DNA of 31,709 nucleotides from a virus, in IMG/VR virus record IMGVR_UViG_3300032235_000232, positions 1 through 31,709 of that record. One strand, 5' to 3'. Position numbers and translations under genes: made by a program. Every line of letters starts with the position of its first letter. The first letter of the stretch is position 1. The notes below the pieces were generated by a model, which did no database searches, was not told the DNA's origin, and saw nothing but the letters and a program-made list of their open reading frames with translations. Below are positions 1 through 31,709 of this stretch, piece by piece.

Positions 1-67
1 CAATCTCAGCTGCGAGGAACTCTTCAAGCAGTCGCGCTTTCATGCGGTCGATCTGATGTTCGTTCAT
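1..67 (-). CDS. 5' part of a small coiled-coil protein gene (complete copy at 31459-31653)
   Basis: This is the first 22 codons of the 64-residue protein fully present at the right end. The ATG is at 67-65 and overlaps the TGA of the nuclease gene (66-64) in an ATGA junction. The gene is cut only by the contig end. Confidence 0.8.
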   Translation of the reverse strand, partial: MNEHQIDRMKARLLEEFLAAEI

Positions 68-123
68 TTGTCTCCGATCATCGACATCAAGGTCGTGAAG
101 GATTCGCCGCTCATGGCGACGTA
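1..123. repeat. terminal direct repeat, left copy
   Basis: These 123 bases are identical to positions 31587-31709. The copy cuts through two genes whose missing parts are found at the other end, so the repeat is the overlap of a circular assembly and not a biological duplication. Removing one copy gives a circle of 31,586 bp. A true short terminal repeat is possible but less likely, because coding is continuous through it. Confidence 0.95.
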
Positions 124-414
124 CCAGTCAGCAGGGTTTGTCTTGCGTGTGCGCTTGAACCACACGACGCCGAAGCGGCGACCTGCGTGGTGTGCCTGGT
201 CGTTGGCTCGATCTATCCAGTGCGACAGTTGGCCCGCGTAGCTCGTGTAGTTCTTCACGTCGATGCTCGGCCACTCAATGATCGGCACAAACAGATCGCC
301 ACGATCATCAGTTGCGCCGGCTGGGATGCGTTGCGCGCGCACGCCAAGAGTTGCGAGATACTCGACGACGGCACGCTCTGCGTCTGAGCCTTTGCGTTTC
401 TGTGGGTTGGTCAC
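64..414 (-). CDS. Holliday-junction-resolvase-like / PD-(D/E)XK endonuclease
   Basis: A 116-residue protein. Near the N-terminus it has KRKGSDAERAVVEYL, then GATDDRGDL and a strand with SIDVKN, giving the E...GD...DxK pattern of Hjc-like resolvases in the restriction-endonuclease fold. Such phage enzymes cut branched DNA during recombination or before packaging. The chosen start is GTG at 414-412, whose TG is shared with the TGA of the preceding 30-codon ORF (GTGA); a longer frame upstream is low-complexity and overlaps real genes. It ends in an ATGA overlap with the next gene. Fold assignment is fairly sure; the exact substrate is inferred. Confidence 0.75.
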   Translation of the reverse strand: MTNPQKRKGSDAERAVVEYLATLGVRAQRIPAGATDDRGDLFVPIIEWPSIDVKNYTSYAGQLSHWIDRANDQAHHAGRRFGVVWFKRTRKTNPADWYVAMSGESFTTLMSMIGDK

Positions 415-503
415 AGCACGCCGCCAGTGATGAGCCAGACCCACAGCATCACGATGAAGACGATGCAGAAGACAGCGCCCATTGCGAGCCAGTCGGAGGT
501 CAT
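411..503 (-). CDS. 30-residue single-span membrane peptide
   Basis: A very short ORF from ATG (503-501) to TGA (413-411). The peptide begins MTSDWLAMGAVF and is almost entirely one hydrophobic helix ending WLITGGVL. It exactly fills the space between its neighbours: its ATG overlaps the upstream TGA (ATGA), and its TGA overlaps the GTG of the nuclease gene (GTGA). That double coupling is the main reason to call it a gene. Function unknown; as an early product it could act on the host membrane, which is only a guess. Confidence 0.55.
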   Translation of the reverse strand: MTSDWLAMGAVFCIVFIVMLWVWLITGGVL

Positions 504-679
504 CGCTTGACCGGCCATGCGAAGATGCCGACCGCTGCAGTTGCACACAATGCAACCAGGGCGATCATCGGACCAAGAAGATCAGACTGCGCGATTGCTT
601 CGACTGGTGCCGGCAGTAATGCAAAGCCGACGACGAGTGCGCTGAACTGCAGCGCCTGTTTCAGCGTCGCGCGCTTCAC
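500..679 (-). CDS. small membrane protein, two predicted spans
   Basis: A 59-residue protein from GTG at 679-677. After a basic N-terminus (VKRATLKQ) come two hydrophobic stretches, roughly residues 9-28 and 35-55, ending with WPVKR, which fits a small inner-membrane protein with both ends inside. The start overlaps the TGA of the zinc-finger gene (GTGA) and the end overlaps the next ATG. No family recognised. It is placed with early genes, so a lysis role is unlikely. Confidence 0.6.
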   Translation of the reverse strand: MKRATLKQALQFSALVVGFALLPAPVEAIAQSDLLGPMIALVALCATAAVGIFAWPVKR

Positions 680-891
680 GCTGCACCGTCCGGCGTGAAG
701 TTGCTTGGGTGGTGATAGCGCGACGTGATTGCCGTCCACTCGTCATCGCTGACTCGTGAGTAATTCGTGACTGTTTGTGAGCGCTTCGTCTCTGCGCAGT
801 TATGGCCGAGAAACGCTTGAGCCTGAGCTGCGTCGTCGTCGTGCCAGAACACTTTGCGACAGTTGGCACAGGTGATGTTCGCGCCGCTCAT
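676..891 (-). CDS. small zinc-finger protein
   Basis: A 71-residue protein starting at ATG 891-889, which overlaps the TGA of the HTH gene (ATGA). The N-terminal half holds CANCRKVFWH and a later GHNC, a plausible Cys/His zinc site of about 25 residues. The rest is polar with no recognised domain. It follows directly after the Cro/Xis-like gene and is likely cotranscribed with it as an immediate early product. Function unknown. Confidence 0.6.
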   Translation of the reverse strand: MSGANITCANCRKVFWHDDDAAQAQAFLGHNCAETKRSQTVTNYSRVSDDEWTAITSRYHHPSNFTPDGAA

Positions 892-1103
892 GCCGCACGC
901 TCTGGCGTGGTGGTGTGGCGTCCGATCCACTTGTCGATCGCAACGATGTCGAAACGAAGCCGACGATCGATGCGCGTGACGGGGATTCGGTTCTGCTTGA
1001 CCAGCTCGTAGATCGTGTCCTTGCTGAGACCGGTGTATTCGACCAGCCAGGGAAGGTCACGAAGTCGCCCAAGTTGGCCCGATTCGGTGGTGAGTGGCTC
1101 CAT
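888..1103 (-). CDS. excisionase-family / MerR-like HTH DNA-binding protein
   Basis: A 71-residue protein. Residues about 17-58 match the helix-turn-helix 17 (excisionase) family: LVEYTGLSKDTIYELVK, then NRIPVTRIDRRLRFD and VAIDKWI. It stands divergent to the repressor gene and heads the leftward gene series, so it may work as Xis, as a Cro-like switch protein, or as both. The ATG at 1103-1101 has no Shine-Dalgarno sequence but lies right after a candidate promoter, suggesting leaderless translation. A TTG at 1124-1122 in the same frame is a weaker alternative start. Confidence 0.8.
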   Translation of the reverse strand: MEPLTTESGQLGRLRDLPWLVEYTGLSKDTIYELVKQNRIPVTRIDRRLRFDIVAIDKWIGRHTTTPERAA

Positions 1104-1111
1104 GCCGCTGC

Positions 1112-1140
1112 ACCGTAATAGCAACCTATTTGCTAGTCAA
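1112..1140 (-). promoter_or_regulatory. candidate leftward early promoter, leaderless
   Basis: On the minus strand TTGACT (1140-1135) is followed after exactly 17 bases by TACGGT (1117-1112), which keeps the TANNNT pattern of actinobacterial -10 elements. Transcription would begin at about 1105, at or within two bases of the ATG at 1103. This is the only good promoter candidate I see for the early leftward genes. Confidence 0.5.
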
Positions 1141-1190
1141 GCATTTAGATCATCAGTAGTGTTTCTATTACGAATAGGAACTGGTACAGT
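1117..1190. promoter_or_regulatory. candidate operator cluster in the repressor/HTH intergenic region
   Basis: Three short inverted repeats lie here. AATAG-CAAC-CTATT (1117-1130) overlaps the -10 and spacer of the leftward promoter. CTATT-ACG-AATAG (1165-1177) uses the same five-base arm in the opposite order. ACTG-GTA-CAGT (1180-1190) overlaps a possible rightward -10, TACAGT (1185-1190). The arrangement fits a two-way switch controlled by the divergent repressor and HTH proteins; binding is inferred. Confidence 0.45.
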
Positions 1191-1254
1191 CAGTAGCGGA
1201 GCAGAAGAGTAGGGGCCAGTTTGGCATCTTCTGTTCTAAGGTCAGGACAGCAGT

Positions 1255-1632
1255 ATGGCTAGACACAGCAACACATCCAGCGCTCAGCGCAAGGCGTTCG
1301 GCGTCGCTTTAGAGACAGCGATGGCCGCAGCGCAGATTCGGTCATCGGCCGAGCTCTACCGGCGCGGCACCGCTGCTGGCATTGACAAGACGCAGAGCGC
1401 TTTCACGCAATGGGCTCGTGGCGTCTCGGAACCATCTCGACCTGAGGTGCTGATCCTTGAGCAGATCTGCGACGTTGAGCCAGGGCACCTCTCACGCCAC
1501 CTGGGCTGGGTCCCCGTTGGCGTCAGTGAAGAGACCACGATCGAGCAGCTGATCTTGGCCGATCGGGATCTCACCGACGCCAACAAAGCCACCTTGCTCG
1601 GGCTGCTGGAGCAGCTGCGGCGAGTCCAGTAG
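1255..1632 (+). CDS. putative immunity repressor (XRE-like DNA-binding protein)
   Basis: A 125-residue protein and the only plus-strand gene. Residues about 10-75 look like an XRE-type helix bundle: FGVALETAMAAA, then AGIDKTQSAFTQWARG and ILEQICDVEPGHLSRHLGW. The C-terminal part is short and acidic with leucine-rich helices, enough for dimerisation but with no LexA-type peptidase. It is divergent from the excisionase-like gene and convergent with the integrase, the usual position of a prophage repressor. AGGA lies nine bases before the ATG. Role inferred mainly from position and domain. Confidence 0.7.
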   Translation: MARHSNTSSAQRKAFGVALETAMAAAQIRSSAELYRRGTAAGIDKTQSAFTQWARGVSEPSRPEVLILEQICDVEPGHLSRHLGWVPVGVSEETTIEQLILADRDLTDANKATLLGLLEQLRRVQ

Positions 1633-1791
1633 ATCGCCGACAATTCGCAGCTGCGAGACGACCGCAGCGCAGCGCTCAAGGTCATCGCCAGCGACATGAG
1701 CAGCGCACACAAAAGCCGTGAACCATTGGCTTTTTGTGAAGTCGTCGCTCATAGAGTCGAAACTAGCGAGCCCCTCTGACAGACCCATTTC

Positions 1792-1804
1792 GGGGGGGGG
1801 GGGG
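1792..1804. repeat. run of 13 G residues
   Basis: An uninterrupted G13 run on the plus strand in the gap between the repressor and the integrase. Positions 1633-1901 hold no convincing gene; apart from this run and a small hairpin at 1871-1886 I see nothing there. Such runs are often miscounted in assemblies, so the length is uncertain. Confidence 0.8.
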
Positions 1805-1870
1805 TGATTGCCTTCGCCATTTCGACCGCCGTCTGAATAACAATTCTCCGCTAGGAGTCTGCAACCTAAC

Positions 1871-1886
1871 CGTGACCAAAGTCACG
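1871..1886. terminator. small hairpin between convergent repressor and integrase genes
   Basis: CGTGAC-CAAA-GTCACG forms a perfect six-pair stem with a four-base loop, 15 bases past the integrase stop codon. There is no T-run on either strand, so it is only a weak candidate for ending transcription from either side. Confidence 0.3.
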
Positions 1887-1901
1887 CGCAAGCGGTAGCA
1901 C

Positions 1902-2996
1902 CTATTTTGCAGATCTCAGGTCGTCGAGGTCGCCAGCCAGTTCGGCATCCATGCCAGCCATGAGGTGGCCGTAGCGATCCATCGTGATGGCGATTGAGGC
2001 GTGGCCGAGTCTTTGCTGGATGGCTTTCGGGTGAGCGCCCGCATTGATCGCCAGCGCCACTGAGGTGTGGCGTAGATCGTGGAAACGAGGCATGTTGACG
2101 TATGCCGGTTTGAAGTTTCTGATGACTCGCTCCCCCATGCCCGCCGCATAACACGCTGGATACCAGGTGATGTAGCGCCAGTCTTCCGAGATCGGGTTGC
2201 CGCGAGTTGAGGTGAAGATCAAGTCGGTCGGCTTGGGTCCGGTGAACTCTTCCATGTGAGCCTCAAGCTCAATCGCCACAGATGTAGGCAGGACGATCGT
2301 GCGCAACCCCGCTGCAGTCTTGGGGTCTTCTCTGATCCATTCCTTATCAAGCTGCATCATCTGACCGGCGACAGTGATGCGCGCGCCTTGGACATCCATG
2401 CGCCGCAGACCTCGCAGCTCAGACCAGCGCAACCCGCCATAGGCGGCGATGAGTACGAAGCACTTGTATCGCTCGCCGATGTTGGCGGCGATGTCTTCGA
2501 TTTGCTTGACGGTAAAAGTCTCCATGTCTCGTCGAGGCACTCGAGGCGCTTTGACTTTGTCGCAGACGTTGGTCGCAGTGATCCCTTGCTCGGTTGCCCA
2601 ATTGAGCATTGTGGCCAAGGTGCGATGGTGACGCTTCACCGTCGAAGGTGCCAGCCGTTTCAACTCCAGAGCCAGCCACCGCTGGATCTCTACCGGCGCT
2701 AGGGCTGAGACTTTGACGTGGCCGAAAGTCGGCAGGATGTGTCGCTTCAGGTCTCGCTCATAAGTCCACACGGTGCCAGGAGCAAGGTGAATTGAAGCCT
2801 CAATCCATCGCTGGCCCAATTCGGCCACCGTAATGGAGCTGTCGTAGGCGGTCTTGAGCCCTCGCTTGATGTCAGTCGTTCTTGAGGCGACGAAGTCTGC
2901 AGCCTCTTTCTTGGTGGCGAAACTCTTGGCCCGCTGAACGCCATTCTCATCTCGCCAACGTGCCCTGAACTTGCCTCGATGGTTGTCGATCGCCAT
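1902..2996 (-). CDS. int: tyrosine site-specific integrase
   Basis: A 364-residue phage integrase that would recombine attP with the host attB. An N-terminal arm-binding region (residues about 5-50, KFRARWRDENG) is followed by a core-binding SAM-like domain (55-150) and the catalytic domain. Visible active-site residues are R190 (GGLRW), K226, H306-x-x-R309 (HDLRH), H332 (LGHAS) and nucleophile Y342 (DRYGHL). The frame is open further upstream, but ATG 2996 is preceded by AAGGGG at good spacing and starts the conserved sequence; the longer frame would run through a terminator and the attP core. The putative attP lies about 200 bp upstream. Confidence 0.95.
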   Translation of the reverse strand: MAIDNHRGKFRARWRDENGVQRAKSFATKKEAADFVASRTTDIKRGLKTAYDSSITVAELGQRWIEASIHLAPGTVWTYERDLKRHILPTFGHVKVSALAPVEIQRWLALELKRLAPSTVKRHHRTLATMLNWATEQGITATNVCDKVKAPRVPRRDMETFTVKQIEDIAANIGERYKCFVLIAAYGGLRWSELRGLRRMDVQGARITVAGQMMQLDKEWIREDPKTAAGLRTIVLPTSVAIELEAHMEEFTGPKPTDLIFTSTRGNPISEDWRYITWYPACYAAGMGERVIRNFKPAYVNMPRFHDLRHTSVALAINAGAHPKAIQQRLGHASIAITMDRYGHLMAGMDAELAGDLDDLRSAK

Positions 2997-3030
2997 GCGC
3001 CACCCCTTTGCAGCCTGTAGCGGTACACCG

Positions 3031-3080
3031 ATTTTACACATAAGTGGCCCGATTCGCACCGATTCGGGCCAGTTTGGGCC
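3031..3080 (-). promoter_or_regulatory. candidate integrase promoter with repeated motifs
   Basis: On the minus strand TAAAAT (3036-3031) is a good -10 and would start RNA about 28 bases before the integrase ATG; the -35 is weak. Over the -35 region lie two direct copies of CCGATTCG (plus strand 3049-3056 and 3059-3066), spaced ten bases, one helical turn. Next to them is GGGCCAGTTTGGGCC (3066-3080). Both motifs recur near the repressor gene, so shared control by the repressor is plausible. Confidence 0.4.
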
Positions 3081-3126
3081 ATTGTGCCGATCTGCAGACG
3101 TACAGCGAAACTGTCCAGAAAACGTA

Positions 3127-3156
3127 GAAAAACCCCACATTTTTGCGGGGTTTTTC
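3127..3156. terminator. rho-independent, probably bidirectional terminator
   Basis: A perfect ten-pair stem, GAAAAACCCC with GGGGTTTTTC, and a ten-base loop. The flanking A and T runs let it work in both directions. It sits upstream of the integrase promoter and would shield int from transcripts coming from the late genes. Confidence 0.75.
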
Positions 3157-3191
3157 GGTGCTCTTACTGCTTCAGTTTTGCTGACATTTTT

Positions 3192-3213
3192 TGGTGTCGG
3201 AGGGGGGACTTGA
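3192..3213 (-). other. putative attP core resembling a tRNA 3' end
   Basis: Read on the minus strand from 3213, the 22 bases line up with tRNA positions 55-76: TCAAGT (end of the T-loop), CCCCC (T-stem 3' strand), CTCCGAC (acceptor 3' strand), A (discriminator) and CCA. The similarity stops before position 54, and no other part of a tRNA is present. This is what an attP core looks like when the integrase uses a host tRNA gene. It lies about 200 bp upstream of int. The predicted attB is a tRNA whose 5' strand starts GTCGGAG. Confidence 0.65.
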
Positions 3214-3346
3214 CCACCTAACGATCGCCAAGGGGTGTATGGCATCGCAGGCATGTGGTACCCATAACGGTACACCTCGCGCATTGCCCTCTGTATGGCC
3301 CGTAGAGCGCCTGTGAGGAGCGTCGCCGGTAGTTGGGCCAGACGCA

Positions 3347-3390
3347 GAAGATCCCCCGCCGTGGCCTATTGGCACTAGCGGGGGATCTTC
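3347..3390. terminator. large hairpin after the last late gene
   Basis: GAAGATCCCCCGC pairs perfectly with GCGGGGGATCTTC (13 pairs) around an 18-base loop that can itself fold. It stands 100 bases past the holin stop codon, at the end of the long leftward gene series. There is no T-run, so it may be a processing or protective 3' structure or need a factor to terminate. Confidence 0.6.
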
Positions 3391-3490
3391 GCAGACCGGC
3401 TCAGTTAGGTGTTGCGGGCTCAGCCCTTGAAGGTCTGATCGCTTCCATTCGCAGCAGCAGGGGACTGCGTGATCGAGCCGGGGATCTTGC

Positions 3491-3751
3491 TCAGAGAATC
3501 TCTGAGCCTGGAGGGATGGTGGCGTTCACTGGCAGCGTCATCAGTGAGGTGGTGCCCTTGTCGCCGATGCCAGCCGAAGCGATCGAGCTCAGAAGACTGA
3601 GCACGCCAGCGGTGGCGGCGGTGCCGGCGATGGCTTGCCAGTCGGCGGTGAACCAGTCGAAGGTCGTCGCAGCAATGACGGCGATGAGCGCCTGAGCGAC
3701 TGTCTTGATCGCGCGCTCGGCGGCTGACTTCCAGAAGGTGGCGGTGAACAT
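3491..3751 (-). CDS. holin, phage r1t family
   Basis: An 86-residue protein resembling r1t-type holins: a short N-terminal FWKSAAERAIKTVAQ helix, a hydrophobic segment (residues about 17-32), DWFTADWQAIAGTAATAGVLSLLSSIAS as second span region, then GDKGTTSL, a family hallmark. It would form membrane lesions that release the CHAP endolysin. Two in-frame ATGs exist: the one at 3757 overlaps the upstream TGA but is only two bases from AGGAG, while the one at 3751 has eight-base spacing and is preferred. A dual start of the S105/S107 kind is conceivable. Last gene of the late series. Confidence 0.85.
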   Translation of the reverse strand: MFTATFWKSAAERAIKTVAQALIAVIAATTFDWFTADWQAIAGTAATAGVLSLLSSIASAGIGDKGTTSLMTLPVNATIPPGSEIL

Positions 3752-3753
3752 GG

Positions 3754-4296
3754 TCATGGCTCCTGTGTTGATTGGGTGAGAACGGTGAAGGGTTCGCAGA
3801 CGCTCGTCGAGTGCAGCGCAGCTGCTCGCAGCGCCATCTCGACTCGAGCTACTGGGTCACCTTGTGTTGAGGCCAGTGAGCCAAGCGCTAGGTGATCGCC
3901 GCAGCCGATGGCTTCGTAGCCGAGCATCGAGCGCCCGACGTGGTAATCCTCGTCAATGCAGTAGAGAGCGCCCCGGTAGCCGACCAGGAACACTCCCCCG
4001 CTGTCTTCGTTGTCGCTGCTCTTGGCGAAGCCTCCCTGGTGGAAGAGCTTGCGGCAGGCGTCGACAAAGACGGTGCACATGTGGCTCATGTCGTCGTCGG
4101 TGATCTGCTTGGGCACCTTGAGTCGGTACTGCAGCAGCTGGCCCATGCGGAACGAGTCGCAGTAGCCGATCAGATACTCACCAACGGTGAACACTTTCGG
4201 CTCGGTGTAGCGAGTGATGCGTGTGTCTTCGACTGCAGCGGCGTCGCCGCCGATGATGACGGTGCCGTCATGCTCGAGGCCGACGATGCAGGTCAC
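3754..4296 (-). CDS. proteasome/HslV-like Ntn-hydrolase fold protein
   Basis: A 180-residue protein starting MTCIVGLEHDGTVIIGGD. If the initiator Met is removed, Thr becomes residue 1, Asp falls at 17 (GGDAAA) and Lys at 33 (TEPKVF). These are exactly the catalytic positions of proteasome beta subunits and HslV. Typical later elements are EYLIGYCDSFRMGQLLQY and YEAIGCGDHLALGSL, the latter like the GSG helix region. Size fits HslV (about 175). No unfoldase such as HslU is encoded nearby. It is coupled to a membrane protein upstream (ATGA) and the holin downstream. It could be a peptidase acting late in infection or another amidohydrolase; substrate unknown. Confidence 0.8.
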   Translation of the reverse strand: MTCIVGLEHDGTVIIGGDAAAVEDTRITRYTEPKVFTVGEYLIGYCDSFRMGQLLQYRLKVPKQITDDDMSHMCTVFVDACRKLFHQGGFAKSSDNEDSGGVFLVGYRGALYCIDEDYHVGRSMLGYEAIGCGDHLALGSLASTQGDPVARVEMALRAAALHSTSVCEPFTVLTQSTQEP

Positions 4297-4535
4297 GACT
4301 CACGCTTCCAGAGGTAGGCGTTGCGAAGGTGCACGACCATCCACACGCAGGCGAGGACGGTGAAGGCGGGCAGCGGTTGAGGTCCGAGCGTTGAGTAGGC
4401 GAGAAAAGGCACGCCGGTCAGTGATGCGGTCAGGCACCATCCCCACCAGATGCGACGCTCGATGACGAGCGCGTAGACGCCGAGGCCAGCCAGATCGCAG
4501 GCGAGTATCAGCCACGACCAGACCTGCTCACTCAT
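4293..4535 (-). CDS. small membrane protein, three predicted spans
   Basis: An 80-residue protein with hydrophobic segments at about residues 5-20, 30-45 and 52-69, ending with basic LRNAYLWKRES. It begins at ATG 4535-4533, eight bases before the upstream gene ends, and ends in an ATGA overlap with the Ntn-hydrolase gene. Position between endolysin and holin suggests a lysis accessory protein or a second holin-like protein, but no family is recognised. Confidence 0.65.
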   Translation of the reverse strand: MSEQVWSWLILACDLAGLGVYALVIERRIWWGWCLTASLTGVPFLAYSTLGPQPLPAFTVLACVWMVVHLRNAYLWKRES

Positions 4536-4890
4536 CTTCGAGTTCGTCGAGGAAAGCAACCAGCGACTCATCCATTGCTTCGTCGCTGGCGTCTGACCAG
4601 ACGGCGTAGAGACAGTCGGCGTAGCCGGCGAGGTCGACGATTGAGTCACGCACCATGTCGGCGGTGAACTGCTGATCGAGTGCGTTGCCGATGCGTGAGA
4701 GTTTGACGCTCAACATGAAAGCAACTGCCTCAGGCACGCTGAGAGTGACGCCAGTGATCGCTTCAAAGATCTCGGCTGTTCGGGAGTAGTCCACGCTTGG
4801 GTGGTGGTACAGCGCACCTCTCGGGCCGTGGACAAGTGCGTTGGCTTCGGCGGTGACTGAGTCCCAAAGTGGTCCCGGTTGAGTGTCCAC
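4528..4890 (-). CDS. DUF6378-like phage protein
   Basis: A 120-residue protein. The region from about residue 20 to 95 (HGPRGALYHHPSVDY, then a helix with SVPEAVAFMLSVKLSRI, then DSIVDLAGYADCL) has the order seen in DUF6378 phage proteins, a family of unknown role. GTG at 4890-4888 is chosen because GGGAGG stands five bases before it; the frame upstream lacks conserved sequence. The C-terminus is strongly acidic. Its place among lysis-region genes is unexplained. Confidence 0.65.
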   Translation of the reverse strand: MDTQPGPLWDSVTAEANALVHGPRGALYHHPSVDYSRTAEIFEAITGVTLSVPEAVAFMLSVKLSRIGNALDQQFTADMVRDSIVDLAGYADCLYAVWSDASDEAMDESLVAFLDELEDE

Positions 4891-4913
4891 AAGTGCCTCC
4901 CTGCAGGCGGTGG

Positions 4914-5726
4914 TCAGTAGATGTGAGCGGTGAACTTGGCGAGGCTGACGCCTTCGTAGCGTCGGCACAGATAGTCGAGGCTGACGAACATGGGGTCGTA
5001 GCTGCCGTCTTCGACCTGGTGCTTGACGATCACGCCACGCCAGTGAGCGTTGCCTTGCGGCCCCTTGTAATCTTCGTTATGTAAATAACAAGCGCCGGCG
5101 ATGAGACCGTGATGGCTTCGACCGGCGACGAACCTGATGGCGTAGTCAAGTGTCTGCTGGTGGCCCATTGTGAAGGTGTGGCCGATCTGTTTGAGTCGAC
5201 CTGCCGCTGCGCCGCCCAATGGGCGGCCACTCATCGGCTGGACATAAACATGGCAGTAGCCGACACCATCGATGAACACTGGCTCGAGGTACCGATGCAC
5301 CTTCCAGCCGTGGGCTTGATAGTTGAGATCGTCGGTGGAGATGAGGCCGTGCAGTTTGGGATCATCGTTGGTCGCCCGGTTGATGCGGTCCTCATGATTG
5401 CCGAGCGTCAGATGCAGCTCGGGCTTGTAGAGCTTGTCCTTCACCTTGCGCTGGTGATCGTTGAAGCGCTCAAGCGGTGCGCACAGAATGTCGAAGGCTT
5501 CGTTGGCTGCTTCGATGTCATCGTTGTAGCGGCGACCCTCGAAGGATCGCTTCCCGATGTCGTAACTGCTGAGGCTTGGCATGTCGGCATGGTCGCCAAG
5601 GTGCACGATCACGTCGGGCTTGCGCTCGATGATGTAGGCACCGATCCACTCGAGGTGGGCAGTCGGGACTCCTGGCTTGGCTTGCGTGTCAGGAATGACT
5701 AGGTGCGTGCGCGTTGAATCAGACAT
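4914..5726 (-). CDS. calcineurin-like metallophosphoesterase
   Basis: A 270-residue protein starting MSDSTRTHLVIPDTQ. Metal-binding motifs appear in family order: D13-x-Q (PDTQ), GD45H (VIVHLGDHADMP), LTLGNHEDR in the middle, and GHQ/SHHG toward the C-terminus. Such phage enzymes hydrolyse phosphomono- or diesters; the substrate (nucleotide, nucleic acid or other) cannot be told. ATG 5726 is chosen because the conserved part starts there; the ribosome site (GGGCGA) is weak. It lies between lysis genes, so it may be a late accessory gene. Confidence 0.85.
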   Translation of the reverse strand: MSDSTRTHLVIPDTQAKPGVPTAHLEWIGAYIIERKPDVIVHLGDHADMPSLSSYDIGKRSFEGRRYNDDIEAANEAFDILCAPLERFNDHQRKVKDKLYKPELHLTLGNHEDRINRATNDDPKLHGLISTDDLNYQAHGWKVHRYLEPVFIDGVGYCHVYVQPMSGRPLGGAAAGRLKQIGHTFTMGHQQTLDYAIRFVAGRSHHGLIAGACYLHNEDYKGPQGNAHWRGVIVKHQVEDGSYDPMFVSLDYLCRRYEGVSLAKFTAHIY

Positions 5727-5754
5727 GCAGTCGCCCGTCTGTTGAGGGAAAGAA

Positions 5755-6084
5755 CTACCAGCGACGCTTGCCGCGATGGTGCACAGCCTCATGGCGGTGC
5801 AGCTCGTCGGTGACAGCGTCGAAGCGTGCGTCGACCTTGGCGTCGACGGCACGAACATCGCCGCCGATCTGCTTCACGTCGCCGATCAGTTCGTCGAAGC
5901 GTTCAGCGTTGGCGCGCGCGTTCTGGTCGTGCTGGTCACGGTTCTCGGTGCGCAGCTTTACGATCTGCACGACGAGAGTGGTGATGGCTCCGAGCACAAG
6001 TGTGATGCCGGTGAGGATTGCGACCCACTCGGCAGCGCCGAAGCCGGGACCGTCGCTGATGGCCGTCGAGGCTTGGGCGAGCAT
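5755..6084 (-). CDS. membrane-anchored coiled-coil protein (DUF2746-like)
   Basis: A 109-residue protein with one strong span at about residues 20-42 (WVAILTGITLVLGAITTLV), followed by a charged helix rich in heptads (KLRTENRDQHDQNARANAERFDE) and a His/Arg-rich end. This architecture matches DUF2746 proteins found beside endolysins in actinophages and thought to take part in lysis. It follows the endolysin by six bases, so the two are surely cotranscribed. Confidence 0.7.
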   Translation of the reverse strand: MLAQASTAISDGPGFGAAEWVAILTGITLVLGAITTLVVQIVKLRTENRDQHDQNARANAERFDELIGDVKQIGGDVRAVDAKVDARFDAVTDELHRHEAVHHRGKRRW

Positions 6085-6090
6085 GACGAG

Positions 6091-6735
6091 TTACTTCTTG
6101 GAAGCGTTAATCGAAGGCACCAGACCGAAGTTGCCGAGGATGGCAGGGTCAACGTCGCCGATCATTGTGATGCCAGCCTGCACTGCTGAGGCGTAGGCGT
6201 CAGCGTCGAGGTGCACGGCAATGTTTCCTGGCTGGGTGATTCGATAGACCGCACCGTCACGGGGGTCACGAATGAGAGCGTCTTTCACGTCGTCCTCCTC
6301 AGGACTTGGAGTTGGTGTGTCGTATTCGGGGAATGCAACCTCGGCGATGCCGCCGCCGTTGAATGGGTGCCAGAGTCGCTGAACTCGTGAGCCGTTGACG
6401 TTGCCGTTGATAGCGGTGACTCCATTGGCGTCGACGCTTTCAACCATTGCGATGTGGTCGTAGCCGCCTGGTGTTGAGTTCCACTCAAAGGCGATGAGCG
6501 CACCAGGACTCGCAGCGCGCGCGTCGTACGAGGTGCGACCCTGCGCTCGGTAGTAATCAAAGTGCGCCGACACCCATGCGAAGTGAGTCGGGATGCCAGC
6601 AGCAGTGAGGCAGTAACTCTGGAAGATGTCGCACCAAGCGGTGCCAGGTGCTGCTGGATACCAAGCCCAGAAGCGCTGGCCACCTTCGCCGAGGAAGCTG
6701 CGCTCAATGTCGAGAACCTCGTCAACGGTTGCCAT
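6091..6735 (-). CDS. endolysin, CHAP-domain peptidoglycan hydrolase
   Basis: A 214-residue protein. The N-terminal 130 residues carry a CHAP amidase/peptidase: nucleophile C35 in GTAWCDIFQSYCLTAAG, H94 in GGYDHIAMVE, and an Asn/Asp-rich strand (AINGNV, about 109-113) for the third residue. A 12-residue Pro/Glu linker leads to a C-terminal segment of about 65 residues (DPRDGAVYRITQPG) that probably binds the wall. It has no signal peptide, so release through the holin is expected. The ATG overlaps the upstream TAA by one base. The DUF2746-like gene follows. Confidence 0.85.
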   Translation of the reverse strand: MATVDEVLDIERSFLGEGGQRFWAWYPAAPGTAWCDIFQSYCLTAAGIPTHFAWVSAHFDYYRAQGRTSYDARAASPGALIAFEWNSTPGGYDHIAMVESVDANGVTAINGNVNGSRVQRLWHPFNGGGIAEVAFPEYDTPTPSPEEDDVKDALIRDPRDGAVYRITQPGNIAVHLDADAYASAVQAGITMIGDVDPAILGNFGLVPSINASKK

Positions 6736-7364
6736 TAGGCCGGTGCGCCAGCGGGGCCGATGTCCTCAACGCCGATAAAGATCGGAATCAATGCCGAGGC
6801 TCCGTACTGGTGATTGGTGCCGACGATGGCTGCCGAGTACAGGTTGCAAGCAAGCGTGGCGTTAGTTGCTGTCGCTGTGTAATACGCCACAACGGTTGCA
6901 CCGTTTTCGCCTGAGTTGGTTTGCGAGGTGAAGACGCGCTGGCCACTTATGACCGTGCCGCCAACGACAAGCTGAACTTCGGCGGTGTTGAGAGCACTGG
7001 TTGAAAAGTAGAACGGCGTGAAGCCGGTGATGCGGTAGCGGCGACGATTGATGACACTGAGAGTGTTGCCAGTCAGGATTGTGGCGTTGTTGCCGCTCGT
7101 CACCGTGGTCGTTGTTTGCGTGTATTGAACAAAGCCCCAAGGCATGTTCCAGGGCTTTGCCCACTGGCCGGCAGAGTTGTAGACCTCGATGCCTTCGGTG
7201 GACGTGTTGGTGGTGAGCGTTGACACCATGCCCGCAAGCGGACCAGTGATCGCTGCAGTCCGTGCGGCAGTGCTGGCAAACGGCGACACGGATTGATCGC
7301 GCACCGAAGCGTTTGCCCAGGAGCTCGTGATGTTGGTGCCGCTGACGATTGTTGTGTAAGCCAT
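6735..7364 (-). CDS. tail-tip/fibre-like structural protein, paralogue B
   Basis: A 209-residue Thr/Asn/Ala-rich beta protein. The N-terminus (YTTIVSGTNITSSWANASVRDQ) and the C-terminus (VEDIGPAGAPA) match those of the gene just upstream, while the middle differs, so the two arose by tandem duplication. The N-terminal motif is common in actinophage minor tail proteins and may fix the protein to the tail tip, with the variable beta-rich middle exposed. No enzymatic motif seen. Its TAA overlaps the endolysin ATG. Confidence 0.65.
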   Translation of the reverse strand: MAYTTIVSGTNITSSWANASVRDQSVSPFASTAARTAAITGPLAGMVSTLTTNTSTEGIEVYNSAGQWAKPWNMPWGFVQYTQTTTTVTSGNNATILTGNTLSVINRRRYRITGFTPFYFSTSALNTAEVQLVVGGTVISGQRVFTSQTNSGENGATVVAYYTATATNATLACNLYSAAIVGTNHQYGASALIPIFIGVEDIGPAGAPA

Positions 7365-7373
7365 GAGAGCCTC

Positions 7374-8006
7374 CTAGGCCGGTGCGCCGTATGGGCCGCA
7401 ATCTTCAACCGTCAAAGTGGTCGGAGCGTTGGCACCGTAAATTTTCAGCGTGCCTGTTGAGGCGTTTGCTTGCACGTCAAAGGTCACAGCCCCGGTAGTT
7501 GTTGATTTAAAAATGCCATAGACCATGAAACTTTGATCGGCGAAGGTTGAGAAGTTTTGTTGGATGCCGTTAAATACGGATGCTCCTCCTGCGCGAATGT
7601 TGAAAATGTTTCCTGCGCTTGCCGAAGTGTTCAAGAAGCGACAGGTGAACGTGCAGCGATAAAAACGATTAGCCACAACCGAAACCGATCCGGTGATGTT
7701 GGGAATCGTTGCCGGGCTAGTTGTGAAGTCGCGCGTATTCACAGTATCCACTGCATGTAATTGCATTCCCCACGGCGCATTCCAGCCTGGACCCTTACGC
7801 CAGCCGCCGGTTGCGCCGTGGTAGACGTACAGGCCCTCGTTCGCATCGTTGCTGTTGATAAAGCAGACCATGCCAGGAAGCGGTGAGGTGATGGAAGCGT
7901 CACGAGCACCAGTTGAGTCGAACGAAACAATTGTTTGATCGCGGACGTTGGCGTTGGCCCATGAGGCCGTTGCGTAGGTTCCGGCGACAATGGTCGTGTA
8001 CGGCAT
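7374..8006 (-). CDS. tail-tip/fibre-like structural protein, paralogue A
   Basis: A 210-residue protein beginning MPYTTIVAGTYATASWANAN and ending VEDCGPYGAPA, both shared with paralogue B nine bases downstream. The middle (FYRCTFTCRFLNTSASAGNI and following) is beta-rich and shows the same general layout with low identity. Likely a minor tail protein involved in host contact. It starts in a TGATG overlap with the preceding gene. Confidence 0.65.
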   Translation of the reverse strand: MPYTTIVAGTYATASWANANVRDQTIVSFDSTGARDASITSPLPGMVCFINSNDANEGLYVYHGATGGWRKGPGWNAPWGMQLHAVDTVNTRDFTTSPATIPNITGSVSVVANRFYRCTFTCRFLNTSASAGNIFNIRAGGASVFNGIQQNFSTFADQSFMVYGIFKSTTTGAVTFDVQANASTGTLKIYGANAPTTLTVEDCGPYGAPA

Positions 8007-8278
8007 CAGATGTCCTCTGCTGGAATTGGATCTTCGGCAAGTTGAATCACGCCGAGGTATTCGCTGGGAATGCCCGAAATCTTCAGCGCCTTGAATACGG
8101 AACTGGCGACCATTTCGCCAGTAATGGCAGCGTCGGTTGCTGTGAGTTCCCAGCCTGCGTTCAAGTAGCTCGACGCATCAGTTGCGTCGGTGCCGAACTG
8201 CGCACACCATCGAAACCCTGCAGGGATCGTCGGGTGCTTGTCGGTGTCAATTGGGTGAACGATGACGGCAATTACCAT
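8006..8278 (-). CDS. small tail-region protein, unknown
   Basis: A 90-residue protein (start ATG 8278, AGGAG seven bases before). It opens with MVIAVIVHPIDTDKHP and contains AGFRWCAQFGTD, suggesting a small beta domain. The start overlaps the end of the tail protein gene by seven bases and the end overlaps paralogue A (TGATG). Such small proteins between tail hub and fibres are common in siphophages; no family recognised. Confidence 0.6.
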   Translation of the reverse strand: MVIAVIVHPIDTDKHPTIPAGFRWCAQFGTDATDASSYLNAGWELTATDAAITGEMVASSVFKALKISGIPSEYLGVIQLAEDPIPAEDI

Positions 8279-9621
8279 GACCAAACTCCTGAGTCCCAAA
8301 CAAACTGATCCCATGGCGTGGTCATCGCTCGCAACACCGTTGCCGATGTGAACTCAAAACTCACTGTCCAGTTGTCCGGGGTAATGTTGTGGTTGATGCG
8401 TTGCACGAGGCAGTAGCGCACGAGGCTTGTCGGCAGCGACGTTGTAAGGCGTCGATCCATGACGATCTTGCAGCCCTCTCGCAAGCCAATGCCCAGAAGA
8501 AGAGCCCACGGCGAGAGGGGTGCGTTCGCCACCGTCGTCTCGGCTTTAGGTAAAACCGTCAACGATTCCACGCGCATTTCGGGCGACTTTGACAAGGCAA
8601 GATCTTTGGTGGCGGCGGCAAGAACGTCAGCGTCAGAAGTGCAAAGCAGGTCCGAGCGAGACACCTGGCGATCTCCATACAGAGACCGCGATGCTTCGTC
8701 GGTGACTGTCTGCACTGCTCCACCCTCGGATGAGTACGAGTAGATGTTCTTTGTCAGCGAGCCATCGTAGGAATAGGCAATGTCTGAATAGAAGAACTGC
8801 GCAGCACTACTTGATGGATTTTTGATTGTGGTGAAAACGTATTGGTCAAACGTGGCAGCTGCTCGATTTCGCAACGTGTACATGTTGTCGAAGTAGCAGG
8901 CACCATCGGGGCCGAACCAAATCGCGCCGCTCTGAGAGTCAGCAACAAGCTGCAGCTCGTTCATGGCGTTACCTTCAAGTGTCGTGGCTTGAAGAGCGGC
9001 AGTGCCGGCCGAAAGGTACTGCTCGCCAGTAAAGCCAACAGACGACAAGATGCGCTGAATGCGAGAGACTGCAGACTCGCCAGCACCTGAGGGAGTTTGA
9101 GCGAATCGAGTGAAGTCTCCGATGCGACCCTCAACGCCAACAAGTGACACTTCGACAGTGGCGTTTCCACCCATGTCTGGGTACTGCTCGTTCCATGCCT
9201 GCACATAACCGGTGAAAAGTGTGTATGCCTGCTCAGGCGTAACAGCGCGAATGCGCGCTGGGCGCAAAGGCCCAATGCCGGAATACTCGCCGACCCGATA
9301 GGGCGACGACGTATTCAGGGGTGAGAAGCGGCCATCGGTATTGTCAAGCGAGATTGATGCCGTTGAGGTGTTGTACTTGTTGGTGTCACGGCTAAAGCCA
9401 CGATCCGTCGAGACGCCGCGCACCCATTGTGTGATGTCGGTGTAGACCGGCGTGTTTGATGACCAGATTGCGCTTGCGTTGTCCCAGGTCGCCGTGTCCC
9501 AAAGGGTGCGAAGAGTCGGTGCGTTTGATGTGCCGATGTCGCCGACCGCTTCGGAAAAGTCAATTTCGACATACAGAGAGACGCCTTGACCACTGATGTT
9601 TGTCCATCCTCCGACGCCCAT
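8272..9621 (-). CDS. minor tail protein (distal tail/hub component)
   Basis: A 449-residue protein encoded right after the tape measure. The first 110 residues include DITQWVRGVSTDRGFSRD and TASISLDNTDGRFSP, a pattern typical of minor tail proteins downstream of TMP in actinophages. The middle (about 115-230) has FTGYVQAWNEQYPD and EVSLVGVEGRI, like a hub/Dit-type beta domain. The C-terminus is Trp-rich (WDQFVWDSGVWSW). It probably joins the tube end to the receptor-binding parts. TGATG overlap with the tape measure gene. Confidence 0.75.
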   Translation of the reverse strand: MGVGGWTNISGQGVSLYVEIDFSEAVGDIGTSNAPTLRTLWDTATWDNASAIWSSNTPVYTDITQWVRGVSTDRGFSRDTNKYNTSTASISLDNTDGRFSPLNTSSPYRVGEYSGIGPLRPARIRAVTPEQAYTLFTGYVQAWNEQYPDMGGNATVEVSLVGVEGRIGDFTRFAQTPSGAGESAVSRIQRILSSVGFTGEQYLSAGTAALQATTLEGNAMNELQLVADSQSGAIWFGPDGACYFDNMYTLRNRAAATFDQYVFTTIKNPSSSAAQFFYSDIAYSYDGSLTKNIYSYSSEGGAVQTVTDEASRSLYGDRQVSRSDLLCTSDADVLAAATKDLALSKSPEMRVESLTVLPKAETTVANAPLSPWALLLGIGLREGCKIVMDRRLTTSLPTSLVRYCLVQRINHNITPDNWTVSFEFTSATVLRAMTTPWDQFVWDSGVWSW

Positions 9622-11825
9622 CAGTTTCTCCAGGAAGTGCCGTTGGTCTTCTCGTAGCGCTTGATCGCATTGACAACGTCGGCACCGTTGGTGCCTGGCG
9701 GCATGTTGATCGTGACGTTTGTGATCGAGGTGCCGCCGCCACTGCTTGAGGACAGCATCTGCTTCGTCTTCTCAGCAGTGACGATGGTGCCTGCACTGTC
9801 GGGCCAGAAGATCTCAGGGCCGAGTTCGCCTACAAGATGCGGCGTTGACATGCGACCGCCCACAGCCATGCCAGGGCCAATTCGGCCGCCCATTGCGTTT
9901 CCCTGGACGGGAGCTAGACCGGGACCGCGCACTTCGTACTTCTGGCCGTTGATCGTGACAACAGAGCCAAAGGGCAAATTGATGCCGAGATCTCTTTGCT
10001 TTGCAAGCAGCCAAGTGAGTTTGTTGTCGGCATCGGTGATGTCGGCAGTGAAGGTGAGGCTGTAATTGCCAGCCGCCGTTTTCGCCTTGTTGGCGATGTC
10101 TTCAAGTTTGCCGATCAAGATCTGCGCCGTCTCGGCGTCGATCTGATGAGCGTCCTTCATTGCGTTGATCTTGTCGATGTTCTGCTGCAGCAACTCTGGA
10201 TGATCTTTGAGCTGAGCGCCGAGTGTGTTCATCTCCTGCTCAAGAGCGAGAGCTGAAGTGAATGCTCCGGTCTGCGCTGAATCAAGGCTTGAGTTGGCTT
10301 CAGCAAGATCTTGCGCAGCCTTCGCTGCTTGCGGCGAGTTCATGCCGTATTTCTTCACGGCGTCGTTGAGTGCAAGCTGCGCAAAGAACACTTTGAGCTT
10401 TGCGTCTGCAAGGTTCTTCTGTGCTTCTTCGTCTTTCTTGGCGCTGTCAATTGCGTTGAGGAATGGATCGAAGCTCTTCTTGAGCACGTCGTTCAATTGT
10501 TGAGCCGCAAGTGCGTGGTTGGTCGTCTCATCTGCCGCAGCCTTTTCGGCTTCTGCCAGAGTCTTGGTGGGACCAACCGCAGCGCTTGCCGCAGCGACGG
10601 CGTCTTCGAGGGCTTTCTTCTGCTCCTCAAGAGCGGCCTTGTCTTTATCCTTGCCTGTAAGCGCATTCCACAAATTGCTGACGGCGTTGTTTGCGTACCC
10701 GTCGCCCATCTCTTTCTTGAGAGCATTGAGCTTTCTTGTGACTTCGTCAAGGTTGGCCTTGAGCTCATCGGCGCTTTTGCCCGATAGGTCACCAAGCGCT
10801 TTGACGCCTGCTTCGCCAGCTTCTTTGAGTCGCTTTTGGTAAAGGTGAACGCCGATTGCGAGAGCAGCAATTGCAGCAGCTGCGACGCCGAATGCCATCG
10901 GAGCGCCCGACATCTGAGAGAACAATGTCTTCATACCGCTGACTGCAGATTTGGAGTAGGTCGCAAGATTCGTGAGCTGACCGACGATGAGAGAGATGCC
11001 GCCAGCAGCGACGAGGCCAAGGCCACCGAACACGGTGAGCGGCCCGATCACGTCATAGACGGGGCCGGGTATGTTCTTGAAAGCGTTGGTCATCGTGTCA
11101 AGGACCGGGATCATAGAGAGCCCGATCTGCGTCTTGACACCATCAAACGCTGCGTTGAGTTCACGTTGCGATTTGATGTGATCTTTGATGGCGCCGATGT
11201 TGTCCTGGGACAACACGAGCCCCATCTTCTCGGCAGCGTCTGAAAGATCCTTGATGCCCTCTTTGCCTCTGTTGAGGAATGGCATCAGATCCATGCCGCT
11301 ACGCCCGAAGAGCTGCAACGCTGCTGCGGTCTTTTCGGGGCCGTTCGGCATGCTCTTGAACTTCTCAGCCAAGTCGGGCAACACTTCGCCCATCGAGCGC
11401 AAGTTGCCGTCTGAGTCACGAGCGCTGACGCCTAGTTTGTCAAAGACTGGCGCGTTGGCTTCCATTGTTTTCGACAACTTGCCGAGACCGACTGCCAGTG
11501 AGTCAATCGGTACGCCGCTCATCTTGGCGGCATAGGCAAGCTTTGATGCTTCTTCTGCAGTGAGGCCGGTGTAGCGCTGCAGCTTCATCACTTCACGACC
11601 GAGGCTTGTCGCCGTATCAGCAGAAGCGACACCAACGGCAAGAAGGCCGGCACCAGCTCCCAGCATGGCAGCGCCGACCTTCGTCATGTTGGTTGAAAGT
11701 TTTGAACCTTCCGACTCAGCCTTGCCGAGATTCTTTTCGGCAGAGTCGGCGACCTTTTTCATCTCATTGATCGCACCAGCCGCATCAGCGGTGATGAGAA
11801 TCGCAAGGCGTTCAAGTAGTGCCAC
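9621..11825 (-). CDS. tail tape measure protein
   Basis: A 734-residue protein, the longest gene of the tail block. It starts with MKKVADSAEKNLGK and a hydrophobic helix (MLGAGAGLLAVGVASA), followed by the TP901-type TMP core (TSLGREVMKLQRYTGL, FGRSGMDLMPFL). Around residues 265-340 lie hydrophobic helices, then a long alpha-helical stretch rich in Ala/Lys/Asp. The end has HLVGELGPEIF, a common TMP C-terminal motif. At about 1.5 angstrom per residue a tail of roughly 110 nm is expected. Start is GTG 11825 with AAGGAG eight bases before, overlapping the end of the frameshifted chaperone. Confidence 0.92.
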   Translation of the reverse strand: MALLERLAILITADAAGAINEMKKVADSAEKNLGKAESEGSKLSTNMTKVGAAMLGAGAGLLAVGVASADTATSLGREVMKLQRYTGLTAEEASKLAYAAKMSGVPIDSLAVGLGKLSKTMEANAPVFDKLGVSARDSDGNLRSMGEVLPDLAEKFKSMPNGPEKTAAALQLFGRSGMDLMPFLNRGKEGIKDLSDAAEKMGLVLSQDNIGAIKDHIKSQRELNAAFDGVKTQIGLSMIPVLDTMTNAFKNIPGPVYDVIGPLTVFGGLGLVAAGGISLIVGQLTNLATYSKSAVSGMKTLFSQMSGAPMAFGVAAAAIAALAIGVHLYQKRLKEAGEAGVKALGDLSGKSADELKANLDEVTRKLNALKKEMGDGYANNAVSNLWNALTGKDKDKAALEEQKKALEDAVAAASAAVGPTKTLAEAEKAAADETTNHALAAQQLNDVLKKSFDPFLNAIDSAKKDEEAQKNLADAKLKVFFAQLALNDAVKKYGMNSPQAAKAAQDLAEANSSLDSAQTGAFTSALALEQEMNTLGAQLKDHPELLQQNIDKINAMKDAHQIDAETAQILIGKLEDIANKAKTAAGNYSLTFTADITDADNKLTWLLAKQRDLGINLPFGSVVTINGQKYEVRGPGLAPVQGNAMGGRIGPGMAVGGRMSTPHLVGELGPEIFWPDSAGTIVTAEKTKQMLSSSSGGGTSITNVTINMPPGTNGADVVNAIKRYEKTNGTSWRN

Positions 11826-11830
11826 GGCAG

Positions 11831-12342
11831 TTACTCCTTGCGAGAGAGGAAGAGAGCGAGGTCACCAAGACGCTGGCGACGAGTTACATCTGGGGGCCAA
11901 TCAAACTGAGTGGCAAACCTGACCAGGTAATCGGTCAGAGTGGCGTATCTAAAGGGGCAGGGTTGACCTCCTCGCGCTTGATAGCGCTAAGCAGATCCAC
12001 CACCTTGAGGGTCTTGAGTTTGTCGCTTGCCTCTTCGGCGGTGAGGTCTTGCCGTTGCGAAAGGCAAACAGCAAGGATTGCTCGACAATGTCCAGCCGAC
12101 GTAACCGGCTCAATGTTTGCCCAACTAGCGCCAATCATTTTTTCGATCAGCATTGCTTCGTTGAGGGTGAGATCGTTTTCGTGAATGACAAGATCAAGGT
12201 CGGGGAGGTTGATCGACCAAGTCATTGCAGCTGCACCTTCAGCGAACCGAGCTTGTATCGCTTCGAGAACAGTTGCAAGATCGCCGTCGAGATCGCCAGC
12301 GGCGATGTGTTGTGCGATGTCTTGACCTGAGGGTGCAGTCAT
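11831..12342 (-). CDS. tail assembly chaperone, long form by -1 frameshift (gpGT-like)
   Basis: Slipping back one base at C-CCT-TTA joins the first 131 residues of the short form to 39 more read in the -1 frame (RYATLTDYLV ... FATQFDWPPDV ... ALFLSRKE), ending at TAA 11833-11831. The product is 170 residues. The -1 frame has no start of its own, fills the otherwise empty 110 bp before the tape measure gene, and its last codons supply the tape measure ribosome site. This is the conserved G/GT arrangement of long-tailed phages. Confidence 0.8.
11935..12342 (-). CDS. tail assembly chaperone, short form (gpG-like)
   Basis: A 135-residue acidic helical protein upstream of the tape measure gene, the place of lambda gpG. 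Its first 40 residues are DIAQHIAAGDLDGDLATVLEAI-like helices, followed by WSINLPDLDLVIHENDLTLNEA and a C-terminal helical part. It would bind the tape measure protein during tail assembly. The ATG overlaps the upstream TAA (TAATG). Near its end lies a slippery heptamer leading to the long form. Note the codons just before the stop: CCT-TTA-GAT-ACG-CCA-CTC-TGA. Confidence 0.8.
   Translation of the reverse strand: MTAPSGQDIAQHIAAGDLDGDLATVLEAIQARFAEGAAAMTWSINLPDLDLVIHENDLTLNEAMLIEKMIGASWANIEPVTSAGHCRAILAVCLSQRQDLTAEEASDKLKTLKVVDLLSAIKREEVNPAPLDTPL
11950..11956 (-). promoter_or_regulatory. slippery heptamer for -1 ribosomal frameshift
   Basis: On the minus strand C CCT TTA fits X XXY YYZ exactly: tRNAs on CCT and TTA can re-pair with CCC and TTT. 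It lies four codons before the in-frame stop of the short chaperone, and the -1 frame is open beyond it. Confidence 0.8.
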
Positions 12343-12989
12343 TAGAGGGCTCCTAGGATTGACTTGCCAGCACCGAGTCCGGCTTTGGCAAGGGCGAGTT
12401 TGTATTCAGTGCTGTAAACCTCGGGGCCGATACGGATCGCAGCTTCTTTCGCTGCAGGCCAAGTTCCGGCCTTGCCGCTCGTGCCAGGGTGGAATGCATA
12501 GGGACGCAAGTTGCCACCGATTGTGAGCGCTTGCTTTCCGTTGAACTCACGAGTGATGCCACCCCTGTTGGTGACTGTCGCTGCTCGCAACTTCCCAAAC
12601 GCTCCACGGTTGCTACCGCCAAACGCTGCGTTGGCTCCGAGCCTCGCTGATCGAGCTTTCAAGCCGCCACGAGTAGCGAGACGCCTGGCGCCAATCATGT
12701 GCGCCTTGGTGTCACCGAACACCAGGTGAACGGGACCACGAAACGCCACAAGCGTTGTGGCGTTCATGCCGCCTTGTACGTCGTAGCCGACATTCCACTT
12801 GCGGCGCGCAATCTTGTTGGTCGGCGAGATGCCAGCCTTTGATTGAGCGATGCCCAGCCACGCAGTCTTGACGGCCATGCCGGCCTTGTTGGCTCCTTGC
12901 TTCTTTGCGTCGGGGAACGTGTTCTGCACGTTTCGGCACTTCTTGACGAAGGCTGCGACGTTTGAGCCACCAAGACCAGCGACGGCCAT
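12342..12989 (-). CDS. virion morphogenesis protein, gp10/tail-completion-like
   Basis: A 215-residue basic protein encoded between the tail tube genes and the tail chaperone. It has an N-terminal helix (VAAFVKKCRNVQNTFPDAKK), a Gly/Arg-rich middle and RPYAFHPGTSGKAGTW, the His-Pro-Gly-Thr motif seen in HK97-gp10-like and related tail-completion proteins. ATG 12989 follows the upstream stop by four bases. Family placement is by motif only. It could be a minor structural protein. Confidence 0.55.
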   Translation of the reverse strand: MAVAGLGGSNVAAFVKKCRNVQNTFPDAKKQGANKAGMAVKTAWLGIAQSKAGISPTNKIARRKWNVGYDVQGGMNATTLVAFRGPVHLVFGDTKAHMIGARRLATRGGLKARSARLGANAAFGGSNRGAFGKLRAATVTNRGGITREFNGKQALTIGGNLRPYAFHPGTSGKAGTWPAAKEAAIRIGPEVYSTEYKLALAKAGLGAGKSILGAL

Positions 12990-12993
12990 CAGA

Positions 12994-13404
12994 TCAGGAG
13001 GTGGTGCGGGTGAGGTCGCCAGTGCGGGGCCAGGTGACGCTGAGCACTGATAAATCACCGGTCTTTCCAGAAACTGGTTTGTACTGAGTTACGAGGTACG
13101 AGCCTGAGTAGAGGGGATTCGTTGCCGACGTTGCAGCTGATGTCGCCTTCACGGTGACAGTGACAGCGGTGCCTCGTGCGGCCCAGAGCGTGGCGTCGGT
13201 TTCGCCTGCGGCGTAGTCCTGGTGCATCGAGATGGTGATTGAGCCGGACTTGAGTCCACCTACGCGGGTTTCGTTGCCCGAGCTGCCGAAGTTCGTCGTC
13301 TTGATGTCGGCGGTTTCGTCGTTGATTTCGACCGAATCGATGTGATCGGAGAGGTCGACACCAGCGATGGTGATGATTGGTGCGGTGATTACAAAAGCGG
13401 CCAT
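12994..13404 (-). CDS. tail tube-like protein (small)
   Basis: A 136-residue beta-rich protein: TIAGVDLSDHIDSVEINDE, then VGGLKSGSITISMHQDYAAGETDATLW and a C-terminal LSVTWPRTGDLTR. This is the usual course of small tail-tube/lambda gpV-type folds. ATG 13404 has GGAGGG five bases before it. It comes just after a larger tail protein gene. Which of the two builds the main tube is uncertain; the other may be a tube initiator or decoration protein. Confidence 0.6.
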   Translation of the reverse strand: MAAFVITAPIITIAGVDLSDHIDSVEINDETADIKTTNFGSSGNETRVGGLKSGSITISMHQDYAAGETDATLWAARGTAVTVTVKATSAATSATNPLYSGSYLVTQYKPVSGKTGDLSVLSVTWPRTGDLTRTTS

Positions 13405-13483
13405 GTCGGCCCTCCATGTGTACGCAAAGAAGCACCGCAAGGGCGCTCTTTTTTGGTTGATGTGGAGAGGGTGTGTGAAGCGG

Positions 13484-14215
13484 TTACTGAATCGCTGCGA
13501 ATGCTGCGAATGTGAGCGACCCCGTTGAGCCGCCGATGGTGTAGGAAACGCGCCAGTTGGCGTCAGTTGTCGCAGTTGTTGAGGTGCCAAAGCCGGAGCC
13601 GATAGCGCTGATCGATCCCAGCGTCACTCGATCATTCGGGCTGCCAAAGCCTGAGCTTGATGCTGACTGCAGCTTCGCAGTGATCGTTCGGTTGCCTGTG
13701 GCGGCGAGAACGTGCACACCGAAGTAGGCGGTCTGCGTGGCCGATTGTGCGCCAAGGCTGACCGAAGTGCCAGTGCCTGAAGAGGTGACCGCTGTTGAGG
13801 GCGAGAGCACCATGCCAGCAAGCAATCCTTCGGCCTGAGCTTGTTGAAGTGTGGCGTCGATGCGTGCAGCGTCGCCGACCTTCAATGGATCTTTGAACGA
13901 CTTGAGCAAACCGCGCATCGCATAGACACGATCGCCAGCGGTAACGGTGCCGCCGGTTGGGAATGCGCAAGCGGTGAACAACTCAATCGCGCCACCACGG
14001 TTTCCTGTGATGGCCGGTTCGCTGATTGCTGGCTCAAGGAACGTCATCACGTTGACGGTGGCGTCTTCAAGACCGGCGACGTTCTTCACGTTGCCGGAAT
14101 CGGCAAACGTCGTCACTGGCACCGTTGCAAACGATGAGTCGATGTTGACCTCGTTTGCAGCGCTGGTGAGGTCAAAGCCGCCGTACCAGATGGCGCAATC
14201 TCTGAGAATGGGCAC
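13484..14215 (-). CDS. major tail protein, probable
   Basis: A 243-residue protein. Residues 1-150 look like a tail tube domain (CAIWYGGFDLTSAANEVNID, then VTTFADSGNVKNVAGLEDAT, a typical loop). The C-terminal 95 residues form a Ser/Gly/Thr-rich repeat-poor beta domain (VHVLAATGNRTITAKLQSAS) that could be displayed on the tube surface. Start is GTG 14215 with AGGAG six bases before. It follows the tail terminator gene, as major tail proteins usually do. Confidence 0.7.
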   Translation of the reverse strand: MPILRDCAIWYGGFDLTSAANEVNIDSSFATVPVTTFADSGNVKNVAGLEDATVNVMTFLEPAISEPAITGNRGGAIELFTACAFPTGGTVTAGDRVYAMRGLLKSFKDPLKVGDAARIDATLQQAQAEGLLAGMVLSPSTAVTSSGTGTSVSLGAQSATQTAYFGVHVLAATGNRTITAKLQSASSSGFGSPNDRVTLGSISAIGSGFGTSTTATTDANWRVSYTIGGSTGSLTFAAFAAIQ

Positions 14216-14224
14216 GAATGACTC

Positions 14225-14638
14225 CTAGCGTGCGTAGACGGTCACGGAGAACTCGCCGCCCCAATACTGGAGCGAGGCAACTTCTTCGGAATTGAGTGGG
14301 CGAAACGATTCAACGATGAGCGACTCAGCTACTCCGCCAAGCGTGGGATCTGTTTCGATCGCTGCTCTCACCGATGTTGATGAGCCAGGATCGGCGAAGG
14401 TGTCAAGGGTGTGTGCTGCTTGATCAAGTAGCCCTTGAGCGACGAGGACATAGATGCTGAAGGTGTACGCCTTGAGTGCAGTTGTCGAATTGAAGCTGCG
14501 GTGATACTCAATTGAGGGCGTGATGACTACGGCAGCGGGCGGTGTGATTTGCCCTGGCTCAGCGGCGTAAGTGTTCAGGCCAGTAATCGTTGACAGCGCC
14601 GTCACCAAGCCTGTGCGAATCTGGCCGACAGTGCTCAT
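14225..14638 (-). CDS. tail terminator / neck protein
   Basis: A 137-residue protein: MSTVGQIRTGLVTALSTI helix, then PPAAVVITPSIEYHRSF and TFSIYVLVAQGLLDQAAHTLD, a beta-alpha-beta layout like tail terminator proteins (gpU-like). It lies between the head-tail connector and the major tail protein, where that function is encoded in siphophages. ATG overlaps the previous gene's TGA. Assignment rests on position and layout. Confidence 0.6.
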   Translation of the reverse strand: MSTVGQIRTGLVTALSTITGLNTYAAEPGQITPPAAVVITPSIEYHRSFNSTTALKAYTFSIYVLVAQGLLDQAAHTLDTFADPGSSTSVRAAIETDPTLGGVAESLIVESFRPLNSEEVASLQYWGGEFSVTVYAR

Positions 14639-15255
14639 GCGATACCGAGCATCGAATTGCCAGAACGGTATGGGTGAAGCAGCTGCACTGCTTGCGGGCT
14701 CATTCTGCCGATGCGCACTGCACCCATCTCGCCGAAGCCAGCAACACCAAACGGAGCCTCACGCAACTTGAAGATCTCGCCAGCGATAATCAGACATGCT
14801 TGTCGGACGGGCTCAGGAACTGTTGCCCATCCCCATTTTGCAGTGACCTGAAGTGATGGCAGTCTCGTCTCAAGCGGCAGCACTGGCGTTGACCAGCGCA
14901 GGCGATAAGTCGGCAAACCGCTAATGCCATCTGCGACGCCGTTCAGAGGTTCAGCAGTGAAGTCAACGCCCGATGTGTAGGTCTTGTCGTAGGTGCCGTC
15001 ATCGTTGCTGGACAACTTCACCGACGAGATCTGCCAGGCGTCGTCAATGATTGCAACGCTCTCATCTTTCGACCAGTAGACACGAGCCGTTGCTGAGTCG
15101 TCGGCATAGAACCGTCGAGCAGTCCAGCCGTCAATCTCGCGCGAGGCGGTGTTGATCGCCGAGGCAAGGTCGTTGGCATAAGACGCAGCCGAGACGGTCA
15201 TGTAGGTGGCGAGGTCAGCGGCAGTGCAGTAGCCGTTGGTGACTGTGACTGTCAT
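14635..15255 (-). CDS. head-tail connector (adaptor) protein
   Basis: A 206-residue protein. The first 80 residues (GYCTAADLATYMTVSA, ASAINTASREIDGWTARRFY) are a helical adaptor pattern as in gp6/gp15-type connectors: several helices and a conserved Trp/Arg region. A beta insertion follows, then a C-terminal helix with VPEPVRQACLIIAGEIFKLR, also typical. ATG at 15255 overlaps the upstream TGA (ATGA). It would attach below the portal. Confidence 0.75.
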   Translation of the reverse strand: MTVTVTNGYCTAADLATYMTVSAASYANDLASAINTASREIDGWTARRFYADDSATARVYWSKDESVAIIDDAWQISSVKLSSNDDGTYDKTYTSGVDFTAEPLNGVADGISGLPTYRLRWSTPVLPLETRLPSLQVTAKWGWATVPEPVRQACLIIAGEIFKLREAPFGVAGFGEMGAVRIGRMSPQAVQLLHPYRSGNSMLGIA

Positions 15256-16019
15256 AGCCCTGAGCCCTTCCAAGGATTGAACACGACGCCAAGTGCAACG
15301 AATGGCAGCGCCCAAGGCGGCAAGACGTGAACACAGGCAAGTGCAAGAACGGGTGCGGCCCATTGATAGAGGCGCACAGAATCGGTAGCGACCAGCAGCT
15401 GCGAATAGCCGAGGGCGAGAGCTGCTGTGAGTTGAGCGTCAAGACCAGCAAGGCCGACGATCATCGCTCCCCAGGGAGTCACCATTGTGAGTGGATCGGC
15501 CCAGAGGTTGGCGTGGTATTTCTGCGAAGCCTTGAACGGGTGCTGCAAGATCCAGTTGTTTTCGGCATCGAGCACGTCGTCGCCTTGGCGCATCAGCGCT
15601 CGGACGGCGACCGGCACCAAGCCGACCAACAGCAAAGGATTCCACGCATAAACGCTCGCCCAGATTGGCGAGGTCTCACGCACGCAGCCAGCAACCAGCG
15701 CAAGCAACACAGCGGCTGGCCAGAAGATCGGCAGCATGAGCGCAGCACCAAGAGCGAGCGCCATGCCAGGAGCGTCGACGAGTACGGGGCGACGCCACGC
15801 AAAAGCGATGCCTGGGAGAAACGCTACGCATGCCATCCACACCGAGCCCGCATAGGCCGCTGAGAGCGCGCCTAGGGCGACGATGGAAAGCCGCGTAGTG
15901 ATTGTCCATCGGCGAGGATTCTGACCACACAGACGCGGCAGAAGCCATCGAAGATGGAACGGGCGAGCGACTCGCTGCTGTGCAGCTGCGAAGTAGCGAA
16001 CGCCGTCAGGAGTCAACAC
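15252..16019 (-). CDS. polytopic membrane protein in the head-gene region
   Basis: A protein of about 255 residues. After a basic N-terminus (LTPDGVRYFAAAQQRVARPF) come about seven or eight hydrophobic segments, for example SIVALGALSAAYAGSVW, ALALGAALMLPIFWPAAVLL, NPLLLVGLVPVAV and LALACVHVLPPWALPFV. A central soluble loop (ENNWILQHPFKASQKYHANL) is likely. Start GTG 16019 overlaps the glycosyltransferase gene by 14 bases; no AUG fits. It is no virion part by its nature. It is coupled to the glycosyltransferase, so it might supply or anchor a glycolipid donor, which is inference. Confidence 0.65.
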   Translation of the reverse strand: MLTPDGVRYFAAAQQRVARPFHLRWLLPRLCGQNPRRWTITTRLSIVALGALSAAYAGSVWMACVAFLPGIAFAWRRPVLVDAPGMALALGAALMLPIFWPAAVLLALVAGCVRETSPIWASVYAWNPLLLVGLVPVAVRALMRQGDDVLDAENNWILQHPFKASQKYHANLWADPLTMVTPWGAMIVGLAGLDAQLTAALALGYSQLLVATDSVRLYQWAAPVLALACVHVLPPWALPFVALGVVFNPWKGSGL

Positions 16020-16722
16020 GAGTGCCAGCCGTTGCTGCACGCAGCATGCGGTACATCGACTCGTCGAGCACATAGTTTGTGCCCTTGACGTGGCCGATCT
16101 TTGCGCCTGTGTGCACGAAGATCGGAAAGCCTGACGCCTTGGCGAGTTCGCAAAAGACAACGTCTTCGCTCACCCAAGAGTCAATGGCCATCTGCGGGTA
16201 TTCGCCGAACCATGACCACTTACCGAGGCCGACATCTTTGCGCATCTTCTCAAGCACTGAGCGGTGGATGAGTAGAAACGCACAGCCGGTGGCGTCGACT
16301 TCGACCATTGCTGAGTCGGGGTAGTCATGCATGGCTGAGTAGCCGCCGTCAGGTTTCGACACAAACAGCGTTGGCACCAGCGTTGGAAACGAGCCTGCGT
16401 AGTAGCCGTCCTGGCCGAAACACAGACCGCCGACGATTGGTGCCTTGCGCTCGTGTGCGTGATGGGCGACAAGGTTGAAGTCATCAACAGTGAAGCTCAT
16501 GTCGGCATCAACGAACAGCAGCCAGTCGTCGGTGCATCCTTCAAGGAATTGATGCACGACTCGATTGCGACCACGAGTGATGCCACCCCCGCTGCGCACA
16601 TTGATGCGCCCAGCGAGGATGTCGCCGCGAGCTCGTGAGAGATCGCTGATTGAGATTGCAAAGTCGGATGCAACTTCACCTGGATCAAGCCAAGCGAGAC
16701 AGACCGTGCCTTTGATGGCCAC
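16006..16722 (-). CDS. family-2-like glycosyltransferase
   Basis: A 238-residue GT-A-fold protein. GRNRVVHQFLEGCTDDWLLFVDADM shape is visible: the DxD metal site is D-A-D at residues about 72-74, preceded by the hydrophobic strand WLLFV. Later SEDVVFC fits the acceptor-base region (ED) and GHVKGT a metal-ligand His. No membrane segment. Similar enzymes sit among structural genes of some actinophages, where sugar modification of virion proteins has been reported. Start GTG 16722 with AGGAG six bases before. It lies between capsid and connector genes, so the capsid is a natural candidate substrate. Confidence 0.8.
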   Translation of the reverse strand: MAIKGTVCLAWLDPGEVASDFAISISDLSRARGDILAGRINVRSGGGITRGRNRVVHQFLEGCTDDWLLFVDADMSFTVDDFNLVAHHAHERKAPIVGGLCFGQDGYYAGSFPTLVPTLFVSKPDGGYSAMHDYPDSAMVEVDATGCAFLLIHRSVLEKMRKDVGLGKWSWFGEYPQMAIDSWVSEDVVFCELAKASGFPIFVHTGAKIGHVKGTNYVLDESMYRMLRAATAGTRVDS

Positions 16723-16756
16723 GAGAAACTCCTAGAGGGTGTGAGGGTGAGAGGGT

Positions 16757-16794
16757 GTGGGCTGGCCGACGACCCTCGGCGTCAGCCAGCCCAC
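16757..16794. terminator. hairpin after the capsid gene
   Basis: GTGGGCTGGC pairs with GCCAGCCCAC (ten pairs). After one mismatch GACG/CGTC continue the stem, leaving an eight-base loop. It begins 26 bases past the capsid stop codon. With no T-run it may stabilise capsid mRNA or partly terminate, giving more capsid than downstream product. Confidence 0.55.
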
Positions 16795-16819
16795 GAACTA
16801 CCGGTCACTGATCGTCAGA

Positions 16820-18208
16820 TCAGTAGCCCGACGGCGCAACGAAGCCCGTGCCCGAGCACACCGAGATGGAGTTGCTGCGGCGGTACGACGTGAATGCGCT
16901 GTAGCTGTAGACCTGCAGGCGGACCTGCATGGTGTTGGCGTCGGTCTCGAACAGCACGCGGCTACGAAGCGGACCTTCAAAGAGGGCCAGATCGGAGAAG
17001 CGAGCCACGATGACGCGGTCCTGGTTGGTGCTGTAGGTCGAGCCGATGTTCGGGTCAAGGTACACGGGGACACCAGCGATGGTGCCGACCATGCCTTCAG
17101 CCTGAACGTCAGACGAGACACCAACAGTGTTGAACGGACCACCAGCGGTTGGAACGACGAGCGGGCGACCATTGGAGTCAACCTGCGCGACAAGCCAGAA
17201 CCAGCGGGAGGGGTTCATCACAACAGCGTCGGGCGGAAGGAAGCGGTTCTTCGCAACATTCGAGATGCCCTGAGCGATGGCGGCGTAGACGCCAGCACCT
17301 GTCGGCGTGGTTGCCGTGTAGGTGATGGTGTTCGTGCCGGTGTTGGTAAGGATGCCGGTATGTGCACCAGAGGTGCCAGCGCCACCAACAACTGCCGAGC
17401 CGATCGCCTGTGCGTGTGCAGCGATGAGGTCCGAGAACACAACCTGGTCGAAGTTGATCGGGCTTTGCTCAAGGAGCGAAAGCGCGAACAGCTGCTGTCC
17501 GGCGTAGGTGTTGACAGGGGCCGTCACCGTTGCCGTGGTCATGTCGACGTTCGTTGCTGCGTTGTTGTCGGTCTGAGCCGCAACAACTGAACCGGTGCTG
17601 ATCTTCGGAAGGTTGATCGAGTCGGTGCCAGCTGGGAGCTCGTACTTGCTTGACAGGTCAGCGGAGACGCGGCCTGCGCGAGCCTGAGTGATGTACTGGT
17701 TGAGGAGCCACAACGGAGGAACGAACTCGCCGCCCTGGCCATCAGTGCGTGACATGTTGGTACGGGTTTCAACCGCAACCTCTTCGGCGTGACGCACAAG
17801 ACGTGCGCGCGCTTCTGAATCAAAGCGACCAGGAGCTGAAGACAGTGCGAGATCCTTGAAGTAGGAGTGCTCGCCGCCCTTGCGGTAGGTCATTTCGCTG
17901 GACTTGACCGAGATGCGAGCTTCGGTTGCATCGGCTTCGCCGAGGTGCGCGGCTTCTGCACGCGCTTCTTGATCTGCGGCCACAACGGACTCCATTTCTG
18001 TGATGCGAGCACGAAGCTCGACGGTTTCTTCGTCGATGCCCGCGATAGCTCCGCGGATCTCGGCGAACTGTGAGGTCTCAAGCTCGTTGAGCTCTGAGCG
18101 TTCTTCTGAAGCAGGCACGGCAAGAAGAGCTTCAAGCTCATCAGCCTTTGCAGCCCGCTCATCAAGACGTGTGCGCAATTGAGCGCGCAGCTTGTCGAGG
18201 AACTCCAT
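16820..18208 (-). CDS. major capsid protein, HK97 fold
   Basis: A 462-residue protein. Residues 1-115 are charged coiled coil (MEFLDKLRAQLRTRLDERAA ... ELRARITEMESVVAADQ), the delta/scaffolding domain removed by the prohead protease. The shell domain follows from about 150: FVPPLWLLNQY, INLPKIS, TYAGQQLFALSLLEQSP, NRFLPPDAVVMNPSRWFWL and GVPVYLDPNI. These are family landmarks. ATG 18208 has AAGGAAA upstream. It follows protease and portal genes in the standard order. Confidence 0.93.
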   Translation of the reverse strand: MEFLDKLRAQLRTRLDERAAKADELEALLAVPASEERSELNELETSQFAEIRGAIAGIDEETVELRARITEMESVVAADQEARAEAAHLGEADATEARISVKSSEMTYRKGGEHSYFKDLALSSAPGRFDSEARARLVRHAEEVAVETRTNMSRTDGQGGEFVPPLWLLNQYITQARAGRVSADLSSKYELPAGTDSINLPKISTGSVVAAQTDNNAATNVDMTTATVTAPVNTYAGQQLFALSLLEQSPINFDQVVFSDLIAAHAQAIGSAVVGGAGTSGAHTGILTNTGTNTITYTATTPTGAGVYAAIAQGISNVAKNRFLPPDAVVMNPSRWFWLVAQVDSNGRPLVVPTAGGPFNTVGVSSDVQAEGMVGTIAGVPVYLDPNIGSTYSTNQDRVIVARFSDLALFEGPLRSRVLFETDANTMQVRLQVYSYSAFTSYRRSNSISVCSGTGFVAPSGY

Positions 18209-18304
18209 GGGAGTTTCCTTTCGTTGATGGATTGGGATGCCCAGGTGCGGAACGGGTGAAGACAAGGTGCCAAGGGCTACTTGGCGGCGTTGTCGACGGC
18301 GCGT

Positions 18305-18336
18305 CTAGCGGCGTGGGTTTTGTTGCTTGCCGCTAG
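18305..18336. terminator. hairpin between protease and capsid genes
   Basis: CTAGCGGC and GCCGCTAG form eight perfect pairs with a 16-base loop, overlapping the protease stop codon. It lies in a 124-base gap before the capsid gene, unusually long for this genome. It could be a partial terminator, an mRNA processing site or a 5' stabiliser of capsid mRNA. No promoter is clear. Confidence 0.45.
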
Positions 18337-19247
18337 GCGGCGTTGATGCGGACGGCAGCCAGTTCGGCTTGTGCGTCTGCGAGCGAGACTGAGCGCATCA
18401 TCGGCTCATCCTCGTACATCTCCTCCGACATGCCTTCGGCATCTTCGGCTTCGTCAACTTCTTGCCACCAGTCAAGTGCGCAAAGCACGTTGACGAGGGC
18501 ACGAAGTGACTGTGCAGCCGGTGATCCCGATTGCATCTCGGCGGCTTCGCCAGCAATGAGCTGGGCGAGAAGACCACGAATCTGATCGCAGAGATCTTCT
18601 TCGGCTGCTTCGGCTTCGGCGTGGAGCTCGCGCTCTTCAGCCTCTGGGTGAGCGGCGTTCATTTGTGCCACGGTTGCCTCACTTGCTGGATAGGTGACGA
18701 GGGAGGCATCGAACAGCTGCACCTCTTTGATTCGTCGTTCTGTGTAGTCCTCATTCCACGCTTGGCGTGTTACTCGGAAAGCGAAACTCATCTGGTCAAC
18801 ATCTCCACGAAGGACCGCCGAACGCACCGACTGTGCGTAGGGTGACTCAGGGTCAAGGTCGGCGTTGACCATCATGCCCATGTCGTCAGAGATCAGACGC
18901 ATGGTGCCGGACGCTGTGCGTGCCAGGGCGATGCCGCCGTGATCGTAGAGAAGGCGCACATCGGCACCGTCTTTGATTGACTTGGCGGTAGCGCCACGCT
19001 CGACAATTTCCATCCAGCCGCCAGCCTCAGGACCGCCAGCGATTGGGTAGGCCACGTCGTAGACGGTGGCATAGCCGCGCAGGTTGAACTCGGTGTCGGT
19101 TGGTGCGGTGATCGTTGGGGCTGAGTCAACGACTCGAACTTCGACGCCGACCTTGCCGCGCTTTGTGGTGCGCTCGTCGGTCAGCTTCTTGCGTTGTTCG
19201 TCATTGAGACGATCAAGCACTTCTTCGGGCAGAGCATCAGGCCGCAT
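18333..19247 (-). CDS. prohead protease (HK97 U35 family)
   Basis: A 304-residue serine protease that trims the capsid scaffold domain. Landmarks: LRGYATVYDVAYPI (57-70), LLYDHGGIALART with H103, QMSFAFRV with S154, and EVQLFDASLVTYPAS (175-189), the usual end of the catalytic domain. Residues 205-304 form an acidic, helical tail that may help co-assembly with capsid. ATG 19247 lies within the last codons of the portal gene. The long ORF upstream of this start is a shadow of the portal. Confidence 0.88.
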   Translation of the reverse strand: MRPDALPEEVLDRLNDEQRKKLTDERTTKRGKVGVEVRVVDSAPTITAPTDTEFNLRGYATVYDVAYPIAGGPEAGGWMEIVERGATAKSIKDGADVRLLYDHGGIALARTASGTMRLISDDMGMMVNADLDPESPYAQSVRSAVLRGDVDQMSFAFRVTRQAWNEDYTERRIKEVQLFDASLVTYPASEATVAQMNAAHPEAEERELHAEAEAAEEDLCDQIRGLLAQLIAGEAAEMQSGSPAAQSLRALVNVLCALDWWQEVDEAEDAEGMSEEMYEDEPMMRSVSLADAQAELAAVRINAA

Positions 19248-20490
19248 TGTTCGGCTCCACAGGATCGGGTACTTCGGCAACCTTCGGGACGTAGTTGTCG
19301 CTCTGGTCGTTCTTGGTTGCGAATGGTGGCCACAGGTACTCATCGCCAAGATCATCTGGCAGCGGTGGCAAATTGTCTTCGGCGCGAATCTCGTTGACCG
19401 AGCGCACGCCCATTCGCAAGCGCTGGGTCTGAATGTCGACGCGCGTCTTGGCGTCGGTTCGCAGCAGCTCGTCGGTGGTTGCACGAATGTTGTCTGTGCT
19501 GCGCAGCAGTGCCGACAGTGCGTGTTCCATGCGAACGATCCACGGTCGAGCAGACAGCACCAGCAAGTGAGCCATCTTTGATTCGACATTGATGTAGGTG
19601 TTCGTGGTGCCGCCGTCTGCGCCGATCATCTCAGGCGGTACGCCGAAGATGCGTGCGATTGATGTGGCATTGAGACGTGAGGTCTCAATGAACTGTGATT
19701 CGTCAGGGCTGACCGTGATCGGTGTGAAGTCCAGACCAGCGCCGAGCACGGCGACTGAGCGATTGCCGTGGATGGCTTCGTTCCAGCGCTGCTTCATCAC
19801 TGTGGCTTGTTCGCCAGTGAGCTGCTGGTCGGTGGAGAGCACAGCTGATGGCACTGCGCCATCGCCGAACCACTTCGCACCAAACGCTTCAGAGGCGAGG
19901 CCGAGGCCGATCTGCTGGCGGGCGTAGTCGATCGGGCTGAGACCGACTGGCGTACCAGGGACGGTGTAAGCGGGAACGTGCCAGAGGTCGCCGCCTGCCT
20001 GCCATAGATCTTTGCGCTCACCAAGCACACGAAACTCAAAGGGCCCGAGGGGGCCGAGGCGCACTACTGAGACGTAGTCGGGGTGGATGATCTGAATCTT
20101 CGTTGGTTCGCCGTGCGAGCCGGTTTGCTTGATGAGTCCGTAAGCGTTGCCACGAAGTAGCAGCGAGCGCATCACCTGCGCGCGCCAATCGGCAGCGCTC
20201 AGCGATGGTTCGTTTGAAGGATTGATGAGCAACGGGTGATCGGGCAGCTGCATCTGTACGCCGTCAGGCATGCCTCGGTAGGCGTGCCACCCAAGTGGAG
20301 CGGTGATGTCTGTGAGCAGATTCACACACGCCCACACTGCGGCAAGACGCATGGCCGAGTCGGTGTTGACCGTCTCGCCACTGTCTGTCGGGTAGTAGAA
20401 ACCTGGCGGCGGGATGGCGGCTTGTGAGAGCAAGACACCTGATCCACCACTAGAGCGTCGTTCGGCCGCAAGGCCACGCAGGATACTCAC
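19237..20490 (-). CDS. portal protein, HK97 family
   Basis: A 417-residue portal that forms the dodecameric DNA gate. Landmarks: VWACVNLLTDITAPLGWHAY (54-72), LLLRGNAYGLI, PLSPIDYARQQIGL-like region, FIETSRLNATSIARIFGVPP and the C-terminal LRMGVRSVNEIRAEDNLPPL. The start GTG at 20490 overlaps the TGA of a 54-codon ORF (GTGA). Length is normal for the family. Confidence 0.92.
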   Translation of the reverse strand: MSILRGLAAERRSSGGSGVLLSQAAIPPPGFYYPTDSGETVNTDSAMRLAAVWACVNLLTDITAPLGWHAYRGMPDGVQMQLPDHPLLINPSNEPSLSAADWRAQVMRSLLLRGNAYGLIKQTGSHGEPTKIQIIHPDYVSVVRLGPLGPFEFRVLGERKDLWQAGGDLWHVPAYTVPGTPVGLSPIDYARQQIGLGLASEAFGAKWFGDGAVPSAVLSTDQQLTGEQATVMKQRWNEAIHGNRSVAVLGAGLDFTPITVSPDESQFIETSRLNATSIARIFGVPPEMIGADGGTTNTYINVESKMAHLLVLSARPWIVRMEHALSALLRSTDNIRATTDELLRTDAKTRVDIQTQRLRMGVRSVNEIRAEDNLPPLPDDLGDEYLWPPFATKNDQSDNYVPKVAEVPDPVEPNNAA

Positions 20491-20651
20491 GAAGCCTCCG
20501 AGTCAACGCCAGCTGAATAGCCAATCGCGCAGAGGCAGATGCCACCGACGATCAGTGCTGCTGGCCAGAAGATGAGAGCGGACCCTGCGACCACCGCTGC
20601 CATGCCGATTAGTTCAAGAACGGTGGACACGATCTGTGCGCGACGAATCAT
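20487..20651 (-). CDS. 54-residue membrane protein between terminase and portal
   Basis: An ORF from ATG 20651-20649 to TGA 20489-20487, preceded by AAAGGTGG. The peptide starts MIRRAQIVSTVLELIGMAAV and has two hydrophobic helices (about 8-31 and 32-46, with WPAALIVGGICLCAIGY) joined by a short turn, ending in Asp/Glu. Its TGA overlaps the portal GTG. Ribosome site plus coupling make it a likely gene. Small membrane proteins at this place occur in other actinophages; role unknown. Confidence 0.65.
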   Translation of the reverse strand: MIRRAQIVSTVLELIGMAAVVAGSALIFWPAALIVGGICLCAIGYSAGVDSEAS

Positions 20652-20676
20652 CGCAGCCACCTTTCAAGGGTGAGGG

Positions 20677-22200
20677 TTAGAAGATCTGAGCAGTTACGTC
20701 AACGGGCGGCGCAGCGTTTGCGTGCCATACCGCGCGCTCTAGTCCAGCGACGGCACAGATGCCGAGGTCAATGTGACGGGTTGAGGCTTTTGATTCTTTG
20801 GTGGGACGAGCACCGCGTGTGTCGTACTTCAGCACCATGTTCTCAACGTGGCGTGCCAGGCGTGGATCGCCTGAGTGCGTGAAGGTGCCGTCGAGCACGG
20901 AGTCGTAGAAGAGCTTCCATGCTTTGACCATGCGCTCTACCGCTGCCATCGGGTATTCGATGAGCGGCAGACCTTCGTCTTCAAGCACTTGCATGGATCG
21001 TTGCCAGCGGTACGGGTCCATGCCGATCTCAACGACTGGCATGGCGCGCGCTGTGTCACGAATGGATTGCTCAACATCGGCGACCGGCACTCGCCACTCG
21101 TTAGAGTCGGCGGGCTTTTCCCAAAGTCCAGTCACCCAGATGTGCGGTGTCTCTTCGACGCTGATGGCAACGATGCCGGTGCTGTCGCCGTTCCACGATC
21201 CATCGCCCATGAGTACGACGGGTGTGCCTGGTGTGACGACTCGATCGGGTTCGGCGAGTTTCGCCCACGCACCGTGTGGCAGTGCGGCTGTGTTGCCGAC
21301 CACCCAGACGTTGGTGCGTTTCGTTCGGAACTCGGCCTCAGGTGTGCGCACGAGTGTCGACTTGAAGTCCTCAACGCTACACAGGTCGCCGTAGCCGGGG
21401 TTCGCTTCGGCCCACACTTTGGGGTCGGTGTGATCGGCTTCGGTTCCGGCTTTCGGTTCCCACCAGGCGAAGAAGAACGACGGGTCGTCAACTTCGCCAG
21501 CGGCAACGCGCTTGCCGTGTTGGTAGAGGCGGTAGCAGAGCGAGTCGCGGCCGAGGTTGTCGGTGCGGCTTCCTGCGGTGGTGATGCCGAGCAGCATCGG
21601 CTCACGACGAGCCGCAGCGCCGAGCTGCATCACGTTCCACAATTCGTCGTCGGGCTGAACGTGCACTTCGTCGAAGATGACGAAGGTCGGGCTCAGACCT
21701 TCTGAAGCGCCAGCCTCTCGACTGAGTACTCGGTACACCGAGCCAGTTGACGGCACTTCAATGGCGTCGCGGTAGATCTTTGATTCGGCAGTGAGTTCGG
21801 CGTCGAGCTCAACCATGCGCTTGGCAGAGTTGAACACGATGCGTGCCTGGTCACGAGTTGCAGCGCAGCTGTAGACCTCGCCGCCAGCGTCGCCTGTGTA
21901 GAGCGACCAGAGAGCGAGACCAGCGCCGAGCGCCGACTTGCCGTTCTTGCGTGCCATTCCGATGAGGCCGGTGCGGTGTCGCAGCAGTCCGTTGCTGTCG
22001 GTGGCGAAGAGGCCATCGAGCAGACGTTCTTGCCACGGTCGCATGACGATCAGATCGCCAGCATGACCGCCAACCGATTCCTTCACGACACGCCCGTAGG
22101 CGTTGATGAAGTCGGTCACGTTCGGACCAAGTGTCTTGGTGCGTGCGGTCGGCTTGAGGGTTACCCATCGCGGGGGCCAGCTAGGCGTTGTCTTTGCCAC
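20677..22200 (-). CDS. terL: terminase large subunit
   Basis: A 507-residue packaging motor. ATPase part: GMARKNGKS (81-89) as Walker A and FVIFDEVH (173-180) as Walker B with catalytic Glu; ITTAGS follows as the coupling motif. Nuclease part: MGDGSWNGDSTGI with the first acidic residues, VVEIGMDPYRW and a C-terminal HIDLGICAVAG helix. GTG 22200 is chosen, overlapping the small terminase gene; TTG 22221 is an alternative. This lineage goes with P27-type small subunits, HNH nucleases and cohesive ends. Confidence 0.93.
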   Translation of the reverse strand: MAKTTPSWPPRWVTLKPTARTKTLGPNVTDFINAYGRVVKESVGGHAGDLIVMRPWQERLLDGLFATDSNGLLRHRTGLIGMARKNGKSALGAGLALWSLYTGDAGGEVYSCAATRDQARIVFNSAKRMVELDAELTAESKIYRDAIEVPSTGSVYRVLSREAGASEGLSPTFVIFDEVHVQPDDELWNVMQLGAAARREPMLLGITTAGSRTDNLGRDSLCYRLYQHGKRVAAGEVDDPSFFFAWWEPKAGTEADHTDPKVWAEANPGYGDLCSVEDFKSTLVRTPEAEFRTKRTNVWVVGNTAALPHGAWAKLAEPDRVVTPGTPVVLMGDGSWNGDSTGIVAISVEETPHIWVTGLWEKPADSNEWRVPVADVEQSIRDTARAMPVVEIGMDPYRWQRSMQVLEDEGLPLIEYPMAAVERMVKAWKLFYDSVLDGTFTHSGDPRLARHVENMVLKYDTRGARPTKESKASTRHIDLGICAVAGLERAVWHANAAPPVDVTAQIF

Positions 22201-22615
22201 GGTTCTGTCGCAACTTTTCAAGGGTTGATTGCGCTTTCACTTCGGCGAGGCCGAGGCGAGAGCGGCCAGCAGGATCAAAGCCGAGCAGCGAGAGCTGCCC
22301 GATGATCTGCTTGTCAAGATCGCGCAACGCTTTGCGAGCGTCGGTTGATTGGGTCTGCATGACCAAGTCACGAAGCACTGCACGCTCTTCAATCGACTCA
22401 CGCAACATGGCGCATGCCACGGTGTCAGTTGATGCAAGCCATGCCTTACCAGCAGCGAAGACGGCTTCAAGAGTGGTGACGGGGTCGAGATCGACAGGGT
22501 CAATGCTGAGAGCAGGTACGGCAGCGAGGTTGCTGCCACCAGGAAGAGCGCGCTTGCCGGGATTGCCCAGCGCTCGCTTCTGTTCTACGGGTTTCGGAGG
22601 TCGTCCGGCAGGCAT
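22181..22615 (-). CDS. terS: terminase small subunit, P27 family
   Basis: A 144-residue DNA-recognition subunit. The N-terminus MPAGRPPKPVEQKRALGNPG is the family signature. Helices follow (TLEAVFAAGKAWL, CAMLRESIEERAVLRDLV, RKALRDLDKQIIGQLSLLGF), the last with the LGFDPAGRSRLGLAEVK motif. AAAGGG precedes the ATG. It overlaps the large subunit by 20 bases. It would bind the cos region, probably just upstream. Confidence 0.9.
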   Translation of the reverse strand: MPAGRPPKPVEQKRALGNPGKRALPGGSNLAAVPALSIDPVDLDPVTTLEAVFAAGKAWLASTDTVACAMLRESIEERAVLRDLVMQTQSTDARKALRDLDKQIIGQLSLLGFDPAGRSRLGLAEVKAQSTLEKLRQNRGKDNA

Positions 22616-22739
22616 GTGAACCCTTTCCGCGCATTTTTATGCAGTCTGGGCATTTCGCGGCGACACACAAAAGCCTTTCGGCGGGCGCTGAGAACAAACC
22701 GATTTCAAAAAAATCGGTTTGTCTCTGGATTTTTATGCA
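22616..22739. other. candidate packaging (cos) region
   Basis: Between the HNH and small terminase genes, where HK97-like cos phages carry cos. ATTTTTATGCA occurs at 22633-22643 and again at 22729-22739 in direct orientation, with a 12-pair inverted repeat between them. The region is much richer in A/T than its surroundings. No cut site can be read directly. Confidence 0.4.
22694..22722. repeat. perfect 12-pair inverted repeat at the end of the HNH gene
   Basis: ACAAACCGATTT pairs perfectly with AAATCGGTTTGT around a five-base loop. It contains the last codons and stop of the HNH gene. It may be a terminator without T-run, or part of cos. Confidence 0.6.
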
Positions 22740-23046
22740 TCGCACGATTTTCGTTGCATCGCTTGTGCGATGGCATCAAAGGCGAGGTCGGGTCGCCGGG
22801 CCTGACGTGGTCAGCGTGCAGTGAGTGCGGGTGCGATCGGTCTGCGAGGTAGTCGATCGGCTGGCCGCACAGCCAGCAGGGTGCTTCTATGCGCTGAGCT
22901 TCACGCCGAAGCGCAGCTCGTCTTGTCTTGTAGTCGCCCTGGTATTGGGGACGTGCACGATGTCGTGCGATGTTGCGTTGCGATGTGCATCGCTTGCAGC
23001 GAGCAGCGTTAGCAATTGCACCACAGTCGAGGCAAGGCTTCGACAT
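22705..23046 (-). CDS. HNH endonuclease
   Basis: A 113-residue nuclease. Zinc-binding pairs C5/C8 and C17/C20, then C57-x-x-C60 (CWLCG). The HNH core is HADHVRPGDP with H80, then SHKRCNENR (93-101) with C97 and N98. HNH proteins next to terS in HK97-like phages stimulate cos cleavage by terminase. ATG 23046 is preceded by AAGGTGG. Its end lies in the 12-pair inverted repeat. Confidence 0.88.
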   Translation of the reverse strand: MSKPCLDCGAIANAARCKRCTSQRNIARHRARPQYQGDYKTRRAALRREAQRIEAPCWLCGQPIDYLADRSHPHSLHADHVRPGDPTSPLMPSHKRCNENRAMHKNPETNRFF

Positions 23047-23125
23047 TGCTGCCACCTTGTGTGTGTACGACAAAGGCGCCGCCGCTCGTGCGGTCGACGC
23101 CTAGTTGACGCACAGGGTACACGCT

Positions 23126-23168
23126 GAACCAACGCAAACGCAAACCACACCAAGCGTGCGTTGGGTTC
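23126..23168. repeat. hairpin upstream of the HNH gene
   Basis: GAACCAACGCA pairs with TGCGTTGGGTTC (11 pairs, one bulged G) around 20 bases. Further left-to-right, TGTAACCA occurs twice in tandem just before the stop of the upstream gene. The 144-base gap has no gene. Could be a terminator/attenuator separating early and late genes, or part of the packaging region. Confidence 0.4.
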
Positions 23169-23190
23169 TGCGTTGTAACCATGTAACCAT

Positions 23191-23724
23191 TCACGCAACC
23201 TCTTCGTCTGTTTGTGTGAGCAGCGCGCGCCGTCGCTCGAGCATCCAGTCGCCGCGCTCAAGTGTGGAGCGCCGGCTGTCTTGGTAGCACGCAAGACACA
23301 GACCGGCGCGCAGGCGATCGTTGTGCGTGCCTGAGCAGTACGTCGAGCAGGCGACGCAGTCGCCGCCGCTGGCGGTTCGTCGTGGCTTGACGCCGCCTTC
23401 GTGGTGATTGTCCGACGGTGCGCCCCATCGGGTGACGATGTCGTGCAGCACTGTTGCTTGGTTGAGCATTTGGCGGGTGGTCTTGATGAGCAGCTGCAGT
23501 TCGTGGGCTGCTGGGTCGGGCTGGTCGAGGTAGCGATCGAGTCCTGGTGGATTGCCGGCAGCGTCGAGTCGTGGCGCTCCCCCGCCGCCTGTCGCTGTTG
23601 GGTAGCCAGGCTGAGCATCTCGCAGGTTGGCGAGGCAGTCGCCGAGGTGGATCTGCATCGCTGAGAGTCTGGCGATGATCTCGAGGTGCTGGCGCTTGAG
23701 TTCGGGTGATGAGGTTCGGGTCAT
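23191..23724 (-). CDS. phage protein with C-terminal zinc finger
   Basis: A 177-residue protein. N-terminal helix RQHLEIIARLSAMQIHLGDCL, a flexible Gly/Pro region (40-65), a helical middle (HELQLLIKTTRQMLNQATVL), then a four-Cys finger: CVAC, C about four residues on, and CLACY after RLRAG. Ends in a basic helix. ATG preceded by GGAG. It lies between primase-helicase and HNH genes. Similar zinc-finger proteins occur near packaging genes in actinophages; no defined role. Confidence 0.6.
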   Translation of the reverse strand: MTRTSSPELKRQHLEIIARLSAMQIHLGDCLANLRDAQPGYPTATGGGGAPRLDAAGNPPGLDRYLDQPDPAAHELQLLIKTTRQMLNQATVLHDIVTRWGAPSDNHHEGGVKPRRTASGGDCVACSTYCSGTHNDRLRAGLCLACYQDSRRSTLERGDWMLERRRALLTQTDEEVA

Positions 23725-23733
23725 GGTGGGCTC

Positions 23734-25920
23734 CTAGATCAGATCGGGCAGGTCGGGATTGGGGTCATCGTCGGGGTCTTGTTCGTGCTCTTCTGGGTGG
23801 TCCTGTCGCACTGCGCCGACTACGTCGGACGCACCGCGCCACTTGGACTCGCTGACAGGTGCGCCACTTGGGGTGTCAACCGCGCCAGTCTGCGATCCCT
23901 TGCCCCCCTTGACCGCGCCACCCGCGCCACTTTCAAGGGCTACCGCGCCACCGTTTTGCTGGCGCGGTACCGCGCCACCGTCGATTTCACCGCGCCGGCG
24001 CGGTTGAGCCTCAACTATTTCGTCGAGGATCGAGCGGTGATCGGCCGAGTCTTTGAGCATCTTGAGCGCTTGGCAGACCAGGCGGCGAGACAAGGTGCCT
24101 TTCATCAAAGCGACCGCATGGTTCTGTGAATCGCCAGCAACCACGCCGGCAGCTTTGAGCAGTTCCATGTTCTGAGCAGTGCCGTCGGGATAGGTGGCAG
24201 CGTTGCGGTCGATCTCGTAGGAGTAGCCGTCGTCGGTGGTGATGCGTTGAATCTTCACCTCTTGCGGCACCCATGCGATGCGAGAGTGTGTGCGCTCGAG
24301 GCGCACGCCTTCGCCTTGCTTGGAGTCGGTGCGGGTAAGCCGCCAGACCAGGTCGACGTCGTCGTTCTTGGCTGATGATCCTCGCTGGCCTTTGCTGGTG
24401 TCTTTGCCTGAATGGTCGGTGCGTAGGTAGGTGACGCCCTTGGCTTTCAGGGCGAGCCCTGTGTGGCGGTAGAACGCGCGCACGGTGTCGGCTGAGTCTT
24501 CGTCGCCTTCCACGGCACGGCCGAAGGTGTCGATGATCGCGAGCTGCGCCCCGGTCTTGTCGATGAGTCCCAAGATGGCGTTGGCACCTTCTCGAGTGTC
24601 GAGCGGTGGCAACGATGGCAGCAACGCATAGTGCAGCCGAGACAGGTCGTCGTCGGGTCCGTAGCCGAGCTCACCGAGTCGCTCGAGCAGATCGGCTTCG
24701 GTCATCTCGTAATCCAGATAGAGAACGTCAACCTGTTCGGCTCGGCGCTGGCCAAGCACACGCCGACCGGTGGCCGTGGCTGCTGCGACTGCCAGCACGA
24801 TCGTCGACTTGCCCGCCTTGGCTGGCGCGTAGAGGGCAATGGCTCTGCCCTTCGGGATCACTGGATAGGCCAGCCACTCTTCGTCGGCGTGGTCTTGGTG
24901 CCAGAACTTCTGCCAGTCGACCAGGTGCGCCAGTTCGACGCGATCGGTCGGCGTCGGGGTCACATCGTGCGCATCGTCGTGCGTTATCTCGGTGACGCTG
25001 ATGGAATCAAGCAAAGCGTTCACCGGTGCCATGTCCAGCTCATAGAGACGTGACGCAGCTGCACTGCGATCGCCCTGGTGATGGCGACAGGCGTAGTAGC
25101 CGAAGCGTGAGTAGCTGCCCTCAGGTAGCCAAGCGATCGAGCTCGAGAACACTGTCAACTGACCGCCGCCGCCGTGGCCGACTGTGGCGCTGATTCCTTC
25201 GCGCGCGTCCTTACCTGGTCGCACCCAGCGCTGCTCGCCATCGGGCATGGTCTGTGCCAGCGTCCAGCCGTCGCTGCTGAGCAGCTGTGCCCATGTGGTC
25301 TGCTCGTTGTATCTCGCAGCCACTGAGTCTGAGTCGCTGTGCTGCGAAGGTTGCGAAGGTTGCGAAGGCTCAGCGCGCGCCGTCAGTAACTCGACCAGCC
25401 ACTTCGGTGCGCGCGCGATCTCGCCGATCTCTCCGCCGTCCCACTCATAGGGTCGACCGTTGGGGTGGATCGTTGGCGGTGCCACGCACTGGCCACCTTC
25501 GCCACGAATGTCGAGACCAGGGCCGAGCGCCGTCGATGCGTTGTTTCTGATGCTCACGCCAGCCGGCATGAGGAAGTAGCGATGCTGGCCACCTGAGCCA
25601 GTGAGCACCGTGGCCGTGTCGGGCAGTGGTCCGTACTGCAGCTCTAAGTCGGCAAGGGTTTCGTCGCCTGCCTTGTCGCCGCTCACGTCGATGTCGAGGG
25701 CGAAGATCGTGCCGCCAGTAGCAATGCCGACGCCGTGGTCTGAATAGAGACCGGTGAACCAGTTCTCGATCGTCGGCTTGTCGGTGGTGGCGTGGTTCTG
25801 CCAGCCACTCATCGGCGGTCGCTTCTCCCCTGGCTTGATCGGCAGCACCGGCAGACCGTGCTCGGCGTAGTCGAGTGCGTGGGCGAGCACGTTGGTATCG
25901 AACGACTCCAGCGCTGTCAT
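23734..25920 (-). CDS. primase-polymerase / replicative helicase fusion
   Basis: A 728-residue replication protein. Residues 10-175 are a bifunctional primase-polymerase domain: LDYAEHGLPVLPIKPGEKRP, catalytic D76-x-D78 (ALDIDV), SGGQHRYF with H113 and GLDIRGEGGQCVAPPT with D137. Residues 340-560 are a RecA-like ATPase of the RepA/DnaB type: APAKAGKST (Walker A, about 365-373), VLYLDYE (Walker B), AIIDTFGR and RTDHSGKD. The last 90 residues are low-complexity, with repeated GGAV, encoded by a DNA repeat array. ATG 25920 overlaps the upstream TGA. Confidence 0.88.
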   Translation of the reverse strand: MTALESFDTNVLAHALDYAEHGLPVLPIKPGEKRPPMSGWQNHATTDKPTIENWFTGLYSDHGVGIATGGTIFALDIDVSGDKAGDETLADLELQYGPLPDTATVLTGSGGQHRYFLMPAGVSIRNNASTALGPGLDIRGEGGQCVAPPTIHPNGRPYEWDGGEIGEIARAPKWLVELLTARAEPSQPSQPSQHSDSDSVAARYNEQTTWAQLLSSDGWTLAQTMPDGEQRWVRPGKDAREGISATVGHGGGGQLTVFSSSIAWLPEGSYSRFGYYACRHHQGDRSAAASRLYELDMAPVNALLDSISVTEITHDDAHDVTPTPTDRVELAHLVDWQKFWHQDHADEEWLAYPVIPKGRAIALYAPAKAGKSTIVLAVAAATATGRRVLGQRRAEQVDVLYLDYEMTEADLLERLGELGYGPDDDLSRLHYALLPSLPPLDTREGANAILGLIDKTGAQLAIIDTFGRAVEGDEDSADTVRAFYRHTGLALKAKGVTYLRTDHSGKDTSKGQRGSSAKNDDVDLVWRLTRTDSKQGEGVRLERTHSRIAWVPQEVKIQRITTDDGYSYEIDRNAATYPDGTAQNMELLKAAGVVAGDSQNHAVALMKGTLSRRLVCQALKMLKDSADHRSILDEIVEAQPRRRGEIDGGAVPRQQNGGAVALESGAGGAVKGGKGSQTGAVDTPSGAPVSESKWRGASDVVGAVRQDHPEEHEQDPDDDPNPDLPDLI
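23833..24004. repeat. iteron-like array with palindromes, candidate replication origin
   Basis: ACCGCGCCA occurs on the plus strand at 23833, 23879, 23912, 23942 and 23969, with variants at 23921 (CCCGCGCCA) and 23989. Inverted copies at 23960-23968 and 23997-24004 create the perfect palindromes TGGCGCGGTACCGCGCCA (23960-23977) and ACCGCGCCGGCGCGGT (23989-24004). GCGCCACTTGG also recurs at 23836 and 23861. The copies fall in different codon frames of the overlapping gene (starts at 23833 and 23989 versus the others), so protein repeat alone does not explain them. Confidence 0.65.
25343..25369. repeat. three tandem nine-base units inside the primase-helicase gene
   Basis: TGCGAAGGT, TGCGAAGGT and TGCGAAGGC follow each other. 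On the coding strand they spell a Pro-Ser-Gln repeat in the linker after the primase domain. Likely a simple linker expansion. Confidence 0.8.
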
Positions 25921-26204
25921 GCGATCTGACTGTTCTTGATTCGTTCCAATCGAGGGCAATCGTCGTCGTGAACAACATTGACATGCATGATGTTTGAGTT
26001 TGGATCTTGTTCGGGGACAGTTTGATAGGCATCACATTCTTCGCACCCACCCGGAATCTGAAACTGATCAAGCAATGCACTCAGATTGTGAAGTGCTTCG
26101 TTGGTGTTGTCAGCAAATGAGAAACTCAAATCAATCAGAGACTTGACTTGATTCTCAGCGTCTAGAAGGCGCTTGCGTTTTCCAAAGTTTGGTCGATTGC
26201 TCAT
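25917..26204 (-). CDS. unknown small protein with Cys/His motif
   Basis: A 95-residue protein. A helical N-terminal half (FGKRKRLLDAENQVKSLID, TNEALHNLSALLDQF) is followed by GGCEECDAY and, later, HDDDCPRL, a possible CxxC...HxxxC zinc site. ATG 26204 overlaps the upstream stop (TGATG); a GTG just before is an alternative. Codons use A and T more than the neighbours, so it may be a recent acquisition. No family recognised. Confidence 0.6.
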   Translation of the reverse strand: MSNRPNFGKRKRLLDAENQVKSLIDLSFSFADNTNEALHNLSALLDQFQIPGGCEECDAYQTVPEQDPNSNIMHVNVVHDDDCPRLERIKNSQIA

Positions 26205-26575
26205 CACGCCACGTCCCGGTTCAGATCGTCAAGTTGCTTGATGACTTTCTTGAACGCTTTGCGCACCTTCAACTGATCGCGCTGCATGTCGATGAGGATC
26301 TCCCAGTCGTCTTTGCTGGTCATGCGGTCGACCATGACCTCGAGCGCGCAATTGCGTTGGTCAAGTTCTTCGATGCGTGCCAGCAGCTCGTCGATGCGGT
26401 CGGCTGATGTGTCGGCGGTGACATTGGCCAGCGTGGTCATCATGTCGTAGCGCGCCTGCAGCTCGTAGATGGCGTCAAGTGCTCTGCCGGCGTCGAGCAC
26501 CATGTCGTCGACGTGTGGCCAGAAGCGCTGCAGCTTCAGCCCTGCGATTGCCTGCTCGATCTCTTCGTTGTTCAT
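26204..26575 (-). CDS. helical/coiled-coil protein, unknown
   Basis: A 123-residue, mostly alpha-helical protein with heptad-like stretches (TSADRIDELLARIEELDQRN; DMQRDQLKVRKAFKKVIKQL). No catalytic motif. The start overlaps the HTH gene's stop (ATGA) and its stop overlaps the next ATG. Part of the replication operon and possibly a partner of the primase-helicase. Confidence 0.6.
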   Translation of the reverse strand: MNNEEIEQAIAGLKLQRFWPHVDDMVLDAGRALDAIYELQARYDMMTTLANVTADTSADRIDELLARIEELDQRNCALEVMVDRMTSKDDWEILIDMQRDQLKVRKAFKKVIKQLDDLNRDVA

Positions 26576-27171
26576 GCTGCCTCCCGTGCTAGTTGCCTGT
26601 AATGACTGCGAGCCTCTGCGGCCATGCGTCGGTCTTCGATGATTCGGAACATCTCTCGCTCGTGCAGCTGCTCAATGGCGCGCGCGTTCTTCGCTGTGAC
26701 CTTGTTGGGCTGCAGCTGCAGCGCTGGTCGTTGCGCCTTTGAGCCGATGGCCTTGGCGATCGCTTGCTTCGTCCAGCCGTGCTTGAGCAGATCGTCGATG
26801 AGTCGCCAGGTCTGCTTTGCGTCGATAAAGGCACCGTCTGAGGCTTTCGATCGGCCAACTCCGAGGATCTTGTCGGCGGTTTGTGGTCGACACTTGGTTC
26901 GGTTGCCTTTGCGCAACTCTTCAATCGCTGACACTGAGATGCCGGTGAGCTGACTAACTCGTCGCTTGCCGATACCGACCTTGCTGAGCCAAAGCAGATG
27001 CTCGCGCGCTTCGGTGGCGTCGATGAATGCGGGCGTCGGCTCTTCAAAGCCGTAGCGCACTCGGCGTGCTTGGCGATCGCGCTGGCGTGCATAGGTGCGG
27101 TTGGTGTTGGTGCACGGTTCGCACCGACACTTCTCGACGACATACTTCGCCCGTGTGCCGTGCTCCCTCAT
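26572..27171 (-). CDS. helix-turn-helix DNA-binding protein with Cys-rich N-terminus
   Basis: A 199-residue basic protein. The N-terminus HGTRAKYVVEKCRCEPC is nearly the same motif as the C-terminal tail of the phage WhiB protein. Two HTH-like regions follow: VGIGKRRVSQLTGISVSAIE (about 66-85) and HGWTKQAIAKAIGSK (about 130-144). The C-terminal third is a basic helix. Likely a transcription regulator of early or late genes. Overlaps both neighbours by four bases. Confidence 0.7.
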   Translation of the reverse strand: MREHGTRAKYVVEKCRCEPCTNTNRTYARQRDRQARRVRYGFEEPTPAFIDATEAREHLLWLSKVGIGKRRVSQLTGISVSAIEELRKGNRTKCRPQTADKILGVGRSKASDGAFIDAKQTWRLIDDLLKHGWTKQAIAKAIGSKAQRPALQLQPNKVTAKNARAIEQLHEREMFRIIEDRRMAAEARSHYRQLAREAA

Positions 27172-27362
27172 CGCGCGCGGTGCTTTGATCGCAGCGGGTA
27201 GTGACGGTGCGGCTCTTGCCCTGGTGCGTACTCAAGCACGCTGGTGATGCCGTTCTTGTAGGTGAAGCGCAGCGTGCCAATGGGTTGGCCATCGTTGCCT
27301 TCAATGGTGAGCGTTTCGGGCGGGTCCGGCAGTGAGGTCTTGCTGATCTTTATCGATGGCAT
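27168..27362 (-). CDS. small beta-rich protein, unknown
   Basis: A 64-residue protein with alternating strands (SIKISKTS, ETLTIEGNDG, GTLRFTYKNGITSVLEY) and a basic His/Arg tail. Coupled to both neighbours (TAATG before, ATGA after). No family recognised. Confidence 0.55.
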   Translation of the reverse strand: MPSIKISKTSLPDPPETLTIEGNDGQPIGTLRFTYKNGITSVLEYAPGQEPHRHYPLRSKHRAR

Positions 27363-27562
27363 TAGATGTCCCCGTGGTGGTCGATGGTGCTGGTGTGTGT
27401 CTCAACTACTGCTCGGCAGTCGTTGCAGCGGTAGGTCAAGCGATCGCGCGTGCGACCGTCGTGGCCGAAGTCGGTGAGCGGCAGATAGCGCCAGCACTTC
27501 GCGCAGCGCTTTGTCTCGTCGGCGTCGAAAGCTGTGAGGAATGCGTCGAGGATCTCGCCCAT
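27362..27562 (-). CDS. small zinc-ribbon protein
   Basis: A 66-residue protein with CAKCWRYLPLTDFGHDGRT and YRCNDC: two CxxC pairs separated by about 20 residues with Leu-x-x-Phe between. This is the zinc ribbon common in phages and in HNH-associated proteins, but no HNH residues follow. ATG 27562 overlaps the stop of the Rpf-like gene (TGATG), and its TAA overlaps the next gene. Probably nucleic-acid or protein binding. Confidence 0.6.
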   Translation of the reverse strand: MGEILDAFLTAFDADETKRCAKCWRYLPLTDFGHDGRTRDRLTYRCNDCRAVVETHTSTIDHHGDI

Positions 27563-28095
27563 CAGAGCCAGCCAAAGCGTCGACTGCAGCCAGGCCATGC
27601 GCCGTAGCCGGAACTAGCTAGGACTCGCTCAGCGATGTCGATCTGTTGTTCTCGGCTTGCTTCCCACGGGTGAGGTGCGAACTCTCCCCCGCCGAATGAC
27701 AGCCAGGTCGAGTAGCTGCGCTGGTGCATAAACTGCAGACCGCCGCCGAAACCGTTGCCGGTGTTCGCTGACCAGTTGCCGCCTGTCTCGCACTGTGCGA
27801 GTTGATCCCAGCGACTGCCGTCGCCTACGTCGTAGTTCGGTGCCGTTCGTGGCGCAGCTGCGGTCGTCGTTGTCGTAATCGAGACCAGGTAAGCGTCGAG
27901 GTCGGCGAGGGCTTGGCCGGCAGCGGCGTGGAAGTCATAGCCAGCAGCTGTCGCTGCATCAAGTGTGAGCGGTGGCGTCTGTTGCGCTTCTGCTGGTGCG
28001 CTGCAGCGTCCCAGCGCAAAGGCTGCGCCGAGTAGGGCGATCACAGCGACGCATCCTGCGGCGGTTCTTCGGTGGTCAATTCGGGCTTCATCCAT
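27562..28095 (-). CDS. Rpf-domain secreted cell-wall lytic enzyme
   Basis: A 177-residue protein. A basic n-region (DHRRTAAG) and hydrophobic segment (about 12-29) form a signal peptide or anchor, followed by a Thr/Ala linker. Residues 95-177 are the resuscitation-promoting-factor fold: WDQLAQCETGGNW with catalytic E103, NTGNGFGGGLQF, and a closing Cys (C102 and C170, the usual disulphide). Such enzymes cut the glycan backbone. ATG 28095 has GAGGA eight bases before and gives the charged signal region; GTG 28044 (overlapping a TGA) is an alternative. It lies among early genes, far from the lysis cassette. Confidence 0.8.
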   Translation of the reverse strand: MDEARIDHRRTAAGCVAVIALLGAAFALGRCSAPAEAQQTPPLTLDAATAAGYDFHAAAGQALADLDAYLVSITTTTTAAAPRTAPNYDVGDGSRWDQLAQCETGGNWSANTGNGFGGGLQFMHQRSYSTWLSFGGGEFAPHPWEASREQQIDIAERVLASSGYGAWPGCSRRFGWL

Positions 28096-28226
28096 CGTGC
28101 TATTCCTCGGTTCTTTCTGGTGCAAGGTGCGCAAAGCACGCCAAGCACTGGTCGGGGTGTCGAGTAGGCGTCACCGCAGATCGGGCAGCGCCAGTTGTTG
28201 CTCAGTGGCTGAGTGCGTGTCGCCAT
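28041..28226 (-). CDS. small zinc-finger protein
   Basis: A 61-residue protein with CPICGDAY and CAPCTRKNRG, two CxxC pairs about 18 residues apart, and an acidic tail. It overlaps the Rpf-like gene by 55 bases and the preceding gene by 25. No strong ribosome site. Probable gene in the early series; function unknown. Confidence 0.5.
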   Translation of the reverse strand: MATRTQPLSNNWRCPICGDAYSTPRPVLGVLCAPCTRKNRGIARWMKPELTTEEPPQDASL

Positions 28227-28438
28227 GCGCTCAGCAGGTCGTTGATCGCTTCACGCTGCGTGGGATCGTTGGCAGCGATGCGTGCGAGGTAGTCGGCGAG
28301 TCGTTGCCCGGTTCGTCCGATGCGGCCAAGGTCGGCAAGCGTCTGAAGTAGGACGCGCTCGTTGCGTTCCTTGTCGGCAGCGAGCAGTCGATCTATGTCT
28401 GCCAGCGCGCGCGCATAGGGGTCGGGTCCGTGTTGCAT
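28202..28438 (-). CDS. small helical protein, unknown
   Basis: A 78-residue protein from ATG 28438: charged helices ALADIDRLLAADKERNERVL and LADYLARIAANDPTQREA. The ORF is open further upstream, but that part is a shadow of another small gene. It starts in a TGATG overlap. No family recognised. Confidence 0.55.
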   Translation of the reverse strand: MQHGPDPYARALADIDRLLAADKERNERVLLQTLADLGRIGRTGQRLADYLARIAANDPTQREAINDLLSAWRHALSH

Positions 28439-28614
28439 CAGACGATGCGTCCAGTGCGTAGGCCGGTGGCTGATGCGATGCGCCTGAGTGCTTCGCTTGC
28501 TTCGGTGCTTGACCACAGTGGCGGAGTGATGGTGATGCGCTCTGCGCCCTGGGCTACTTCGACGAAGTAGTTGCCGATCTTGTCTTTGATGATGTTGAGG
28601 TGCGGTTCTTGCAC
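28438..28614 (-). CDS. 58-residue protein, unknown
   Basis: An ORF from GTG 28614-28612 to TGA 28440-28438, preceded by AAGGAA at proper spacing. The peptide (QEPHLNIIKDKIGNYFVEVA, then ITITPPLWSSTEASEALRR) has a beta-hairpin-like first half and a C-terminal helix. It is coupled to the next gene (TGATG). A long hairpin ends 20 bases before its start codon, which may control it. Confidence 0.6.
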   Translation of the reverse strand: MQEPHLNIIKDKIGNYFVEVAQGAERITITPPLWSSTEASEALRRIASATGLRTGRIV

Positions 28615-28633
28615 GCTGTTCCTTCAAGAGATC

Positions 28634-28677
28634 GCAGGGCATCGAGTCGCCAAGGAGGGTGAGACTCGATGCCCTGC
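28634..28677. promoter_or_regulatory. 15-pair perfect hairpin before the 58-residue protein gene
   Basis: GCAGGGCATCGAGTC pairs with GACTCGATGCCCTGC around a 14-base loop. It ends 20 bases upstream of the GTG start and next to the ribosome site. The lack of a T-run argues for an RNA processing, attenuation or stability role rather than simple termination. Confidence 0.6.
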
Positions 28678-28703
28678 TGCTGTGGTTGGCAGGTAAGAAA
28701 GTG

Positions 28704-28735
28704 GGGTCGGCGCGGCCCTTCAGACGCGCCGACCC
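28704..28735 (-). terminator. rho-independent-like terminator after the SSB-like gene
   Basis: GGGTCGGCGCG pairs with CGCGCCGACCC (11 pairs, ten-base loop). On the minus strand the stem is followed by CACTTTCTT, a moderately T-rich tract. It lies 52 bases past the stop codon of the gene at 28787. Confidence 0.6.
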
Positions 28736-28786
28736 ATACGGCGCACGCAGCCATTCGTAGGGGGAGCAGCTGCTTGTGTGCCCGAA

Positions 28787-29203
28787 CTAGATGAGATCGC
28801 CGACGACTGCGGTGGCTGCCTTGTATTGCGCAGACCAGGTCTTCGCCGGGCTCATGCCCTTTGTCTTGGAGGGCTCTTCGCCGGTCCACTTGATTGCTAG
28901 GGTGCCGCCGGTCAGCGTGTCGCCAGCGGTGACGCCTGCAGCTCGCAGCGCTTCCTTCACGGCTCCGAGTTGGAAGCCCTTGCAGAAGAATCGAGTCTCA
29001 TCGCCCGTGTCGGGATCGGTGCCGCTGAACACGAACTGCCACTTGGCGTCGCCGTTGGGCCACGTCTGTGGCTCGCCGGTGACGAAGTCGGTCACCTGTC
29101 GCTTCTCAACGTCGTCGATGACGATGCGGCGCACGTCGCCGATGGCGTCCCACTTTGCTGATGGTCCGCCTGAGCGGGTGAGTTCTCCGATGAGGTCTGT
29201 CAT
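28787..29203 (-). CDS. possible ssDNA-binding (OB-fold) protein
   Basis: A 138-residue protein: DAIGDVRRIVIDDVEKRQVTD, then WPNGDAKWQFVFSGTDPDTGDE, RFFCKGFQLGAVKEALRAAG and LTGGTLAIKWTGE. The strand order and the GxxxxAVKEALRAAG helix resemble a conserved actinophage protein family with an expected OB-fold, often near recombination genes. It lies after the Cas4/RecB-like nuclease. ATG with GCAGGAC upstream. The fold is inferred from pattern only. Confidence 0.5.
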   Translation of the reverse strand: MTDLIGELTRSGGPSAKWDAIGDVRRIVIDDVEKRQVTDFVTGEPQTWPNGDAKWQFVFSGTDPDTGDETRFFCKGFQLGAVKEALRAAGVTAGDTLTGGTLAIKWTGEEPSKTKGMSPAKTWSAQYKAATAVVGDLI

Positions 29204-29233
29204 TTTGTAGTCCTGCTTTCTTGTGTTGGTTGG

Positions 29234-30829
29234 TTACGCAGCGATCGCTGCGTCGATGTCGCCTGTGATGCGCACGCCGTTCGCTTCCCACATCGGGGTA
29301 AGCGTTCCGGCGTTAAGTGCGCGGGCGAGGTGGCCGAGGCGTGTTGCCTCGTCGATAGTGAGAGAGCCGACTGCGTCGCCGAGCTCGTGTGCGGGCTGCA
29401 GCTCTTCGCCCATTGCGATCGACAGCAGCGAGCGCGTCAGGTCGTCATCGGCGTGATCGGCAATCGCCAGTAGTGATGAGGCGATGATGAAACGGCGCTC
29501 GGTGGTCTTGCCGCCTGCGCCGGTCATGTTGATTGCCCGGTTGGCTTTCTTTGCTGCAGCCATCACAGCGCCAAGCCAGGTGCGACCGTCGACAGTCAAC
29601 GCGCGCGCTGCTTTGTTCACTGCTTGAGTCTCAGCAAGCCCAACCTCGCCACCTTCGTCGGCGGCTGGCTTGCGGGTGCTGCGCTTCTTGGGTGTCGCAG
29701 CTGCTGGTTCGCTCGGCTTCGGTGCCGGAAACTCAGCCTCCACTTCGCGCTCCATGATGGCGACGGCTTGCTCAATTACGTCGGCGAGATGGTTGGCGAT
29801 CGGGTCGCCACTGCCGAGCGTTGGCACGCCTTCGGGCCATGAGCGTCGAATGAGATCTGAGTGCCCTGCGTCGATGAGCACCTTGAGTCGGTCGCGCATC
29901 CAGCCACGCCACTCGTCGTCGACGTTGCCATCGGCAGCGCTCAGGATCTTCTCAGCGGCTGCGATCTGCTTGGTGCGCTCAACGACATCGACCTCGACGG
30001 TGAGCGGCGACAGCGTCTTTGCTTTGCGCATCTGTCGCACAGCGATCGCAAGCTCAAGTGCTTCGGCACCAGTAGCAAGATCTAGCCAGTGCAGCTCGCA
30101 GACGCCGCTGCCTGGCTGCACATGAATGATGACGCCGTGCAGCTTCGACACCTCAGGCATCGGCTCACGAGTGTCTTCGCTGCCGTCCTTCGCTGCGCCC
30201 TGATTGTAGAGAGCGTCAGCGTTGGCATAGATCGACAGCTGCACAGCGAAGGCGAGAGCGCCGAGCAGTGACGAGCCTGTCTTGATGTCGGCGACGAATT
30301 TCTGCCCGGTCTCGTCTTCGACGAGCAGATCAAAGGTGCCTGCGATCTGGTGACGATCGTGGACAATCATGCGTTCGGCGAAGCCGTCCACGACGCGCAA
30401 GCGGGCGGTCGCCAGCGCATCGTGAACGGCTCGCACGTCGCTGCCGTAGGGGTCCGGCGCGACGAATGTGGGATCTGCCCATGACTTCTCAAGCATTCCG
30501 TGGACAGCGGTGCCGAGGTCTCGACGAACAGTTGCGCCACCTTGTTCAGCAGCTCGTTCGCAGATGTCGTCGAGCGTCTTCTTGTCGGTGTCTGGTGTCG
30601 TTGAGACCAGGGCGACGAGGTCGGGACGTTGTGCGAGACCCAGCGCAACCATGCGCTTGCCCCACGACAGCAGACCGCCTGAGTCGTCAAGCGCTTTGGC
30701 GACAGTGGTGGCGCGTGTGTAGCCGATCGGCTTCGCGCCACCTACTGGCAGCACTTGGTAACGACCCCAGCGGTCACGTCGGACAGGCTGCGCAGTGAGG
30801 TCGTCAACGATGCTTGAGAGTTGCTTCAT
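29234..30829 (-). CDS. Cas4/RecB-like PD-(D/E)XK exonuclease
   Basis: A 531-residue protein. Residues 100-205 carry the RecB-family nuclease motifs: GTAVHG with H110, IAGTFDLLV with D167, VADIKTGSS with D181-x-K183, and QLSIYA with Q197 and Y201. Residues about 375-400 are a Pro/Lys linker, followed by a helical C-terminal region (EVGLAETQAVNKAARALTVD and beyond) of unknown use. It would process DNA ends in recombination-dependent replication. ATG 30838 is one base from AAAGGA; ATG 30829, at normal spacing, is preferred. Confidence 0.8.
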   Translation of the reverse strand: MKQLSSIVDDLTAQPVRRDRWGRYQVLPVGGAKPIGYTRATTVAKALDDSGGLLSWGKRMVALGLAQRPDLVALVSTTPDTDKKTLDDICERAAEQGGATVRRDLGTAVHGMLEKSWADPTFVAPDPYGSDVRAVHDALATARLRVVDGFAERMIVHDRHQIAGTFDLLVEDETGQKFVADIKTGSSLLGALAFAVQLSIYANADALYNQGAAKDGSEDTREPMPEVSKLHGVIIHVQPGSGVCELHWLDLATGAEALELAIAVRQMRKAKTLSPLTVEVDVVERTKQIAAAEKILSAADGNVDDEWRGWMRDRLKVLIDAGHSDLIRRSWPEGVPTLGSGDPIANHLADVIEQAVAIMEREVEAEFPAPKPSEPAAATPKKRSTRKPAADEGGEVGLAETQAVNKAARALTVDGRTWLGAVMAAAKKANRAINMTGAGGKTTERRFIIASSLLAIADHADDDLTRSLLSIAMGEELQPAHELGDAVGSLTIDEATRLGHLARALNAGTLTPMWEANGVRITGDIDAAIAA

Positions 30830-30854
30830 GTAGCTCATGTCCTTTGTGTGAGGG

Positions 30855-31199
30855 TTAGATGGCGACGTAGTTGCCGCGCAGCTTGCGCTTGTAGGCGTTG
30901 TTGGCTTCGGTGCAGTGCTCGCACCGGCAGCCCGCGTTGTATTTCGCTCGGCTGCCGTGCTTGGATTTGTTCGGGATGATCTCGCGGCGCTTGCGCTCTT
31001 CGGTGATCTCTTTGCCAGCGATGCCCGCCCAGACGCCGTAGCGCTCAGGGTTGCGGCTGATGAAGTCCAAGCACTGCTCAATCACCGGGCAGCTCGCGCA
31101 GATTGCCTTTGCGCGCGCGACGCCTTCCCAATCACCTCGCACCGGGAACATCACGTCGGTGAGTCCTTTGCACGCCGCTCGATCAGACCAGTGGCTCAC
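30855..31199 (-). CDS. whiB: WhiB-family iron-sulfur transcription regulator
   Basis: A 114-residue protein. The WhiB domain has the four cluster Cys C10, C34, C37 and C43 (AACKG, ICASCPV, EQC) and the GVWAG turn (55-59), followed by the basic ERKRRE. An added C-terminal tail (81-110) has HGSRAKYNAGCRCEHC, a Cys-rich motif shared with the HTH protein at 26572-27171. GTG 31199 overlaps the upstream TGA. Phage WhiB proteins bind host sigma factor and can alter host gene expression and superinfection; this is the family role, not shown here. Confidence 0.9.
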   Translation of the reverse strand: MSHWSDRAACKGLTDVMFPVRGDWEGVARAKAICASCPVIEQCLDFISRNPERYGVWAGIAGKEITEERKRREIIPNKSKHGSRAKYNAGCRCEHCTEANNAYKRKLRGNYVAI

Positions 31200-31462
31200 A
31201 GTTCGGCCATGCCTTGGTGATGGGTGACAAGGTGCATCTGCACCTGCTCGGTGAGCGCTTCGTACTGATCGCGCCACCAGGTGGCAGCAAGATTTTCGTC
31301 GCTGCCTTCGGGCTGCTGAATTACTCGCTCAAGTTCTGAGCCGAGTCGCTTGGCCGTGTTCTTCCACAGCTCAATCTCAACGGCGTTGCGCTGCAGCTGC
31401 ATCGCCTGAGCGACGATGGTCTGCTGCATCTCTTTGGTGTTGGCGCGTCGGAAGATCCTCAC
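31196..31462 (-). CDS. coiled-coil protein, unknown
   Basis: An 88-residue helical protein (EMQQTIVAQAMQLQRNAVEI, then ELWKNTAKRLGSELERVIQQ). GTG 31462 overlaps the TGA of the preceding gene (GTGA) and is preferred to the GTG 12 bases earlier. Its stop overlaps the WhiB start. No family recognised. Confidence 0.6.
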   Translation of the reverse strand: MRIFRRANTKEMQQTIVAQAMQLQRNAVEIELWKNTAKRLGSELERVIQQPEGSDENLAATWWRDQYEALTEQVQMHLVTHHQGMAEL

Positions 31463-31653
31463 GTCGGACCACACGAACGCTGGAAGGCGATCTCGGCTTG
31501 CAGTGCGTCGACGAGTCGATCGAGGTGAGCGATGCGTCGGCGACAGACCTCAAAGGTTTCGATGGCGTCGCTGAGCACCTCGCGGTCAATCTCAGCTGCG
31601 AGGAACTCTTCAAGCAGTCGCGCTTTCATGCGGTCGATCTGATGTTCGTTCAT
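31459..31653 (-). CDS. small coiled-coil protein, unknown
   Basis: A 64-residue charged helical protein (MNEHQIDRMKARLLEEFLAA, then REVLSDAIETFEVCRRRIAH). Its ATG overlaps the stop of the resolvase-like gene across the circular join (ATGA), showing that the two contig ends belong together. It is coupled to the next coiled-coil gene. Confidence 0.65.
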   Translation of the reverse strand: MNEHQIDRMKARLLEEFLAAEIDREVLSDAIETFEVCRRRIAHLDRLVDALQAEIAFQRSCGPT

Positions 31654-31709
31654 TTGTCTCCGATCATCGACATCAAGGTCGTGAAGGATTCGCCGCTCAT
31701 GGCGACGTA
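31587..31709. repeat. terminal direct repeat, right copy
   Basis: Identical to positions 1-123; see the left copy. It includes the start of the 64-residue protein gene and the last codons of the resolvase-like gene. Confidence 0.95.
31650..31709 (-). CDS. 3' fragment of the resolvase-like nuclease gene (repeat copy)
   Basis: The last 19 codons and stop of the gene at 64-414, repeated because the circular contig was not trimmed. Not a separate gene. Confidence 0.85.
   Translation of the reverse strand, partial: YVAMSGESFTTLMSMIGDK

Follow-up and report, generated by a model that had tools for sequence, protein, structure and literature searches.

The window analysed here is the whole stretch of 31,709 nucleotides of the IMG/VR virus record IMGVR_UViG_3300032235_000232. 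Its late region consists of co-directional, overlapping genes with the holin in the last position. The gene of interest encodes a protein of the Ntn-hydrolase type (Ntn protein) and is found on the minus strand, a point on which the original prediction had been silent. The features of this region are, from the upstream end:

6091..6735, minus strand: CHAP-domain endolysin (PF05257, 1.5e-7; phrog_21825 endolysin, 1.7e-11)
5755..6084, minus strand: small membrane/coiled-coil protein, holin- or spanin-like (weak matches to phrog_1009 and phrog_920)
4914..5726, minus strand: metallophosphoesterase (phrog_221, 1.8e-57)
4528..4890, minus strand: DUF6378 protein (PF19905, 3.7e-9)
4293..4535, minus strand: protein of 80 amino acids with three membrane spans read from the sequence (phrog_2421/phrog_14697, no assigned function)
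3754..4296, minus strand: proteasome-like (AAH-type) Ntn hydrolase gene, GTG start at 4296, stop at 3754, 180 amino acids
3491..3757, minus strand: r1t-type holin (PF16945, 2.2e-19; phrog_443 holin, 1.6e-20)
3347..3391, minus strand: strong hairpin after the holin (z -6.5; 0 of 200 shuffles as stable)

The start of the Ntn gene overlaps the upstream three-span gene in a GTGA at 4293-4296 and its stop overlaps the downstream holin gene in an ATGA at 3754-3757. The predicted placement between a three-span protein and the holin is correct, and there are overlaps on both sides. The hairpin has no T-run and was not called by the terminator scan; it is the probable end of the late operon. Besides the endolysin, the window encodes a second cell-wall enzyme, an Rpf-like transglycosylase at 27562-28134 (PF06737, 1e-29).

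The amino terminus of the Ntn protein is well fixed, since at most one extra codon is open upstream in frame and the relatives in the same clade share the start position, with either ATG or GTG. After removal of the methionine the protein begins with TCIVGL and has no propeptide. The following residues and regions were located in an alignment of 68 relatives:

4291..4293, minus strand: codon of Thr1, the nucleophile after Met removal (T in 68 of 68; the first codon after the start in the relatives inspected)
4243..4245, minus strand: codon of Asp17 (D in 68 of 68)
4195..4197, minus strand: codon of Lys33 (K in 68 of 68)
4138..4155, minus strand: signature S47-F-R-M-G-Q52 (S47, R49, G51 and Q52 invariant in the 68; Ser at the position of the oxyanion-hole Gly47)
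3991..4038, minus strand: predicted pore-loop region spanning residues 86-101, acidic overall (the window protein has a net charge of -2, and the mean of the 68 is -1.7)
3901..3903, minus strand: codon of Cys131, within an invariant G-x-G (aligned with HslV Ser125 (GSGG) and proteasome Ser129)

Thr1, Asp17 and Lys33 occupy three of just 11 invariant columns, at a mean column identity of 44%. They stand at the exact proteasome positions, as had been proposed from the sequence, and none of the 68 relatives lacks Thr1 or Lys33. The oxyanion hole at position 47 uses the backbone NH rather than the side chain. The profile alignment against the PDB showed that the HslV of T. maritima likewise has a serine here, so Ser47 was not read as a loss of activity. 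Gapless numbering against the proteasome beta subunits would place Arg49 in the S1 pocket, and the invariance of this residue suggests that acidic P1 residues may be preferred. Together, the serine for glycine at position 47 and the invariant Arg49 imply that the enzyme may deviate from the proteasome in its specificity or chemistry. Position 131 is occupied by Cys in 56, Ser in 9, Ala in 2 and Val in 1 of the 68 sequences. The change is conservative, with Cys or Ser in 65.

The median dN/dS of the Ntn gene was 0.13, which indicates purifying selection and rules out a pseudogene in the window. Deviating copies were seen at other loci. An otherwise typical clade member (L025:2661-3179) has lost the six residues EPKVFT, Lys33 included, in frame and is either a natural inactive variant or an assembly error. 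Four Rhizobium loci (L189, L192, L194 and L195) have a homologous gene with an identical in-frame stop at residue 38 and an open frame for the remainder. At L082:4451-5570, two Ntn genes lie in tandem, and their products share 30% and 48% identity with the window protein. Both products keep the threonine after the methionine, the aspartate and the lysine, and they may form a two-subunit ring.

The predicted structure agreed with the proposed Ntn fold. AlphaFold2 modelled an alpha-beta-beta-alpha sandwich with a pLDDT of 93.8 and a pTM of 0.90. The pLDDT fell to 80 at residues 91-100, inside the predicted pore-loop region. The model is that of a compact subunit without insertions, which has both helices 48-56 and 68-86, ends with the elements H147-161 and E170-175 and lacks the C-terminal S12/H5. 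In Foldseek, the best solved match was BPH with a TM score of 0.83-0.84, followed by HslV, and the proteasome was also matched. When the family profile was compared with the PDB, HslV (E 1.4e-6), the bacterial proteasome beta subunit (3.6e-6) and BPH (3.7e-5, full length) were found. A phmmer search of the PDB with the single window protein gave no match, in contrast to the alignment profile. A chance motif is ruled out by the profile, the structure and the conservation.

Among the PHROG families the protein was assigned to phrog_1040, 'peptidase HslV family' (2.7e-19). Relatives were found in 204 phage records, the best with 42% identity, and the nearest bacterial relatives occur in Frankia, Azospirillum, Rhizobium and Streptomyces. 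AAH and PPH have been described as group I proteasome homologs that are present in phages as well, without a co-occurring AAA+ protein (Fuchs, Alva and Lupas 2021; PMC8665760). Since the distribution of the bacterial relatives fits AAH, we strongly infer that the Ntn protein is a member of this group, an assignment made from distribution and architecture. The enzyme family is already known in phages and bacteria. The original suggestion of a new use of this fold was accordingly overtaken by the 2021 description and by the 204 phage records. The bacterial AAH loci showed no consistent neighbour partner. Within these loci (L117-L196), FdhD adjoins the gene in the Frankia relatives, and AIM24 occurs five times among the pooled neighbours.

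The record was searched for an AAA_2 unfoldase. None was detected, either in the phage itself or in those closely related to it, whereas 14 of 14 control genomes were positive, which bears out the prediction that no unfoldase is encoded nearby. The phage was identified as an actinophage by a WhiB-family regulator at 30855-31277 (PF02467, 2e-15), by its terminase, which is nearest to those of the Pontimonas phage phiPsal1 and the phiC31 group, and by its holin, for which the relatives in isolated phages come exclusively from mycobacteriophages. A TerL search of 397 Actinomycetota genomes gave a single match, with 42%, and the Ntn protein was present in one of the 397, namely the Frankia genome that served as the centre. 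Related Ntn proteins exist in the actinophages DSL-LC01 and Gordonia phage Daredevil.

The conservation of the cassette was then followed in the clade of the window. The gene order is kept as endolysin, small membrane protein, metallophosphoesterase, DUF6378, three-span protein, Ntn gene and holin. Of 36 contigs, 35 have the holin as the next gene after the Ntn gene. The three-span protein immediately precedes the Ntn gene in 31 of the 34 contigs showing it. The exceptions hold inserts, some of them collagen-like, and inserts around the Ntn gene were seen in L030, L031, L032 and L079. In L005 and L022 an insert between the metallophosphoesterase and DUF6378 encodes a product that by eye resembles a P-loop sulfotransferase.

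In the tree, the cassette group lies to one side of a branch that has a support of 95/59; its sister is a head-side lineage, and the two together are supported by 100/100. This topology is most simply read as a single entry of the Ntn gene into the cassette. The sister lineage (L036 and L077) has the gene adjoining the capsid gene, and no match to the holin of the window was found near it. A count of neighbour families at 31 other phage loci was headed by DNA ligase, head protease, portal and terminase, and no holin family stood among the first 25. In further phages the gene lies near metabolic genes, in some of them Sir2, MazG, NMN or PhoH genes. Pontimonas phage phiPsal1, the nearest by terminase, has a cell-wall peptidase and a holin with no Ntn-type gene annotated between them. 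The linkage to the holin is genuine, but it is one of position only and belongs to a single clade of freshwater phages; a family-wide association with lysis genes is absent in the other phages examined. Of the proposal that the peptidase is wired into the lysis cassette, the position was upheld, in 35 of 36 contigs. Beyond the position it was not, as the linkage belongs to one clade and the cassette also holds metabolic-type genes and inserts.

Taken together, the Ntn protein is probably a phage-borne member of AAH and PHROG 1040, an unfoldase-independent, BPH-like threonine peptidase that is expressed late as accessory cargo. The host methionine aminopeptidase would expose Thr1, and the subunits would assemble into a ring like that of BPH or HslV, which would enclose the active sites. 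Small or unfolded polypeptides may pass the acidic pore loop without ATP, and Thr1 would attack the peptide bond with Lys33 as the base. The gene may have entered between the endolysin and the holin in one phage lineage as accessory late cargo. Its substrate could be a host or a phage protein and need not belong to lysis. The varying placement across the family, next to head, terminase, portal, head protease, DNA ligase and metabolic genes, was counted for accessory cargo, as were the inserts around the gene in the four contigs and phiPsal1, whose lysis region has no such gene annotated. Counted against it was the near-constant holin adjacency within the clade, which could point to a functional tie with lysis. 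Although epoxomicin reacts with BPH, standard assays of BPH revealed no peptidase activity (PMC5777263); the residues alone are therefore not enough to assume catalysis.

The most probable of the alternatives, though an unlikely one, is a peptidase for host takeover or counter-defence that cleaves a particular host protein late in infection, where the holin adjacency merely sets the timing. The persistence of the gene as accessory cargo in diverse phages and the nearby Sir2, MazG, NMN or PhoH genes in some of them would fit, but there is no host target or defence system to point to, and the position is late for counter-defence. Distinctly unlikely is a dedicated late-acting lysis peptidase, which would trim or destroy the holin, an antiholin, the endolysin or a virion protein and in this way give lysis its proper timing. 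Its case is the short overlap with the holin as the next gene in nearly all clade contigs and the shared strand with the overlapping lysis genes. Against this, the linkage is seen in one clade only; in the sister lineage the neighbours of the gene are head genes, and in other phages they are terminase, portal or ligase. In addition, phiPsal1 has its cell-wall peptidase and holin without the gene, and the interval accepts inserts and also carries the metallophosphoesterase and DUF6378. In the literature found, no phage proteasome-like protein was connected with lysis and no function was reported for any phage AAH. A lysis role for the Ntn peptidase is possible but unsupported. It is more doubtful still that a self-standing phage threonine peptidase, expressed late by coupling to the holin, has a lysis or cell-envelope protein as its cleavage target and contributes to setting lysis in freshwater actinophages.

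As connectase illustrates, a proteasome-like Ntn enzyme can also be monomeric. A monomeric amidohydrolase or ligase of this kind instead of a ring peptidase is highly improbable for the Ntn protein: the invariant S47, R49 and Q52 do separate the family from the proteasome subunits, but the protein is compact, without insertions, and its fold is closest to the ring-formers BPH and HslV. The clade, with a compact and well conserved protein in a small phage, lends itself well to the question of how phages use a proteasome-like peptidase that lacks an unfoldase.

HslV (ClpQ), the source of the PHROG name, shares the fold and the catalytic residues with the Ntn protein. It works with HslU, whereas the phage has no HslU-like AAA_2 protein, and its Ser125 position is a cysteine in the Ntn protein. 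The curated NCBIfam HslV models did not match the window protein and matched 7 of the 68 relatives weakly. HslV proper is ruled out by the lack of HslU and of a model match. PPH is likewise a group I homolog carried by phages, but it has about 140 residues and lacks helix H2, and is ruled out by the 180 residues and both helices of the Ntn protein. Members of PHROG 1040 such as that of Moorella phage MTATph1 (42% identity) are homologous over the whole length and have the same catalytic residues, but in the annotated neighbourhoods of isolated phages examined they are never beside a holin, unlike in the Ntn clade. The closest solved fold is that of BPH from Thiobacillus and Cupriavidus (PDB 5ovs, 5ovu). 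Like the Ntn protein it has an N-terminal Thr1, no propeptide, an acidic pore loop and no known unfoldase partner; in BPH the start methionine is removed, which exposes Thr1 (PMC5777263). The identity is about 16-20%, and a 14-mer ring has been demonstrated for BPH, whereas the ring of the Ntn protein is a proposed one. With AAH, the Ntn protein has in common the compact group I subunit without insertions, the relatives in Frankia, Azospirillum, Rhizobium and Streptomyces, the occurrence in phages and the lack of a co-occurring AAA+ protein. In the 2021 paper no AAH was found in Actinobacteria-specific phages (PMC8665760); the Ntn clade appears to be such a case, and it would extend the range of AAH and fill this gap.
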